A model generated the notes under the pieces. That model did no database searches. It was not told the origin of the DNA and saw nothing but the letters and a program-made list of their open reading frames with translations. The position numbers and the translations under genes were made by a program. Shown here piece after piece: positions 1 to 64,000 of a stretch of 64,000 bases of DNA. This DNA is from Bacteroidia bacterium. Its GTDB lineage: Bacteria > Bacteroidota > Bacteroidia > Chitinophagales > UBA2359. The stretch is from positions 1 to 64,000 of the forward strand of contig JAUHXA010000006.1 in NCBI GenBank assembly GCA_030427245.1, written 5' to 3'. Positions within the stretch are counted from its first letter, which is position 1. The number at the start of each line of letters is the position of its first letter.

Positions 1-215
1 AAAGGTAAAAGGAAGGCTCACAAAACTCTATTCTACTTTTAGGATTGGCTTAGATTTTTTGAGAGTAAAATGTATCCATAAATTAGACATCAGTGACCTC
101 ATGGTACTTTTGTCCTGTACTTAGAAAGATGGTTATTTCTTTTTGGGGCTTACGGTTGGACTGCAATTGGGTGATGGAAGGATTGGAGGAGGCAAGGGAA
201 CGGGGTGTTATAAGT
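1..215. other. Non-coding left edge of window
   Basis: No convincing gene. The short open frames here have no recognisable domain and overlap each other on both strands. A TACTTTTG box at 105-112 resembles a Bacteroidota -7 element, and the string TACTTTTGTCC recurs at 50225-50235. The region may be the 3' end of a truncated unit that lies outside the window. Confidence 0.4.
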
Positions 216-249
216 TTTGATGGTTTTTCATTCGGAATTGTTAACTTTG
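216..249 (+). promoter_or_regulatory. Putative promoter of the ATPase/HNH pair
   Basis: TTTG at 216-219 and TAACTTTG at 242-249 match the Bacteroidota -33/-7 pattern (TTTG, about 17-23 nt, TAnnTTTG). The predicted start site is about 30 nt before the ATG at 284. Seen in sequence; activity is inferred. Confidence 0.5.
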
Positions 250-283
250 TAAGTGTGTATTTTATCATTCTAAAAAATTGGAA

Positions 284-1540
284 ATGGCTGTCATTCAAAA
301 AGAAGATTTTCCTTATATAGAGGCTTTGGAGGTCCATGATTGTTATGCCTATCAGGATTTGAAGATTGTGGTGAATAGCGATGAAAAGGTGACTTTTAGG
401 CATTTGATATTGACGGGCAAAAATGGGAGTGGGAAAACGACTATTTTAAAATTTTTATATGAAAATTTAGATAGGATTGTAAATCAGAATTTAAATGTTT
501 TCTCTGAAATTAAGAAGAGAAAAGAAATGGTTCAATCTCCAACTAATGAAGGACATAGTTCTTTTGAAGCATGGAAAAAAATTATAACTGAATGGGAAAC
601 GGTCTTACCTATATTTAAAACAAGTATATCCTATTTTACAAAAGAAAAAAAGCACAATATACTGCTGACAAAATTTGATGCAAGAAGAACTACTACTTTG
701 GCAGAAGTTAAAACTGGAACCAAAGGCAATGAGGTTTCAAAACTTTTGAATGGAAATACTAAACCAGAAGATTTTAGAAAACAGTTAAAACAACATCTTG
801 TAAACAAGAAGATTAGCCAAGCATTTGCTCAAATAAAAGGAGATGTAGATACTGTTAAAAGTATAGAGTATTTTTTTAATTCTTTTACAGAAATATTGAA
901 GAAAATATTTGATAATAAGAAACTTTTATTAACATTTAATGCAGAAGAATATGAGTTTTATATTAAACTTGAAAAGAACCACACCATTACATTTAACCAA
1001 ATGTCAGACGGTTTTTCTGCTTTCATCAATATCATTCTTGATTTAATAGTAAGAGTAGAATTAATTAGAGAAACAGTAAAAGATAACTCATACAACCCCT
1101 GCGGTTTTGTCCTAATTGACGAACCTGAAACACACTTACACCTTGAACTTCAATACCAAGTTCTTCCTTTGTTGACCACCATCTTTCCCAATATTCAATT
1201 CATCGTAGCAACTCATTCGCCTGCCGTTATTTCGAGTATCAAAAATGCAACGATTTACGACTTAAGCACCCAAAAAACTGTAGCAGATTGGGTAGTTGGA
1301 AGTAGTTATTCTGAGCTAATGATGACACATTTTGGGCTTGAAAACGAGTTCAGCAATGTGGCAGATGAAATCATGGAAACTACACAGGCTTTGGTAGAAA
1401 ATCCAGCCCTAAATCCAGAAGAAAAACACCAAAAACTCAAAAAAATATTTGAAGAAAACGAAAAATATTTAAGCCCTTCTTTGAGGTTGGCTTTGGAAGT
1501 ACAAGTGTTGAAATTAGAAAGACAATTGGCAATCAAATAA
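284..1540 (+). CDS. ptuA: PtuA-like AAA/ABC-type ATPase of a Septu-type defence module
   Basis: A 418-residue P-loop ATPase of the SMC/RecF-like AAA_15/AAA_21 class. The Walker A motif GKNGSGKTT is at about residues 45-53, an ABC-signature-like MSDGFSAF sits in the second half, the Walker B is FVLIDEPETHLH, and a switch histidine follows in VATHSP. The coding sequence ends two bases before an HNH nuclease gene. This ATPase plus HNH order is that of Septu (PtuA/PtuB), also found in some retron systems; in those, PtuA assembles a complex with PtuB, and phage infection releases nuclease activity. ATG 284 is chosen; an in-frame TTG lies at 278. Codons between about 480 and 1000 are conspicuously AT-rich, consistent with horizontal transfer. 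No reverse transcriptase is adjacent within the window. The family is fairly sure; the defence role is inferred from gene order. Confidence 0.8.
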   Translation: MAVIQKEDFPYIEALEVHDCYAYQDLKIVVNSDEKVTFRHLILTGKNGSGKTTILKFLYENLDRIVNQNLNVFSEIKKRKEMVQSPTNEGHSSFEAWKKIITEWETVLPIFKTSISYFTKEKKHNILLTKFDARRTTTLAEVKTGTKGNEVSKLLNGNTKPEDFRKQLKQHLVNKKISQAFAQIKGDVDTVKSIEYFFNSFTEILKKIFDNKKLLLTFNAEEYEFYIKLEKNHTITFNQMSDGFSAFINIILDLIVRVELIRETVKDNSYNPCGFVLIDEPETHLHLELQYQVLPLLTTIFPNIQFIVATHSPAVISSIKNATIYDLSTQKTVADWVVGSSYSELMMTHFGLENEFSNVADEIMETTQALVENPALNPEEKHQKLKKIFEENEKYLSPSLRLALEVQVLKLERQLAIK

Positions 1541-1542
1541 AT

Positions 1543-2280
1543 ATGATAAATATTACAAGAACTTCAAAAGTCCCAGCTTCTCTTCAAAATCCAGAAATTC
1601 AAAACTATTTGGATGCTTTGTCAGACTTCAAAGAGGGGAAAATAAAAGAGAAGCCCGAACCGCCTGTTGCTTATCGAAATAGTGATGTTTTAGAAGAGTT
1701 TGATAAATGTTTCTTTTCAAAATGTTATCTCACCGAAGAAAAATTTGCAACCGCCTATATAATGGACATTGACCATTTCATACCCAAAAGTGAAGTTCCT
1801 GAAAAAAGATATGAATGGACAAATTTATTCCCTGCCGAGCACAATGCCAATATGGTAAGACCTCGAAAAATGCCTGATGGAGGTTATTTGAATCCTTGTG
1901 AACCAAGCGATGATGTTGAAAAAGAAATTTTGTACGATGTGGGGATATATGGTAATCACCTCAAATTTGCAGCTAAAGATACGTCCAATTTAAAAGCGAA
2001 AAATACAGCGGAATTACTGGAAAAAATTCACAATGGAGAGGAAGGAAAACCTTCAAAAGAGAAAACCAAACATTTGAGAACAATTATCAAAAAACGATTT
2101 GATGAAATTGCTATGACTATAATCAAATGGCAAAGCTCAAAATTACATAAGGACACTCAATCGGAATTTAATCTATCCAATCAATTGAAATCATTGCTTT
2201 CTCGTAGAGCATCTTTTACCATGTTGATGCGTTCTACTGAGATTGTAAGACAGTGTGTGCCAGAAGACTTCCTGGACTAA
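1543..2280 (+). CDS. ptuB: PtuB-like HNH endonuclease of the Septu-type module
   Basis: A 245-residue HNH protein resembling the retron/Septu HNH family (TIGR02646-like). The core is CFFSKCYLTE, then DIDHFIPKS with the catalytic-type Asp-His, then YEWTNLFPAEHNANM, whose asparagine and histidine fit an HNH beta-beta-alpha-metal fold. The expected role is cleavage of nucleic acid when freed or activated by the upstream ATPase. It is translationally linked to the ATPase, with a 2-nt gap. The 3' end overlaps the convergent hutI stop by 4 bp, so the pair has no room for a terminator of its own and may read into hutI antisense. Nuclease family confident; target unknown. Confidence 0.8.
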   Translation: MINITRTSKVPASLQNPEIQNYLDALSDFKEGKIKEKPEPPVAYRNSDVLEEFDKCFFSKCYLTEEKFATAYIMDIDHFIPKSEVPEKRYEWTNLFPAEHNANMVRPRKMPDGGYLNPCEPSDDVEKEILYDVGIYGNHLKFAAKDTSNLKAKNTAELLEKIHNGEEGKPSKEKTKHLRTIIKKRFDEIAMTIIKWQSSKLHKDTQSEFNLSNQLKSLLSRRASFTMLMRSTEIVRQCVPEDFLD

Positions 2281-3518
2281 CTCTTATTTTTCCCTCCTAT
2301 AATCACCTCTTCCACTAAATTACTCCCAAATGAGTAGGGAATTCGTGAAATGCTATCAATTGGCTTGGTAATGAAAATATTGGCTTTTTTGCCCCTACAA
2401 ATACTTCCCAATTCCTTTTGCAACTCCATCGCATACGCTCCATTTATGGTCGCTGCATTGATGGCTTCTTCGGGCAACATTCGCATTTTGATACACGCCA
2501 AAGACAAAACAAAAGGCATATTTCCAGAGGGCGTAGAACCAGGGTTGTAGTCGGTCGCTAAAGCAAGAGGTAAACCTGCTTGTAGCATTTTTCGAGCAGG
2601 GGGATAGTGTTCATCATTGATAAAGAAAGGGGCAGAGGGAAGGAGAGTAGGCATGGTTTTGGAGTTTTGGAGAGCTGCAATTTCGGCATCATTCAAAACT
2701 TCCAAATGGTCAACCGACAAGGCATTGTGGGCTACACTTGCCTCAATGCCGCCCATAGAGTTGAACTGATTGGTGTGGATTTTGGCCCTCAATCCTAATT
2801 TTGCGCCTGCCTCCATGATGCGCTCGGTTTCGGCAACGGTGAAGGCGACTTTTTCACAAAACACATCAATGTAATCCGCCAAATCTTCTTCTGCAATGGT
2901 GGGCAACATTTTTTCGACTACCAAATCCACATAACCCTTGCGGTTGTCTTTGTACTTCAATGGAATGGCATGTGCGCCCAAAAAAGTGGCTTTGATGGTG
3001 AGGTCAGAGGTTTTTTTGAGTTTTTGGACAACTCTTAGAATTTTTAATTCACTTTCAAAAGTCAGCCCATAACCACTTTTGATTTCGACTGCTCCTGTAC
3101 CAAAACTTTTAATTTCCTGCAACCGTTCCCAAGTGCTTTGCAGCAATTCTTCTTCTGAGCTTTCCTGCAATCGCCTTGCAGAATTCAAAATCCCTCCGCC
3201 TCTTTCAGCTATCTCTTGGTAGGTCAGTCCCTGTATTCTATCTCGAAATTCTTGTTCACGAGTGGCTGCAAAAACCAAATGTGTGTGGGAATCACACCAA
3301 CACGGAAAGACCATTTTGCCACAAACATCTAACACTTCTCTTGCATCAGTTGGGCAGTTTTCCATCTTGCCAAAATCGGCTATCAAACCATCTTCAAGGA
3401 GTAGATAGGCGTTTTCAATAATGGACAAAGTTGCCATGTCTTTTCCTGCAATCCATTTGGCAGGCTTGTTTTCTTCAATTTGTACAAGGTGATGGATGTT
3501 TTTTAAGAGTAATTGCAT
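2277..3518 (-). CDS. hutI: Imidazolonepropionase (histidine degradation)
   Basis: A metal-dependent amidohydrolase that converts 4-imidazolone-5-propanoate to N-formimino-L-glutamate, the third step of histidine degradation. The metal-binding HxH is at residues 78 and 80 (CDSHTHLVF). Later motifs KSGYGL, FLGAHAIP, KIHTNQF and ALATDYNPGS are typical of HutI. The product is 413 residues, normal for the family, when translation starts at ATG 3518 (MQLLLKNIHH); the frame also has a TTG at 3548. No hutH, hutU or hutG lies beside it, so the rest of the pathway is elsewhere or beyond the window. A well-formed promoter lies at 3602-3655 on the same strand. Confidence 0.93.
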   Translation of the reverse strand: MQLLLKNIHHLVQIEENKPAKWIAGKDMATLSIIENAYLLLEDGLIADFGKMENCPTDAREVLDVCGKMVFPCWCDSHTHLVFAATREQEFRDRIQGLTYQEIAERGGGILNSARRLQESSEEELLQSTWERLQEIKSFGTGAVEIKSGYGLTFESELKILRVVQKLKKTSDLTIKATFLGAHAIPLKYKDNRKGYVDLVVEKMLPTIAEEDLADYIDVFCEKVAFTVAETERIMEAGAKLGLRAKIHTNQFNSMGGIEASVAHNALSVDHLEVLNDAEIAALQNSKTMPTLLPSAPFFINDEHYPPARKMLQAGLPLALATDYNPGSTPSGNMPFVLSLACIKMRMLPEEAINAATINGAYAMELQKELGSICRGKKANIFITKPIDSISRIPYSFGSNLVEEVIIGGKNKS

Positions 3519-3601
3519 TTGATTGATTATTAAAATATCTGTTTGCAAAATGAATTATGGAACAGTGAAACTACTATTTTTTCTAAAAAAAGTTTTGTGG
3601 A

Positions 3602-3655
3602 TGTTAATGTTTTTCTATTTTTCTGCAACTATATGAGTAAAGGAGCTTCGTCAAA
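3602..3655 (-). promoter_or_regulatory. Promoter of hutI, TATAGTTGC/ATTAACA class
   Basis: Reading the minus strand: TTTG (3655-3652), an 18-nt spacer, TATAGTTGC (3633-3625), a 16-nt gap, then ATTAACA (3608-3602). The same arrangement occurs at 26425, 26597, 29578 and 30402. The leader to the hutI ATG would be about 100 nt. Confidence 0.6.
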
Positions 3656-3713
3656 TAGTGCAAAAAATAGATTCTACATAGAATCTTTTATTAGAGGAGT
3701 TTTGGTTTTATTG

Positions 3714-3721
3714 TAGTTTTG
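3714..3721 (+). promoter_or_regulatory. Putative -7 box for the sigma factor gene
   Basis: TAGTTTTG (followed by C) matches TAnnTTTG. It lies about 69 nt before the ATG at 3790. No good TTTG is found at the expected upstream distance, so this is a weaker call than the others. Confidence 0.4.
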
Positions 3722-3789
3722 CGCCAGTTATGAAGTGTAACAACTCAACCTTATGGATTGAATAAGTTTAAAATATACCTTTTTAGTTT

Positions 3790-4383
3790 ATGAATAAGAA
3801 CCGACCCAAAGTAAGCCATATTTCGATTGGTTCTGCTATATGGATGGCAGAGATGAAAAAAGGAAATTCCAAATTGGTAGCTGATTTGTATAGGCAATAC
3901 AAAGAAGAATTTATTATATGGATTAGACATCAGACAAGTTGCAGCAAAGATGTAGCGGTAGATGTATTTCAGGATAGCGTTATTGCCTTATATGAAAATA
4001 TCAAAAAAGGAAAATTAACTGTTTTTGAACAGAGTGTGAAACAATACTTGTTTGGCATTGGGAAAAAAGTGTATTACATGCATTTGAGAAAGAGACAACA
4101 AAAGCACCTTTATACGGTTCCTTTGGATGATAACAATATAGATATTAATCATTTGGAGGTGAAGACTGCCCCCAACGAAGGAGATGAAAAAAATGTAATG
4201 CTCTCTCTATTGTTGAAAATGAAAGATCCGTGCAAATCTATCCTATTTCTATACTATTATAAGTCTTTAAGAATAAAAGAGATATCGGAAAAACTGAAGT
4301 ACAAAAGCGAAAATGTGGTTCGTGTTCAAAAGACACGTTGTATGAGGGCTTTGAAGAAAGCCTATGATAGACGATTACAATAA
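3790..4383 (+). CDS. ECF-type RNA polymerase sigma factor
   Basis: A 197-residue sigma-70 family protein with region 2 and region 4 only. Region 2 is seen in VDVFQDSVIALYENI, with the nearby KQYLFGIGKKVYYMHLRKR. Region 4 is seen in CKSILFLYYYKSLRIKEISEKL, followed by VVRVQKTRCMRALKK, a normal helix-turn-helix tail. It would direct RNA polymerase to its own promoter set under some signal. The downstream gene begins 12 bp after its stop and is its likely partner. Bacteroidota carry many such pairs, and the trigger cannot be read from sequence. Confidence 0.88.
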   Translation: MNKNRPKVSHISIGSAIWMAEMKKGNSKLVADLYRQYKEEFIIWIRHQTSCSKDVAVDVFQDSVIALYENIKKGKLTVFEQSVKQYLFGIGKKVYYMHLRKRQQKHLYTVPLDDNNIDINHLEVKTAPNEGDEKNVMLSLLLKMKDPCKSILFLYYYKSLRIKEISEKLKYKSENVVRVQKTRCMRALKKAYDRRLQ

Positions 4384-4395
4384 ATAATATCCAAC

Positions 4396-5025
4396 ATGAA
4401 TACTATAAATCCTGAATTATTAGAATTATTAGAGCGATATATTGCCCATGAACTTCCCGAACAAGAACGCATTGTTTTTGAAGTTAAATTGAAGGAAGAT
4501 AAGGAAATAGCTGAGACTTTGGACTTCTTTATGGCTTTTGAAGCAGAAAAAGAAAACTTTGGTCGCTTCTTGATGAAGCAGGAACTGCAAAAGGTTGACC
4601 TTGAAATGGAGCAAGAAAAAGTCTATCAGCCAATTACTTCAATAACAGAGGAGGTTTTGCAGCGAATAGCGAACTTTACCCACCAAACCATTGAAGAAGT
4701 CAGCGGTTGGTTTCAGCCGATTCCGGAATATCACGCCTTGCGGTTGGCTACGGAGAGGTCAGATGTTTTACAAGCCAAAACTCCAACTTTGGGAAAAGAT
4801 TATACGAACGAAACACTGATTTTTGAGATGGAGGAAATAGGTGATTACCTCATCACTATCGAAAACAATCAGCGAGAAATCGTCCATAAAAAACATCTTC
4901 AACAAGGAGAAAAAACTGCTTCAATATATGTGACAGGCTACTCAATGGGCATTTATTATTGGAAAGTGATGCAGTTGTCGAAAGACTCTATGTTGATGGG
5001 GCATTTTTTGGTGACTATTAGATGA
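4396..5025 (+). CDS. Hypothetical protein, probable soluble partner of the ECF sigma factor
   Basis: 209 residues. The N-terminal about 70 residues (LLERYIAHELPEQERIVFE, then acidic and helical) resemble the zinc-less anti-sigma domain that Bacteroidota place after ECF sigma genes. Unlike the usual partner there is no transmembrane segment anywhere. The C-terminal half is beta-rich and ends MGHFLVTIR; I do not recognise it. Position (12 bp after the sigma gene, same strand) is the main evidence for a regulatory role. It could equally be an effector controlled by that sigma factor. A MITE has inserted just after its stop. Confidence 0.6.
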   Translation: MNTINPELLELLERYIAHELPEQERIVFEVKLKEDKEIAETLDFFMAFEAEKENFGRFLMKQELQKVDLEMEQEKVYQPITSITEEVLQRIANFTHQTIEEVSGWFQPIPEYHALRLATERSDVLQAKTPTLGKDYTNETLIFEMEEIGDYLITIENNQREIVHKKHLQQGEKTASIYVTGYSMGIYYWKVMQLSKDSMLMGHFLVTIR

Positions 5026-5038
5026 TAAGAAAGCACCT

Positions 5039-5171
5039 CATACTGCTGTACAAAATGATTTTTGAACCACAAAAGTATCAAAAGGGCACAAAAGAGATGG
5101 TTGAATTTCAGTTCTTTACTTTTGTTTTCTTTGTGCCTTTTGTGGTTGAATTAAAAATGTACAGTAGTATG
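5039..5171. mobile_element. 133-bp MITE-like palindrome with 9-bp target duplication
   Basis: The ends are CATACTGCTGTACA and TGTACAGTAGTATG (one mismatch as inverted repeats). The interior is also nearly self-complementary, with an arm containing ACCACAAAAG...GGCACAAA pairing with TTTGTGCCTTTTGTGGT. AAAGCACCT occurs immediately outside both ends (5030-5038 and 5172-5180), as expected for a target-site duplication. No coding capacity; mobilisation in trans is inferred. Confidence 0.75.
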
Positions 5172-5230
5172 AAAGCACCTTTCAGATTTTAGCAATCTAA
5201 TAGATTATTCATTTTACAGAAGAAATAAAA

Positions 5231-5268
5231 AGCCCTTACTCCACTTAATAAAGGAGTAAGGGCTTTAA
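5231..5268. terminator. Bidirectional intrinsic terminator
   Basis: A perfect 12-bp stem, AGCCCTTACTCC (5231-5242) with GGAGTAAGGGCT (5253-5264), has an A-run on one side and TTT on the other. It lies between the convergent sigma-partner gene and the PorP/SprF gene and can serve both. Confidence 0.8.
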
Positions 5269-5337
5269 ATCGAAAAGCATTATAATTCTTTTCTTTATTT
5301 TTTGTAATAGATTCTTGTTCAATGCTAAAATAACAGT

Positions 5338-6243
5338 CTATTCCTCCACAGGCACATCCATATCTTCATTTTTACTTTTCCCCGAAAAACTAAAACCCAA
5401 CTTCAATTCATGCCCACCACTCGATAAATCATTCAACATTCCACCACTTGCACTATAAGTATAGCCCAAGTCCAATTTATTCAATTTCACACCTGCACCT
5501 GCAATCAAACTCTTGTTGCTGCGATAACCCGCCATCGCCCAAAACTTCTCTTTCATCTCCAATTGAGCCGTTCCCTGCCATTGGTTTTTGCTGCTCGGCA
5601 ATACCTGATAAAGCACATTTGGAGTCACAGCAATCTGCTCGGCAACAGCCAAACGCATCGAACCATGCGCCACCACAAAATCGGTCAAATCGCCTTCGTG
5701 CGACACCAAAGTTGGAAGCGAAAGCCCCAATTCCAAACCCTGCAATTCTTGACGATACACAACACCTGCACCCGCCATGAATTTGTAGCCTCCAAAATTG
5801 CCCTCTGCCAAAGTCGGGTCGCTCATGTCTATGTAGGGCTCGTTCAACGAACCCATGTCCAAATCCGTCTTGCGAAAACCACCCGACACACCAACCGTCA
5901 ATGATTCATTTTCACTCATCGCAATTCGATAGGCATACAAACCTTCCAACATCATCGTCGAAAAAGCCCCTCTTGTGTCGGAAATCAATCTACCACCTAT
6001 GCCCGTATTTTCGTCCAAAGGCTTTAAAAAACTAATGGATGTATTGCTTGGTGCACCATCAATGCCACTCAACAAACTGCGGTGAAAAATCACCAGTTTT
6101 GTTTCTGCTCCTGTTTGTGTGTAAGCAGGATTGATTTGTGTTTGGTCAATCGTTTGTGCATAGTAGGCATCTGCCAAGTGTTGTGCTTGGATTGGAAGAA
6201 TCGCTAAAAGAAAAAGTATTGAAGTAAAAAGTATATTTTTCAT
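5338..6243 (-). CDS. PorP/SprF family type IX secretion membrane protein
   Basis: A 301-residue outer-membrane-type protein. The signal peptide is MKNILFTSILFLLAILPIQA, cleaved near AQ, and the start is ATG 6243 (an upstream in-frame start at 6270 would precede the signal). The mature part has the family pattern: QINPAYTQTG near the start, then repeated beta-strand segments such as GIGGRLISD, GLYAYRI, YKFMAGAGVVY and ending LKLGFSFSG. PorP/SprF proteins are companions of T9SS substrates with type B (CHU_C-like) tails. The gene lies 159 bp downstream of, and on the same strand as, a giant protein with exactly that tail, which supports pairing of secretor and cargo. Confidence 0.9.
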   Translation of the reverse strand: MKNILFTSILFLLAILPIQAQHLADAYYAQTIDQTQINPAYTQTGAETKLVIFHRSLLSGIDGAPSNTSISFLKPLDENTGIGGRLISDTRGAFSTMMLEGLYAYRIAMSENESLTVGVSGGFRKTDLDMGSLNEPYIDMSDPTLAEGNFGGYKFMAGAGVVYRQELQGLELGLSLPTLVSHEGDLTDFVVAHGSMRLAVAEQIAVTPNVLYQVLPSSKNQWQGTAQLEMKEKFWAMAGYRSNKSLIAGAGVKLNKLDLGYTYSASGGMLNDLSSGGHELKLGFSFSGKSKNEDMDVPVEE

Positions 6244-6274
6244 GATATGGTTATTTGTTTTTTTATTCAAAAGA

Positions 6275-6325
6275 GATGAAAAGGTGACATCTCCGTAAGA
6301 ATGGAGGAGGTGTCATCTTTTCATC
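6275..6325. repeat. Hairpin between giant adhesin and PorP/SprF gene
   Basis: GATGAAAAGGTGACATCTCC pairs with GGAGGTGTCATCTTTTCATC, with two G-T type mismatches. A third, partial copy (GGAGATGACACCTTTT) follows at about 6338-6355. It may be a processing site or attenuator between the two genes; no clear T-run. Confidence 0.5.
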
Positions 6326-6401
6326 GGATTTACAAAGGAATCGGATTGGAGATGACACCTTTTCCGTTTCACTTCAAAGATTTCACCTCCCATCCTTATC
6401 A

Positions 6402-9400
6402 TCATTTAACAATCGAAATCGTGCCTTTAAACACCTCCTCCGAATCGTTCACGTTTCTAAACAAGTAGTAATACACGCCTGTTGGCAAAACCTCACCCTT
6501 GTAAGTGCCATCCCAATCGTTCTGATAACCACTAGCTTGATAGAAAATTTCCTCACCATTCGCATTGAAGATGGTCAATTCAAAATCCGCATAAATCTCT
6601 ACATTCTGTACTTCAAAATAATCGTTAGAACCATCACCATTTGGAGACAAATAATTGTTGGCGGGCAAAGTTTGAGTCGTTTCAATCAAATCTTCAACGC
6701 TCACCTTGATTACTTTAGCAGCCGACAAAACAGGATTGCCATTGTCGCTCACTTCAATTTCGAGTTCGTAAGAATCCTGTTCTTCGTAGTCCAAACGATT
6801 CGTAGCCACAGTCAATTCACCCGTTGAAGCATCCAATCGGAAAGGCACATCACCTTCGTTCACCAAAACAAAAGTCAAAGTCTGCCCCAAATCTTCGTCC
6901 GTTGCTTCAATCGTTCCAATCATTGAAGATTCATCAGAATTTTCTGCAATACTGAAAGACTCGCTCAAAATCATCGGACTTTCATTGACGTTCACCACTT
7001 CAATCGTAAAGGCTTGCTCAAAAGTGCTGCCTTGCAAATCGGTGGTCACTACTGCAATTTGAAGCGTTTGTTGGAGTTCATAATTGAAGGCAATCGCCGA
7101 CATCAACTGCCCATCTACGATTTTGAACCATTCGCCATCGGGCGCATTGTCGTTGGTTACCAATTCAAAAGTATGTTCATCGTCTACATCTGCATCTTCT
7201 GCCAATAAGCTGCCGACAACCGTTCCGCTTGCTTCGTTTTCACGAATGTTCAAATTAGAAAGCAAAATTGCAGTTGGCGTATTATTGGCATCCAATACCT
7301 GAATAGTGAAGGTTTGAGCGAAAGTTCGACCGCCCAAATCCGTAGTCGCCACTCGAATTGAATAACTGTCTTTTGCATTGACATCCAAAGTAGTATTCAA
7401 CAAAAGATTCGCTCCTTCAATGGTGAAAGACGCATTGTCCACACTTCCCGCACCGACTATCAAACTGTAGGTATGGGCATCGCCCGCATCAATATCCGAA
7501 GTGAAAAAAGTACCAATCACTGCTCCAATGCTCGAATTTTCGACCACTTTATCGTTGCTGATACTCAAAGCCGTAGGAGCATCGTTGGCATCCGTCACGC
7601 CTACGCTCAATACCTGCGTCAATGTTCCACCTCGCATATCGTCTGCTACCACTTCAATGAAATAAGTAGGTTGTGTTTCAAAATCCAATATCTTGAAAGT
7701 TCGGAGCTCGTTGTTCACAATCGAAAAATGGTCGTTGTTGTTGCCGCTTCCGCTTGCCGTCAATTGGAACTGATGAATATCCGTTGCATCTTGATCGCTT
7801 GCCGTCAAAGTACCCACATACGTTCCAATTGCTTCGTTTTCAGGCACACTTGCAGGAGAAAGCGCAATGGCAGCAGGTGCATCGTTGGCATCCAAAACCG
7901 TCACCGTAAAGGCTTGCTGAATACCGTCTGCTTGTCCATCCGAACTTTTCACCAAAATGGAGTAGCTGTTTTGTACTTCAAAATCAAATACCGCATTGCT
8001 GAACAATACATTGTCTTGAACGCTGAACAAATCGTTGTTTTCGCCACCCACTCCTTCAATGAGTTCGTAGGTATGTTCGTCTCCGCCATCGGGGTCGGTC
8101 GTGTTGAAAGTACCGATAATCGTTCCAATCACTTGATTTTCTGCAATCGTTTGGCTCGACAAACTGAGCAATGTAGGCGCATCGTTTTCGTCTCTAACGG
8201 TGATGATAAAAGGCATTTCGATGGAAGTACCCGAAGAATCCGTGGTGCGAACCCTTACCTTCAATTCGGCTTGCTGCTCCAAGTCAAAGACTGCATTGCT
8301 CAACAATTCCTCCCCTGCAATCGCAAACAAATCATTGTGGTCAGCACCCAAGCCCGAAACCAAATTGTAGTTGTGGCTGTCGCCCATATCTTCGTCCGTT
8401 GTGTTGAAATTGCCGACCAACGTTCCCACTGCTTGATTTTCTGCAATGCTTTGGTTCGTTATACTCAACATAGAAGGAACATCATTGACATTGCTGATGC
8501 TTACCAAGAAAGTGCGTTGATACGTGCCACCTCGATTGTCGTCTGTTTCCACGTCAATCGAATAGCTTTGCTTTTCTTCAAAATTGAAGCTCGCATTGCT
8601 CAATAATTCGCCATTGACGATGGAGAACAAGCTGTTATCGTTGGCTTGCAAGTCCACAAATCGGTAGGTGTAGCTGTCGTTGGCATCTTCGTCCACAGTC
8701 GAGAAACTGCCAATTGAAGTACCTGCAGCTTGGTTTTCACTCACTTGATTGTTAGAAATATTGAAGTCAGTCGGTTGGTCGTTTTCGTCTGTAATCAAAA
8801 TGGTGAAATTTTCTTCAAAAGCATTGCCGCTTTCGTCTTCGGTTTTCACCAAAATCTGATAGCTGCTCTGCACTTCGTAATTGAAAACTGCATTGGTCAA
8901 TAAAATATCTGCATCAATCGCAAACAAATCATTGTCTGCCACGCCTTCCGCAAGCGTATAAACAAAGTTTCCGCCTCCATCAATGTCTTGTGTGTTGAAC
9001 TTTCCGACAATTGTTCCAATCACTTGATTTTCGGGAACATTGTTTCGGGTAATGCTGATAGCCGTTGGTGCATCGTCGTTGCTGTCAATGACTTCGATGG
9101 TCATTTGCTTCACAAAGGTTCCGCCTCGTCCATCGTCCGTTTGAACCGCCACCAACAAGAAAGGCTGTGTTTCATAGTCCAGAGTTCGGTTGGTCTGCAA
9201 GGTATTTCCTTGAATCACAAAGCTGTCGTTGTCGTTTGCGCCCTCGTTCACCAAGGTATAGGTGAAAGAGTCGTTGGCATCTTCGTCGGTTGTACTCAAT
9301 ATACCCACCGTTACGCCACTTGCCTGTTCTTCAGTCACTTTGTTGTTGGACAAAGCCACATTGGTTGGTTGGTCGTTTTCGTCTGTAATCAAAATCGTGA

Positions 9401-12400
9401 AGTTGTCTTGGAAGGCATCGCCATTGTCGTCCTCCGTTTGGACTCGGATTTGGTAGCTGTTTTTCACTTCAAAGTTGAAAACCGCATTGGTAAACAAAGC
9501 ATCTCCGTCAATGGTGAACTGATGGTTGTCTGCTCCGCCCGCAACCAAAGAATAGACAAAGTCGCTGCCTCCGTCAATGTCTTGCGTGCTCAACTTGCCA
9601 ACCAAAGTACCGATGACTTGATTTTCAGGAACATTGTTGCGGGTCAAGCTGATAGCAGTTGGTGCGTCTTCGTTGGTATTCGTGACCGTGATGGTAAATT
9701 GAAGGGAGTAAGTGCCTCCGTTGCCATCATTGGTTTCCACTTCAATTGTATGGAAAGCCTGTTCTTCAAAGTCCAATTCCACGTTGGTCTGCAATACATT
9801 TCCTTCAATGCTGAACTTCGCATTGTCGTTGTCGCTGCTGTTGATGAATTTGTAGTTAAAGCTGTCTGCTGCATCTTCATCTGTTGTAGAGAAGCTACCG
9901 ACCACTGTTCCTGCCGCTTGACTTTCTGCAATAATCGCATTGCTCAAAGTCAAATTCGTAGGTTGGTCGTTTGCATCTGCAATTTCGATAACAAAAGCTT
10001 TCTGTAAAGTTCCACCGTTTCCATCGTTGGTTTGAAGGCGAATGTTGTAGCTGTTTTTCACTTCAAAATTGAAGACCGCATTGCTCAACAATTGATTGTC
10101 GACAATCGCAAAACTGCTGTTGTCCTGTCCGCCCGTTCCATTCACCAATTGATAGGTGAAAGAATCTTGTGTATCGGGGTCTTGTGTCGAAAGTTGGCTG
10201 ACCAATGTACCGATTTGCTGATTCTCTGCCACTTGCTGCACGTCCATCAAGAGAGCCGTTGGCGCATCATTGGCATCCGTAATTAAGACGGTGAAGATTC
10301 GCACAATCGAACTGCCTTGACTGTCTGTTGTCTGAATGCGAATACTGTAAGAATCCTGTGCGTCCAAATCAAACACCACATTGGACTGCAATTCACTGCC
10401 TACAATCTTGAACTGACTGTTTCCGCTGCTGCCCTCGCCCGACACCAAACTGTACGTAAAAGACTCACCCGCATCTTCATCTGCCGTTTCCAAAAATCCA
10501 ACCGTGCTGCTGACAGGGAGGTTTTCTGCAATCGTCAAAGAGGTCAATTGAAGGTTGTGCGGAGCATCGTTCTGATTCAAAACGCTGACTACAAATTCTT
10601 GCACAAAAGTTCCACCTCGTCCATCGTTTACTTCAATGGCGATTTGATAGAAAGACTGTGCTTCAAAATTGAAGGAAGACTTTGCTTTCAATTGATTGCC
10701 TTCAACGAGAAAGTGATTGTTGTCCACATTTCCACCGACAAAGCTGTAAGAAAGCACGTCTGCCGCATCTTCGTCTGTTGTACTCAAATTGCCAATCAAA
10801 CTGCCTGCCGCTTGGTTTTCTGCCAAACTGTTTTGGCTCAAACTCATGGCTGTTGGCGCATCGTTGGCATCCAAAACACTGATTAAAAAGGTCTTTTGAA
10901 GTTGTCCGCCATTGCCATCATCGGTCAAGATTCGTATGCTGTACGTGTTTTGTTGTTCGTAGTTGAACACCGAATTGCTCAACAATTGATTGCCACTGAT
11001 AGTGAATCGGTGATTGTCCGTTCCGCCTGTTCCTGCAATAAGTTTGTAGGTAAAGTTGTCAAAAGCATCGGCATCTGTGGTAGAAAGTGTGCCAACCAGC
11101 GTACCGATAGGCTTGTTTTCTTCAATGTTGAAATTGCTCAATCCGATAGCTGTTGGCGCATCGTTGGCATCGGTGATAACGATGGTAAATACTTTTTCAA
11201 AATTGCCTCCATTGCCATCGCTTGTACGCACTCGAATACTGTAAGTCGCTTTGGTGTCCAAGTCAAACATTTGATTGCTGACCAATTCGTTGCCTACGAT
11301 TTTGAAGCTGCCGTTGTCTTCTGCTCCAATTCCCGCCACCAATGTATAGGTAAAATCGTCGTTGCTGTCCTCGTCTGTGGTTGTGAAATAACCGATATTG
11401 CTGTTGCTCGACAAGTTTTCTGCAATTGTATTGGAGGATAGGTTCAATGTCGTTGGAGCATCGTTGGCATTTGTAATGTGAATGGTAAACTGCTGTGTGA
11501 ACGTTCCCCCTCGTCCATCGTTGGTTTGCACTTCAATGTGATAGACATTTTGAGCCTCAAAATTGAAGAGGTCGTTGGTGTACAGCACATTTTCGGTAAT
11601 CGAAAAGTGAGCATTGTCGTTGTTTGCGCTGTTGGTGAAGCTGTACATAAAGCTGTCGTTGCTGTCCTCGTCCACCGTTGCGAAATTGCCAATCGCTGTA
11701 CTGAGTTCCACATTTTCGCTTACCAAATTACCATTCAAGCTCAAACCAATGGGTTTATCGTTGGTATCAGTGATTTGCACGATGAAGGTTTCCTCAAAAC
11801 TGCCGCCATTTCCATCGTCTGTGCGAATGCGGATTTGGTAGCTGTTTTGGGCTTCAAAGTTGAACACTTCTGCGCTCAACAATTGGTCGCCCACGATGAT
11901 AAAACTACCGTTGTCGTTGCTGCCGCTTCCCGATACCAAAGTGTAGGTGAAGCTGTCGTTTGCGTCTGCATCTTCTGTGCTTAGATTACCAATTACTGTT
12001 TCAATCGCTTGATTCTCTGCAATGAATTGGCTGCTCATACTCATAGCTGTCGGCACATCGTTGGCATCGGTGATGGTGATGCTGAACACCTCCTCATAAG
12101 TTGCGCCCGATTGGTCTTGTACTTGCACTCTGATTTGGTAGAGGTTTTTGGTGTCCATATCGAACATTTCTGCGCTTTGCAGTTCGTTCCCTACGATTTG
12201 GAAACTGCTGTTGTCGTCGTCGTTGATTCCGCTTACCAAGGTGTAGGTGAATTGCTCATTGAAGTCCTCGTCTATGGCGGAGAAATTGCCGACTTTGCTG
12301 CTTGTAGGTAGGTTTTCTGCAATCGTGAGAGAGGACAAGGAAAGAGCCGTTGGTGCATCGTTGGCATCAAGAATCGTTATCAAAAATTCTTTCATGAAGG

Positions 12401-15400
12401 ACTTGCCGCCGCTGTCGGTCACTCTGATGTGTACGTAGTAGTCGGTTTGTGCTTCGTAGTTGAAGGAAGTGAAGGTTCTCAATTCATTGCCCACAATGGA
12501 AAACAGTTGATTGTTGTTGCTGCCTTGATTGTCAAAGCTGTAGGTGAAAGTTTCGCCCGCATCTTCGTCCTCTGTTTCCAATCTACCAATCAAAGAATTA
12601 ACCACGCTGTTTTCTTCAATTTCAGTTCCGTCCATTTTCATATTGAAGGGCGCATCGTTGGCATTTTGAACCGAAACAATGAAAATTTCTTCAAACAAAC
12701 CTCCATTTCCATCATTGGTTTGAATCCGTATGCTGTACTCGCTTTTCACTTCAAAGTTGAAAATCTCTTTCGCCAACAATTGATTGCCCATTATGACAAA
12801 ACTGTTGTTGTCTTCACTGCCTTGACCTTCCACCAAAGTATAGCTAAAGGTATCGTTGGCATCTTCGTCTGTGGTCGAGAAAGTGCCTACAAGGGCGTTC
12901 ATCTCGTTGTTCTCTGCAATGTTGGTATTGGCAAGTGCAATGGCGGTCGGTGCATCGTTGGCATCCGTAATCAAGATGGTGAATGTTTGGTCGTAGAAAG
13001 CATCGTGGCTATCGAAAGTCCGCACCAAAATGGAATAGCTGTCTTTGGTGTCCAAGTCGAACATTTCTGCGCTCTTCAATTGGTTTCCTTCAATGGTGAA
13101 GCTCGCATTGTCGTCTCCTCCAAATCCATTCACCAATTCGTATCGGAAAGTATCGCCTACATCCACATCGCTCGTATTGAAGTAACCCACCGTGCTGTTG
13201 GGAGGCAAATTCTCTGCAATCGTATTGGAGGACAATTGAAGGGCGGTTGGTGCATCGTTGGCATCGGTAATATTGATAACAAATTGCTGTGTATAAATTC
13301 CACCTTTGCCATCATTGGTTTGAACATACACAAAATAAATGTCTTGTGTCTCATAATCAAAGCTTTCAAAAGTTCGCAATTCGTCCTCCACAATCACAAA
13401 ACTGCCGTTGTTGTTGGGAACGATGTCTGCAAAGCTGTAAAAATGTACGTCAAAAAGGTCGGGGTCAACCGTATTGAAGAAGCCAATGGACGCACCGAAA
13501 GAGCTGTTTTCGGGAATAGAAGTATTGTTAATCGTCAATTCAGTTGGATTTTCATTGGCATCCAAAATGAAAATTTCTACCTGCTTTTCAAAGCTGCCTC
13601 CGCTATTGTCTTGTGTGCGGATGCGAATAGAATAAGTGTCTTTGGCTTCGTAATCGAATGAAGTATTCGCCAACAGCAGACTGCCCACAACGCTGAAATG
13701 GTTGTTGTCTTGACTGCCTTCGCCACTGACCAAGCTGTAAAAATGGTTGTCGTTGAAGTCTTCGTCTAAGCTTGACAAATTGCTGACGACTGTGGAAATT
13801 GCCATGTTTTCTTGGAAAAACACATTGTCCAACAGTAAATTGTGGGGAGCATCGTTGGTATCATTGATGTTGATGGTGACGGCTTGTTCGTAGCTTTTGC
13901 CGCCGCTGTCTGTGGTTCGCAAGCGAATCAAGTAAGTGTCTTTGTCTTCAAAATTGAAGGTTTCGGCTGTTTGCAGCAAATTTCCGCTGATGCTGAACTT
14001 CAAGTTGTCTTCGCTGCCTCCGCCATTCGCCAAGCTATAAGTAAAGGTTTCATTGAAGTCAATGTCGGTGCTGCTCAAGGTAGCGACAGTCGTGCCAATA
14101 CTGGCATTTTCGTTCACGTTGTTGCTACTTGTAGAAAGAGCCGTTGGTGCGTCGTTGGCATTGGTGATTTTGATGAAAAACTGTTCCATCAATGTTCCGC
14201 CATTGCCATCGTTGGTTTCGATGTAAACGATGTAAGTAGAATCGGTTTCGTAGTCGAAAATTTTGTTGGTACGAAGTGTATTGTCTAACACATAAAAATC
14301 GCTATGGTCGTTGGGCTGCAAGTTCACAAAGCTGTAAGTATGCTCGTCTGCCGTGTCCTCGTCTGCCGTTTGGAAAGTCGCTACAACGGTTCCTTCAGGC
14401 TGATTTTCGGCTACTTCTTGGCTGCTTGCTGCTATATCGGTTGGCGTATCATTGACATCTCCAATGGTGATAACGAAAGAAGTCGAATAAGTTTCGCTGT
14501 CTTTGTCGGTGGTTTTGACCCGTAAAGTGTAAAGCGATTGGTTTTCAAAATTGAAGGTCGAAGCCGCCAATATTTTATTGCCTTGCACAATGAAACTGCT
14601 GTTGTCGTCGTCACCCGAACCATTGGTCAATTCATAAGTATGGTTGTCGGTTGCGTCTTCATCAATAGTTGCCAAAGAGCCGATAAAAGTCAATTTGATT
14701 TCATTTTCGTTCAAGAAAAGATTGTCCAAGGTCATGCCTGTTGGCGCATCATTGCGGTCAATGATGGTGATATGCATCACTTCTTCAAAAGTACCTCCGT
14801 TTCCATCATCGGTTTGAATTCGAATGGAATAGCTGTCTTTGGCTTCAAAATCAAAAGTTTCATCGCTGAACACTTGTCCATCCACTACCTGAAAACTTCC
14901 ATTGTCCTCAGCCCCTTCTCCTTCCACCAAACTGTAAGCAAAGCTGTCGTTGGGGTCTTCGTCCGTTGTCGTGATGGCTGCAATAAACGTATTGGAGTTT
15001 TTGTTTTCTTCCACATCGTAGCTCGACAAATCCATATCGGTTGGCGCATCGTTGGCATCGGTGATGTTGATGGTAAATTGTTCTTGGTAAGTGCCGCCAT
15101 TGCCGTCATCTGTTTGTAGGCGAATCGTATAGTTGTCTTTCACTTCAAAATTGAAGGATTCATTGCTCACCAATTCGCCGCTTGAAATGCTGAAACTGGC
15201 ATTGTCTTCATCGCCTTCTCCTTCCACCAAAGTATAGGTGTGGCTATCGGCTGCGTCTTGGTCGCTGCTGCTCAAAGTCGCTATCCAAGTATTCAAATCT
15301 TCGTTTTCGGCAATGCTGTTGTTGTCGAGTGCCATTGCAGTTGGCGCATCGTTGGCATCGGTGATGGTGATGGTGAATACTTCTTGATAAGTACCTCCAT

Positions 15401-16370
15401 TGTTGTCCTCTGTTTGTAAGCGAATGGAATAGCTGTCTTTGGTTTCAAAGTCAAAACTTTCGGCTGTCACCAAATGCTCTCCGTCAATGGCAAAAGACTC
15501 GTTGTGGTCATCTCCGTCGCCTGGCACCAAGCTGTAAGTGTGGGTATCGGCTGGGTCTGAATCGGTTGAAGTCAAACTGCCAATGATAGTCCCTGCATCT
15601 TCATTTTCGGCTACCTCTGAATTGGACAAATACATGTCTGTTGGAGGGTCGTTGCCGTCATTGATGATGATGGTGAAAATTTCTTCGTAAGAACAGCCTT
15701 TACTGTCCGTGGTTTGTACCCGAATGGTATAGCTGTCTTTGGTTTCTATGTCAAACACTTCAGCACTTTTTAAATCTTCTCCGTCAATGCTGAAACTGCT
15801 GTTGTTGTCGCTTCCTTCGCCACTTACCAAACTGTAAGTAAATTCGGTATCGTCTTCATCGGCAGTTGAAAAAGTACCTACCAATGTTCCAACTGCTTGA
15901 TTTTCTTGTATGCCCGAATTGTCAATGTTGATGTCGGTCGGTTGGTAATTCTCTCGAATGTCTCTGGGACTGTCAACTGTTCCTATAATGGCATTGCTCA
16001 CAAAGTCAATGGTATTGACCGCATTGTAAACAATGTTTTCACTGTGGTCATAAATTTTTAGGCTTAGGGTTTCGCCCGACGCTGCATTGCTGTAGGCAGT
16101 GAGAAAGACGTAGTAGTTGCCGAATTGATTGATGACATTGGTGAATCCTCTGCAATTGTCAAATTCGTCAAAAATTCCCACCATGTCGTTGAGGTCTGTT
16201 GAAGGGTCACAGTTGATGCTCAATTTTGCGGTGATGGTCATCGTGTTGGCATAATCTGCTGGATTGACCGACCAACTGGGGGGTTGGGCTAATAAAATGC
16301 TTGGTGGGGCTGCTAAGAGAATGAGTAAGGTGCAGAGCATCCCCCATAATGTATTGTATATAAATTTCAT
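6402..16370 (-). CDS. Giant secreted adhesin: about 31 cadherin-like repeats, type B T9SS C-terminal domain
   Basis: 3322 residues. Order: signal peptide (about 1-28, ending LLAQ), a module at about 32-140 (WSVNPADYANTM... YVFLTAYSNAASGETL) also found twice in the next gene, about 31 cadherin-like repeats of roughly 100 residues (about 140-3230), and a CHU_C/gliding-motility type C-terminal domain (NYLSPNGDGSNDYFEV...GVYYYLFRN, about 3238-3322). Repeats carry calcium-site motifs: xAEN, STTDEDxxD, FNFE, TDDGNGG and the linker DANDAPTA. Repeats at 9650-13250 follow a three-domain A-B-C order. The last repeat (IAENSDESSMIGTIEATDED) is closer to classical cadherin repeats. Expected role: calcium-stiffened fibre exported by T9SS for adhesion or gliding, with the downstream PorP/SprF protein as partner. 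Start ATG 16370 gives a good signal peptide. Confidence 0.92.
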   Translation of the reverse strand: MKFIYNTLWGMLCTLLILLAAPPSILLAQPPSWSVNPADYANTMTITAKLSINCDPSTDLNDMVGIFDEFDNCRGFTNVINQFGNYYVFLTAYSNAASGETLSLKIYDHSENIVYNAVNTIDFVSNAIIGTVDSPRDIRENYQPTDINIDNSGIQENQAVGTLVGTFSTADEDDTEFTYSLVSGEGSDNNSSFSIDGEDLKSAEVFDIETKDSYTIRVQTTDSKGCSYEEIFTIIINDGNDPPTDMYLSNSEVAENEDAGTIIGSLTSTDSDPADTHTYSLVPGDGDDHNESFAIDGEHLVTAESFDFETKDSYSIRLQTEDNNGGTYQEVFTITITDANDAPTAMALDNNSIAENEDLNTWIATLSSSDQDAADSHTYTLVEGEGDEDNASFSISSGELVSNESFNFEVKDNYTIRLQTDDGNGGTYQEQFTINITDANDAPTDMDLSSYDVEENKNSNTFIAAITTTDEDPNDSFAYSLVEGEGAEDNGSFQVVDGQVFSDETFDFEAKDSYSIRIQTDDGNGGTFEEVMHITIIDRNDAPTGMTLDNLFLNENEIKLTFIGSLATIDEDATDNHTYELTNGSGDDDNSSFIVQGNKILAASTFNFENQSLYTLRVKTTDKDSETYSTSFVITIGDVNDTPTDIAASSQEVAENQPEGTVVATFQTADEDTADEHTYSFVNLQPNDHSDFYVLDNTLRTNKIFDYETDSTYIVYIETNDGNGGTLMEQFFIKITNANDAPTALSTSSNNVNENASIGTTVATLSSTDIDFNETFTYSLANGGGSEDNLKFSISGNLLQTAETFNFEDKDTYLIRLRTTDSGGKSYEQAVTININDTNDAPHNLLLDNVFFQENMAISTVVSNLSSLDEDFNDNHFYSLVSGEGSQDNNHFSVVGSLLLANTSFDYEAKDTYSIRIRTQDNSGGSFEKQVEIFILDANENPTELTINNTSIPENSSFGASIGFFNTVDPDLFDVHFYSFADIVPNNNGSFVIVEDELRTFESFDYETQDIYFVYVQTNDGKGGIYTQQFVINITDANDAPTALQLSSNTIAENLPPNSTVGYFNTSDVDVGDTFRYELVNGFGGDDNASFTIEGNQLKSAEMFDLDTKDSYSILVRTFDSHDAFYDQTFTILITDANDAPTAIALANTNIAENNEMNALVGTFSTTDEDANDTFSYTLVEGQGSEDNNSFVIMGNQLLAKEIFNFEVKSEYSIRIQTNDGNGGLFEEIFIVSVQNANDAPFNMKMDGTEIEENSVVNSLIGRLETEDEDAGETFTYSFDNQGSNNNQLFSIVGNELRTFTSFNYEAQTDYYVHIRVTDSGGKSFMKEFLITILDANDAPTALSLSSLTIAENLPTSSKVGNFSAIDEDFNEQFTYTLVSGINDDDNSSFQIVGNELQSAEMFDMDTKNLYQIRVQVQDQSGATYEEVFSITITDANDVPTAMSMSSQFIAENQAIETVIGNLSTEDADANDSFTYTLVSGSGSNDNGSFIIVGDQLLSAEVFNFEAQNSYQIRIRTDDGNGGSFEETFIVQITDTNDKPIGLSLNGNLVSENVELSTAIGNFATVDEDSNDSFMYSFTNSANNDNAHFSITENVLYTNDLFNFEAQNVYHIEVQTNDGRGGTFTQQFTIHITNANDAPTTLNLSSNTIAENLSSNSNIGYFTTTDEDSNDDFTYTLVAGIGAEDNGSFKIVGNELVSNQMFDLDTKATYSIRVRTSDGNGGNFEKVFTIVITDANDAPTAIGLSNFNIEENKPIGTLVGTLSTTDADAFDNFTYKLIAGTGGTDNHRFTISGNQLLSNSVFNYEQQNTYSIRILTDDGNGGQLQKTFLISVLDANDAPTAMSLSQNSLAENQAAGSLIGNLSTTDEDAADVLSYSFVGGNVDNNHFLVEGNQLKAKSSFNFEAQSFYQIAIEVNDGRGGTFVQEFVVSVLNQNDAPHNLQLTSLTIAENLPVSSTVGFLETADEDAGESFTYSLVSGEGSSGNSQFKIVGSELQSNVVFDLDAQDSYSIRIQTTDSQGSSIVRIFTVLITDANDAPTALLMDVQQVAENQQIGTLVSQLSTQDPDTQDSFTYQLVNGTGGQDNSSFAIVDNQLLSNAVFNFEVKNSYNIRLQTNDGNGGTLQKAFVIEIADANDQPTNLTLSNAIIAESQAAGTVVGSFSTTDEDAADSFNYKFINSSDNDNAKFSIEGNVLQTNVELDFEEQAFHTIEVETNDGNGGTYSLQFTITVTNTNEDAPTAISLTRNNVPENQVIGTLVGKLSTQDIDGGSDFVYSLVAGGADNHQFTIDGDALFTNAVFNFEVKNSYQIRVQTEDDNGDAFQDNFTILITDENDQPTNVALSNNKVTEEQASGVTVGILSTTDEDANDSFTYTLVNEGANDNDSFVIQGNTLQTNRTLDYETQPFLLVAVQTDDGRGGTFVKQMTIEVIDSNDDAPTAISITRNNVPENQVIGTIVGKFNTQDIDGGGNFVYTLAEGVADNDLFAIDADILLTNAVFNYEVQSSYQILVKTEDESGNAFEENFTILITDENDQPTDFNISNNQVSENQAAGTSIGSFSTVDEDANDSYTYRFVDLQANDNSLFSIVNGELLSNASFNFEEKQSYSIDVETDDNRGGTYQRTFLVSISNVNDVPSMLSITNQSIAENQAVGTLVGNFNTTDEDMGDSHNYNLVSGLGADHNDLFAIAGEELLSNAVFDLEQQAELKVRVRTTDSSGTSIEMPFIITVRDENDAPTLLSLSSQTIAENQVIGTIIGTFNTTDPDGGDEHTYELIEGVGGENNDLFSVQDNVLFSNAVFDFEVQNSYSILVKSSDGQADGIQQAFTVTVLDANDAPAAIALSPASVPENEAIGTYVGTLTASDQDATDIHQFQLTASGSGNNNDHFSIVNNELRTFKILDFETQPTYFIEVVADDMRGGTLTQVLSVGVTDANDAPTALSISNDKVVENSSIGAVIGTFFTSDIDAGDAHTYSLIVGAGSVDNASFTIEGANLLLNTTLDVNAKDSYSIRVATTDLGGRTFAQTFTIQVLDANNTPTAILLSNLNIRENEASGTVVGSLLAEDADVDDEHTFELVTNDNAPDGEWFKIVDGQLMSAIAFNYELQQTLQIAVVTTDLQGSTFEQAFTIEVVNVNESPMILSESFSIAENSDESSMIGTIEATDEDLGQTLTFVLVNEGDVPFRLDASTGELTVATNRLDYEEQDSYELEIEVSDNGNPVLSAAKVIKVSVEDLIETTQTLPANNYLSPNGDGSNDYFEVQNVEIYADFELTIFNANGEEIFYQASGYQNDWDGTYKGEVLPTGVYYYLFRNVNDSEEVFKGTISIVK
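9650..13250 (-). repeat. Higher-order A-B-C repeat inside the cadherin-like gene
   Basis: Twelve consecutive domains (10th-21st) fall in three alternating types, four times over. Type A has IAENLPxSS and FDLDTK. Type B has GNQLLS, FNFEVK and TDDGNGG. Type C has a shorter NNxxF loop, FNFEAQ, TNDGRGGTF and an ITNANDAP or VLNQNDAP linker. One unit is about 300 residues, about 900 bp. Neighbouring domains before and after follow the order less strictly. Confidence 0.75.
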
Positions 16371-16411
16371 TTTTATTGTTGATTATTTTGATTTTTTTAA
16401 AGATGTGGTTG

Positions 16412-16479
16412 AACCCACCCCTAACCCCTCCCAAGAGGGGAATTCTTACTCCCCTCTTGGGAGGGGCAGGGGGTGGGTT
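16412..16479. repeat. GC-rich 30-bp-arm palindrome
   Basis: The left arm is 16412-16441 (AACCCACCCC...CAAGAGGGGA) and the right arm 16450-16479. 27 of 30 positions pair, with an 8-nt loop. It lies between the two giant genes in a stretch otherwise lacking genes. A related C-tract/G-tract hairpin (CCCTCCCCCCCTTCAAAGGGGG) is at about 26251-26276. Probably a dispersed palindromic element; it may end transcription from the upstream giant gene. Confidence 0.6.
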
Positions 16480-16592
16480 TTAGGTGTATTGGTTTTGAAG
16501 TATAGAGATGTGAGGCAGATGCCCTAGCTGGCTATTGCAAATTGCAGCAAAAGGGCATCCCCACATCTAATAATCAAAGGATTGTTGAGGAA

Positions 16593-16629
16593 TTAGGTAT
16601 CGGATACCTTCAAGGTATCCGATACCTAA
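16593..16629. repeat. Perfect 18-bp-arm hairpin containing GGTATCGGATACC
   Basis: 16593-16610 and 16612-16629 are exact reverse complements around a single base, and each arm contains the smaller palindrome GGTATCGGATACC. It lies 9 bp beyond the stop of the 3127-residue protein gene. It has no T-run, so either a hairpin-only 3' end or a protein-binding site. The core GGTATCTGATACC recurs at about 24029 and 30388. Confidence 0.6.
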
Positions 16630-16637
16630 AGTTCCAA

Positions 16638-19600
16638 TCAATGCGATTTTAATGCCTTATGTGTATGCGTGAACTGTGGCGTGCGAATCAAAACAACGTA
16701 CATTCCCAAAGGATAATCCGTTGCATCCCAACTCACTGTCCAATTGCCTCTGCCTTTTTGTTCCTTCAATAAGGTAGCAACTGGCTTACCAGCCATGTCA
16801 TACACCATTACTTCAACATCGCTGCTTTCCTCCAATGTGAACTCAATTTCCAATTCGCTGTCGAACGGAACAGGCTTCACTTGGCTGAAATATCCATCTT
16901 GAGGCATTTTGTCTAGTAGTTTGTTACAAGCCAATTCACTGGTCGTCTTGTAGAATCCGTTGGTGATGATGCCGTCTTGTTCATAAAACAAGCCTTCTTC
17001 TACCTCCAACTCTATGCCCGTTTCTTCGTGAACGAGTTTGAGCGTCAAATCTTTGGATTTGTTGTCGCCGTACACTGTCAAGTAGGTGAAGTACTGCTCG
17101 GTTTGGTCGTCGTACCACAATTTGCCAATTCCTCTACATTCTTCGCCATCAAATGCGCCAACTCTAAGGTCGTCTGTGATGTTTGGTAAGTCACACCATT
17201 CTACCTGTCCGATGATGGTCATATTGGAAGGGTAGGCGTGTCGGTTGATGTCCCAATGTTTGCTGACTGCCAAAGTTTGAGGTGTAGAATCTGCGGTTTT
17301 TCCACCACCGATTCCACCTGCGGGGAAAATCAAAGTTCCTCCATTGGCGGCTTGAAGCATATAGCCTTGGTTGGGTTCGAGGTGTGTCAAACTTCCTACC
17401 CATCCCAAATTGCTGTCGTAAATCGCAAAGGCAAATTGTCCTTTGATGAGGTCACCATCTGTTGCGGTGAAGGTCGCTAAAGCAGCATTGACGGTAAGGT
17501 TTCGCAAGCCGAGGTAGCCCAACCAATTCCAACCCGATACGATTTCGATGGGTTGGGTTGTTGGGTCGGTCACGCTTCCCGTATAAATCAAGTCGCTGTC
17601 GCCTGTTATTTGCAGTTTGTAGAGTTCGTTGAGTTGGATGCCTCCGCTGTTGCTCAAGCTACCGCCCCAACTGTTGAAGCTCTCTTGGTATTGATCGAAG
17701 AATCTCGCTCCTTTGATGACATCTCCTGTGCTTGGAGTCAAGGTTTGCAGCATTTGGTTCATGTCGCCTGAAAGGGAACTTTGCAAATTGAAGGAAATCC
17801 AATTCCATCCCGATTCGATGGGAATCGTTTGGTAAATTTCGGCAGGTGCTTCAAAGACTTGCGGCTCGGAAGGTGTGCCAATACTGGTATCGGAGGCGAA
17901 ATCCAATTGAGGCGTGAGGTCAACATAAACCCTGCCTTGGCTCGCATCCCAAAAACGGAACTCTACGGTTTCGCCACTCACGCTGTTGCTGTAAATGTCC
18001 AAGAAGGCGATGAATTTATCGTAGGCTTCGATGTACTGCAATTGCGCCTTGCCACGGATTTCGTCGTTCACTACGGCATATAAAATGTCTTCGTCGTCGG
18101 TAGAGAAAATATCGCCTACTTTCACCTGTCCTACTACGTTCATGGAGAAAGCATAATCGGCAGGATTGACTTCCCAAGCGGGAGGTGCTTGTGATACTTT
18201 GAGTTCCAAGACCAAGATTTCGGAGAATCCAAAGTCGGTGTTCAATTGAAGGTCTTGGGTGTATTCACCAATGTTCAATTCTGGATTGACCGTAAAGGTG
18301 ACGTTCAAGTAGCTGTTCGGCGGCACTGCGCCCGTTCTTGGACTGGCGGTTAACCAATTCGGCAAGTTGTCAATGGAGAAGTCCTTCAATTCGCCACCTT
18401 GGTTCAAGATGCGAGTCGTGAAGCTCAAAGGTTCGCCCAAGGGCTTCTCGAAGTACAATTGCTGTTCTTCCCAGACGGTTTGGTTTTTGTCCACATAGGC
18501 TATCCAAGTAGCGGGCGACTGCATTTTGTTCCCTTGGAGGTCGAATACATCTTGAACAGTGATGTCCAAAGTCACATTCTCAATCAAAGAAGGTGGGTCG
18601 GTGGGTGTCAAGATGATTTTGTCGTTGTTCACGCTGTAGGTGTAATTCACTTTTTGAACGGGGCGTGGCAAACGGATGGGAGGTGTTTGGGTAGCATAGC
18701 TACCGCCATTGGCTACCATGTCGTGATGGGTAGTGACATCTGTTTCGTCGTAAGCCAAATCTTTGAGGGTTTCGACGAGTACATTGACTCCTGCCTCTTC
18801 TTCGTAGTCTTCAAAAGACCAGTATCCTTGCAGTCCTAATTCGTCACCTTGTTGTTTGTTGGTCATGTCTCTCACGATTTGTTCTTGCTTTCGAGAGGTG
18901 TTCCACAAGCGCACTTCGTCCATGCTTCCCGTGAAATGACGGTCTTGGTGGGTCTGTATGAAAGTACTCCAACCCCGGCAACCGACATACAAATTCGCTC
19001 CGCCAAATCCGCCCCAATTATCGCTATCGGTGGTGTTTTGTAGATTTCCATCTATGTAAGCCGAAATGTCGGATAGGCGATTGACGACCAAGGCGAAGTG
19101 GTGCCATTGTCCATCGAAGTAGTTGTCCGAAACCGCTTCAAAACTGTGGCTTTGGTTGGTCACAAATATTTTTCCGTTGACATCCGTTCCGATGTTCCAA
19201 GAAGTTTCATTGTCGCTGCCGTCGCCTTTTCCATTGCTGAAAAAGCTGACATTGCTGCCGTTGGTGCTGTTGAACCAAAATTCAATGGTCATGTCGGTTT
19301 CGTGGTTGTAAGAGAGTGTTCCTCCTGGTGTACTGAGGTAGTCGCTGCCATTGAAGGCATAGGCACGACCGAAAGGCTCAACTGTCCAAGTGGTGTTTTG
19401 GAGGGTGGCGTGTCGTTCTCTGAGGCGTTCTTCTACTTCTGTTCCCATGGCTTCATCCATTTGCCACACTCCCAAAATGCCTGATTCTCTGCCTGTCAAT
19501 AAAACAAATCTGCGGGCTGCAATGTCGGCTTCGTCTCTTGCCTTGCCCCACAAACGGAGCTCATGCACATTGCCGTCAAAGTGTCGGGGTGCACCCGCCA

Positions 19601-22600
19601 AACTGTAGCCTACTCCAATGCGTCCTGTGCCTTCGTATTGAGGATAAACGGTTTCGGTGACTTCTACATAGGAATCCACAAATATTTCGACGACATTCAA
19701 TAGCGCATCGTAGCTGTAAACGATGTGGTGCCAATCGGTGTCGGTGATGGTGTTGATGGTGCTGACGGTGTTCCCTGCAATGCTCATGGTCAATTGGTCG
19801 TTGGCATTGAAGCCTGCAAAAATGGACTGACCACTGTTTACGCCCTGCGAGAAAATACATTCTTCGCCGTTTGCACCACTTCCACCTCTACGCACCCATG
19901 CTTCCACAGAGAAAGAACCTGCTGTCAAATTGATGCCTTCGGGAATGGTCATTCGGCTATCGGTGCCATTGAAATAGACACTGGTGCCGTGGGTCAATTC
20001 TGCTCCATTCAATACGCCTCGAATGTCGAAGTTTTGGATGGTCAAGGCACCCGCTTCAATGGGTTCGTTGAACTGAATCATGATTTCATCATTGGGCGAT
20101 AGGATGCCATCGCCTGGGGAAGGATTGCCGAAAGGATGTGGATTGACTCGGTCAATGATGCCCACATAATTGTCGGAAGATTCATCTGCTAAGGCACATT
20201 CGGTAACGGCTCGCACATAATAATTCGCATCGGTCAGTTGAGATACATCCCAATCGTAGGTAATGTACGGTTGATTGGTGGGTATCAACTGAGACTCTGG
20301 TGTTGGCAAATCTGCGGGATTTTTGTAGTAGGTTTCCAAGCCTATCCAATCGGGGTCGGAAATGGGTCGGTATTGGAAACGCACTTTCTGGAAGTCGGGA
20401 TAGTTGATGTCATAACCTCCAATCACTACAGGTAAGGTATCGTTGAAGCTGTTGTTGACGACCCATTGGTCTTCTGGCTCAATGAGTTCTACGTCTGTAC
20501 AAACGGGTAGGTAGTGAACAGAAAGGGTGATGGTGTCTGCCAAATCTTTTTCTTGGCTTGTGGCGTGTTGGAATTGACAGAGGGAATGCAAGATGACTTG
20601 GATGCTGTCGTATTCATAAACTGCGGGGCCTCGCCCTACGGTCAATACTTTGTTGAACACTCCATTTGGAGGAACGGCGAACTGTCGGTTGGGGTCTTCT
20701 CCATCTACTTGTATGATGGCACCAAAAGGATTGGTGTCCTCCAATACTTGCAGTTTGAACACTTGAGGGTCGCCTGTCTCGCTGTCATTTCCGATACTCA
20801 AATTGAAGGAGGCCAATTCATCGGCAGGTACATTGACCATGATGGATGGACTGATTTCGAGTACAGGTACTTCTCTTTGAAGTGTACGTGCGCTGAGTTC
20901 CTTGCCAGGCTCATAGTATTTGGTCACAATTTGGTCTTCGTGTGGACACATGCTTTCTCCTGCAATTGTTTTGAAAATAGGTCCCCATTTTTCGTTTCCA
21001 CTTGGTACAATATCTACTGTAAAGAAATCACCTAAATCATCGCTAAGCGTATAAGCAAAAGAAGTAACTGTTTGATTGGTTGATTCTTTGTTGAGATTGC
21101 GGTTATAGCCTACTGCAATCCCCGCTGTATTCTCGAATCCTGCACCTGCAAACTCAGCTGAGATGTCTAAATAGGTATCTTTATCAACAGAAAGTTCATA
21201 GTTATAGGTTGACGTTTCGGATTCATCGGTTTCTTTGGTAGAAGTATAATCTACACCACCATTAAAGGAAATATTGTCTTTTCTAGAGGTCGCTTTGTAT
21301 TTATTGTAGGACTCTACTTTATCTTGTTCATTTTTCTTGATGGCTTCTTGCCACAATCGAATTTGTTGATTGTACCATCTAATAGAATCTTTCGATAAGA
21401 TATAAGGATTACTTCCATAAGTGGTGGCAGTGTTCGTCCAGCCAGAAGAACTGTAACTCGGACCGTCATGGTCTCCATCTTCAAAGCTGGAAATATCAGG
21501 ATTGGCACTAGGAGTCAGGTTGTAGGGGTGTTCTCCCCACCTTGGGTCGTCATTGTTTGTTCCATACAAAGGATGATCTGCGGGAACTTTTGTATTAAAA
21601 TTGCTACTGCTTGCAATAAAAGAGTTTCTGAGACTGATTAAATCAGGGATAAGGTAATTTTCTATGTGATTTTGGTCATAAATAAAGGTTGTAGAGATGC
21701 TATCTGGTACTGCTACAATAGATTTACGCTTGGCAAGTGTAAATCCGTTATTGTTGCTGCCTAAACAATCAATGCCTGCCAATTCACAAAAACTACTTGG
21801 CAACATTTCTAAACTCTCAGATATACCAAATAAAAAATTGTGTGATTCGCCCATATATATGTCACTTGGAGCTCCTGTTAACTCTGCATCACTTCTAGTT
21901 GCAATATTTTGAGTAGCTGTAGTTGTTATTTGATTTGCTCCATCCCATGTGAAATTATTTTCAACAGAAACATCTATATGAATGCTATTTTTTAGACTTG
22001 TTTCCTGCGAAAAGCCAAGCCCTGTAGTCCATTTTGTCCCCAGTTTGATTTCTTTTGATAAATGGGCTTTGGTATTCAACCCATGCGATACAGATCTTGT
22101 AAAGGAATGGCTAACTCCTTTTTCCCAAGTTGAAAAACTATTGCTTCCTGGAGGGTCTCTTAATACTAAATCTACAACCTGAGGTCCTGAGGTAACAAAA
22201 CTACTTCCTACTGATCGAGGACCTAATACATAACCTCTAAAAATCTTATCTCCTCCTGTAGGTGGGCTGATAACAGGTTCCCAAACCACTGAGAACTTCC
22301 CTACTTGAAGTAATATTTCAAAAGTTTTTGTATAGCTATAACTAGGAATATTATTGTTAGGAATAGGATTGGGCGTACCTGCTTTAAAGGTATATAAAGT
22401 ATCCCCTTTTTCTATTTCCATCTCTATTTTTCCTTCATTTTGGGATAGTTTATTGGTAATCGAAACAACTCCTTCTCTAACTGGGTCTTTATAAACTTCA
22501 GGATTTGAAGAATTAGCATCAAAATTTTTATATTCTTCAAAAGCAGAAATTAACGCTGTATAATCTTTACCTGACTCAAAAACTGGATTTAGAAAGGGAT

Positions 22601-25600
22601 GATCTAACAAATCCAGAGTATCTACTTCATCCTCATTGTTTTTATAAGTTAGATAGCGTTCGCCAGAAAAATCAGTGGTGTCTTCTTTCATAACAGAAAG
22701 TTGGGGCTGTACACGATAAATATAGTCGTTCTGTATATGGAACTTTGCTGAATCAATTTTCTCTACTTGTGTAGTATTCCCTATAAAAACGGTATCTATA
22801 ACTTTTTGTATAGGTAAGGTTTTTGTCAAATCTACTAAATCCAAAACTCCAAAGTCAATGACAGGATTGCTTTCAATACTCAATTCATCTACAGTGTACT
22901 TCAATGGCGGAAGTTTCACCATATACTCACCTGTTTGAGCATCTGTTGTAATAGTTTGTTGACTACAACCATTCCCTTGTTGAGATTTAAAAATGATGGT
23001 AGCTTGTCCAATGTTATTCACAGAACGACCAAGTGCAGGTTTCTTTTCGGCTTCTGTTTTTCCTCCTACTACTCTACCAACTACGGTAATCAAAGTAGAG
23101 TCAATAAATTCAATGCCGCTAATTACATCTTGGAAGTCATGCGTTCCTTCTGCAGGCCAACGACCAACTTCAAAGTCATGTAATGATTTATCTACACTTA
23201 CAAAATGACTCCCAATTGGAACACGTATTTCAAACAAACCATTGTCATCTGTAGTGATGGCTTGTCCATCTTTAACTACCACTTCTCCATCTATCTTTAT
23301 AAATACATCTTTCGCAAAACAAGTAGTGCCTTTGTATCGTACTGAACCTGTGACTTTGAAAGAAGAAATATCTGTAAAATCCGTATTGTTGTGAACAACT
23401 GCGCCGTTTCCAATAAATAGGATGCGCTGTGTTGGGTCGAATTGGTGTACACCCTTGATGGGAACGATGGTAAAGTTTTCGCCATTGCCCTCATAGCGGA
23501 CATTTTCGATGATGTAGGAACCGTGTTCATCCGTATAACCCACTACTCCCAATTGGGATGCGGTAGGAATGGCACTGCTCCAAGTAGCAGTTTCTCGTGT
23601 ACCGTGGGCTTCGTTAAAAACATTGGGGCTGATTTCGGTGGCATCGAATAAAAAAGGACCTGTTCCTTCGTCAAACCTCCAATAACCAATTAAGCCAAGT
23701 TCACTGTTGGCAAGGGTACGGGCATGGTCTTGTTCCATTTGAAGGTTGTCTCTGCCGTAGTTCAATAGTACCAACTCGTCTAAATTTCCATGATAATAAC
23801 CATCAGGAGCGTTTCCTCCCAAGTACAAATCCGCATTGGAGGGAGTCAATAAACCTACTATATTGAGAGAGTCCATTGGAGTACCGTTGACAAATAATTT
23901 GAGCCACTCTCCATCATAAGTTCCGCCAATGTGGCTGTAACTGTCCACCTTTATTGCCCCTGCACTTTTAAGGCTTTGTTCAGAACCATTGATATAAGTC
24001 CAAAATTCTATCTCATCACTGCTTTGGAGGTATCTGATACCAAAACCATTACTACCATTGGATTTATGTAGAAGAGTGGCATCTTGGTCGAGTGCCAAGG
24101 GACGCGTCCATACACCTACGGTGAATCCGCCTGTGGGTGCATGTAGAGCATCGTGGGAAATCGTGGAATACTGGTCTGTGCCATTGAAGAGAAGACTGTT
24201 CCCCGATGCCCCTGTCACACTACTTGCTACAACTTTGACGTTCTTTACAGCTATTCCCCCTTCGTAATTAATATTGCCACTGACGATGCCCGAAGGACTG
24301 CGAAAACCTACTTCTTGATCGGTCATTGTATAAATAAATTCGTTTTCGCAAGAGCCTTGACCGATGAGCGTATATTCAAAAAGCGTATTTGCAGCAGCGT
24401 CATAATCGCTGTAAATGTTGGTATTGGCGGGAATGGTGGCTATCAAAATCGAATCTTCGCTGCTGTTATAGACCTTTCGGTAAATCTTGAAGTAGTCCAA
24501 ACGCTCGGCATCTTCTGAGGTCCACTCCAATCGCACTTCGCCCGGACGGTAGCCTTTGGAGGCAAATAGATTGCCGTCTTGAATGACTTGGGTGAGGTCG
24601 GGTATCAATTTTACACCTGCGGACTGTTGTGAAATGGAACTGCCACATTCGTTTTCGGCTTTGACCTTGTAAAAATAGGTCTGGCAGTTGGTCACGGTGT
24701 TGTCGTCAAAACTGGTCGTGCCTGCTTCAAATTCGTACTCATCGAATCCTCCTCCCAAAAGCAAACGGCGCAAATAAAACTTGTCTTCCAAGGAGTTGTC
24801 TTCCCAACTGACCTGTACTTCATTACCGACTATATTGGCTGTCACATTGGTGGCAACGGTGGGTTTGTCGGGAGCAAAACCTTCTACAATACTCGTGAAA
24901 GGCGATGGACCACATTCGTTCTTAGAAGCAATTCGGTAATAATAGGTCGTGTTTTTTTGGATGTTGGTCTCGTCTTCGTAGCTGCGAAGGTCTTTTTCAT
25001 CTATTTGGAAGGTTTCTTCAATGGTGGCAAAGTCTTCGGTGGTCGAACGCTCTATGGTGAAACCTGTAAAATCGGTTTCGCTCCAATCCCAACTTAGGTC
25101 TATGATGCCCTCACAGTTGCTCTCAGAGGCTTCGAAACTACTGGGAGAATTGGCAGGACCTGATTTTGTACTGCCTGCCACTGTTGTATAGTTACTTCCA
25201 CCTCCTCCTTTGACTCTACTTACTTTATAGCTATTTGTACCTTGATTTGCACTATTGTCAGTATAGGTTGTGGAGGTTCCACTTAAGGTAGTAATCAAGC
25301 TACCATTTCTATAAATTTTAATATTGCCATCACAAGTTGAACCCGTACCCGTACCCGTATTCGACCAGTTTAATTTAACGCTGTTACAGCCCATTGGAGT
25401 AGTACTTACTCCACTGGGTGCTGGTGGAAAAGGGATAGGAACTGTTTTATCTATTACATCGCTAATAGTGTAATCATTATCAAAAAAAGATTTACCTAGA
25501 TACAGATTCACATTTATGGTTCGACCATATTGGTACTCCTCTGGGGTTACAATCAATGTGACCTTGCTGTTGATACACTCCCAATCAGCAGCAAGATTAT

Positions 25601-26021
25601 TGGCGGTACCATATAGTCGGTTTGCAATTACGCCACAAGGAGACTCTTGGGTCAAAGTATTAGGATTAATACTAGAAGAATTAAAGGGCCACCATTTGGT
25701 ATCGGGTTCATCCATGTGCCATCCTGAAGCAGTTTGATCTATAACTATTATTAGTACATTTGTATAAGATTCACCAGGCCCTCCTGGCAAGTCGATAAAT
25801 GCGTTTTGGTCAAAAGAGGCTCTAATTTTATCAGAACATTCATCATAAGATACAGAAAATGAATTCAGAAAATCAGAATAAGCATCTGCTTTTGATGGGA
25901 TGTAGTAGAGTAATAAAATCATTAATAGGCATACATACCGCCTATATGATTTGAGATTCAGAAACGGATAGAGGTGTATCCATTTTTTGGGGCTTGATAG
26001 GTGTACATTTGTTTTTTTCAT
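16638..26021 (-). CDS. Giant secreted FN3/LamG multidomain protein with type A T9SS C-terminal domain
   Basis: 3127 residues. Order: long signal peptide (about 1-47, ending SKADA), four FN3-like domains (about 200-560, for example VTANIVGNEVQVSWEDNS), a carboxypeptidase-regulatory-like segment, LamG-like domain 1 (about 605-790, LLFNGTDQYSTI), a long central region I do not recognise (about 800-1850), LamG-like domains 2 and 3 (about 2012-2407, VYFNGTDSRMTI and AYAFNGSDYLS), an Ig-like strand region, a WEVNPADYAFSM module (about 2612-2720), two SGWNWISF/SGWNWLGY segments, a second module copy (HWDINRHAYPSNM, about 2920-3030), and a Por secretion tail (VMVYDMAGKPVATLL...LGMYVVLIRT). Expected: T9SS-exported, anchored or released surface protein binding glycans or proteins. 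Base composition drops sharply inside the gene. Confidence 0.9.
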   Translation of the reverse strand: MKKTNVHLSSPKKWIHLYPFLNLKSYRRYVCLLMILLLYYIPSKADAYSDFLNSFSVSYDECSDKIRASFDQNAFIDLPGGPGESYTNVLIIVIDQTASGWHMDEPDTKWWPFNSSSINPNTLTQESPCGVIANRLYGTANNLAADWECINSKVTLIVTPEEYQYGRTINVNLYLGKSFFDNDYTISDVIDKTVPIPFPPAPSGVSTTPMGCNSVKLNWSNTGTGTGSTCDGNIKIYRNGSLITTLSGTSTTYTDNSANQGTNSYKVSRVKGGGGSNYTTVAGSTKSGPANSPSSFEASESNCEGIIDLSWDWSETDFTGFTIERSTTEDFATIEETFQIDEKDLRSYEDETNIQKNTTYYYRIASKNECGPSPFTSIVEGFAPDKPTVATNVTANIVGNEVQVSWEDNSLEDKFYLRRLLLGGGFDEYEFEAGTTSFDDNTVTNCQTYFYKVKAENECGSSISQQSAGVKLIPDLTQVIQDGNLFASKGYRPGEVRLEWTSEDAERLDYFKIYRKVYNSSEDSILIATIPANTNIYSDYDAAANTLFEYTLIGQGSCENEFIYTMTDQEVGFRSPSGIVSGNINYEGGIAVKNVKVVASSVTGASGNSLLFNGTDQYSTISHDALHAPTGGFTVGVWTRPLALDQDATLLHKSNGSNGFGIRYLQSSDEIEFWTYINGSEQSLKSAGAIKVDSYSHIGGTYDGEWLKLFVNGTPMDSLNIVGLLTPSNADLYLGGNAPDGYYHGNLDELVLLNYGRDNLQMEQDHARTLANSELGLIGYWRFDEGTGPFLFDATEISPNVFNEAHGTRETATWSSAIPTASQLGVVGYTDEHGSYIIENVRYEGNGENFTIVPIKGVHQFDPTQRILFIGNGAVVHNNTDFTDISSFKVTGSVRYKGTTCFAKDVFIKIDGEVVVKDGQAITTDDNGLFEIRVPIGSHFVSVDKSLHDFEVGRWPAEGTHDFQDVISGIEFIDSTLITVVGRVVGGKTEAEKKPALGRSVNNIGQATIIFKSQQGNGCSQQTITTDAQTGEYMVKLPPLKYTVDELSIESNPVIDFGVLDLVDLTKTLPIQKVIDTVFIGNTTQVEKIDSAKFHIQNDYIYRVQPQLSVMKEDTTDFSGERYLTYKNNEDEVDTLDLLDHPFLNPVFESGKDYTALISAFEEYKNFDANSSNPEVYKDPVREGVVSITNKLSQNEGKIEMEIEKGDTLYTFKAGTPNPIPNNNIPSYSYTKTFEILLQVGKFSVVWEPVISPPTGGDKIFRGYVLGPRSVGSSFVTSGPQVVDLVLRDPPGSNSFSTWEKGVSHSFTRSVSHGLNTKAHLSKEIKLGTKWTTGLGFSQETSLKNSIHIDVSVENNFTWDGANQITTTATQNIATRSDAELTGAPSDIYMGESHNFLFGISESLEMLPSSFCELAGIDCLGSNNNGFTLAKRKSIVAVPDSISTTFIYDQNHIENYLIPDLISLRNSFIASSSNFNTKVPADHPLYGTNNDDPRWGEHPYNLTPSANPDISSFEDGDHDGPSYSSSGWTNTATTYGSNPYILSKDSIRWYNQQIRLWQEAIKKNEQDKVESYNKYKATSRKDNISFNGGVDYTSTKETDESETSTYNYELSVDKDTYLDISAEFAGAGFENTAGIAVGYNRNLNKESTNQTVTSFAYTLSDDLGDFFTVDIVPSGNEKWGPIFKTIAGESMCPHEDQIVTKYYEPGKELSARTLQREVPVLEISPSIMVNVPADELASFNLSIGNDSETGDPQVFKLQVLEDTNPFGAIIQVDGEDPNRQFAVPPNGVFNKVLTVGRGPAVYEYDSIQVILHSLCQFQHATSQEKDLADTITLSVHYLPVCTDVELIEPEDQWVVNNSFNDTLPVVIGGYDINYPDFQKVRFQYRPISDPDWIGLETYYKNPADLPTPESQLIPTNQPYITYDWDVSQLTDANYYVRAVTECALADESSDNYVGIIDRVNPHPFGNPSPGDGILSPNDEIMIQFNEPIEAGALTIQNFDIRGVLNGAELTHGTSVYFNGTDSRMTIPEGINLTAGSFSVEAWVRRGGSGANGEECIFSQGVNSGQSIFAGFNANDQLTMSIAGNTVSTINTITDTDWHHIVYSYDALLNVVEIFVDSYVEVTETVYPQYEGTGRIGVGYSLAGAPRHFDGNVHELRLWGKARDEADIAARRFVLLTGRESGILGVWQMDEAMGTEVEERLRERHATLQNTTWTVEPFGRAYAFNGSDYLSTPGGTLSYNHETDMTIEFWFNSTNGSNVSFFSNGKGDGSDNETSWNIGTDVNGKIFVTNQSHSFEAVSDNYFDGQWHHFALVVNRLSDISAYIDGNLQNTTDSDNWGGFGGANLYVGCRGWSTFIQTHQDRHFTGSMDEVRLWNTSRKQEQIVRDMTNKQQGDELGLQGYWSFEDYEEEAGVNVLVETLKDLAYDETDVTTHHDMVANGGSYATQTPPIRLPRPVQKVNYTYSVNNDKIILTPTDPPSLIENVTLDITVQDVFDLQGNKMQSPATWIAYVDKNQTVWEEQQLYFEKPLGEPLSFTTRILNQGGELKDFSIDNLPNWLTASPRTGAVPPNSYLNVTFTVNPELNIGEYTQDLQLNTDFGFSEILVLELKVSQAPPAWEVNPADYAFSMNVVGQVKVGDIFSTDDEDILYAVVNDEIRGKAQLQYIEAYDKFIAFLDIYSNSVSGETVEFRFWDASQGRVYVDLTPQLDFASDTSIGTPSEPQVFEAPAEIYQTIPIESGWNWISFNLQSSLSGDMNQMLQTLTPSTGDVIKGARFFDQYQESFNSWGGSLSNSGGIQLNELYKLQITGDSDLIYTGSVTDPTTQPIEIVSGWNWLGYLGLRNLTVNAALATFTATDGDLIKGQFAFAIYDSNLGWVGSLTHLEPNQGYMLQAANGGTLIFPAGGIGGGKTADSTPQTLAVSKHWDINRHAYPSNMTIIGQVEWCDLPNITDDLRVGAFDGEECRGIGKLWYDDQTEQYFTYLTVYGDNKSKDLTLKLVHEETGIELEVEEGLFYEQDGIITNGFYKTTSELACNKLLDKMPQDGYFSQVKPVPFDSELEIEFTLEESSDVEVMVYDMAGKPVATLLKEQKGRGNWTVSWDATDYPLGMYVVLIRTPQFTHTHKALKSH

Positions 26022-26424
26022 CTGTTCTTTGGTTGTTTAATGAGATGTGAAATAAATTATGATTGTCTTATTGTTTAGTGGTATAGTTTTCCCAGTCCGA
26101 TGAAATTCGTTTTGTGAATCATCGGTGTGGCTTTGGGCGTTTTTTGCTGATTTCTTATATGTCTGTTTATAGCAGTCAGCCGAGGTGGATAAAAGTGGCT
26201 TGTGCTATTGAATGGGCTTGATTTTTTTCGCTCAAATGTCGCCTTGAACATCCCCCTCCCCCCCTTCAAAGGGGGAATTTAGATGTAGGGGAATTTTCGC
26301 TTGGTTTTGGCATCTTTCCTTGATTCGTAAATTAACAGCCTTTTGCTTTTCTTTTTGAACAAGAACTTGTAGATGAAAAGGAACGCTTGTATGGGCGTTG
26401 GTCTTTTTATCTGTTGCTTCTTGT

Positions 26425-26476
26425 TTTGTTCAAGGCTTCTATTCTTATCGTTGCACTTTTTCTAAAAACATTAACA
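26425..26476 (+). promoter_or_regulatory. Promoter-like repeat, copy A
   Basis: TTTG (26425-26428), a 17-nt spacer, TATCGTTGC (26446-26454), 15 nt, ATTAACA (26470-26476), then a T-rich stretch and ATGACAAAAAAATGACAT. No gene follows; it may drive a short RNA or be a relic. Confidence 0.5.
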
Positions 26477-26596
26477 GCGTTTTTTCTTATGACAAAAAAA
26501 TGACATAATTTTTCTTCTTGAGGTGTTAATGCTGTTTTGGTTTTGGCTTTGAACACAGGAATCTACTATGAAAAAGAATCTCACTTTATTTTGGGC

Positions 26597-26648
26597 TTGG
26601 AGGACTTCCTTTATTACTATAGTTGCGCTTTTTCAAAAAACATTAACA
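26597..26648 (+). promoter_or_regulatory. Promoter-like repeat, copy B
   Basis: TTG (26597-26599), an 18-nt spacer, TATAGTTGC (26618-26626), 15 nt, ATTAACA (26642-26648), followed by a 7-codon frame. Closely matches copy A; the downstream sequence runs into a MITE. Confidence 0.5.
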
Positions 26649-26685
26649 GCTTTTTTTCTTATGAAGAAAAAATTCTTTATTTGAT

Positions 26686-26812
26686 TTAGTAAAAAAGAAA
26701 AAATAACTCATCGACCAATATTCCTCTTTTGAAAAGCCTGCCCCGATTTCTCGGTGGGGGATGGTGTATGTTAGCAAAAGAAAACGAGGAGTTATTTTTT
26801 TACCCTTACTTA
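26686..26812. mobile_element. MITE-like element, two-copy family, copy 1
   Basis: 127 bp. The left end TTAGTAAAAAAG... and the right end ...CCCTTACTTA are imperfect inverted repeats sharing AAAAAATAACTC. It matches 44595-44699 almost base for base except for about 22 extra bases in the centre, which include a small C/G palindrome (GCCCCGATTTCTCGGTGGGG). No obvious target duplication. Confidence 0.75.
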
Positions 26813-26863
26813 CTATATTTTATGTCCTACTTCTTTCGTCCAAAGTCTAATTTCTTTAAAATC

Positions 26864-27090
26864 GAGTGTGTCACGAATCAGTTGTTAGTAAGCTGCCCTG
26901 AAAGGGCAGTAGCAATAGGGTAGGACAAAGTCCTACGAGGTGAATTAATTAATAATTTCAGCCCTGAAAGGGCGAGAGCTTACGCCTTTTCAGGGCTAAT
27001 GAAACCATTTTATACACCGTAGGGCTTACGCCCTACGCTATCGCTTAAACCCCGTTGGGGTTACTATTGCAACCAATTTGTGACACACTC
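26864..27090. mobile_element. 227-bp non-coding element with inverted ends and 9-bp target duplication
   Basis: It starts GAGTGTGTCACGAATCAGTTG and ends with the inverted counterpart (CAACCAATTTGTGACACACTC). TTTAAAATC flanks it on both sides (26855-26863 and 27091-27099). The interior is a string of small palindromes (GCCCTGAAAGGGC twice, GTAGGGCTTACGCCCTAC, AACCCCGTTGGGGTT). The right-hand duplication overlaps the stop codon of the neighbouring minus-strand gene. Non-coding; transposition in trans is inferred. Confidence 0.8.
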
Positions 27091-27097
27091 TTTAAAA

Positions 27098-27994
27098 TCA
27101 AACTTTTTCTCTGGATGAAATCGGCTGTACCAAATATAATGTGCCTAAGGTCATCAGTAGCAATGCGAGGATGATCAAGCCCCACTGAGAGAGGGTGGGA
27201 ATGGCAGCAGAATTGGAGGTAGCTGCCACCAGTTCTATGGCGATATGACTAAAGCCAAAGCCAGAAGAGTTTTTGAGTTTTTGATTGTATTTTAATGGTG
27301 TACCCCATGTCAAATCTATATTGTTGCCATTCCCCATTGCCTGCCCTAAATATTGACCCATTGGATTAAGAGAAGGATAAGAAAGAAGTGATAAAACACC
27401 TGTAAGAGGGTTTACTCCAGAAAACAGATCAGAGGTGTTGTCGGTGATAAATGCATCTACAATCAAATTATTAACCCCTGTATTGGTAGCCAAGATTGAA
27501 TTATTTAGTTCATCTATGCCAGAATTTGACAATGGATTGATAAAGACAGTCGTTTGATCTACATTTTGAAGACTCATTGCCATAAGATTACTAGAACCAT
27601 TCAATACAGCAATATCTCCAGTAATCTCTTCGGAATCTGAACCTAATGTTAAATACCAAAAAGCAACATCTAATTGTATAATCTCACCAACATAGCTATG
27701 TTCATGTGCTTTGGTCAAGGATATTTGGGTGGGACCAAATACAACATCTAAATCACACATGATGCAAAACTTCGAGCCTGTTTGCGGTGATATTTGGTTG
27801 GGACCAAATTCAACATCTGATTGTGTTTTAAAAGTAGCTACCAGTAGCAGTCTGTCGTTTCCTTCAGGGATTGTAAAGTCGCTAATTATTTCTGATGATG
27901 AGTATTCAGCATCAGAAGCATTTGATATGATTTGTGCATCTACACTGGTAGAAATGCTTAAAAAAGCCACAAAAAGTAAAATTGTAATGCGCAT
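27098..27994 (-). CDS. Exported IPTL-CTERM domain protein
   Basis: 298 residues. Signal peptide MRITILLFVAFLSISTSVDAQ. The C-terminus has IPTLSQWG, a hydrophobic segment (LIILALLLMTLGTLYLV) and a short basic-containing tail: the IPTL-CTERM sorting signal, analogous to PEP-CTERM and thought to be handled by an exosortase-type enzyme. The body is beta-rich with no recognised catalytic motif (FTIPEGNDRLLLVATF, LTLGSDSEEI, NVDQTTVFINPLS) and is clearly paralogous to the next gene (FTVPSGDNRVLIVAVG, LTLGSGAAIG, NVDQTSVFANPT). It contains an internal near-duplicate pair, VEFGPNQIS and VVFGPTQIS. No exosortase is in the window. A mobile element sits directly after its stop. Confidence 0.8.
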   Translation of the reverse strand: MRITILLFVAFLSISTSVDAQIISNASDAEYSSSEIISDFTIPEGNDRLLLVATFKTQSDVEFGPNQISPQTGSKFCIMCDLDVVFGPTQISLTKAHEHSYVGEIIQLDVAFWYLTLGSDSEEITGDIAVLNGSSNLMAMSLQNVDQTTVFINPLSNSGIDELNNSILATNTGVNNLIVDAFITDNTSDLFSGVNPLTGVLSLLSYPSLNPMGQYLGQAMGNGNNIDLTWGTPLKYNQKLKNSSGFGFSHIAIELVAATSNSAAIPTLSQWGLIILALLLMTLGTLYLVQPISSREKV

Positions 27995-28076
27995 AATTTT
28001 GTAATTGTTTAAAGTAAAAAAATGAATGTTTTCTTAGAGATTGGGGCAAAACCTCCAATGAACAACTCATTGGAGG
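27985..28076 (-). repeat. Duplicated 5' leader with hairpin, copy 1
   Basis: About 90 bp covering the start codon and leader of the IPTL-CTERM gene, nearly identical to 29448-29538. It ends in a hairpin CCTCCAATGA (28052-28061) / TCATTGGAGG (28067-28076) next to the shared string GGGGCAAAACCTCC. The conservation suggests a regulatory leader or the boundary of a tandem duplication. Confidence 0.65.
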
Positions 28077-28172
28077 TGGTAATCATACTCCCGCAAAAAA
28101 ATGCTATTTGCATTTTGAGAGTAGCAGTGACTATCAGCGATTTGAGAGCAATTTTATGTTTTTTGATTACAC

Positions 28173-29456
28173 TTATTTTCTTGATAGTGGTGTAGGCTGC
28201 ACCAAATACAAAGTACCCGCAGTCATCAACAGCAAAGCCAAGATAATCAAGCCCCATTCGGAGAGGGTGGGAACGTCAGCGATACTTTCAACGATGACAG
28301 AGGTAGCAGATGTACCAGAACAATTTTCAGTATTTGTCACAGTTACAACGTAATCACCCTCTGCGCTTTTAGTTGCAGCATAAACTGTGGGATTTTGTAG
28401 AGTCGAACTAAAGTTATTCGGACCACTCCACGACCAATATGATACTCCTCCACCTATTTCCATCAGATTAAAATCTTCTCCTTCGAGTACCAAACCATTA
28501 CTCGTTGCTATAGGCATAGGCAAAGGATTGACCGTAAACGGAATGGCAATTGTAGAAGAGCAGCTATTGGCATCAGTAACAGTTACATATTCTATAAATG
28601 TACCTGCAAATGGAGGAGCAAGAGAGTTTAGGATCGAGCCTGTTGTACTTGAACTCGCCCATTTGTAGGTATAAGGACTTGCTCCTTCATTTGCAGTAAC
28701 CTCGAATGTGATAGGTGATGTGGCACACAATATTGCATCATCATCAGAAGCTCCTGATGACTCGATGAGGTCATAACTTAGACTTGGAGCTGTACACTCC
28801 AAGCCAATCAACTCAATAGCAACATGTGCCTGTCCAACTGTTGTTCCTGAATTTAGAGCCCATTCTACGTTGACATTTCCTCCTGTTCCTACTGCAGAGC
28901 CCATACATAGAAAAAAATTATTTCCTATTTCAGTGTGGATAGCTGTCTTAATTGGATCGGCATTGGACATAAAGGCATCCACTACTAAATTCTTGACATC
29001 AGTAGTAGGAACACTAAGACTACTCGAATTACTACCAATATCATCGCTGTCTTGTGTTGGATTGGCGAAAACACTTGTTTGGTCGACATTCTGAAAAGAA
29101 ACAGCTCCTATATAAATACCCGTATTGGCTACTATATCGGAGGGACCAATTGCCGCTCCCGAACCCAATGTTAAATACCACATCGAAACTTCCATAAAAG
29201 CATCTTCCAATACAGCTTGAGTCATAGACATAGCTCCATAAGTAACAGAAGTTGGAAAATTATTGCTATTACTTCCTACTGCCACTATCAATACCCGATT
29301 ATCTCCACTGGGAACTGTGAAGTTGCTTATCTCTACGGGATCGGTTGCCGGGAAGCTTTCTACTGTTGCAAAATTTGGATCTGTCGTGACTTGTGCTTGT
29401 AGGTATGAGGCAGAATAAAAGCATAAGCTAAGCAAAAATAAAATTGTTAATCGCAT
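28173..29456 (-). CDS. Exported IPTL-CTERM domain protein with PKD/SprB-like repeats
   Basis: 427 residues from ATG 29456, which gives the signal peptide MRLTILFLLSLCFYSASYLQ; an upstream in-frame start at 29519 would precede it and is unlikely. The N-terminal half is paralogous to the neighbouring 298-residue protein. A segment of two Ig/SprB-like repeats is inserted after it (CATSPITFEVTANEGASPYTY and YVTVTDANSCSSTIAIPFTV; then YVVTVTNTENCSG). The C-terminus is VPTLSEWG plus a hydrophobic segment and a short tail with a basic end, again IPTL-CTERM-like. It probably arose by tandem duplication followed by domain gain or loss. Anchoring role inferred; ligand unknown. Confidence 0.8.
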   Translation of the reverse strand: MRLTILFLLSLCFYSASYLQAQVTTDPNFATVESFPATDPVEISNFTVPSGDNRVLIVAVGSNSNNFPTSVTYGAMSMTQAVLEDAFMEVSMWYLTLGSGAAIGPSDIVANTGIYIGAVSFQNVDQTSVFANPTQDSDDIGSNSSSLSVPTTDVKNLVVDAFMSNADPIKTAIHTEIGNNFFLCMGSAVGTGGNVNVEWALNSGTTVGQAHVAIELIGLECTAPSLSYDLIESSGASDDDAILCATSPITFEVTANEGASPYTYKWASSSTTGSILNSLAPPFAGTFIEYVTVTDANSCSSTIAIPFTVNPLPMPIATSNGLVLEGEDFNLMEIGGGVSYWSWSGPNNFSSTLQNPTVYAATKSAEGDYVVTVTNTENCSGTSATSVIVESIADVPTLSEWGLIILALLLMTAGTLYLVQPTPLSRK

Positions 29457-29538
29457 AATTTGTAATTGTTTAAGTAAAAAAAATGAACATTTTCTTAGAG
29501 ATTGGGGCAAAACCTCCAATGAATCAACTCATTGGAGG
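29448..29538 (-). repeat. Duplicated 5' leader with hairpin, copy 2
   Basis: Matches 27985-28076 with a few substitutions and indels. Hairpin CCTCCAATGA (29513-29522) / TCATTGGAGG (29529-29538). It sits at the same place relative to the start codon as copy 1. Confidence 0.65.
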
Positions 29539-29851
29539 AGCTTCCATTATTGCCAAAAAAAAAATGTTGTCTATCTCTATCGTTGTGCTTTTTTCTGAAA
29601 ACATTAACAGCCCTTTTTATTGTGACAAAAAAATGACATTTTGTTAGCGATTTAAGTAGATAAAATATCGGTTTGAGGTCTCACATTTATTTTATTGGAC
29701 TGAAACCATAGTACAGTTGAATTTTTGATGGGTGAATATAGAATATATTTATTGGGCTTGAAATAGTACAAATGTAAGGGCTTTAGGAATACGCAACACC
29801 TAGCAAATGCGACACCTCACAATTAATTATCTTGTTAAAGTCATGTAAATG
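29539..29851. other. Gene-free stretch between IPTL-CTERM and AraC genes
   Basis: AT-rich with no open frame of note. It contains promoter-like copy C at 29578-29609, which points toward the convergent AraC-type gene. Nothing else recognised. Confidence 0.5.
29578..29609 (+). promoter_or_regulatory. Promoter-like repeat, copy C (degenerate)
   Basis: TATCGTTGT (29578-29586), 16 nt, ATTAACA (29603-29609), then T-rich sequence and GTGACAAAAAAATGACAT as in copy A. A TTTG box at the right distance is lacking, so this is probably a decayed copy. Confidence 0.35.
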
Positions 29852-30244
29852 TCATTTTTCTTCATTTTCCTTTTCTTTTGCTTCCATTAATCTGATAAGT
29901 GCCAAGGGACTGTAGCCAAATTGTTTTTTGAAAATACGTGAAAAATGGTCTCTGTTTTCGAAACCTACTTTATGACAAACTTTCTGTACATTGGAGTGTT
30001 TTTTCTGGACAATGAGTTGATGTGCCATTTGAAGTCTCAACTCATTGAGGTATTGTTTTGGGGTTTTCCCTGTTAGTTTTTTCATTCTACGCTCAAAGGT
30101 TCGCTTACTCATTTCTAACTGTTCTGCCAAGTTGGACACAGAAACCTCGTTGTTATGTGCTTGACGCAAAATAACGGTTCTTACTTTTTTGAGCCAAAGT
30201 TGTTTTTTATTAGACGTATTGTTTTGTTGAGAATGTTGTTTCAT
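29852..30244 (-). CDS. Short AraC-family DNA-binding protein
   Basis: 130 residues made almost wholly of the two-helix-turn-helix AraC DNA-binding domain: VSVSNLAEQLEMSKRTFERR for the first and VCHKVGFENRDHFSRIFKKQ with FGYSPLAL for the second. Full AraC regulators also have a ligand-binding or receiver domain, which is missing, so this is a stand-alone binding domain or the C-terminal part of a formerly larger protein. It is divergent from the TPR-CHAT gene, whose promoter is about 160 bp away, making that gene a plausible target. An asparagine/glutamine-rich N-terminus precedes the domain. Confidence 0.85.
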   Translation of the reverse strand: MKQHSQQNNTSNKKQLWLKKVRTVILRQAHNNEVSVSNLAEQLEMSKRTFERRMKKLTGKTPKQYLNELRLQMAHQLIVQKKHSNVQKVCHKVGFENRDHFSRIFKKQFGYSPLALIRLMEAKEKENEEK

Positions 30245-30401
30245 AATGGATAATATTTGGAGTATTTTTTAAGCGTTATAAAATCAGAACATAACTCTCC
30301 CATTGTCTTTTGAAGGGATAGATAGAGGGCTATCTATTTTGAAGACTTAGTTTATTTTTATATCTTCCCAAGTTCTAATGATGTAGTAGGTATCTGATAC
30401 C

Positions 30402-30456
30402 TTTTAGAAAATCCCTATACTCCATATAGTTGCTTTTTTGGGCAAAAACATTAACA
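30402..30456 (+). promoter_or_regulatory. Promoter of the TPR-CHAT gene, copy D of the family
   Basis: TTTT (30402-30405), a 19-nt spacer, TATAGTTGC (30425-30433), 16 nt, ATTAACA (30450-30456), then ATG at 30471. The palindrome AGGTATCTGATACCT (about 30388-30402) overlaps its upstream edge and could be an operator. Confidence 0.55.
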
Positions 30457-30470
30457 CTGCTTTTAAAAAA

Positions 30471-33400
30471 ATGAAAAAAATGACTGAAAAAAAAATATTG
30501 GGGGGAGAGATAGGGGAAAAAGAAAGGGATTTGAAGCGGGCAGAGAGTTTGACTCAAAAAGGAATCGAACTTGCCGAAAAAGGAAACTTTAAGGAATCAA
30601 AACCTTTACTCTTGGAAGCCCAAATATTATGGGAGAAATGGGAACAAAGAAACGTTCTATTGGCAGATGTATATGAAACATTGGGGACTTGTGACTACTA
30701 TGAGGGAAAATTTGAAGAGGCATTGGATTTTTATCAAAAAAACCTATCCATACGCTTGCCTCTACTTGGAGAAAGGCATCCAAGTGTATTTATATCTTAT
30801 CGTTCTATTTCAAATGTTTATGGAGGAATGGCAAAGTATGATGAAGCTCTTGCAGTTTGTAAACATGCGCTACAATTGGCATTAAAAAGCGAACCAAAAA
30901 ACAAACGAGAGCTTGCCATTACTTATCGAGAATTAGCGTATGTCTATTCACTAAAAATGGACATAGACAAATCATTAGAAAACAATTTAAAGGCTTTGAA
31001 GCTTTTAGAAATCTTGTCTCCCACTATAGATTTTGATATTGCTGTGGTTTACAACAATATTGCGGATATGCTGAAATTAAAAGGAGATTCCTTCTCTGCC
31101 CTTGACTATTTGTTTAAGGTCGAGGCGTTTTTGGTACAAAACCCCAATACTTACCCTATGCTTGCTGCAGTTGTTTATGCGAACATTGGAGAAATATATA
31201 GTCACGCAAAAAAAGTCCAAAAAAGCGAATATTACTTTCAAAAAGCATTGAACAACCCTTCTCTTTCTTATGATTCAATCGCTAATTTTTATAAAAGATA
31301 TGCTCAACTATGCTTACGTATTGGAGATTACGCTAAGGCACAACACTATTTGGAAAAAGCAAACCAAGGGGTTTCTAAAGAAAACTACAGAAAACGCATC
31401 CAGATTCTATCAGATTTTGGAAAACTTTATGAATGTACACAACAGTATCAAATAGCAGAATCCTATTATCAAAAAGCTTTGCAACTAATAAATGATGCAG
31501 AGAATCAATATAGCATAGAAGGTTATCAAACCTATTATGTTTTTGGGAAATACTTATTGGAGCGAGGACGATTGGAAGAAGCAAAAAAACATTTTGAAAT
31601 AAGTTTAAAGCTTTATCAAGGACTTTCTTCTGAAAAAAATACACATCTTGCTGTTACGTATTACGAACTCAGTAAACTTCACCAGAAGCAAAAAGAAACG
31701 TTTCAAGCGCTTACCTATGCACAAGACTCAATAATTCAATGCCTTTCTGACTATTCTAATAAATCTATATTTGAAAAACTACCTATTGAGGAAATTTTAA
31801 CGCAGCCTCAGAAAACATTGAATATACGAGGTTTGCTGTTGAACGTACAACAAAAAGCCGCTTTGTTTTTAGATGTTTATAAAGACTCCAAACAAAAAAC
31901 TCAATTTCTTCAATCGGCACTGGAAAACTATCAAACCCTTTTTACTTTATTGGAGCATTTCCGAAAATTCCATTTATCAAATGACGAAAAACTTCAATTT
32001 TCAAAAGATTATCAAGATGCTTATCACAAGGCCATTGAAACAGTCTTAATTCATCATCACTTATGGAGGGATGAAAAATTCTTGCATTTGGCTTTTGACA
32101 TATCCGAAAAAGGCAGGGCTTATTTGATGTTGTCACAATTCAAAGACCGTCAAGCCAAGGCTTATTCAGCGATACCCAATAACTTGTTGGAGGAAGAAAG
32201 GCAAATCAAGCTACAAATTCGGTATTTGGAAAAAAGTATTCAAAAAGCACAACAAAAGAAAGACTGGAGCGATGAAAAATTATTGAAAAGATGGGAGGAG
32301 GAATATGTCGTTCAACGCTATGAATTTGAAGAATTCCTAAAACAACTCGAAACCGATTATCCCGAATATTACCGTCAAAAATACAGCACTGAAACCGTTT
32401 CTATTGAAGCCCTTCAATCTTCTCTACAAGAAAACCAAACAGTATTAAGCTATTTTATAGGCGAAGAAAAAATTTACCTTTTCGCCATTACTGCCGATGA
32501 ATACGAAGTATTCACTCAAGACAAACCCAACAATTGGACAAAATTGGTTCAAGACTACCTCCAAAGTATCAAACTTCACCAAAAAACCGAATTTCACCGA
32601 TACAGCTTTGAATTGTATCAAACCTTGCTTCAAGAAGTCATGCACCACATCATTGACCCTTTTGCAGAAGACGACGACCAAAAGCAAGTATTCATCATCC
32701 CTCATGCCGAACTGCATTACCTTCCTTTTGAAACTCTTATCATTTCGGAAGGAACTCCTTCAATGCCTTACAATAAAATGGACTATTTACTGAATCATTG
32801 TCAAATCAGCTATCACTATTCGGCTACTTTATTGTACCTCGACCTTCAAAAACAAAGCAATGCGATTGCAGAATCAGCTCCTGCGGATTTCGCCTTTACA
32901 GGTTTTGCGCCCGTCTATGAATCGACTTTGGGCAGCCAAAAATTGGCTATTCAACAACTTCAAAACAAAGAAGAAGCGTATGCTACTGCTGTTAATCACT
33001 CAGAAGCAGTGAGAAGTGATGGAACATGGGTGCCGCTCCCCTACTCCAAAATTGAAGTGGAAAACATCGTTCAGCTTTTTGAAGAACAAGGTCATAAAAG
33101 TCAGAAATTTTTGTATGAATCCGCTACCAAAAATAATTTGGAGCGGCAAATCGGGAAGAGTCGCTTTGTGTTGATTGCAGCGCATGGGATAGTGAATGAT
33201 GAATACCCTGAATTGTCGGGTTTGGTGTTTTCCTCTCAGAAGCAAGAAGAGAGAAGTGAGATGCGAGATATTTCAAGTGATGAAATAGTCCCCTCTTCTC
33301 GCTTCTCACCTCCGACTTCCCACACCGACTGCATCCTCAACATGAAAGAGGTCGCCATGATTCCGATGTCGGCAGATTTGGTGGTGTTGAGCAGTTGCGA

Positions 33401-33689
33401 AAGTGGGATTGGAGAATTGCACAAGGGAGAGGGAATGATGGCGGTGAATCGAGGATTTTTGGCGAGTGGGGCGAAAAATGTGGTTTCTACGCTTTTTAAG
33501 GTAAACGATAAGGCGAGTTGTGAATTGACTCAATTGTTTTTTACCCATATTTTGAAGAGCTTGTCCCGAGACCTCGGGAGTGAGACTTATTCAACTGCGC
33601 TTCAAAAGGCGAAGTTGGAACTGTTGCAGGGAGAAGGAGTGAGTCCGAAGACCTGGAGTGGGTTTGTACTGTTTGGAACAGGAAGTTAG
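30471..33689 (+). CDS. TPR-CHAT caspase-like protease
   Basis: 1072 residues from ATG 30471; a TTG at 30438 in the same frame lies inside the promoter region. The N-terminal half (about 15-420) is a series of tetratricopeptide repeats (for example YDEALAVCKHALQLALKS, YQIAESYYQKALQLIND). A helical stretch leads into a CHAT domain (about 680-1072) with the catalytic-type histidine in IAAHGIVNDEYPELSGLVF and cysteine in VVLSSCESGIGELHKGEGM. CHAT proteins are caspase-clan proteases used in signalling and in some immune or cell-death systems. A 25-30-residue hydrophilic insert between the two catalytic motifs is encoded by a palindromic repeat. No signal peptide, so cytoplasmic. Substrate unknown. 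Confidence 0.9.
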   Translation: MKKMTEKKILGGEIGEKERDLKRAESLTQKGIELAEKGNFKESKPLLLEAQILWEKWEQRNVLLADVYETLGTCDYYEGKFEEALDFYQKNLSIRLPLLGERHPSVFISYRSISNVYGGMAKYDEALAVCKHALQLALKSEPKNKRELAITYRELAYVYSLKMDIDKSLENNLKALKLLEILSPTIDFDIAVVYNNIADMLKLKGDSFSALDYLFKVEAFLVQNPNTYPMLAAVVYANIGEIYSHAKKVQKSEYYFQKALNNPSLSYDSIANFYKRYAQLCLRIGDYAKAQHYLEKANQGVSKENYRKRIQILSDFGKLYECTQQYQIAESYYQKALQLINDAENQYSIEGYQTYYVFGKYLLERGRLEEAKKHFEISLKLYQGLSSEKNTHLAVTYYELSKLHQKQKETFQALTYAQDSIIQCLSDYSNKSIFEKLPIEEILTQPQKTLNIRGLLLNVQQKAALFLDVYKDSKQKTQFLQSALENYQTLFTLLEHFRKFHLSNDEKLQFSKDYQDAYHKAIETVLIHHHLWRDEKFLHLAFDISEKGRAYLMLSQFKDRQAKAYSAIPNNLLEEERQIKLQIRYLEKSIQKAQQKKDWSDEKLLKRWEEEYVVQRYEFEEFLKQLETDYPEYYRQKYSTETVSIEALQSSLQENQTVLSYFIGEEKIYLFAITADEYEVFTQDKPNNWTKLVQDYLQSIKLHQKTEFHRYSFELYQTLLQEVMHHIIDPFAEDDDQKQVFIIPHAELHYLPFETLIISEGTPSMPYNKMDYLLNHCQISYHYSATLLYLDLQKQSNAIAESAPADFAFTGFAPVYESTLGSQKLAIQQLQNKEEAYATAVNHSEAVRSDGTWVPLPYSKIEVENIVQLFEEQGHKSQKFLYESATKNNLERQIGKSRFVLIAAHGIVNDEYPELSGLVFSSQKQEERSEMRDISSDEIVPSSRFSPPTSHTDCILNMKEVAMIPMSADLVVLSSCESGIGELHKGEGMMAVNRGFLASGAKNVVSTLFKVNDKASCELTQLFFTHILKSLSRDLGSETYSTALQKAKLELLQGEGVSPKTWSGFVLFGTGS
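33238..33323. repeat. Palindromic repeat inserted in frame in the CHAT domain
   Basis: GAAGTGAGATGCGAGA (33253-33268) is an imperfect inverted repeat of TCTCGCTTCTCACCTC (33297-33312). The sequence style matches the intergenic hairpin at 51666-51735 (GAAGTGAGA...TCTCGCTTCT). It encodes a hydrophilic stretch (KQEERSEMRDISSDE...) at a place where CHAT domains normally have a short connection. A second small palindrome, TCCCGAGACCTCGGGA (about 33565-33580), encodes SRDLGS further on. Confidence 0.6.
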
Positions 33690-33851
33690 GCAAGTGAGAA
33701 ATGACACTATCAAAAAACTCAATGATTCATTATCTACTCAAAATATTGTTCCTCCTGAACCTGAACAAAAGGGGAATTTGTTTATTTTACTTCTTCAAAT
33801 ACAATATTGAATCATTCGTTTTGACCAACAGTGTTATAAAAAAAAACTCCA

Positions 33852-35696
33852 ATGGCATATAAAAGCACTCGTGACTGTTTATTAGACCTCGAAAAACATG
33901 GACATCTGGTTCGTATCTCAGAAGAGGTAGATCCTTACTTAGAAATGGCTGCTATACATCGGCGGGTTTTTGAAGCTAATGGCCCTGCAATATGGTTTGA
34001 AAACGTAAAAGGCAGTAAGTTTCAAGCCTGCTCCAATTTGTTTGGAAACATGGAGCGCAGTAAGTTTATGTTTCGGCACACCTTGAAGCGGGTCAGTAAG
34101 TTGGTGCAATTGAAGGCAGACCCAAGTGTGGCATTGAAGCAACCGTGGAAATTTTTGGATGTGCCTTACACAGGCTTAACTGCCCTCCCAAGCAAAGCGT
34201 GGTTTTCCAAGCCTGTCCTACAAAATGAATGCAAAATCAGTGATTTACCCCAAATCCAATGCTGGCCTGATGATGGGGGTGCTTTTGTCACCCTGCCTTT
34301 GGTATATAGCGAAGACCTGGACAAACCCGGTATTATGAAGTCCAATTTGGGCATGTATCGCATACAGTTGGGCGGCAATGACTACGTGCAAGACAAAGAA
34401 ATAGGACTTCACTACCAACTTCATAGAGGGATTGGAGTGCATCAATCCAAAGCCAATGCGAAAGGTGAACCATTCAAGGTGAGTGTCTTTGTAGGCGGTT
34501 CTCCTGCTCATATTCTGTCTGCGGTGATGCCCCTGCCCGAAGGATTGCCCGAAGTTGCTTTTGCAGGAGCGATGGGTGGGAGGAGGTTTCGATATGCGTA
34601 TCAAGATGGTTTTGCAGTGTCGGCAGATGCAGATTTTGTCATTACAGGAACGGTGCATAAAGGTGAAAACAAACCCGAAGGACCTTTTGGCGATCACTTG
34701 GGATATTACAGTTTGACTCACGATTTTCCGTTGATGAAAGTGCATAAGGTTTGGCATCGGAAAGATGCGATATGGTCTTTTACAGTAGTTGGACGACCGC
34801 CACAAGAAGACACGCAGTTTGGAGCATTGATTCACGACATTACTGGGCCAGTGATTCCAAGCGAAGTGCCTGGTCTACATGAGGTCAATGCAGTAGATGC
34901 GGCGGGTGTGCATCCTGTTTTGTTGGCCATCGGAAGTGAGCGATATACACCCTATTACGAGCGCAAGCAACCTCAAGAAATTCTCACGATTGCCAATCAT
35001 ATTTTGGGTTTTGGACAGATGTCCTTAGCGAAGTTCTTGATTATTGCAGCCAAAGAAGACAATCCTCAACTGCATACCCATGATATTTCTCATTTTTTAC
35101 AGCATGTATTGAAGCGAATAGACTGGCGACGAGATTTGCACTTTCACACCAAAACGACCATTGATACACTGGATTATAGTGGAACGGGCTTGAATACAGG
35201 TTCAAAAGTTGTGATGGCGGCAGCTGGCCCAACGATTCGCAGTTTAGCTACAAGTTTGCCGACTGATTTGACTCTTCCCGATGGTTTCCACACCCCTAAA
35301 ATAGTAATGCCAGGTGTTTTTGCAGTTTCTGCACCGAAGTACAAGGACGAAAAAAGTGCCTTGGAAGAAATCGAACGTTTTACCACAAATATGTCAAATT
35401 ATGGTCGGGACAAATTGAAAGAACTACCACTCATTTTACTCACCGATGACAGTGAATTTGTGGCTCGAACGCTGAATAATTTCCTTTGGACGAGTTTTAC
35501 CCGCTGCAATCCTTCTCATGATATACATGGCATCGAGGCTTTTGTGGAGCATAAGCATTGGGGGTGTAGGGGTAGTTTGGTGATGGATACCCGTATCAAA
35601 CCACATCATGCACCGCCTTTGGTGGAAGATGCCGCAACCGAAAAAAAGGTGGACAAGCTGGGAGAGAAAGGGGGAAGTTTGTACGAAATTATCTAA
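33852..35696 (+). CDS. UbiD family prenylated-FMN decarboxylase (possible MqnL)
   Basis: 614 residues of the UbiD family, which decarboxylates aromatic or alpha,beta-unsaturated acids using prenylated FMN made by UbiX. Typical features: the N-terminal dimer segment (MAYKSTRDCLLDLEKHGHLV), the nucleotide/metal region (HYQLHRGIGVHQ, VFVGGSPAHILSA), and ENKPEGPFGDHLGYYS, which carries the conserved acidic residue before the active site. It is longer than E. coli UbiD (about 500 residues), as is common in Bacteroidota. Because MqnA and MqnE are present 13 kb away, a role as MqnL, removing the carboxyl from prenylated 1,4-dihydroxy-6-naphthoate, is plausible but not proven. No ubiX is seen. Confidence 0.85.
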   Translation: MAYKSTRDCLLDLEKHGHLVRISEEVDPYLEMAAIHRRVFEANGPAIWFENVKGSKFQACSNLFGNMERSKFMFRHTLKRVSKLVQLKADPSVALKQPWKFLDVPYTGLTALPSKAWFSKPVLQNECKISDLPQIQCWPDDGGAFVTLPLVYSEDLDKPGIMKSNLGMYRIQLGGNDYVQDKEIGLHYQLHRGIGVHQSKANAKGEPFKVSVFVGGSPAHILSAVMPLPEGLPEVAFAGAMGGRRFRYAYQDGFAVSADADFVITGTVHKGENKPEGPFGDHLGYYSLTHDFPLMKVHKVWHRKDAIWSFTVVGRPPQEDTQFGALIHDITGPVIPSEVPGLHEVNAVDAAGVHPVLLAIGSERYTPYYERKQPQEILTIANHILGFGQMSLAKFLIIAAKEDNPQLHTHDISHFLQHVLKRIDWRRDLHFHTKTTIDTLDYSGTGLNTGSKVVMAAAGPTIRSLATSLPTDLTLPDGFHTPKIVMPGVFAVSAPKYKDEKSALEEIERFTTNMSNYGRDKLKELPLILLTDDSEFVARTLNNFLWTSFTRCNPSHDIHGIEAFVEHKHWGCRGSLVMDTRIKPHHAPPLVEDAATEKKVDKLGEKGGSLYEII

Positions 35697-35843
35697 AAAA
35701 CTTGCATCTTTCGACATTAATTAGTAAATATGTAGGACAGAACTAAGGCTTGCCATTGACTACTTCCCTGTTTGGTTTTTTTTGATAGAAACACGTCACT
35801 CTACTATACAATAAGTATTGTGTTTAACACCTTTAAAACCAGT

Positions 35844-38300
35844 ATGCCTATGCTTCAAAATTTTACAGACAATAAAATCAAATTTGACCAATTGCAAAAA
35901 AGCTACACCAAGCTCCAAGAAGAAAACGAACTGCTTCGAACACATATTGAAGTTCTTGAAAATGATATGTTTGAAGCTGAACTTCGATTTCTTCAATTAT
36001 CAAAGGCTTCCTTTGAAGGGATTGCTATGTTGGAGGATGGAGTGATTGTATTGACCAATGAAGCAATGAGTCATCTGTTTGGGTATGATCATTTTGAAAT
36101 GACCGACATGGATGTGTCTATGTTGTTTTCAGAAGATTCTCGAAGTGAGGCATTGTGGAGTATTCAAGATCCTGAGAAAGATTCTTTTGAAATCGTATGT
36201 GTCCATAGAAACGGGGATACATTTCCTGCCAAGATTAGACGTAAACACATTCCTCACAAAGGAGGCGAAGCAAAGGTGATTGCTATCCAAGACCTAACCC
36301 AAAGTAGAGAGGTTCAAGAACAACTGGCACACAGTGAGATACGCTATCGCAACCTCTTTGAAAATTCTAATGACGCGATTTATGTTTCGTCAACGAATGG
36401 CGAATTTGTTCAAATCAATCAAGCCGCTTTGGATCTTTTTGGTTATAACCGAGAAGAAATGATTGGAATGACTGCTTTGAAATTGTATGCAAATTCGGAA
36501 GACCGAAAGCGTTTTCAAACTGTGATGGCAGAACAAGGTTCGGTAAGTAATTACGAAGTGAAGTTAATCCGAAAGGATGAGACTACTTTAGATTGTATCT
36601 TATCCACAACTATTCGCCGAAATTCAAAAAATCAAATAATTGGCTATCAAGGTATCATTAGAGATATTACCGAGCTCAAGCGGAATGAGGAATTGACAAC
36701 TGCAAAGGAATTAGCAGAACGTTCGGCGAGTTTGAAACAGCGATTTTTAGCCAATATGAGCCATGAAATTCGCACACCTATGAATGCGGTGATTGGAATG
36801 AGCAATTTGTTGGAAAGCGATACCGACGACTTTACACCTACCCAGCAAAAATACTTGAGAGGTATTCGCAATGCTTCTGAGCATCTATTGGTTATTATAA
36901 ACGACATTTTGGATTTCTCCAAAATTGAAGCTGGTAAATTGGAGATTGAAAATGTGCCTTTCAGCCTTCATGAGGTGCTTCAAAACGTAAGTCATACCTT
37001 CAAATATAAGGCGGAGGAAAAAAACATCAAATTGATGCTGCATACCGAAGAAAATCTGCCTGATATGTTGTTGGGAGATCCGACTCGTTTGATGCAGATT
37101 TTACTCAATTTGGTTTCCAATGCCATCAAGTTTACGGACAAAGGGAGTGTAGAAATTGAAGTAGGAGTTTTGCAGGAAGGAAAAGCGAGTGTAGACTTAG
37201 TCTTCTCGGTTTTGGATACAGGATGTGGTATTCCCGAAGGACGATTGGAGACGGTTTTTGACAGTTTTTCGCAAATAAGCAGAGATACTACACGCCGATT
37301 TGGAGGAACAGGTTTGGGCCTAACCATTACCAAAAAGCTGATTGAAATGCAAGGCGGTACGTTGTCTGTGAGAAGCAAAATAGGAGAAGGTTCGGTGTTT
37401 AGCTTTGTGCTGAAATATCCCAAATCAGAACAAGAACGAGAGGCCGTTAAGTCTTTTAGCAATGCCGCATTTGAAGATACAGTATTGCCCAATCTCACCA
37501 TCTTATTGGTAGAAGACAATGAACTGAATCAAGTTGTGGCAGAGGATACCATTAAAAAATGGAATGAAAACATCATAGTGGATATTTGTGAGAATGGTCA
37601 AGTTGCGGTAGATACCCTAGGGCAACACCCTAATCGCTACGACATGGTGCTAATGGATGTACAAATGCCGAAAATGAATGGATTGGAGGCGACCAAATAT
37701 ATTCGCAAAGAATTGCATTTGGTGAATTTGCCCATCTTAGCAATGACCGCTTATGCAACAACGGGAGAGGCTGAACGAACCATCATGGCAGGTATGAACG
37801 ACTATATCAGCAAACCTTTCGATCCTGCAAAATTGTATCGAAAAATTGTGAAATTAGTCAAATATCACCCAAGTTCTTCCCCCGAAAAAATAGTGGAGGC
37901 AACAACTGTTTCAGAAAACAAAGAAAGGCCTGATTCTGTTTATAAAACAGTTGATTTGCAGTTTTTAAGAGCTTCAACGGACAACAATCCAGATTTGATG
38001 ATTAAAATGATTGAAATCATGCTTCGGGAAACTCCAGAGGAACTCGAAAACATGGAATACCAATATTACCAACAAAACTGGGACAGATTAAGAGCAGTTG
38101 CACACAAATTCAAATCTTCAGCTGCATTTATGGGGTTGCCTGATATTGAAGAAATTGTGAAGGAAATCCAGATAGATGCAGAAAAACAAGAAAATTTAGA
38201 CGATTTGTGGGAACGCATCGAAAAAGTAAAAGACACTTGTTTAGAAGCTTGTAAAGAACTCGAAATGGAATTACAAAGATTGCAAGAATTACAAGCTTAG
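35844..38300 (+). CDS. Hybrid sensor histidine kinase: PAS-PAS-HisKA-HATPase-REC-Hpt
   Basis: 818 residues from ATG 35844 (a TTG at 35772 is in frame but unlikely). Domains: coiled coil at the N-terminus (LQEENELLRTHIEVLEND), PAS (about 50-165), PAS (about 168-290, RYRNLFENSNDAIYVSS), HisKA with phospho-accepting histidine in NMSHEIRTPMNAVIG (about 305), HATPase with LLNLVSNAIKFT, DTGCGIPEG and GGTGLGLTITKKL, REC with phospho-acceptor in VLMDVQMPKMNGLEA and DYISKPF, and an Hpt domain with histidine in AVAHKFKSSAAFMG (about 754). No membrane segments: a cytoplasmic sensor carrying a full phosphorelay. The response regulator 47 bp downstream is the likely final receiver. Confidence 0.92.
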   Translation: MPMLQNFTDNKIKFDQLQKSYTKLQEENELLRTHIEVLENDMFEAELRFLQLSKASFEGIAMLEDGVIVLTNEAMSHLFGYDHFEMTDMDVSMLFSEDSRSEALWSIQDPEKDSFEIVCVHRNGDTFPAKIRRKHIPHKGGEAKVIAIQDLTQSREVQEQLAHSEIRYRNLFENSNDAIYVSSTNGEFVQINQAALDLFGYNREEMIGMTALKLYANSEDRKRFQTVMAEQGSVSNYEVKLIRKDETTLDCILSTTIRRNSKNQIIGYQGIIRDITELKRNEELTTAKELAERSASLKQRFLANMSHEIRTPMNAVIGMSNLLESDTDDFTPTQQKYLRGIRNASEHLLVIINDILDFSKIEAGKLEIENVPFSLHEVLQNVSHTFKYKAEEKNIKLMLHTEENLPDMLLGDPTRLMQILLNLVSNAIKFTDKGSVEIEVGVLQEGKASVDLVFSVLDTGCGIPEGRLETVFDSFSQISRDTTRRFGGTGLGLTITKKLIEMQGGTLSVRSKIGEGSVFSFVLKYPKSEQEREAVKSFSNAAFEDTVLPNLTILLVEDNELNQVVAEDTIKKWNENIIVDICENGQVAVDTLGQHPNRYDMVLMDVQMPKMNGLEATKYIRKELHLVNLPILAMTAYATTGEAERTIMAGMNDYISKPFDPAKLYRKIVKLVKYHPSSSPEKIVEATTVSENKERPDSVYKTVDLQFLRASTDNNPDLMIKMIEIMLRETPEELENMEYQYYQQNWDRLRAVAHKFKSSAAFMGLPDIEEIVKEIQIDAEKQENLDDLWERIEKVKDTCLEACKELEMELQRLQELQA

Positions 38301-38347
38301 TATGTGTTCCATTTGAAACCATTTTTTAATATTTAAACCCAACAATT

Positions 38348-38764
38348 ATGGCAAACAAAATTTACAAAGTATTTTTAGTGGATGATGATGTAAAGACCCT
38401 TATCATGCTCAAGCATAAATTGGAATCTCTTCCCGACTATAAAATTCAGGCGAATGTATTTGCTTATGGTGAAAACTGTTTGGATAGAATGGATGAGAAG
38501 CCCGATATTGTCGTATTGGATTATTACCTCAATGCGATTCGGGAAGATGCTCAGGATGGTTTGCAGATATTGAAACAAATTAAAACGATTGCTCCTGATA
38601 CACAGGTAATTATGGTTTCTGGTCAGGAGGATATGCAAACTGCAATTGAGACGATTCGAGAAGGAGCTTATGATTACATCATCAAGAATGAACGAACCAT
38701 GCAGCGTTTGCTTTTGGTTATTAGTAAGATTATTTTGGGGATGGAGAAAGAAGTGATTGCTTAG
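38348..38764 (+). CDS. Single-domain response regulator
   Basis: 138 residues, a receiver domain only. The acidic pair is in FLVDDDVKTL, the phospho-acceptor in IVVLDYYLN, the switch serine in VIMVSGQED, and the conserved lysine position is in AYDYIIKNE. No output domain, so it signals by protein contact or passes phosphate on. It follows the hybrid kinase on the same strand with a 47-bp gap and is followed by a strong terminator, so the two form a transcription unit. Confidence 0.9.
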   Translation: MANKIYKVFLVDDDVKTLIMLKHKLESLPDYKIQANVFAYGENCLDRMDEKPDIVVLDYYLNAIREDAQDGLQILKQIKTIAPDTQVIMVSGQEDMQTAIETIREGAYDYIIKNERTMQRLLLVISKIILGMEKEVIA

Positions 38765-38795
38765 AGGAAACACAAATTTCTAACGTAATCTAAAA

Positions 38796-38843
38796 ACAAA
38801 AGCTCGCTTTTCATTTATGTGAAAAGCGAGCTTTTGTTTTTTT
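38796..38843. terminator. Intrinsic terminator after the response regulator
   Basis: ACAAAAGCTCGCTTTTCA pairs perfectly with TGAAAAGCGAGCTTTTGT (18 bp, 6-nt loop), followed by T7. The A-rich left flank makes it usable by the convergent small gene as well. Confidence 0.9.
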
Positions 38844-38858
38844 GCTTCACAGCAGATT

Positions 38859-39053
38859 TTACATCATCAAATTGTAGTTATACATGTCATTGAAGTCGGC
38901 AGATTTTTTTGCTTTTGCCAAATATTCTTCATCTGACATGGGTAAGATTTCATTTTGAGGGCTTACCATTGCAGTAGTTGGAGTACTCTTTTTACCAAAA
39001 AGTCCTTGGAAAATATTACTAAAAATTTCGGCGGAGTTGTTTAAAATTGTCAT
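38859..39053 (-). CDS. Small hypothetical protein (64 aa)
   Basis: MTILNNSAEIFSNIFQGLFG, then a Pro/Ser/Thr linker and an acidic-basic tail rich in Tyr and Asn (SDEEYLAKAKKSADFNDMYN). No known domain and no signal peptide. It is supported only by an intact frame sitting neatly between a terminator and the next small gene on the same strand, and by natural-looking composition. Confidence 0.5.
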   Translation of the reverse strand: MTILNNSAEIFSNIFQGLFGKKSTPTTAMVSPQNEILPMSDEEYLAKAKKSADFNDMYNYNLMM

Positions 39054-39131
39054 AATAATGTCTGCGTTTATTTTCTTATACTGCTTTGAAGATAATAAGT
39101 TTCTTTTTTGAGAGAAAAAAAAATATTTTCT

Positions 39132-39482
39132 TTAGCGATTTGAATAAGCAGCGTATGTATTGTAGTTTTTGTGTTTTAGGTGGCGGTTGACATCGTCTTT
39201 CGTGTGTTCAAACCATTTGGTGGCATTGTTCATAGAATTTTGAATGGATTTTTTGATAATTTCAGAAATGCTGGGTTGTTCTGAATTGAAATCACTTGGA
39301 CTGTTACAAATCATATCACTGCAAATTGATTGCACATCAGAGGTTTGATTAGTGGCAGAATACTGGGTTGGGGAAAGTGCAATGTTTTTACTTTGATAAG
39401 TTGTTGTCCACAAGCCCAAGACGGTAATGACAATTACAAAAGCGATGATGGCAATGGCAGAAGTATTCTTGAAATTATTCAT
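39132..39482 (-). CDS. Small single-span membrane protein (116 aa)
   Basis: An N-terminal hydrophobic helix (AIAIIAFVIVITVLGLW, about residues 9-25) is followed by a Ser/Thr/Asn-rich exported-type linker and a charged helical segment (EIIKKSIQNSMNNATKWFEH). Not recognised. The segment could be a membrane anchor or an uncleaved signal. It lies 78 bp upstream of the 64-residue gene on the same strand, possibly co-transcribed with it. Confidence 0.6.
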   Translation of the reverse strand: MNNFKNTSAIAIIAFVIVITVLGLWTTTYQSKNIALSPTQYSATNQTSDVQSICSDMICNSPSDFNSEQPSISEIIKKSIQNSMNNATKWFEHTKDDVNRHLKHKNYNTYAAYSNR

Positions 39483-39554
39483 TGTCTAAAGGATTTGAAT
39501 TGTTGTTGTATATCCTTTAATGGCAGAAAGAAAGGTTTTGTAAACAGGCGAAAT

Positions 39555-39593
39555 AAAAAAGGCTATCGAAATTGTTCTTCAACTTCAATAGCC
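39555..39593 (-). terminator. Terminator of the transglutaminase/DUF2126 gene
   Basis: On the minus strand, GGCTATTGAA and TTCGATAGCC pair with one mismatch, followed by TTTTTT. It lies 26 bp after the stop of the 1108-residue gene. Confidence 0.65.
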
Positions 39594-39618
39594 CTTTCTT
39601 TTGATTAATTTGTCTAAG

Positions 39619-42600
39619 TTATTTCACCCTCCTCAAGTCAAATGTATGCGGATAGTCCGTATTTGGAGCCACCTCAGTCACTTTAATATCAGGTGTTGGC
39701 GTTTCGGTAAGGGTGGTATAGCGGTAGGGATTTTCGCCCTTTTCGACTTGGTTTTTGATGTCGGCATGAGTAATAGTATGGTTGTATTCCCAAAAACGAG
39801 AAATGCGTCTGCCCTCCGCTTCATAGCTATTGATGGGGAAAGTATCATAGCTGCGTCCGCCAGGATGCGCTACGTGATAGGTACAACCTCCAACAGAACG
39901 TTTGTTCCAAGTATCGTAAATATCGAAAACCAGTGGCACATCTACTCCAACAGTAGGATGCAATGCAGAAGGAGGATTCCAGGCTTTGTAGCGAATCCCC
40001 GCCACATATTTTCCTTTGGTTTCGGTGGCAATCATCGGAACAACATGTCGGTTGCACAAGATTTTGTAGCGGTCGGCATTGAAGCCCTCGACCAAAACTT
40101 CTACCCGTTCTACCGAAGAATCCACAAAACGTGCCGTTCCTGTACTTGACATTTCTTCTCCCAACACATTCCACGGCTCGATTCCTGCCCGCAAGGTCAT
40201 TTGTATGTCTTTGACGCTGACCATACCTACAATCGGGAATCGAAACTCAAAAAAGGCTTCGAGCCATTCCATTTTGAAGTCAAAACCATTGGCTTGAAGG
40301 TAGTCAACCACATCCTGCAAATCCTCCCGAACATAGTGGTGAATCAAAAATTTGTCGTGTAGTTCTGTTCCCCAACGCACCAATTTTTGGCGGTAAGGAT
40401 TTTTCCAAAAGCAAGCGGTCAGGGTGCGAATGAGCAGCAATTGTACCAAGCACATTTGCTTGTGAGGTGGCATGTCAAAACCCCGCATTTCCAAGATTCC
40501 GAGTCTGCCCGATTGAGAATCAGGGCTGTACATTTTGTCAATGCAAAATTCGGCTCGGTGGGTATTGCCTGTCAAGTCAATCAGCAAATTGCGGAAAATT
40601 CGGTCGACTATCCATGCAGGAGGGTCATCAAATTTTTCGACTTGCTCAAAAGCGATTTCCAACTCATACAAAATCTCTTGTCGCCCTTCATCTACTCTCG
40701 GTGCTTGACTCGTTGAACCCACAAAAGCAGACGAAAACAAGTAGGACAAGCCGGGATGGTTTTGCCAAAAGTTCACAAAACTTCGCAGAAGGGAAGGTTT
40801 CCGCAGCAAAGGGCTGTCTTTGGGAGTGACTCCGCCCAGAGTGATGTGATTGCCGCCTCCTGTGCCTGTGTGTTTGCCGTCGAGCATGAATTTTTCGGAG
40901 GTCAGTTTGCACTCTTTTGCCATTTCAAAGAGTTGGTCGTAGTTGTGTACCATGTCTTTCCAAGAAGTAGCGGGGTGAATATTGACCTCAACTACTCCAG
41001 GGTCAGGCGCAACAACGAGTTTCTCCAATCGGTAATCCGTAGGCGGATGATAGCCTTCAATGAGTACAGGAATGGAAAGTTGGGCGGCTGTTTGTTCGAT
41101 GTGGTAACAAAGTTCGATATAGCTTTCGAGCGACTTCAAAGGGGGCATGAACACATACAGTTTGCCCTCTCTTGGCTCTACACACAAAGCGGTTTTGAGG
41201 GTTTTGACTTGTTGGCTTGCAACAGTTGTCCAATTTTTTTTGAAGTTTTCGGGTTTGGGCAATTCACCCAATTCTGCCAAAGGGCTGACTTCATAGATTT
41301 CTTCTGATTCTTCGGGCGAGGATTCGGGCAGTCGGTTGAGTGGCAATCGCAGCCCTGCGGACGAATTGCCAGGAATCAAGAACATTTCTTCTCGGTTGAA
41401 AGTCCACAAACAGGATTTCCAAGATTTGTAGGTGTTGTCGTAATCCATCGGCAATACATAGCCGACTATTTTGCCCATTCCCTGCTGCAATACTTCGGCG
41501 AGTTTTTGGCGGGACAGGCTTTCTTTTTTGTCGATTTCGTTGGGATTGACATTGACGGGTAGGTTGTTTTTTTCCCACAAGAAGTAGTAAATGTCTTCGT
41601 AGCAGGGCAAGCAGTTGCTTTGATTGATTCCCAAACGTGCGCTCAAAGTTTTGATGAACTCTGATGCATGCAGTTCGGTCATGCCATAGTTTTGCAGGGG
41701 ATTGGCGATGAGTGCGGGATTGTTCCAAAGTGCTTGTCCATCTTTTCGCCAAAAAATGGCGTATTGCCATCGGGGTAAAGGCTCACCCGGATACCATTTG
41801 CCTTGTCCGAAATGAATGAATCCATTGGCTGCAAAGTGATTTTTGAGTTTTTGGGCGAGCTGTAAAGATTGTTTTCGCTTGTTTTCGCCATCTGCATCGT
41901 CGTTCCATTCAGGCAAATCTCGCCCTTCTGTTCCTACAAAAGTCGGTTCTCCGCCCATTGTCAAACGCACATCTTCTTGCTGCAAAGAGGCATCTACTTT
42001 TTCACCCAATTGCAGAACTGCCTCCCATTGTTCATCCGAATAGGGTTTGGTGACTCTTGCAGATTCGTAAATTCTGTGTACCTCGTTTTTGTAATTGAAG
42101 GTGACTTCGCAAGGGTCGGTAAAGCCGCTGATGGGCGCAGCACTTGTAGGGTCGGGCGTTGCAGCCAAAGGAATGTGTCCTTCTCCTGCCAAAAGTCCAG
42201 AAGTTGGGTCTAAGCCTATCCATCCTGCTCCGGGGATATAGACTTCTGTCCATGCGTGTAGGTCATTGAAGTCTTGTTCGGTTCCTGCTGGTCCGTCCAA
42301 AGGTTTTTCGTCTGCCTTTAACTGCACCAAATAACCCGACACAAAACGGGCTGCCAAGCCATAATGCCGCAAAATTTGGGTCAACAACCATGCAGAATCT
42401 CGACAAGAACCCAAGGCTTTGTTTAAAGTGGTTTCGCAGTCTTGAATGCCTACTTCCAATCGAATCGTATAGTTGATGTCTCGGCAAAGTTGCTGATTGA
42501 AGCGCACCAAAAAATCATTGGTTTGCTCTTTTGTTGGCGATTTCATTTTTTCAATCCACTGCATCAATAAGGGACCACTTTCGGTAATTTCCAAATAGGG

Positions 42601-42945
42601 TTTGAGTTCTTTTCGGAGTTGAGGTTCGTATTGAAACGGAAAATGTTGGGCGTATTCTTCCAAGAAAAAGTCGAAGGGATTTATAGTAATCATGTTGGCG
42701 ATTACTTCCACTTCAACGGTCAAGGACTCGATTTTTTCGGGAAAAACAACTCTCGCCAAATAGTTCCCAAATGGGTCTTGCTGCCAGTTGATGAAATGCT
42801 CTTTGGGAGTAATATTGAGCGAATAGCCCAGTATTGGGGTGCGAGAATGGGGGGCAGGCCTCAACCGAATGACTTGTGGCGAAACTTTGACAGGTTTGTT
42901 ATAAATATATTGGGTAAAGTGTTGAATTGCTACATGAATAGCCAT
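39619..42945 (-). CDS. Transglutaminase-like plus DUF2126 protein of the Anbu gene set
   Basis: 1108 residues. The N-terminus is a bacterial transglutaminase N domain (AIQHFTQYIYNKPVKVSPQV). The transglutaminase core has cysteine in GSCRDSAWLL (about 177), histidine in DLHAWTEVY (about 228) and aspartate in IGLDPTSGLL (about 245), the papain-like triad. From about 328 to the end is DUF2126 (LTMGGEPTFVG, GQGKWYPGEPLPRWQ, GGGNHITLGG), suggested in the literature to be an amidoligase-related domain; I treat that as tentative. Divergent neighbours encode ATP-grasp, alpha-E and Anbu proteins, the usual company of this protein. Predicted role: making or breaking amide bonds on a peptide or protein made by the set. 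No signal peptide. Confidence 0.9.
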   Translation of the reverse strand: MAIHVAIQHFTQYIYNKPVKVSPQVIRLRPAPHSRTPILGYSLNITPKEHFINWQQDPFGNYLARVVFPEKIESLTVEVEVIANMITINPFDFFLEEYAQHFPFQYEPQLRKELKPYLEITESGPLLMQWIEKMKSPTKEQTNDFLVRFNQQLCRDINYTIRLEVGIQDCETTLNKALGSCRDSAWLLTQILRHYGLAARFVSGYLVQLKADEKPLDGPAGTEQDFNDLHAWTEVYIPGAGWIGLDPTSGLLAGEGHIPLAATPDPTSAAPISGFTDPCEVTFNYKNEVHRIYESARVTKPYSDEQWEAVLQLGEKVDASLQQEDVRLTMGGEPTFVGTEGRDLPEWNDDADGENKRKQSLQLAQKLKNHFAANGFIHFGQGKWYPGEPLPRWQYAIFWRKDGQALWNNPALIANPLQNYGMTELHASEFIKTLSARLGINQSNCLPCYEDIYYFLWEKNNLPVNVNPNEIDKKESLSRQKLAEVLQQGMGKIVGYVLPMDYDNTYKSWKSCLWTFNREEMFLIPGNSSAGLRLPLNRLPESSPEESEEIYEVSPLAELGELPKPENFKKNWTTVASQQVKTLKTALCVEPREGKLYVFMPPLKSLESYIELCYHIEQTAAQLSIPVLIEGYHPPTDYRLEKLVVAPDPGVVEVNIHPATSWKDMVHNYDQLFEMAKECKLTSEKFMLDGKHTGTGGGNHITLGGVTPKDSPLLRKPSLLRSFVNFWQNHPGLSYLFSSAFVGSTSQAPRVDEGRQEILYELEIAFEQVEKFDDPPAWIVDRIFRNLLIDLTGNTHRAEFCIDKMYSPDSQSGRLGILEMRGFDMPPHKQMCLVQLLLIRTLTACFWKNPYRQKLVRWGTELHDKFLIHHYVREDLQDVVDYLQANGFDFKMEWLEAFFEFRFPIVGMVSVKDIQMTLRAGIEPWNVLGEEMSSTGTARFVDSSVERVEVLVEGFNADRYKILCNRHVVPMIATETKGKYVAGIRYKAWNPPSALHPTVGVDVPLVFDIYDTWNKRSVGGCTYHVAHPGGRSYDTFPINSYEAEGRRISRFWEYNHTITHADIKNQVEKGENPYRYTTLTETPTPDIKVTEVAPNTDYPHTFDLRRVK

Positions 42946-43094
42946 GAATTCCAGTTTTTGGCGTGAGAAAACAATATATCGCTCTTTGATTCTTTTTCAA
43001 AAAAACCACTTCAAAAGTAATAAAAATGGAATAAAATTTCATTTTTTTTAAAAATAAAGCAATGTTTACACTGAATTAATTGCCTGTTGAATGT

Positions 43095-43102
43095 TAATTT
43101 TG
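43095..43102 (+). promoter_or_regulatory. -7 box upstream of the ATP-grasp gene
   Basis: TAATTTTG is a perfect TAnnTTTG. The predicted start site near 43109 lies after the in-frame TTG at 43087, which favours ATG 43132 as the real start codon. Confidence 0.55.
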
Positions 43103-43131
43103 TATTTTCAAGCTGTTGTAAATTATATGCT

Positions 43132-44598
43132 ATGAGCCATCATTCTCCATTTTCTACCTATAAGTTTGCCGATGATTTGATAGATGAAGTATGGGACAAA
43201 CCCAACAGTATTCATACTTCTTACAAGGATGTTTACCGTCTTTTTGAGTCCATGAAAATTTCGGATTTCAAAAAACTCAACGAATATGCTCGAATGTCTT
43301 TTTTGAATCAAGGGATTACCTATGCGGTTTATTCGGAGGAGCATGGAGGGACAGAAAAAATCTTTCCTTTCGACTTGTTTCCCAGAATTATTGACAATGA
43401 AGAGTGGGAGCATTTGGAGGCGGGATTGAAGCAGCGAAATATGGCTCTTAATCTGTTTATTAAAGATGTGTACAACAAAAAAAAGATTCTTAAAGATAAG
43501 GTTGTGCCGCAAGAACTTATATTCTCTTCCAATCACTACTGCAAATTGATGGAAAATATTTCTCCTATTGGAGGAATCTATACACATATTTGTGGTACGG
43601 ATTTGATTAAGAACACTGATGGGAATTTTTATGTATTGGAGGACAATTTGAGAAGCCCTTCGGGAGTGAGTTATGTGTTGTCGAATCGGAAGGCATTGCG
43701 TAGGACGCTGATGGATGTTTTTCACAATTTGAAAGTGAAAGCGGTGAGTGAATATCCTTATGAATTGGGGAAAGTATTGGAATCAGTAGCTCCAAAAAAT
43801 GCTTGGTCGCCCCGACCTACTTGTGTCTTATTGACTCCTGGCTTGTACAATTCGGCTTATTATGAGCACTCTTTTTTGGCACAAACAATTGGAATTGAGT
43901 TGGTACAAGGGAGCGATCTTTTTGTGGAGAAAAATGTGGTGTATATGAAAACCATCAAAGGACGTGTGAAAGTAGATGTGATTTATCGCCGTATTGACGA
44001 TGATTTTTTAGATCCAGAGGTATTTCGTTCTGATTCTCTTTTGGGAGTCAAGGGCTTGATGTCGGCTTACAAAAAGGGCAATGTGACGATTGTAAATGCG
44101 CCAGGGACGGGCATTGCAGATGATAAGGCAGTGTGTGCTTATGTGCCAGATATGATTAAATATTACCTCGACGAAGATGCGATTATTTCCAATGTTCCTA
44201 CGTATTTGTGTGAACGAGAGAAGGAACTGGAGTATGTATTGAGCAACATCCAAAAAATGGTTATCAAGCCTGTTGATATGTCGGGTGGTTATGGTGTGGA
44301 AATTTGTGATACCAAATCTGCTGCTGAACTGGATGAAATCAAAGCCAAAGTGAAAGCCGATCCTAGAAATTTCATTGCCCAACCTAAAATGAATCTTTCT
44401 GTTCACAGTACCTATATTGACGAAGACAAAGGATTTCAACCCAGACACATAGACTTGCGAACATTTACTTTATTGGGCAAAGATTACCAATTCACATTGG
44501 AAGGTGGCTTGACGAGGGTAGCCCTCAAAGAAGGAAGTTTGATTGTCAATTCTTCGCAGGGAGGAGGCTCAAAAGATACTTGGGTCATTGAAGCTTAG
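43132..44598 (+). CDS. Circularly permuted ATP-grasp type 2 protein of the Anbu gene set
   Basis: 488 residues of the DUF404/DUF407 (CP_ATPgrasp) family. Diagnostic segments: HICGTDLIKNTDGNFYVLEDN, NLRSPSGVSYVLSNR, GRVKVDVIYRRIDDDFLDP, VVNAPGTG-type (IVNAPGTGIADDKAV) and the late MVIKPVDMSGGYGVEI. ATP-grasp enzymes ligate a carboxyl group to an amine through an acyl-phosphate, so this is a predicted amide- or peptide-forming enzyme. It heads a same-strand run with alpha-E and Anbu and is divergent from the transglutaminase gene. ATG 43132 is chosen because the promoter lies downstream of the alternative TTG. Its TAG stop falls inside a MITE end. Confidence 0.9.
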   Translation: MSHHSPFSTYKFADDLIDEVWDKPNSIHTSYKDVYRLFESMKISDFKKLNEYARMSFLNQGITYAVYSEEHGGTEKIFPFDLFPRIIDNEEWEHLEAGLKQRNMALNLFIKDVYNKKKILKDKVVPQELIFSSNHYCKLMENISPIGGIYTHICGTDLIKNTDGNFYVLEDNLRSPSGVSYVLSNRKALRRTLMDVFHNLKVKAVSEYPYELGKVLESVAPKNAWSPRPTCVLLTPGLYNSAYYEHSFLAQTIGIELVQGSDLFVEKNVVYMKTIKGRVKVDVIYRRIDDDFLDPEVFRSDSLLGVKGLMSAYKKGNVTIVNAPGTGIADDKAVCAYVPDMIKYYLDEDAIISNVPTYLCEREKELEYVLSNIQKMVIKPVDMSGGYGVEICDTKSAAELDEIKAKVKADPRNFIAQPKMNLSVHSTYIDEDKGFQPRHIDLRTFTLLGKDYQFTLEGGLTRVALKEGSLIVNSSQGGGSKDTWVIEA

Positions 44599-44699
44599 TA
44601 AAAAAGAAAAAATAACTCATCGACCAATATTCCCCTTTTGAAAGGGGATGGGGTATGTTAGCAAAAGAAAACGAGGAGTTATTTTTTTACCCTTACTTA
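44595..44699. mobile_element. MITE-like element, two-copy family, copy 2, supplies a stop codon
   Basis: 105 bp. TTAGTAAAAAAGAAAAAATA... to ...CCCTTACTTA, an almost exact match to 26686-26812 apart from the shorter centre. Ends are inverted repeats sharing AAAAAATAACTC. The stop codon of the ATP-grasp gene (44596-44598) is the TAG of the left end. Confidence 0.75.
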
Positions 44700-44840
44700 G
44701 TCATAATGAATTAGGCTTTTGAAGTTTTTTTTAAAAGTTCTCCATAACAAATTAGAAAGAACATCTTTCAAGGAAAAAACTTCAAGGTTTTTATCTCATA
44801 ACGTTTTTTAACAAAATTTAGAACCTTATAAACACTGCTT

Positions 44841-45836
44841 ATGCTTGCCAGAGTTGCTAATTCCCTTTATTGGATGGGGCGTTATATCGAACGCTCAGAA
44901 CACATCGCTCGTTATCTTAATGTTCAGTATTTCTCCACTTTAGATGCTCCAATGACCCAACAAAAAAAGGTTATCTTAAAATCTATTCTGGATATGGTAG
45001 GAGGTGAATTTGAGACTAAAGGGCAAGAACAAACGCAAGAACAGAGTGGACAACAGCAATCTCAGTCACAATCACAAACTCAGACAAATCTGACAGAGCA
45101 AGATATTTTGGTGGCTGTTACCTTCAATTCAGGAAACTCTAATTCTATTTTTTCCAATGTCCAAAATGCAAGAGAAAATGCACGAAGTGTTCGCTATTTG
45201 CTTTCTTCAGGCCTTTGGGAGTCAGTCAACCGATACTATCATTTTATCAAAGAATATTCGGTAGATTTTTACAAAACAAGAGGGCTTTACGACTTCACAA
45301 CCCAAGCAAAAGAGCATTGTACGATTATTCGTTCTTGTGCCAATGGTACACTTTTGCATGATGATATTTGGGCATTTTTTAAACTGGGTATTCATCTCGA
45401 AAGAACCGCCCAAATCATCCGAGTTTTGAACTGCAAAATGAACGATATTCAAGCACTTACTCAAAATGATAAATTTACGCCATTGACTACATATCAGTGG
45501 ACCATTACGCTTAAAATTCTGGAAAGTTTTGATATGTATAGGAGGGTAAATAAAGGCGCAATTAACCAACAAAATGTTTTAGACTTTTTGTTAAGTCACT
45601 CAACACTTCCTTGTTCGGTTGCGTTTTCTTTGGCAAAAGTAAATGAAATGCTCTCTTGCCTTACTTTTGCAGCCAGTTCGGATTCTCGCTTGGGATTTCA
45701 AGCAGGGAAGTTGGCGAGCAATTTTAAGTATTTGGAGTACGAAGAAATTGAAGCCAATCCTCAAGCATTTCTGTTGGCTTCTCTAAGTAAAGTATATCAA
45801 TTACATGATTTAATCGAAAAAGAGTACTTTGAATAA
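44841..45836 (+). CDS. Alpha-E (DUF403) protein of the Anbu gene set
   Basis: 331 residues, all helical. The N-terminus MLARVANSLYWMGRYIERSE is the family signature, and LGIHLERTAQIIRVL and ENARSVRYLLSSGLWE are also typical. A Gln/Ser-rich insert (about 58-80, QEQTQEQSGQQQSQSQSQTQ) interrupts the first third and is unusual. Alpha-E domains have no known catalytic residues and are found beside or fused to the permuted ATP-grasp, probably as a partner or carrier. The gene is separated from the ATP-grasp gene by about 240 bp because of a MITE insertion. Confidence 0.9.
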   Translation: MLARVANSLYWMGRYIERSEHIARYLNVQYFSTLDAPMTQQKKVILKSILDMVGGEFETKGQEQTQEQSGQQQSQSQSQTQTNLTEQDILVAVTFNSGNSNSIFSNVQNARENARSVRYLLSSGLWESVNRYYHFIKEYSVDFYKTRGLYDFTTQAKEHCTIIRSCANGTLLHDDIWAFFKLGIHLERTAQIIRVLNCKMNDIQALTQNDKFTPLTTYQWTITLKILESFDMYRRVNKGAINQQNVLDFLLSHSTLPCSVAFSLAKVNEMLSCLTFAASSDSRLGFQAGKLASNFKYLEYEEIEANPQAFLLASLSKVYQLHDLIEKEYFE

Positions 45837-45902
45837 ACAATAACTATATTTATTGCTTTTTACTTTTTCGATATTCAATCTTAAAAAAATACAAACAACT
45901 AT

Positions 45903-46613
45903 ATGACTTACTGTGTAGGAATAAAAATAAGGCAGGGCTTAGTAGCTATGGCCGATACCCGTATTACTTCTGGAAATGAGACCACAACTGCAAAAAAAAT
46001 TTCACTTCATACGGATGGTCAAAACAGCATTTTTTTGATGACCTCTGGATTGCGGTCTATTCGAGACAAGGCGGTTACTTATTTTGAAGAATTGTTGGAG
46101 CAAAACGAACTCAAATTTGACAAGATGTACAAAGCCGTCAATGCTTTTGGAGAACAATTGCGGCGGGTTGCTCGGGAAGACAAAGCTGCTTTGGCGGAAT
46201 CTGGCTTGATTTTCAACCTGTTTACAATAGTTGGAGGACAGTTGGAAAATGATGATGAACACAAACTGTACCTCCTTTATCCCGAAGGGAATTGGATAGA
46301 AATAGGAGAAGCTTCGCCGTTTACCATTATCGGCAATTCGGGCTATGGAAAGCCTATCTTTAATCGTGCTTTGACCTATGAATCCTCGATTCGCTATGCC
46401 TTAAAGACTGGTTTTCTGTCTTTTGACTCCACAAGGGTCAGCGCAAATGATGTGGGCTATCCTTTGGATGTGGCTATTTTTCGGAAGGATACGAAACAGA
46501 TTGTAGAGAAGCGGTTTTTTGAAGAAGATACGGGCAATATTGGAGAAATCTGGGGCAATCGCTTGAAGGAAGTGATTAAGGAAATACCTGATGATTGGTT
46601 GGGAGAGGTTTAG
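45903..46613 (+). CDS. anbu: Anbu (bacterial proteasome homologue) Ntn-hydrolase
   Basis: 236 residues, a normal length for Anbu. MTYCVGIKIRQGLVAMADTR shows the proteasome-like start: after removal of Met, Thr would be the N-terminal nucleophile, and the aspartate and lysine of the Ntn site are in MADTR and AKKISLH. GNSGYGKPIF and FLSFDSTRVSANDVG are family motifs. Anbu assembles into ring- or helix-like oligomers without a dedicated ATPase; the substrate is not established. It is the last gene of the alpha-E/ATP-grasp run and is followed by a terminator at 46700-46740. Confidence 0.92.
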   Translation: MTYCVGIKIRQGLVAMADTRITSGNETTTAKKISLHTDGQNSIFLMTSGLRSIRDKAVTYFEELLEQNELKFDKMYKAVNAFGEQLRRVAREDKAALAESGLIFNLFTIVGGQLENDDEHKLYLLYPEGNWIEIGEASPFTIIGNSGYGKPIFNRALTYESSIRYALKTGFLSFDSTRVSANDVGYPLDVAIFRKDTKQIVEKRFFEEDTGNIGEIWGNRLKEVIKEIPDDWLGEV

Positions 46614-46694
46614 GGGAGAGGCGAGACGAAAGATGCAAGACCGCTTACGCTGTTGGAAGTCAGACCGTTAATATTCAACAAGCCTTGATGCTAA

Positions 46695-46962
46695 ATAGAA
46701 AACCCATTGAAATTTTCATGAAAACTTCAATGGGTTTTTTAGTAAAAATAAACTCACGCAAACAAACAAAGGGGCTTGTCGTAGCCCTCTTAATTCATTT
46801 ATGGAGATGCTAAATATCTTTCGATAATCCCCTTGCTCTTTAATAAGGCTTAAAGAGGTCTTGACAAGTCAAGATTGAGGCCCGCTCTAGAGACTCTAAG
46901 CGTGTCACCAATATTATTCCTGTTAGGTCTAGCAAGCAGTATTGGAATGTTTACGCGAGTTA
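46695..46962 (-). ncRNA. Candidate structured non-coding RNA
   Basis: A 510-bp gene-free gap holds a perfect TAATTTTGC -7 box on the minus strand (46975-46967), several stable hairpins, and a terminator at the far end. Hairpins on the minus strand: a CCAATA/TATTGG stem inside GCGT/ACGC; CTTGAC/GTCAAG; CTCTTTAA/TTAAAGAG (46857-46850 with 46843-46836); GGGGAT-TATC-GAAA-GATA-...-ATCTCC with a GNRA loop (46832-46803); and GGGCT/AGCCC. The GAAA loop favours the minus strand. It is not a tRNA, tmRNA, SRP or RNase P RNA by any signature I can see. A 6S-type regulator such as the Bacteroidota 6S-Flavo class is one possibility. Confidence 0.4.
46700..46740. terminator. Intrinsic terminator after anbu
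   Basis: AAACCCATTGAA (46700-46711) pairs with TTCAATGGGTTT (46726-46737), followed by TTT. Read on the minus strand it ends GGGTTTTCTATTT, so it could also end a leftward RNA. Confidence 0.85.
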
Positions 46963-47126
46963 TAATGCAAAATTAAGCAAACTTGAATTAATTCTATGCC
47001 TACAAAGAGTTTTTTTTACCAGTTGTAGGATTTCAAATATACTCTATTTTTATTAGAAAAGCAAGTTATTTTACGTAGGACTTCATTGTTGAATGGTTGT
47101 ATTGCTATATTGTTGCAGGGTACTTT

Positions 47127-47885
47127 TTAAGTAGCCAACTCTCCAACATCCGCTTTCAGATAACTCAAAAACAAATCCAATGCCCTGCGTTTGGCACTGT
47201 CTAAATCGTAGCTGATATAGTTTTGAAGGTAATTCAATACATCAAAGTTGGGGTACTGACCTTGATAAAAATCTGCAACTTCTTCAATCTTAGCCATTCC
47301 ATTTCTAAAAGCCTCGTTCAATTTTGCTTCAAAAGTAGGAGCAATTTTCCTGCGAGCCACCCAAGCTGCAAAGACAAACGGCAAGCCTGTAAACCGTTGC
47401 CAAACTTCCGCCAAGTCGTATTCGTAGCGATAATTTTTCGCCAATCGTATCGCCCTATCTCCAATGATTACGCCGGCTGTATTTCCTTCAATCTTATTTT
47501 CATATCCATTGAAGGCAGGAAAAAAAGTAGGAAAAATTTTCCAATAATGCTCGCATAATATTTGCGCCAAGCGAATCGAAGTGCGGGAATGATAATCCAA
47601 AAAAATGGTTTTCACCTGCTGCAAGGGAACTTGACTATAAATCGCAACCGTTTTGACCGCCCCAACTGCGCCAATACAATAGTCGGTAATGATTTCATAT
47701 TGAGGCAACTGTGGTAAAATGGCGACAGGCACCAAACCAATATCCACTTTCCCTTCCATCAAATGCGTAGCGGTTTTGGAGGGAATCGCCAATTCAAGAT
47801 CTATTTTTTCCTTCAATGGCGAGTTTTCTAAACCCATCAAAAAAGGTTTTGTATTGAGGTAGGAAACGGCTGAAAGTTTATACAT
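47127..47885 (-). CDS. mqnA: Menaquinone biosynthesis protein MqnA (chorismate dehydratase)
   Basis: 252 residues of the periplasmic-binding-like MqnA fold. It dehydrates chorismate to 3-[(1-carboxyvinyl)oxy]benzoate, the entry step of the futalosine route. Motifs: VSYLNTKPFLMGL at the start, VDIGLVPVAILPQL, FLDYHSRTSIRLAQIL and GVIIGDRAI. No signal peptide, as expected for the cytoplasmic enzyme. The gene begins inside the 3' end of a histidine-phosphatase gene (8-bp overlap), and MqnE is just upstream of that, so a three-gene unit is likely. Confidence 0.93.
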   Translation of the reverse strand: MYKLSAVSYLNTKPFLMGLENSPLKEKIDLELAIPSKTATHLMEGKVDIGLVPVAILPQLPQYEIITDYCIGAVGAVKTVAIYSQVPLQQVKTIFLDYHSRTSIRLAQILCEHYWKIFPTFFPAFNGYENKIEGNTAGVIIGDRAIRLAKNYRYEYDLAEVWQRFTGLPFVFAAWVARRKIAPTFEAKLNEAFRNGMAKIEEVADFYQGQYPNFDVLNYLQNYISYDLDSAKRRALDLFLSYLKADVGELAT

Positions 47886-48501
47886 AGTTTTCTAAATGGT
47901 CAATGTTATTGAAGAAAGCCAACTCATATTTTTCCCCAGAGGGAATCAGTTTTGCTACTCCTGTATTTTGGTGTATGAACCCTTCCATCTTTGCCAATTC
48001 CCAGCCCAAAAGCATACACAACAATATGCGGGAAGTGCGGCCATGCGTACAAACCAGTACTTTATTGTGGTTTTGTTGGTGAAGCTCATCCACAAACAAC
48101 TTCAATCGCTGCTGCACCTCATAAGGGCTTTCCCCTCCTTCAATTTTCGCATGGTAGTTTCCATCGTTCCACGATTGTCTAAGACGCACATACTCCGCTT
48201 CAGATGCGGGAGTTCCGACCTTGCCTTCGTGCTTTCCCCAATCTATTTCATCCAAATTGGGCGTTTTTTGAATCTCATAACCCAAAGCTTCAAATGGTGC
48301 AATTGTTTCGTGCGTTCTCACCAAAGCCGAAGCATAAATCGCATCAAAATTATGGTTCTTGTATCCTTCAAACAAAGCCTTTGCTTGCTCTCGTCCTTTG
48401 GCATTCAAGGACGAATCAATACCCCGGCCTTGTACAATTCTTGATTTATTGTATTCCGTCTGTCCATGTCGAACGACAAATAGTTCCTTTACTAAGTTCA
48501 T
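47878..48501 (-). CDS. Histidine phosphatase family protein
   Basis: 207 residues. The branch-1 histidine phosphatase signature is FVVRHGQTEYN with the phospho-accepting histidine, and the second catalytic histidine is in VLVCTHGRTSRI. RTHETIAPFEAL and GGESPYEVQQRL are further family positions. Likely a phosphoglycerate-mutase-like phosphatase of small metabolites or sugar phosphates; the substrate cannot be assigned. The overlap with mqnA and closeness to mqnE raise the idea of a pathway-linked dephosphorylation, but the known futalosine steps need none. Confidence 0.85.
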   Translation of the reverse strand: MNLVKELFVVRHGQTEYNKSRIVQGRGIDSSLNAKGREQAKALFEGYKNHNFDAIYASALVRTHETIAPFEALGYEIQKTPNLDEIDWGKHEGKVGTPASEAEYVRLRQSWNDGNYHAKIEGGESPYEVQQRLKLFVDELHQQNHNKVLVCTHGRTSRILLCMLLGWELAKMEGFIHQNTGVAKLIPSGEKYELAFFNNIDHLENYV

Positions 48502-48550
48502 AAAATATTCTTGAAAATTAGTTGGTTGTATAACCTGTTAATAACTCCTC

Positions 48551-48577
48551 CTACATCCTACATCCTACATCCTACTT
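48551..48577. repeat. Short tandem repeat (CTACATC)3
   Basis: Three exact 7-bp units at 48551-48571, then a degenerate CTACTTC, in the gap between mqnE and the phosphatase gene. Length variation here could alter spacing in the unit. Confidence 0.6.
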
Positions 48578-48585
48578 CCCTCTTC

Positions 48586-49764
48586 TCAATTATTAATCAC
48601 AGGCAAGTCAATGAAAATATCCTTAGGTTCTTCAAAAACTTCTTCCGTGTAGTCCTTCAATGTATCATAAACCGTATTTCGTTCCACTGGACGGCGACCC
48701 ACATTTTTAATCATCTTGACCAACTGCTTAGTCGTCAAAGCAGGATTCTGTTCTTCCGAACCCGCCATAGAATAAATTTTGGTTGTATCATCAATCGTAC
48801 CGTCAATGTCATTCACCCCAAAAGCCAAAGACAACTGCGCTGTTTCCCGTCCAATCATGGGCCAGTATGCCTTCAAATGCGGAAAATTATCCATGTAAAT
48901 ACGAGCCACCGCATAGTTTCGCAAATCCTCCAAGACATTCACCTCCGAAATATGCGACATTTCATTGTTGGAATTTCGGAACTTCAAGGGAATAAAGCAG
49001 TTGAAGCCTCCCGTTTTGTCCTGCAAAGTGCGTAGGCGATTCATGTGGTCGACTCGATGATGGTACTTTTCGATGTGTCCATAAAGCATTGTAGCATTGG
49101 TCGGTATATCCAAGCCATGCGCTGCTTCGTGAATCGCCAACCATTGTTCCGAATTGCATTTGTCCTTACAAATAATCTCCCGAATTTCTTCGTCAAAAAT
49201 CTCTGCGCCACCACCAGGCATAGACTGATAGCCCGCTTCCTTCAATTGCTTCAAACCTTCGGTATAGCTCAATTTTGCTTTTTTGAACATGTAAAACAAT
49301 TCAACGGGTGTAAAACCCTTGATATGCAATTCGGGGCGGTGTGCCTTGATGCGGCGAATCAAACTGGTGAAAAATTCCATGTTCATGTGCGGTAATACAC
49401 CTCCAACAATGTGTACTTCAGTGACAGGTTTGCCATCGTAGCTTTTCACAATGTCCATCATTTCGTCCTCCGTATAGACCCAACCTTCTTCTCGCTGCTT
49501 AATCAATCGAGAATAGGAGCAAAATTTACAGGTATAAATGCACAAATTGGTGGGTTCGATGTGGAAATTGCGATTGAAGTAGGTCGTATCTCCATGCCTT
49601 TTTTCCCGTATGTAATTCGCCAATGCGCCCAAATAGCCCAACTCTGCTTTTTCGTACAAAAGTACACCTTCTTCAAAATCAATGCGTTCTCCATTCTGCA
49701 CCTTTTCTGCAATGCGCTTGAAGCGTGTATCTAAAGTTGGATGGTTGATGATGGTTTCTAACAT
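48586..49764 (-). CDS. mqnE: Aminofutalosine synthase MqnE (radical SAM)
   Basis: 392 residues. The radical SAM cluster motif CX3CX2C is C75, C79 and C82 (NLCIYTCKFCSYSR). It joins the MqnA product to S-adenosylmethionine to give 6-amino-6-deoxyfutalosine. MqnE rather than MqnC is favoured by the N-terminal region (FEEGVLLYEKAELGYLGALA), the SYSR following the cluster, and GFNCFIPLKFRNSNNEMSH. GGGAEIFDEEIREIICKDK is typical of the group. It is first in the unit mqnE-phosphatase-mqnA. The remaining pathway genes (mqnB/mtnN, mqnC, mqnD) are not in the window. Confidence 0.93.
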   Translation of the reverse strand: MLETIINHPTLDTRFKRIAEKVQNGERIDFEEGVLLYEKAELGYLGALANYIREKRHGDTTYFNRNFHIEPTNLCIYTCKFCSYSRLIKQREEGWVYTEDEMMDIVKSYDGKPVTEVHIVGGVLPHMNMEFFTSLIRRIKAHRPELHIKGFTPVELFYMFKKAKLSYTEGLKQLKEAGYQSMPGGGAEIFDEEIREIICKDKCNSEQWLAIHEAAHGLDIPTNATMLYGHIEKYHHRVDHMNRLRTLQDKTGGFNCFIPLKFRNSNNEMSHISEVNVLEDLRNYAVARIYMDNFPHLKAYWPMIGRETAQLSLAFGVNDIDGTIDDTTKIYSMAGSEEQNPALTTKQLVKMIKNVGRRPVERNTVYDTLKDYTEEVFEEPKDIFIDLPVINN

Positions 49765-50045
49765 TCTTTTTTTGTGTTTGTGTATTTAGGTTGATAATTG
49801 TGTTTGGGATTTAGGAGTGTGTCATATTGGAAATATCCTGTGGGTAACATCTCTAAAAGTGATTTTGCTCAAATGTTTAAGGGTACTCAAAAGCCAAAAA
49901 AACAAGAATTATTTTTTAAAAATCAATATAAAAAGTCTGTACGCCCTTGTTCTCATTTGATACCTCCGAAAACCTAAATTCCTGTTAACTGTAACTCCTC
50001 AACAAACTCCCAAAATCAAAGTTTATCAAATTTTTAGGATTATAG

Positions 50046-50101
50046 GCAATTTACTAGAAAAAAATGAATTTTCAAAATTTTCTGAAAATTCAGTAAATTG
50101 C
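50046..50101. repeat. Bulged AT-rich hairpin
   Basis: The outer arms GCAATTTACT / GTAAATTGC and inner arms TGAATTTTCA / TGAAAATTCA pair, with a 9-nt A-rich bulge on the left side. Role unknown. Confidence 0.5.
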
Positions 50102-50224
50102 TGTAAGGAAGTTAGGGCTTAACAAAAGGTTGATAGATTCATGTTTAGCAATGGACAAAAAAATTGTCATGGGATAAATTTTTTTTTGGGGCTATAAGGG
50201 GTCAATTTAATAATGCGTTTAAGA

Positions 50225-50232
50225 TACTTTTG
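50225..50232 (+). promoter_or_regulatory. -7 box before the RHS remnant
   Basis: TACTTTTG followed by TCC, same string as at 105-115. No clear -33 element. It would read into the RHS pseudogene and then the exported protein gene. Confidence 0.3.
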
Positions 50233-50297
50233 TCCAACAGCACGTTTTCCAGTAAAAGGCAGAAAAATTTGTGCAGTTCTCTTTATCTTACTGGTAA

Positions 50298-50634
50298 GGT
50301 GCAATTTATTGTGAATCAAATAGCATAAAATCCTCTGTGAATGGAGTAACCACCCACCACCAAAGAGACTTCGAGACCAACTTTGACCACCGAGGGGCGA
50401 GACTCTACGATGCGGATGCAGGGCGGTTTTTGAGTTTGGATCCTTTGGCGGGGGATTATCCGAGTTGGAGTGATTACAATTATGTGCTGGGTAATCCTTA
50501 GGCTAAAAAACTGGAAAGACAAAGCTATCTCAAGACGAAAAGAAAATGATTACCGGAAAAAACGAGAGAAGGAACTAATAGAGAGTAGAGATAGGCGGAA
50601 AGCGAAATATCAAGCAGAAAAGTTGCATTTATGA
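50298..50634 (+). pseudogene. Remnant of an RHS-repeat core protein C-terminus
   Basis: From 50337 the frame reads VNGVTTHHQRDFETNFDHRG, then ARLYDADAGRFLSLDPLAGD and SWSDYNYVLGNP before TAG at 50499-50501. This is the RHS-repeat associated core (RGARLYD...FLSLDPLA...YVLGNP), which normally continues into a variable C-terminal tip. A -1 shift restores an open, very basic tail (LRLKNWKDKAISRRKEND... to a TGA at 50632-50634). Everything upstream of the core is missing: the frame is closed by TAA at 50295. It looks like a displaced or orphan RHS tip, probably a former toxin-type end module, now inactive. Confidence 0.75.
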
Positions 50635-50733
50635 CTTGAATACAAGTTTCATTTTGTCCTAAAACTTCTTACCAATCCGTCTATGTGGAGCGAATTCAAA
50701 ATTACTCAATTTCAACCTTAAAATTCTTTAGAA

Positions 50734-51645
50734 ATGAATTACTCCAAAAATTTTTCGTTTGCTTTCGTTATCCTATTTTCGATTTTCAATACGATAACTG
50801 ATGCTTACTCACAAAGAACAATTCGCACAAAAACAACCACTAAAAAAACTCGTTTTACTACACCTACCGACATTCAATCCCCCAACCATTGCTATTTGTA
50901 TCCTCCAGGTGTAGATGCTTGTCAGTTGGTAGAAGATGCCAACTTTCAAGACAAAGATGGGGATTCGCCCTATATTGTTGAAAATGCCAATGGCGGCAAT
51001 TATGTAATTGCAGCTCCACATGGTAGATTTGATGAAGGAACGAGAGCCATTGTAGAAGGGGTAGATAGCGCCAATGAAATGGCTTGGAAATCTTTGTCCT
51101 TCAATGGTTTTCGCAGAGAATCGCTTTACTTCAATGTGAATCGCCCTACTTTATACCTTGTGAACAATAATCCAAATATTGCAGACCACGAAGAAGAACA
51201 AGTGGATTCGGACGCAAAGAAAGTCTATAACTGCTATGTCAATCACATAAAAGGTTTAGTGCCTTTTAATTCTTTAGAATGGTATGTCGAAATTCATGGG
51301 AACGCAAAGGCTTCAAGAGCAGGTTTTTTGGATATTGCAACCCATGAAGGAATGTCGGAACAAGATGCGGAGGATATTCAAGAGATTTTTCAAAATGCTT
51401 TGGATGCCGAAGGAGTTGGCTTGACCGTAGCAATGGAACACACCGATGATGACCCACATTTTCATGGGCAAGCAGCTAGAGAATTCGGGATTTTCTGTGT
51501 GTTGGAGAACGCCAATGTTCCTTTCTTACACATCGAAATCCCTTCTGCTTACCGAAAAAACAATCAAGTCGCCAATAGAAATAAAATGATTGATGCGCTT
51601 TCGGCTGCATTGGCTCAAGTCAAGGCGGCGAATTTGATAGATTAG
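50734..51645 (+). CDS. Exported N-formylglutamate-amidohydrolase-like protein
   Basis: 303 residues with a signal peptide (FAFVILFSIFNTITDAYSQ). The mature part has YVIAAPHGRFDEGTRAIVEG, then WYVEIHGNAK, then FLHIEIPSAYR. The spacing of an APHG histidine/aspartate, an EIHG glutamate/histidine and an IEIP motif resembles the zinc site of the N-formylglutamate amidohydrolase / zinc-carboxypeptidase-like fold. The N-terminal basic Thr/Lys linker precedes it. Predicted: a periplasmic or surface metallo-amidohydrolase or peptidase; substrate unknown. It is not next to histidine-degradation genes and is exported, so it is probably not hutG. Confident as a gene, moderate on fold. Confidence 0.6.
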   Translation: MNYSKNFSFAFVILFSIFNTITDAYSQRTIRTKTTTKKTRFTTPTDIQSPNHCYLYPPGVDACQLVEDANFQDKDGDSPYIVENANGGNYVIAAPHGRFDEGTRAIVEGVDSANEMAWKSLSFNGFRRESLYFNVNRPTLYLVNNNPNIADHEEEQVDSDAKKVYNCYVNHIKGLVPFNSLEWYVEIHGNAKASRAGFLDIATHEGMSEQDAEDIQEIFQNALDAEGVGLTVAMEHTDDDPHFHGQAAREFGIFCVLENANVPFLHIEIPSAYRKNNQVANRNKMIDALSAALAQVKAANLID

Positions 51646-51665
51646 ATTTTGGAGGCAAGAGGCAA

Positions 51666-51735
51666 GAAGCGGGAAGTGAGAACAGAGAGGTGGGATATTA
51701 TTGTATCTCGCTTCTCTGTTCTCACTTCCCGCTTC
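51666..51735. terminator. Very long perfect hairpin between convergent genes
   Basis: GAAGCGGGAAGTGAGAACAG... (51666-51688) and 51713-51735 are exact 23-bp reverse complements around a 24-nt loop. It lies between convergent genes and could end both transcripts. It belongs in style to the palindrome inserted in the CHAT gene at 33238-33323. Confidence 0.6.
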
Positions 51736-51740
51736 CTATA

Positions 51741-52637
51741 TTAACAAATTCTTTCCCCTCCATCCACAGGAATAATCGCCCCATTTATCCAAGCCGATTC
51801 TTCTCTGCAAAGCAAATAAATGACATTCGCTACATCTTCGGGAGTGGTCAAACGTCCATAAGGATTGCGAAATTTGGACTGTGCTTTCATAACATCACTT
51901 CCTGGAATCATCCGCAAAGAAGGCGTATCTGTCACCCCAGCTTGCACCACATTGCAGCGAATCCCATAGGGCGCAAACTCCAAAGCAATCGACCGACAAA
52001 TCGCTTCCAATGCTACCTTTGCAGCCGAAACTGCGGCATAAGCTCGCCACGCTTTTTGATTCCCTTCACTAGTCAAGCCAATAATCCTTGCATCTTCTGC
52101 AAACAAACCTTGCTCCCAAACTGCTTTTACCCAATCGTATAGACTCAAAGCCATTGCTTCAAGTGTGTTGTTGAAGTCTTGACGAGAAAGAGTGTCGGGG
52201 TGGAAATTTTGAGCGGATTCGATGTTTTCTTGAAGTTGATTTAGCAATTGTTCGGTAGGCGAATGGGAGTTTTTTGAAGTGGAAACACCTTCTTTTTTTT
52301 CGGGTAAAGTGGTCATCAGTTTCAAATTCCCTTTGGCGATGGAATGTAGCAGCAGGCGCACCTTTTCGTTGGGCTGCAATTGGGCTTTGAAGTCTTCAAT
52401 GATTTCCGCCATTTTATCCAATCGAGTGGCATCTACATTGTAAGTTTGAAGTTTTACCCCTTTTTCTTTTATTGCTGCAAACGCCTCTTCAATAACTTTC
52501 ATCTGACTGCGCCTGTCTCGGTGCAAAATGCAGATATTCATGCCTTCAGAAGCGAGTTTTTTTGCAGTTGCCAAGCCCATGCCGCTGGAGCCGCCTAAGA
52601 TGATTGCCCAGTAGTTAGTGTTTTTGAAGTAGGTCAT
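51741..52637 (-). CDS. Enoyl-reductase-like short-chain dehydrogenase
   Basis: 298 residues from ATG 52637 (an earlier in-frame start at 52658 adds seven residues). NAD(P) site GGSSGMGLATAKKLA at the N-terminus; LLHSIAKGNLK resembles the FabI VHSIA segment; the catalytic motif is YAAVSAAK, that is Tyr-X6-Lys as in FabI/FabL enoyl-ACP reductases rather than the Tyr-X3-Lys of classical SDRs; the C-terminal INGAIIPVDGG is standard for the fold. An acidic/Ser-rich insert (KEGVSTSKNSHSPTEQ) is unusual. Most likely reduces an enoyl thioester; specificity not readable. Confidence 0.8.
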   Translation of the reverse strand: MTYFKNTNYWAIILGGSSGMGLATAKKLASEGMNICILHRDRRSQMKVIEEAFAAIKEKGVKLQTYNVDATRLDKMAEIIEDFKAQLQPNEKVRLLLHSIAKGNLKLMTTLPEKKEGVSTSKNSHSPTEQLLNQLQENIESAQNFHPDTLSRQDFNNTLEAMALSLYDWVKAVWEQGLFAEDARIIGLTSEGNQKAWRAYAAVSAAKVALEAICRSIALEFAPYGIRCNVVQAGVTDTPSLRMIPGSDVMKAQSKFRNPYGRLTTPEDVANVIYLLCREESAWINGAIIPVDGGERIC

Positions 52638-52787
52638 ATAGTTGAAATTCAGGTGCAAAGTACAAATTCAAATTCAAAAAACAGAGAGGTTTTATTGTCA
52701 AATTAAAACAATCTGATTTAGAAGTGAAGAAACCATTATCTTTACTTTAGCATTAGTTATAGTAGAATCAGTGCAAAATTGAAGTAA

Positions 52788-54404
52788 ATGAAAAAATTAC
52801 CTTTAGGAATATCAGATTTTCCCGAAATGATAGAAGATGGTTATATCTATGTGGATAGAACCAAGGAGATGTATGATTTAATCAACTACAGCAAATATGT
52901 TTTTTTGTCTCGACCTCGTAGATTTGGAAAGTCTTTGTTAATAAGCGTTTTACAATCAATGTTTGAAGGGAAAAAGGAATTGTTCAAGGGTTTATGGATT
53001 GAAGATAAGGTAGATTGGCAGGAATATCCTGTGATTCGGATTGATTTTGGCAGCATTAGCTATAAGAGTTTGGATTTTTTTGAAAAGCAAATGGCTTCAA
53101 TTTTAGATGCTTATGCTGCTCAATATAATGTGACACTAAAATTGGAAAATTACGCAAGTAAAACTTGGGAGTTGATTCAGAAGGTTTATCAAACAACAGG
53201 TAAAAGACTCGTTGTATTGATAGATGAATACGACGCACCTATTTCTCGACATATCACTGATAGTGAAACAGCAAAGGAGTACCAGAATTCTTTAAGAGAC
53301 TTTTACAGTATTTTGAAAGCTCAAAACCAATATCTGAAATTCGTTTTTATGACAGGTATTTCCAAGTTTGCGAAGATGTCTATTTTTTCGGTGATTAACT
53401 TGATGAAAGATGTGAGTTTGTTACAAAGATTCAACAATATTTTGGGTTTTACATTACAGGATTTGGAAGAATACTTCATCCCTTATATCAGTAATTTTGC
53501 TAAAAAAACAGAGCTTACAGAAGATGAATTATTGGAGAATTTGACCATTTGGTATGATGGGTATTCTTGGGACGGTCAAAACAGGTTATTTAATCCGTAT
53601 TCTATTGTTAATACTTTCAAGGATTTAAAATTTAAAAACTATTGGTTTGAAACGGGAACGTCAAGTATTTTGATGAAACTAATTAAAGAGAAATATGCCA
53701 TAGAAATGAAAAAAGTACCAACAATGGAAGAGTTTGAAAGTCAATATGCTGTTGGTTTGGATAATAGTTATGATTTAGAGCAGAGAATACCATTGATGAA
53801 ACTGTTGTTTGAAACGGGGTATTTAACAGTCAAGAAATTAGAAAAAATAATGACAGATGAACTCTATACTCTGAGTTACCCAAACTATGAAGTCCGTACT
53901 TCCTTCAATACCTTCATTATAGCTGCTTTTTCTAATAATGAAACAAATCTAATCCAATCCCAGGGAACCTTGATGAAAAAGGCTTTGATAGAGAATGACA
54001 AACAAAGTTTTTTGACAATCCTTCGCTCACTCTTTGCAGGTATTCCTTACCAACTTCGCAACAAAGCAAGTGAAGCCTATTACCATGGTTTGTTTTATTT
54101 GGTCCTCACACTCTTAGGTGTACGCCTTAATTTAGAAAATGCTACGGATAAAGGACGGATTGACTGTACTTTAGAATTGCCTGATAAAATCTACATCATT
54201 GAATTTAAGTACGGTGAAAAAAGCACAATGGAATATCTTCTCAATCAGGCAATGACTCAAATCAGTAGCCACCAATACTACGAACCTTTTGAAGGGTTAG
54301 ACAAAGAAATTTGGTTGTTGGGCGTTGGTTTTTTAGTGAAAAAAGATAAAGAATTGAAGAAAAATGTGCTGACCATCGAAGGCGAACTGAAACGTCACTC
54401 TTGA
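52788..54404 (+). CDS. AAA-ATPase-like / PD-(D/E)XK protein (DUF1703 type)
   Basis: 538 residues. The N-terminal AAA-ATPase_like domain (PF09820 type) begins PLGISDFPEMIEDGYIYVDR, with Walker A in LSRPRRFGKSLL (about 43-52) and Walker B in LVVLIDEYDAPI. The C-terminus is a PD-(D/E)XK nuclease-like domain with GRIDCTLEL...YIIEFKYG (about 457-477), where D and ExK match the active site. These genes occur in many copies in Bacteroidota and are suspected to be mobile or defence-related; the true role is not established. It stands alone, divergent from the SDR gene. Confidence 0.88.
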   Translation: MKKLPLGISDFPEMIEDGYIYVDRTKEMYDLINYSKYVFLSRPRRFGKSLLISVLQSMFEGKKELFKGLWIEDKVDWQEYPVIRIDFGSISYKSLDFFEKQMASILDAYAAQYNVTLKLENYASKTWELIQKVYQTTGKRLVVLIDEYDAPISRHITDSETAKEYQNSLRDFYSILKAQNQYLKFVFMTGISKFAKMSIFSVINLMKDVSLLQRFNNILGFTLQDLEEYFIPYISNFAKKTELTEDELLENLTIWYDGYSWDGQNRLFNPYSIVNTFKDLKFKNYWFETGTSSILMKLIKEKYAIEMKKVPTMEEFESQYAVGLDNSYDLEQRIPLMKLLFETGYLTVKKLEKIMTDELYTLSYPNYEVRTSFNTFIIAAFSNNETNLIQSQGTLMKKALIENDKQSFLTILRSLFAGIPYQLRNKASEAYYHGLFYLVLTLLGVRLNLENATDKGRIDCTLELPDKIYIIEFKYGEKSTMEYLLNQAMTQISSHQYYEPFEGLDKEIWLLGVGFLVKKDKELKKNVLTIEGELKRHS

Positions 54405-54434
54405 GCTTTCTAAATTCTAATTTGAATTAGCATT

Positions 54435-56030
54435 TTACAAAATCCCCACATCATCCCTTCTGATGTGAATCACCTTTCTCTCTTCCTTCGGTCCATTCTC
54501 CAACTTCAATACACCACGAGGACAAACAGCCGCACAAATCCCACACCCGACACAGGAAGCACGCACAATATTTTGTCCTTTTTGGGCATAAGCACGAACG
54601 TCAATGCCCATTTCACAATAAGTCGAGCAATTGCCGCAAGATATGCACTGACCGCCATTGGTGGTGATTCGGAAGCGAGAGAAAAATCGCTGCTGCAATC
54701 CCAATACGGCCGCCATCGGACAGCCAAAACGACACCACACTCGACTGCCCATAATCGGATAAAAACCAACGCCTACCACTCCGCTAAAAGCTGCGCCAAT
54801 CAGAAAACCATACCAAGAACGGAGCGTGTAACTGTCCATAAAAAACACATTGGAACTGCCAAACGAATAAGCAAAAAGGGTGAAAGCCAATATTGCAGCC
54901 GCAATTCCTACAGTCAAGTATCGAATTTGGGGTTTTACTTCTCTCACCACTTCCTTGTTCATCAATGCTACACCTACTACAAACAATAGAATGACTGTTA
55001 CAATGCCTACCATCATTCCTTTGGTGACGAAGAAACCTTCTGGATTTTGATTCAAAAAGCTGTACAAAACTGCAATGGTCATCACCGTCACAAACACCAA
55101 AACGGAGTGAATCATCCACCGTTCTATCTTCCATGCTCCCAGTGATTTATCAGACAAATGACGATAAGGGTCGCCCGCCGTTTCTGCTAGCCCTCCACAC
55201 CCACAGACCCACGAACAGTACCAACGTTTGCCATAGAAGTAGGTCAAAACGGGTGAAATAACAAAAATCATCGCCACTCCAAAAATGAGCATAAACAAAC
55301 CCACATTGCCACTTGACAAAAATCCATTAATGTTCCAATCGTAGAAAAAGTAATAATTCAAGGGCCACATATTTTTGAAGTCGTAGTAGGGATACTTCAA
55401 TGCTTGGAGCAATTCAGGCAGTAAAAATGCGAATCCCAATTGGAAAAACATGACCGAAATCGTGCGGAGGACTTGGTATTTGTTGTGACGGTATTTCCAG
55501 ATAAATTTGAAGCCCATCACCAAAATCGCTATGGTGTAAAGCGTACCATACATGAACCATTCGCTGGCTGGTGCACCCTTTAAAAACTGACTCAATGGGT
55601 CAAACATTCGTATCAAACCTGTATTCGCTGCTCCATCTTTTCCCAATCCAAGCAGGGTCGGATACCAATACAATAAAACGTACAACCCTGTGATAACAAT
55701 CCCAAAAACCCATGCACTTGCGCCTCGGCTGGTCATTTGCCCAAACATGACCCCGTTGTTTTTGATGCCCGCAGGTCGGTCTTTGTAGGCTTGAAGTGTA
55801 TAGACCACTCCTCCCAATATTAGACAACCCATTGAAGCCCACAAAAAAGGCGTTGGATTGGTATTCGCTGCTCCAAATGCGGCAACCATCATCAGCAACA
55901 AGCCGATTCCAACAACTGCTAAACTGAGTTTTTGGAGGATGCCTCGTTTGTGTGACACATCGGAGGTTATCGCCATGCTGATATCCCCTTTGGTTTTATA
56001 AAAATCGGGATTGAAATTGAATTCACTCAT
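54435..56030 (-). CDS. Membrane-bound polyferredoxin (NapH/CcoG-like 4Fe-4S protein)
   Basis: 531 residues from ATG 56030 (MSEFNFNPDFYKTKGD); an upstream in-frame start at 56156 adds 42 low-complexity residues. About eight to ten membrane segments. The NapH-type motifs are RWYCSWVCGCGGLAET and VWCRFGCPMAAVLG, each with conserved CX3CX(n) cysteines. Two 4Fe-4S ferredoxin motifs follow near the C-terminus: CISCGNCSTYCEMG and CVGCGICAAVCPRG. It should carry electrons between the quinone pool and a partner. The FAD oxidoreductase gene 142 bp upstream on the same strand is the obvious candidate partner. No terminal reductase (nap, nos, nrf) is adjacent. Confidence 0.85.
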   Translation of the reverse strand: MSEFNFNPDFYKTKGDISMAITSDVSHKRGILQKLSLAVVGIGLLLMMVAAFGAANTNPTPFLWASMGCLILGGVVYTLQAYKDRPAGIKNNGVMFGQMTSRGASAWVFGIVITGLYVLLYWYPTLLGLGKDGAANTGLIRMFDPLSQFLKGAPASEWFMYGTLYTIAILVMGFKFIWKYRHNKYQVLRTISVMFFQLGFAFLLPELLQALKYPYYDFKNMWPLNYYFFYDWNINGFLSSGNVGLFMLIFGVAMIFVISPVLTYFYGKRWYCSWVCGCGGLAETAGDPYRHLSDKSLGAWKIERWMIHSVLVFVTVMTIAVLYSFLNQNPEGFFVTKGMMVGIVTVILLFVVGVALMNKEVVREVKPQIRYLTVGIAAAILAFTLFAYSFGSSNVFFMDSYTLRSWYGFLIGAAFSGVVGVGFYPIMGSRVWCRFGCPMAAVLGLQQRFFSRFRITTNGGQCISCGNCSTYCEMGIDVRAYAQKGQNIVRASCVGCGICAAVCPRGVLKLENGPKEERKVIHIRRDDVGIL

Positions 56031-56172
56031 TTTGGTTGTGTTTGGGGTGATATTTGTATTTTGGCTTAATTTTGCGTTTGGGGATTCAACCAAATCAAAA
56101 AATCTCTCTGCCTCTCTTTCTTGGCGTTCAAATTCCAAAACCAAGTCTTGAAACATCTACGTGCCTCTATAC

Positions 56173-57525
56173 TCAATTCTGCACTTGAACTTTCCGCTTA
56201 AAAATCATATTCCACAAGCTCTTTTTACTCTTCACTTCAATTTGTTTATTTGGAAACTGTTGGTTATAGACTGCAATGATACCGTCTTCGTGTTGGTCGT
56301 AAATCTCAGGGTCAAAATTGGCGGCTCTCAAATGTTGTAGGACATATTGAAGGTTACGCCCCTCATGTAGCCATTCTTCACATACATGATGTCTGAAACG
56401 TATGCCCAAAAGATTGAAGCCAATTACTTTTTGTTTGTCTTTTTCATAGACAATTTTAATGCACTTTTCGCCATCTGTATGTTCCCAATACAATTGTGCT
56501 TCACCTTCTCTCAAACTATTCAAAACCGTCCCATAGGTTTGATATTCAATGTCCATAAACTTGGCAGAGTTGAACCAAATACGGGGTTGATACAGTGTTT
56601 TTTGCTTGCAAATCGTATGGGCAACCGTTTTGCCTTGCATTCTACCGATGTACCAAACAGCTTCAATCGGGCGGCGACCTGCAGGCGGATTCCGCAACTG
56701 GGCGCAATCGCCAATCGCATAGACATCAGGGACATTGGTTTGAAGGTATTCGTCCACTAAAATGCCTTTTTGGGTTTCGATTCCACTATCTTTCAAAAAT
56801 CCAATATTGGGATGAACGCCAACGGTTAAGCCCACAAATTGACAAGGAATTTCTTTGCCATCTTTGGTAGTCACAGCTCGTACATTGCCGCCTTCATCTG
56901 CCAAAATTTCGTCGAGTTCGGTTTCCAATTGAAGGTCAACGTGGTGTTTGCGGATTTGGCGGTTGATTATTTCGGATTCTTCGGGAGGTAATACAATGTC
57001 CCAAAAGCTTTTTTCACGCACCAAAAGGGTGGTAGGAATTCGGCGAGATTGCAGCATTTCGACCATTTCGATGCCAATCAATCCTCCTCCTACGACTACT
57101 GCATGTTGTATGTTGTTGGTGTTTTTTTCCATTTTCACCAAGTCTTGCATGTTGTAAAGTCCTTGAACCTGAGGCAGGTCTTGTCCTTTCCACCCAAATT
57201 TATTGGAGGCTGAACCTGTGGCAAGAATCAGTTTGTCATAGGCGATATTTTTGCCATTTTGAAGGTGGACTTTTTTATTTTCGGTATCGACTTGAGTGAC
57301 ATATTCTTGCAGTAAATCAATTCGATTTTTTTCCCAAAACCAATTTTCGTAAGGTTTGGTGTTTTCGTAGGTCATGTGTCCCATGTATATGTACATAAGG
57401 GCGGTTCGAGAATAGAAGTATTTGGTTTCGGCAGAAATGACAGTGATTTGAGAATCACTTAGTTTGCGTATATATCGAGCAGCAGTAATTCCACTGATTC
57501 CATTACCAATAATGACGATGTGCAT
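56173..57525 (-). CDS. FAD/NAD(P)-dependent oxidoreductase
   Basis: 450 residues of the two-dinucleotide-fold pyridine nucleotide-disulphide oxidoreductase class. FAD-binding site IVIIGNGISGITAARYIR at the N-terminus, NAD(P) site VVVGGGLIGIEMVEML, and the late FAD aspartate in DVYAIGDCAQL. It resembles nitrite-reductase-large-subunit and rubredoxin-reductase-like flavoproteins but has no iron-sulphur or siroheme motifs. It has a longer C-terminal domain with many His/Trp (RHHVCEEWLHEGRNLQYVLQ). It precedes the polyferredoxin gene, so the pair may move electrons from NAD(P)H to membrane quinones or an unseen reductase. Confidence 0.85.
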   Translation of the reverse strand: MHIVIIGNGISGITAARYIRKLSDSQITVISAETKYFYSRTALMYIYMGHMTYENTKPYENWFWEKNRIDLLQEYVTQVDTENKKVHLQNGKNIAYDKLILATGSASNKFGWKGQDLPQVQGLYNMQDLVKMEKNTNNIQHAVVVGGGLIGIEMVEMLQSRRIPTTLLVREKSFWDIVLPPEESEIINRQIRKHHVDLQLETELDEILADEGGNVRAVTTKDGKEIPCQFVGLTVGVHPNIGFLKDSGIETQKGILVDEYLQTNVPDVYAIGDCAQLRNPPAGRRPIEAVWYIGRMQGKTVAHTICKQKTLYQPRIWFNSAKFMDIEYQTYGTVLNSLREGEAQLYWEHTDGEKCIKIVYEKDKQKVIGFNLLGIRFRHHVCEEWLHEGRNLQYVLQHLRAANFDPEIYDQHEDGIIAVYNQQFPNKQIEVKSKKSLWNMIFKRKVQVQN

Positions 57526-57954
57526 AAATTATTTTTTATTGAAGTGCCTGCCAATTTAAGCAAAAACTTTGATTCTAAAGTAGTAAAAATAATTTTTTGA
57601 ATATATATGACCTTCAATGATGAACTAAGTAGGAGAGATAGACCGCTCAATTTTTTCACGAATGTAGCGGAATATCGCTTTTATATTTGTCTTTTTATTG
57701 ACAGAGGGAGTGGAAGTAGTATTGTGATAGAGTTTAATATATGTAAGTACTGTCAGTCCATTGTAATTATTGAAGTATTAGGGAAGTTTTTTTAGGGCTT
57801 TAACTTGTTTTTTTATTAAATTGCACATCTATACACTAGTCAAGATTATTTTTTCAATAAATTAACATTTACAGTATTAAAATTTGCCGTTTGAAATGCT
57901 GTGATTTTTTTTTGATTAAAAATCTACTAATTGAATGATAAATCCAACCAAATC
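57526..57954. other. Divergent intergenic region before the thioredoxin-SPOR genes
   Basis: About 430 AT-rich bases between divergent genes, presumably holding both promoters. A 62-codon frame at 57607-57795 has no recognisable features and I do not call it. No exact TAnnTTTG box at a useful distance was found. Confidence 0.4.
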
Positions 57955-59469
57955 ATGAAATTAACATTAAGTTTTTATTTAATGCTTGGAGTAGTTCTGT
58001 GCCTTTCCCTAAACAGCAGGATTCTACAGGCACAAGAAATAGGACAGCAAGCCCCTACTTTAGTTCTTCCTGATATAAATGGACAAGCATCCGACCTTGC
58101 GAGTTTGAAGGGAAATTATGTGTACCTTCATTTTTGGGCTTCATGGTGTCCGAATTCTTCTCTTCAGCTTCCCTTAATCACTGAATTACACGACTACTAC
58201 AAAGATAAAAACTTCAAAATTTACAGTGTCTCTTTGGATGCAAGTCGGGATGCTTGGCTAAATGCCATTGATAACTATCAACTTGTTTGGCCTCAACATC
58301 AGTGTGATTTTAGAGGTCCATTTTCTCATAATTTGGATGACTACAATTTCATTGGAACACCTTTTGGATATTTGATCAGTCCAAGCGGAGTGATTTTGGA
58401 GGTTGACCCTGATGTCCATGAGTATGTTAATTGGTTCAATACAAGCGAAAAACAAGGAAACTACTATACCGTTCACTTAGGGACCTTTTCTAACTTGGCT
58501 TTTGTTGATTTTGAATACATTGAAGAAATAGATGGAGTGGAGTCCGGTTATGAAAATGGCAGCTATTATGTGCATTTAGGTAAATATGCCAATCCTGTTG
58601 AAGCAGAAAATAGCTTGAGACAGGCTTTGAATAAAGGCTATCATGAGGCAACGGTCGTGACAGACACCTATAACGGAGAGACAGGCTTAGAGTATGTTGA
58701 CCCTTTTAAAAGAAACTTGAACAATACCAAAACGTATTATCCAAATACATCTCCCTTTTCTTCCAACACTGATACCTACTACGACCCTTTCTCACCTGCT
58801 CCTTCCTTGTCTGATAATAGCGAGATAAGTAAGAACACTCCTGCGCCAAATACAACTCCGAATAGCTCAAATAATAATGCACCTTCTTTTTCACACGTAG
58901 CTCCAAAGGAGAAAGAAGTAAAAAAAGAGCCAATTCCTCAAAAGCCAGACTTTTATACTCCGCCCAATTTTAATGAACCCAAAGGGGATGTTTCTTTTGA
59001 ATTGCCAGATGAAACAATAAATCCAAATAGTAATGATTTTTATCAAGAACACAACAACCAAAAAGATTTATTCAAAAAGTTGAATCCCTATTTGGACTAT
59101 GCTCCTGGAGAAACCGTAGATGAAAGACTTAAATCAGAAAATAATATTGAACCTCTTGCGCCACCTCCACTCCCAGAAAGTTTTTATGAGTCTGAAACAG
59201 AAAATTCTATAAACGAATATTCAAACAGTTATTCAGACAAAAATCCCTTTGATGATGTTTATGAAGAAGACAAGAGTGATGTTTCTTACGGAGGTTACGA
59301 CTCTACCCTTCCTCAGAAGGAAAGTAAATATCAGAGAAAACTTCGCATTAAAAAGGAAAAAGCAAAACGGAAACAAGACAAATTAAAAAAGGAAATGGAA
59401 GCTACTATGAAGGAAATAAAGGACATAGAGGAGAGCATAGAGTTTAGCCGCTCGTATCCAAATGACTAA
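57955..59469 (+). CDS. Secreted TlpA-like thioredoxin with SPOR-like repeats; second active-site Cys missing
   Basis: 504 residues from ATG 57955, giving the signal peptide MKLTLSFYLMLGVVLCLSLN (cleaved near LQAQ); a TTG at 57931 is in frame. A TlpA/AhpC-like thioredoxin domain follows (VLPDINGQASDLASLKGNYV). Its active site reads ASWCPNSS: CxxS, with the resolving cysteine replaced by serine, so normal disulphide exchange is unlikely. After it are two SPOR-like segments (YYTVHLGTFSNLAFV, YYVHLGKYANPVEAE). The rest is Pro/Asn/Ser-rich and disordered, ending in a highly charged coiled coil (KRKQDKLKKEMEATMKEIKD). First of a three-gene same-strand unit. Confidence 0.8.
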   Translation: MKLTLSFYLMLGVVLCLSLNSRILQAQEIGQQAPTLVLPDINGQASDLASLKGNYVYLHFWASWCPNSSLQLPLITELHDYYKDKNFKIYSVSLDASRDAWLNAIDNYQLVWPQHQCDFRGPFSHNLDDYNFIGTPFGYLISPSGVILEVDPDVHEYVNWFNTSEKQGNYYTVHLGTFSNLAFVDFEYIEEIDGVESGYENGSYYVHLGKYANPVEAENSLRQALNKGYHEATVVTDTYNGETGLEYVDPFKRNLNNTKTYYPNTSPFSSNTDTYYDPFSPAPSLSDNSEISKNTPAPNTTPNSSNNNAPSFSHVAPKEKEVKKEPIPQKPDFYTPPNFNEPKGDVSFELPDETINPNSNDFYQEHNNQKDLFKKLNPYLDYAPGETVDERLKSENNIEPLAPPPLPESFYESETENSINEYSNSYSDKNPFDDVYEEDKSDVSYGGYDSTLPQKESKYQRKLRIKKEKAKRKQDKLKKEMEATMKEIKDIEESIEFSRSYPND

Positions 59470-59585
59470 ACATTGAAGAACCAAAGGCAATAAAAGCCCA
59501 TATTTTTAGTTTTGAATGTTAATTAATTTTCGTTAATTTGCCTTAATTGGTTATATTCGGAGATTACATTTAAAACTTTGAAGAC

Positions 59586-60845
59586 GTGAAAGAACTATTG
59601 CAAACATTTGGATATACATTGGCTATCGGTATGATGGTCTTTTTTGCGGTGATGATTATTAGCAAAAGCGGTATAGGTTTGGCGGAAAAATGGAAAGGGA
59701 ACGCAGAGACTCTTGAAAAAGAGGCAGATAGATTTGTTAAAAAAGTGGATAAAGGGGTAGATGATACCAAGGATTTTCTGGACAAGGTGCAAGGAAATCG
59801 AACAAACGAGAATAGGAATACCAACACCAATCCTATTGATAAGAATGAAGGCGAATTTTACACGGATGTCAATGATGATAGTTTTACTGAAAAAACGGAA
59901 GAAAAACCCATTGACAACACCAAAGAATTGCCACTTAAAGACAAGCCCGATGAATTTGTAAATACAACGCCTCCACCTCAAACTATCTCCAAAACAATTC
60001 CTCCTCCTTCAATTAAAGACGATGATAAAACCTACCAAATTCAACTAGGAGTTGTCACCAAACGTAATGCAGACCTTTCTAATTTTAAGATTGTAAATGG
60101 ACTAGGAGATATTTACGCTGAAACCATCAACAGCAATAAAAGCCGTATTTTACTAGGGGACTTTGAAGGAAGAAGGGCAGCGAGTTTGATATTGACAGAA
60201 GTAAAACAACGAGGACTGAAAGATGCCTTTTTGGTAGAAAAGAAAGCAAAAGCCATTGTTCCTCCTCCTTCTACCAAAACAGTTACAAAACCTATTCCTG
60301 TTGCAGATGTTAAAGAAACAGGAAATTACATTGTGCGTTTGGGGGTATTTACAGAGCCTCCAACAGAAAAATTGACAAGACTTAGTGAAATCGGTAAAAT
60401 ATACCTGCAAGCGCATCCAACAAATCCCAATTTGAACACTGTCTCTTTGGGAGTTTTTGCCTCCAAGTCGCAAGCAAATGCTGCTTTAGCGGCTGCTAAA
60501 AAACAAAATTTCAAAGATGCTTACGTCACCACAGCAAATAATCAACTCATAGATGCCAATGCAGGAAAAGGCTTGTACTATTTGCCAGAAGAATACAAAA
60601 AACCTGTAAATGCTTGTGTAGAGCAATACGTAATTCAGTTGAGTGCAGCCCAAAGACCCAATGTCGGTAATTTTAAGGCACTGCTGAATATGGGGAATTT
60701 ATTCACTGAATACGATCCTGCAAAAGACGTAAGTAAGGTATTTGTAGGACCTTTTGAAGATAAAGAATCTGCAAATCAAGCACTTCAAGAAGTCAAAGCA
60801 AAAGGATTTAACCAAGCATTTATTGTAGATAGAACGAAATATTAA
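59586..60845 (+). CDS. Membrane-anchored protein with three SPOR-like domains
   Basis: 419 residues starting with GTG at 59586. One membrane span (about 8-26, FGYTLAIGMMVFFAVMII), then a charged helix (WKGNAETLEKEADRFVKKVD), a disordered linker and three SPOR-like domains, each opening with the same phrase: YQIQLGVVTKRN (about 155), YIVRLGVFTEPP (about 247), YVIQLSAAQRPN (about 345). Each ends with a second half such as LLGDFEGRRAASLILTEVKQ. SPOR domains bind denuded peptidoglycan glycans, so the protein likely faces the periplasm and marks a cell-wall zone. It sits between two thioredoxin-SPOR genes (gaps 116 and 52 bp). Confidence 0.8.
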   Translation: MKELLQTFGYTLAIGMMVFFAVMIISKSGIGLAEKWKGNAETLEKEADRFVKKVDKGVDDTKDFLDKVQGNRTNENRNTNTNPIDKNEGEFYTDVNDDSFTEKTEEKPIDNTKELPLKDKPDEFVNTTPPPQTISKTIPPPSIKDDDKTYQIQLGVVTKRNADLSNFKIVNGLGDIYAETINSNKSRILLGDFEGRRAASLILTEVKQRGLKDAFLVEKKAKAIVPPPSTKTVTKPIPVADVKETGNYIVRLGVFTEPPTEKLTRLSEIGKIYLQAHPTNPNLNTVSLGVFASKSQANAALAAAKKQNFKDAYVTTANNQLIDANAGKGLYYLPEEYKKPVNACVEQYVIQLSAAQRPNVGNFKALLNMGNLFTEYDPAKDVSKVFVGPFEDKESANQALQEVKAKGFNQAFIVDRTKY

Positions 60846-60897
60846 ACAAATCACGAAACCAACTGGACTAAAGTTATCACCTAAAAATTTAAAGTTT

Positions 60898-62637
60898 ATG
60901 CGAAAGTTATTTACCACCCTATTTGTCATACTATCCCTGACATCCATTCCTTTCAATTCTACTTCCTATTCACCACCTTCAATAGGAGAGATGGCTCCAG
61001 AAGTTGAATTGCCAGATGTGAATGGAAAAACCTTAAAACTAACACAATTGAGAGGAAACATTGTGTTGGTTAGTTTTTGGTCAACTTGGTGTGCTGCCTG
61101 CAATGCCATCAAAAATCCAGAATATCGCCGATTGTACAACCGCTACAAAGATTATACCTTTGAAAATGCAGACGGTTTTACCGTTTACAGTGTCGCATTT
61201 GACAGCGATAAGAGCAAATGGAAGCGTCGAATCGAAGACGCACAATTGGACTGGCCTACGCATGTAATTGACCAAGATTCCTATTACTCTTACTATTGGT
61301 TTATTTACAACATCAAAAGCATCCCTTCCTCGTTTTTACTAGATGAGACTGGCAGGGTGATTGGAGCCAATATGTCTTACTCCCAATTAGATACAGAACT
61401 CGGCAAACGAAGACGCACAAGAAAAGTCAAAAATGTATTAATAGGAGGAGGAGATACCGCAGACCTAAAAGACAGAAGAGACAATACTACCACTAATACA
61501 CAGACGAATCCAACGCCTAGTGTTCAAACAACTGTCTATAAAATCCAATTAGGGGTATTCAAAAACCCCAACTTGAACAAATTCAGCAAACTAAGCGACT
61601 TAGGTACTTTAGAAACGGAGCAAGCCTCTAAGCTTCAAAGGGTCTTACTGGGGTCTTTCACCAGAACGCAGGCGACATCTGTTTTGCGTCAAGTAAAAGC
61701 AAGAGGTTATAGAGATGCCTACACTGTCACCCGAAAAGGAGTCCCTTCTTCATCTGATGATGTCATTGTAGATGTGATAGATGAGCCAAAACCTAAACCC
61801 GATGGTCCCACCACTACGCCTCTTCCCGAAAACGAAGATGAACTCAATTCCACTTATCTCGAAAAGGTCTATAAAATTCAGTTAGGGGTTTTCGGCAAGT
61901 ATATTGAAAGCAAATTTAACCATGTTAAACCTTATGGTAAACTATCGGTGGAGGAACTTAACAATGGTTTGAAAAAAGTCTTATTAGGGAGCTTCAAAAC
62001 CTCTGCCGATGCCAGTGTTGCCCTCCAAAAAGTGAAACCCAAGGGCTTCAAAGATGCCTTTTTGGTCAAACGTGAAGAACTTATGACCATCACGGCAGCC
62101 AATATCAAACGATACAAACCCAATTGGGAAAAAGATATGTCTTCAACACCTGAAGAAGATACGACTGCTTACTTAGCCCTCATGAAACTAGAATTTCCAT
62201 CCCTACGAGGGTCAATGGTTGGGGAAGTCGCTCCCGAAATATTGTTGAGAAATAGAGACGGAGCCGCATTGCCATTGTCTGCTTTGCAGGACAAATATAC
62301 CTTGGTGCATTTTTGGGGAAGTTGGAGTGGTCCTTCTCGACAGAATCATGAAGACCTCAAAAAAATCTACAAAGATTTTCAGGGTAAGAATTTTGAAATT
62401 TACAGTGTGGCCTTTGACGAAAGACCCGAAAAGTGGAAGCAGGTTATCAAAGAAGATGACATTGAAGATTGGAAAGTACACGTTGTAGAACCAGAAGGAA
62501 CAAAGTCTGACTTGCTGAAAATGTACAAAGTCAATTACCTACCAGCCTTGTTTTTAATCGACAAAGAAGGAACCGTAATTGGTGAAAACCTCAGCTACGA
62601 AAAGCTACGGCAAGTCCTGGAAGAAAAAGTGGACTAA
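60898..62637 (+). CDS. Secreted thioredoxin-SPOR-SPOR-thioredoxin protein; second thioredoxin lacks both cysteines
   Basis: 579 residues. Signal peptide MRKLFTTLFVILSLTSIPFN. Thioredoxin 1 (about 27-180) has an intact site STWCAACNAI, CxxC. Two SPOR-like domains follow: YKIQLGVFKNPNLNKF (about 214) and YKIQLGVFGKYIESKF (about 326), the latter ending RGYRDAYTV- or GFKDAFLV-type. Thioredoxin 2 (about 440-579) keeps the fold (VGEVAPEILLRNRDGAALPL, YSVAFDERPEKW, PALFLIDKEGTVIG) but its site reads GSWSGPSRQN: SxxS, no cysteines. The second copy must therefore bind rather than catalyse. Last gene of the unit, with a terminator 12 bp after its stop. Confidence 0.85.
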   Translation: MRKLFTTLFVILSLTSIPFNSTSYSPPSIGEMAPEVELPDVNGKTLKLTQLRGNIVLVSFWSTWCAACNAIKNPEYRRLYNRYKDYTFENADGFTVYSVAFDSDKSKWKRRIEDAQLDWPTHVIDQDSYYSYYWFIYNIKSIPSSFLLDETGRVIGANMSYSQLDTELGKRRRTRKVKNVLIGGGDTADLKDRRDNTTTNTQTNPTPSVQTTVYKIQLGVFKNPNLNKFSKLSDLGTLETEQASKLQRVLLGSFTRTQATSVLRQVKARGYRDAYTVTRKGVPSSSDDVIVDVIDEPKPKPDGPTTTPLPENEDELNSTYLEKVYKIQLGVFGKYIESKFNHVKPYGKLSVEELNNGLKKVLLGSFKTSADASVALQKVKPKGFKDAFLVKREELMTITAANIKRYKPNWEKDMSSTPEEDTTAYLALMKLEFPSLRGSMVGEVAPEILLRNRDGAALPLSALQDKYTLVHFWGSWSGPSRQNHEDLKKIYKDFQGKNFEIYSVAFDERPEKWKQVIKEDDIEDWKVHVVEPEGTKSDLLKMYKVNYLPALFLIDKEGTVIGENLSYEKLRQVLEEKVD

Positions 62638-62648
62638 TATAACCCTAA

Positions 62649-62692
62649 AAAAGAGCTGTTGTCAAAAAACGATAACAGCTCTTTTCTTTTTT
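62649..62692. terminator. Intrinsic terminator after the thioredoxin-SPOR unit
   Basis: AAAAGAGCTGTT (62649-62660) pairs with AACAGCTCTTTT (62674-62685), followed by CTTTTTT. The A-run on the left allows use by the convergent synthetase gene. Confidence 0.9.
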
Positions 62693-62722
62693 AGCAGGAT
62701 TTTGAAATCTGAAAATCATTCC

Positions 62723-64000
62723 TTAATTCACAAACAACCTCTTCAGTTCCTTCTTTGTCACCTTTCCCATCACATTCCTCGGCAAATCCTCCTGAAAGAT
62801 AAACAAACGAGGAACTTTGTAGCTCGGTAATTTGGTTTTCAGCCAAGCCTTCAAATCTTCAAGGTCGAAATTAGCTTCCTCTCCTTCAATAATCAAGCTC
62901 ACTCCAATGATTTCTCCCCATTCCTCATTGGGAATTCCGACCACTCCACATTCTTTGATTTTGGGGTGCGTTCGTAGAATTTCTTCAATCTCCAAAGCAG
63001 AAATTTTGTAGCCACCCGACTTAATGATGTCGACCGAATTTCTACCCAAAATGCGGTAATAACCATTGTCCAGTACGGCAATGTCGCCCGTTTTGAACCA
63101 GCCATCAGCCGTGAAAGTAGCCTGAGTCGCTTCAGATTTTTGCCAGTATTCTTTGAAGACATTTGCGCCCTTCACCTGAATTTCGCCTGATGTTCCATCC
63201 TTCACTATTTGATTGTTTTCGTCAACCAATCGAACCGTCACCCCCTTTAAAGGCTGTCCAATATGCCCAGGTCTTCGCTCACCTCGGTAGGGATTGCTGA
63301 TAGCCATACCCATTTCGGTCATGCCATAACGCTCCAATAAAGTATGCCCGCTGATGTCTCGCCACTGTTCCAAAACCGACACCGGCAAAGCAGCAGAACC
63401 TGAGACCATCAAGCGGAATTTTTGAAGGGTGGTAGAAACTTGTTGTTTTTCCTTTGCAGGTAATTTCTTCCAAAAGGCAATCAATTGGTAGTAAATCGTT
63501 GGAACAGCCATAAACAAATTAACCTCGCCTTTATTGAAAACTTCAAACACTTTCGCTGCATCAAATTTTGGTAAGAACTCACAGCATGCCCCACTCCACA
63601 AGGCACAAGACAAAACATTAATGATTCCATGAACGTGGTGCAAAGGCAAGATATTCAAAATGTGGTCATCCGCTTGCCACTCCCAAGAAGTGGTCAAAGA
63701 GGTGATTTGTGTTTCGATGTTTTGGTGAGTAGTCACTACGCCTTTGGGATTGCCTGTAGTGCCGCTTGTGTAGAGAATCATGGCTCGACGACTTGGGGCA
63801 ATGTCGGGTAAATCACCTCTTCGTTTCATTTTGAAGTGAAAGGTTGACAAAAAACGAGTTGTACCTTGATTCATCAAAGGCTGCAACAATTGGGCAAATT
63901 CGGGAGAATAAATCACTGCTTCGGCTTGTATATCTTCAATAACGTATTGAAGGGAAGGCAGAGGATGTTTGGTACACAAAGGTACAGCAATACCACCTGC
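62723..64000 (-). CDS. AMP-forming acyl-CoA synthetase, N-terminus beyond window
   Basis: At least 425 residues; the frame is open to the last base of the window (AGGIAVPLCTKHPLPS...), so the start is missing. It activates a carboxylic acid with ATP to an acyl-adenylate and then to the CoA thioester. Motifs: P-loop ILYTSGTTGNPKGVV, LLERYGMTEMGMAIS, hinge/aspartate in GWFKTGDIAVLDNGYYRILG, RNSVDIIKSGGYKIS, and the catalytic lysine region PRNVMGKVTKKEL. The combination RYGMTEMGMAISNPYRGERRPG resembles malonyl-/methylmalonyl-CoA synthetases (MatB/ACSF3), a tentative substrate call. Confidence 0.9.
   Translation of the reverse strand, partial: AGGIAVPLCTKHPLPSLQYVIEDIQAEAVIYSPEFAQLLQPLMNQGTTRFLSTFHFKMKRRGDLPDIAPSRRAMILYTSGTTGNPKGVVTTHQNIETQITSLTTSWEWQADDHILNILPLHHVHGIINVLSCALWSGACCEFLPKFDAAKVFEVFNKGEVNLFMAVPTIYYQLIAFWKKLPAKEKQQVSTTLQKFRLMVSGSAALPVSVLEQWRDISGHTLLERYGMTEMGMAISNPYRGERRPGHIGQPLKGVTVRLVDENNQIVKDGTSGEIQVKGANVFKEYWQKSEATQATFTADGWFKTGDIAVLDNGYYRILGRNSVDIIKSGGYKISALEIEEILRTHPKIKECGVVGIPNEEWGEIIGVSLIIEGEEANFDLEDLKAWLKTKLPSYKVPRLFIFQEDLPRNVMGKVTKKELKRLFVN

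What the first reader, a model, noticed from the sequence alone, without database searches (positions are those of the whole stretch)
46695..46975. Candidate structured RNA with its own promoter and terminator
A perfect TAATTTTGC box, at least five hairpins including a GNRA-capped one with a paired closing stem, and a terminator lie in a gap without genes between anbu and mqnA. Length about 265 nt. It might be 6S-type or a new class.
Basis: partly seen in the sequence, partly recalled or inferred. Interest (0 to 1): 0.5.

Follow-up and report, generated by a model that had tools for sequence, protein, structure and literature searches.

The report
Diverged 6S RNA gene of Bacteroidota
The gap holds a gene for a small structured RNA that is almost certainly this bacterium's version of 6S RNA, a known switch that parks RNA polymerase, in a form too diverged for current RNA databases to recognise.

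Summary
The finding is real. On the minus strand, about 46962-46745 (~217 nt), lies a free-standing structured RNA gene with a Bacteroidota -7 box (TAATTTTG) and a U-tract after its closing stem. It has no match above Rfam cut-offs. Homologs occur in 14 of 20 genomes of its family and 76 of 298 of its order, one match per matching genome. A structure-blind alignment of 62 diverged homologs gives the 6S layout de novo: closing stem, central bubble, apical arm. 28 of 32 pairs show two-sided compensatory changes. A covariance model built only from these homologs recovers, at the same place and strand, 10 of 10 fetched Bacteroidales-1 (RF01693) and 8 of 10 fetched 6S-Flavo (RF01685) loci. So groups kept apart in Rfam are one Bacteroidota 6S family. 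The "6S-type" guess holds; "new class" does not. Function (polymerase binding, product RNAs) is inferred. A speculative extra: the apical loop and a bubble UG motif stand a fixed 27-29 nt apart, about the distance between -33 and -7 promoter elements.

The parts
46968..46975 (-). -7 promoter box TAATTTTG (Bacteroidota consensus TAnnTTTG)
   Evidence: Sequence; exact box upstream of the closing stem in 21 of 62 homologs vs 2.2 in shuffles; consensus from PMC7366714, passage
46745..46962 (-). 6S RNA gene, about 217 nt; the 5' end is inferred from the -7 box, the 3' end from the closing stem plus U-tract
   Evidence: Homology and conserved structure; ends inferred
46948..46960 (-). P1a, 5' strand of the closing stem (ACUCGCGUAAACA)
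   Evidence: 13 pairs in the window; in the alignment all 13 outer closing-stem pairs have two-sided changes; swap control 0 of 2000
46752..46764 (-). P1a, 3' strand of the closing stem (UGUUUGCGUGAGU)
46926..46937 (-). P1b, inner closing stem, 5' strand (GCUUG-UAG-CC)
   Evidence: Duplex in the window -12.0 kcal/mol; swap control 0 of 2000 permutations as good
46774..46787 (-). P1b, inner closing stem, 3' strand (GG-CUA-CAAGC)
46911..46925 (-). 5' strand of the central bubble with the conserved UAACA (46925-46921); inferred place where product-RNA synthesis starts
   Evidence: AC invariant or nearly so (A 62 of 62, C 60 of 62, A 59 of 62); start inferred
46788..46801 (-). 3' strand of the central bubble with the invariant UG (46797-46796)
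   Evidence: U and G 62 of 62
46908..46910 (-). P2a, 5' strand (UGG), paired with 46804-46802; weak in the window's copy
   Evidence: Covaries across the family; in the window no better than foreign partners
46891..46901 (-). P2b, apical arm, 5' strand, paired with 46819-46809
46809..46819 (-). P2b, apical arm, 3' strand
46881..46885 (-). Apical internal loop, 5' side (GCGGG)
   Evidence: Conserved block; fixed by selection in 38 of 62 rows
46825..46828 (-). Apical internal loop, 3' side (AUUA)
   Evidence: 62 of 62; fixed by selection in 38 of 62 rows
46877..46880 (-). P3, CCUC, paired with GGGG 46832-46829
   Evidence: 100% of cells paired, few changes
46859..46874 (-). Tip hairpin H1 (UCUUGACUUGUCAAGA)
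   Evidence: At least two hairpins predicted in the tip of 57 of 62 homologs
46836..46857 (-). Tip hairpin H2 (CUCUUUAA...UUAAAGAG)
46745..46751 (-). U-rich tract after the closing stem, likely the RNA's own terminator
   Evidence: At least 6 T in the 12 nt after P1 in 56 of 62 homologs
46697..46738 (.). Perfect hairpin with a T run on both strands; probable terminator of the anbu side and backup for the RNA, not part of the conserved RNA
   Evidence: Sequence and fold; not in the conserved family structure

Best explanation
It is the 6S RNA gene of this bacterium, a relative of Saprospiraceae and Lewinella. RNA polymerase with the primary sigma factor transcribes it from a TAnnTTTG promoter as a free-standing RNA of about 217 nt. 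The RNA folds into a closing stem, a central bubble and an apical arm, which together imitate an open promoter. It traps the polymerase holoenzyme when nutrients are short and is released when the polymerase copies a short product RNA starting in the 5' bubble strand. Shown here: the gene, its homologs, the conserved structure, the conserved promoter box, and common ancestry with Rfam's 6S-Flavo and Bacteroidales-1. Inferred: transcription, polymerase binding, product RNAs and the growth-phase role.
For: De novo consensus of 62 homologs has the 6S layout; 28 of 32 pairs have two-sided changes; covariation 0.561 vs 0.287 shuffled and at most 0.171 slid; swap control 0 of 2000 for P1a, P1b, P2a and P2b. 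R2 matches 10 of 10 fetched RF01693 loci and 8 of 10 fetched RF01685 loci at the same place; independent genome searches share loci: six for R2 and RF01693, three for RF01685 and RF01693, one for R2 and RF01685. One match per matching genome. Promoter box conserved. Flanking ORFs differ among five homologs (by eye). Literature: 6S-Flavo counted as a functional 6S (PMC2864571, passages); 6S and product RNAs seen in B. thetaiotaomicron (PMC7366714, passages).
Against: The window's own copy matches neither RF01685, RF01693 nor RF00013; the link runs through intermediate sequences. The 6S-like fold of the window's sequence is about 7 kcal/mol above its minimum-energy fold and its P2a is weak. Two nearly complete genomes of the same family (G001, G011) have no match, and 222 of 298 genomes of the order have none. 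That the B. thetaiotaomicron 6S RNA is the Bacteroidales-1 RNA is taken from Rfam's description line, not tested. No expression data.
Confidence: 0.88

Rival explanations
1. It is a 6S-like RNA with an Ms1-type role: it binds core RNA polymerase without the primary sigma factor and makes no product RNA.
For: Ms1 of Actinobacteria is structurally related to 6S yet binds core polymerase (PMC4191392, PMC9130861, search listing with start of abstract). Layout alone cannot separate the two.
Against: Product RNAs are reported for the Bacteroides 6S RNA (PMC7366714), and the family is homologous to Bacteroidales-1.
Confidence: 0.06
2. It is a new structured RNA class that resembles 6S RNA by chance and has another function.
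For: No Rfam match above cut-off. The most conserved part is the apical loop GCGGGCC/GGGGAUUA, unusual for 6S, whose sequence identity is described as limited (PMC8876501, passage). Two tip hairpins.
Against: Homology to 6S-Flavo and Bacteroidales-1.
Confidence: 0.04
3. It is an untranslated-region element of mqnA (same strand, upstream) or of the anbu operon.
For: The -7 box lies about 150 nt downstream of the mqnA stop on the same strand.
Against: Homologs L010, L011, L012, L014 and L015 have other flanking ORFs (by eye), and a -7 box precedes the RNA itself.
Confidence: 0.02

Closest known systems
Bacteroidales-1 RNA (Rfam RF01693, described there as '6S-Bacteroidales RNA suggested')
   Same: Closing stem ending in ...ACUC, CUCAUCA or CUCAACA in the 5' bubble strand, GGCGGGCC, two tip hairpins, GGAUUAC, C-N-UG in the 3' bubble strand; found by R2 in 10 of 10 fetched loci
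   Different: The window's copy is not matched by the Rfam model; helix sequences differ throughout
6S-Flavo RNA (Rfam RF01685)
   Same: AAACUCAACA...GGAGUUU bubble border, same layout; found by R2 in 8 of 10 fetched loci
   Different: Shorter tip (the model has 108 positions) and a diverged apical loop; the window's genome has no match
Canonical 6S RNA (Rfam RF00013; E. coli, B. subtilis)
   Same: About 200 nt, closing stem, central bubble, apical arm (layout as described in PMC8876501, passages)
   Different: No match in 40 of 40 genomes searched; two tip hairpins and a strongly conserved apical internal loop

Membership tests
6S RNA (as a kind) | About 200 nt, free-standing gene with its own promoter | tested here: met
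   About 217 nt inferred; promoter box conserved in 21 of 62 vs 2.2 in shuffles; flanking ORFs differ in five loci
6S RNA (as a kind) | Rod: closing stem, open central bubble, apical arm | tested here: met
   De novo consensus and covariation; weaker in the window's own fold energy
6S RNA (as a kind) | Binds RNA polymerase with the primary sigma factor | not testable with these tools
   Needs biochemistry
6S RNA (as a kind) | Serves as template for product RNAs | not testable with these tools
   Needs small-RNA sequencing; reported for Bacteroides (PMC7366714)
Bacteroidota 6S group (RF01685 + RF01693) | Common ancestry with known members | tested here: met
   R2 finds 18 of 20 fetched Rfam-found loci at E up to 0.05; shared loci
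Rfam RF01685 (6S-Flavo) | Match at the gathering score | tested here: not met
   None in the window; none in G000, 0 of 40 relatives over cut-off
Rfam RF01693 (Bacteroidales-1) | Match at the gathering score | tested here: not met
   None in the window; none in G000
Rfam RF00013 (6S) | Match at the gathering score | tested here: not met
   0 of 40 genomes; 4 of 14 control genomes over cut-off

The most novel reading that the evidence does not exclude
Bacteroidota 6S RNAs carry a lineage-specific promoter mimic. The apical internal loop (GCGGG/AUUA) and the UG motif of the 3' bubble strand stand in for the -33 and -7 elements of the unusual Bacteroidota sigma factor and are held at a fixed distance: 27-29 nt in 62 of 62 homologs, exactly 28 in 47, centre to centre about 26 nt, as between -33 and -7. 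The facing strand varies from 33 to 41 nt. Against it: the bubble motif resembles TAnnTTTG no better than scrambled boxes do (rank 14 of 30 and 22 of 30), so the mimicry would be one of position and shape, not of letters.
Probability: 0.22. Interest if true: 0.6.

Novelty: new member of a known kind. Interest (0 to 1): 0.42.

Why it matters
A whole lineage of Bacteroidota has a 6S RNA that Rfam does not call. Joining it with 6S-Flavo and Bacteroidales-1 gives one 6S family across the class with a strongly conserved apical loop. That makes testable how 6S RNA imitates promoters for a sigma factor that reads -33/-7 elements instead of -35/-10.

Tried and rejected
A first consensus from 6 sequences suggested an alternative helix AUUGG/UCAAU plus GCUC/GAGC. 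In the 62-row alignment the G next to last in AUUGG is A in 23 rows, while its would-be partner is C in all 62; the same column covaries with the P2a partner instead. I dropped the helix. Model R1 still contains it; R1 was used only to collect sequences.

The bubble motif as a letter copy of the -7 box was tested and not supported. Rfam E-value hits on the window (microRNAs and the like) I read as chance. The search over the phylum with R2 gave only 3 of 296 genomes, all of the own order, so R2 alone does not reach the whole phylum. Universal presence is not shown (76 of 298 in the order).

Of 94 pattern stretches in named genomes, 80 were listed as loci; R1 confirms 76 of these 80. Not confirmed: L077, L086, L093, L123, so the Chitinophaga record L093 is not counted as a member. 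Of 107 R1 matches I carried 88 into a script and left out 19 that I judged by equal scores to be second records of a genome already taken. 86 had distinct cores, one (L096) lacked flank, and 62 representatives below 85% identity remained. 38 of these 62 come from the pattern scan, so GCGGGCCTCA and AAGGGGATTA are fixed in them by selection; of the helices only CCUC/GGGG lies wholly inside the pattern.

Literature searches. No paper in this library holds both '6S RNA' and 'Chitinophag'. Wehner et al. 2014 on the spread of 6S RNA is not held, so whether this lineage was listed there is unknown. All papers were seen as search listings and passages only.

Full report
WHAT IS THERE. The gap between anbu (stop 46613, plus strand) and mqnA (stop 47127, minus strand) holds no convincing gene. 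Pfam names the neighbours CP_ATPgrasp, Alpha-E, Proteasome (the anbu product) and VitK2_biosynth (the mqnA product). On the minus strand TAATTTTG (46975-46968) precedes a 13-pair closing stem (46960-46948 with 46764-46752), which is followed by a U-rich tract. The strand folds better than all 200 shuffles with or without the downstream hairpin (z -6.3; z -4.07). Rfam finds nothing above its cut-offs in the whole window.

HOMOLOGS. A plain DNA search gave matches in 7 of 60 relatives, G000 included. Five loci were read by eye as true homologs (L010, L011, L012, L014, L015), with conserved blocks around CCTAACA, GCGGGCCTCA and AAGGGGATTA and with other ORFs beside them. A covariance model of the core (R1) matched 13 of 20 genomes of the family and 60 of 298 of the order. 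A better model (R2, 62 sequences) matched 14 of 20 and 76 of 298, with one match in each matching genome. Two nearly complete genomes of the own family (G001, G011) have none. Named carriers include Neolewinella, Lewinella, Phaeodactylibacter and many metagenome genomes labelled Saprospiraceae (confirmed).

STRUCTURE. A structure-blind MAFFT alignment of 62 homologs below 85% identity, folded by RNAalifold, gave without guidance: closing stem P1, an open central region, an apical arm P2a-P2b, a two-pair step, the internal loop GCGGG/AUUA, the helix CCUC/GGGG and a tip. 28 of 32 pairs show changes on both sides. Observed against shuffles: pairing 90.7% against 76.6%, covariation score 0.561 against 0.287 (0 of 500 shuffles reach either); with partners slid by 1-3 columns pairing is 37.1-50.0% and the score 0.091-0.171. 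A second control, exchanging 3' strands between sequences, gave 0 of 2000 permutations as good for P1a, P1b, P2a and P2b. The inner closing stem P1b was noticed by eye and then tested by this swap. At least two hairpins are predicted in the tip of 57 of 62. Against: in the window's own copy P2a is weak, and the 6S-like fold lies about 7 kcal/mol above the minimum (-56.7 with the conserved pairs enforced against -63.9).

PROMOTER AND END. Exact TAnnTTTG lies within 75 nt upstream of the closing stem in 21 of 62 homologs; shuffles give 2.2, the reverse strand 3. In the window alone the box is at chance frequency. The 12 nt after P1 hold at least 6 T in 56 of 62, so the closing stem with its U-tract is the likely terminator. 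The perfect hairpin 46738-46697 lies downstream and is not part of the conserved RNA.

WHICH FAMILY. RF01685 gave one sub-threshold match among 40 relatives (G035, 38 bits), exactly at an R1 locus. RF01693, whose Rfam description reads '6S-Bacteroidales RNA suggested', gave 29.2 bits on another R1 locus (L035). In the same 295 genomes of the class R2 matched 54, RF01685 11 (2 over cut-off) and RF01693 16 (8 over cut-off). R2 and RF01693 share six loci (G542, where RF01693 is over its cut-off, G455, G364, G425, G380, G328); RF01685 and RF01693 share three (G458, where RF01685 is over its cut-off, G318, G583); R2 and RF01685 share one (G035). Searched directly, R2 matches 10 of 10 fetched RF01693 loci and 8 of 10 fetched RF01685 loci (not L178, L180) at E up to 0.05, same strand and place, and nothing else in 62.9 kb. 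Conversely, of 20 R2 loci of the class, Rfam sees RF01693 or RF01685 in 6 at E up to 0.1. I conclude that these are one family. The window's copy itself matches neither Rfam model; the link runs through intermediates.

MECHANISM. PMC8876501 (passages) describes 6S RNA as a rod with a central bubble between two helical arms, with a -35-like region in the apical arm and a -10-like region in the 3' bubble strand, copied into product RNAs that trigger release. PMC2864571 (passages) says 6S-Flavo performs the same function as a validated class. PMC7366714 (passages) reports 6S RNA and two classes of product RNA in B. thetaiotaomicron. By homology the window's RNA most likely does the same; this is inference. 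The inferred start of product-RNA synthesis is opposite UAACA (46925-46921).

A POSSIBLE NEW POINT. On the 3' strand the distance from the AUUA of the apical loop to the invariant UG of the bubble is 27 (1 row), 28 (47) or 29 (14) in 62 of 62; the facing strand spans 33-41. The centres lie about 26 nt apart, the distance implied by the names -33 and -7. A direct likeness of letters to TAnnTTTG was tested and failed. The AUUA is fixed by selection in 38 of the 62 rows; the spacing is not.

VERDICT. Real, conserved, and best read as the diverged 6S RNA of this lineage: a new member of a known kind, not called by Rfam.

Noticed in passing
window 47082-47118: A stretch of about 34 bp near the end of mqnA has further near-copies elsewhere in the genome: at least 8 places at 88-97% identity, a short dispersed repeat.
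   Followed up: no
window 46624-46666: A second short stretch between anbu and the RNA has one further copy in the genome (contig C88, 86% identity).
   Followed up: no
window 43132-46613: CP_ATPgrasp, Alpha-E and Anbu-like proteasome genes in a row on the plus strand.
   Followed up: partly
window 47127-49764: Minus-strand row of mqnA-like (VitK2_biosynth), histidine phosphatase and radical-SAM CofH/MqnC-like genes.
   Followed up: partly
L051, L070, L103 and similar loci, upstream of the closing stem: Several relatives seem to carry an extra 5' hairpin between the promoter box and the closing stem (by eye).
   Followed up: no
L158 2462-2548: A Flavo-1 RNA (RF01705) over its gathering score lies about 1 kb from a 6S homolog; a weaker one lies at a similar distance in L163.
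   Followed up: no
RF01685 and RF01693 loci: Two separate Rfam families, 6S-Flavo and Bacteroidales-1, match the same loci in three genomes and look like one family that could be merged.
   Followed up: yes
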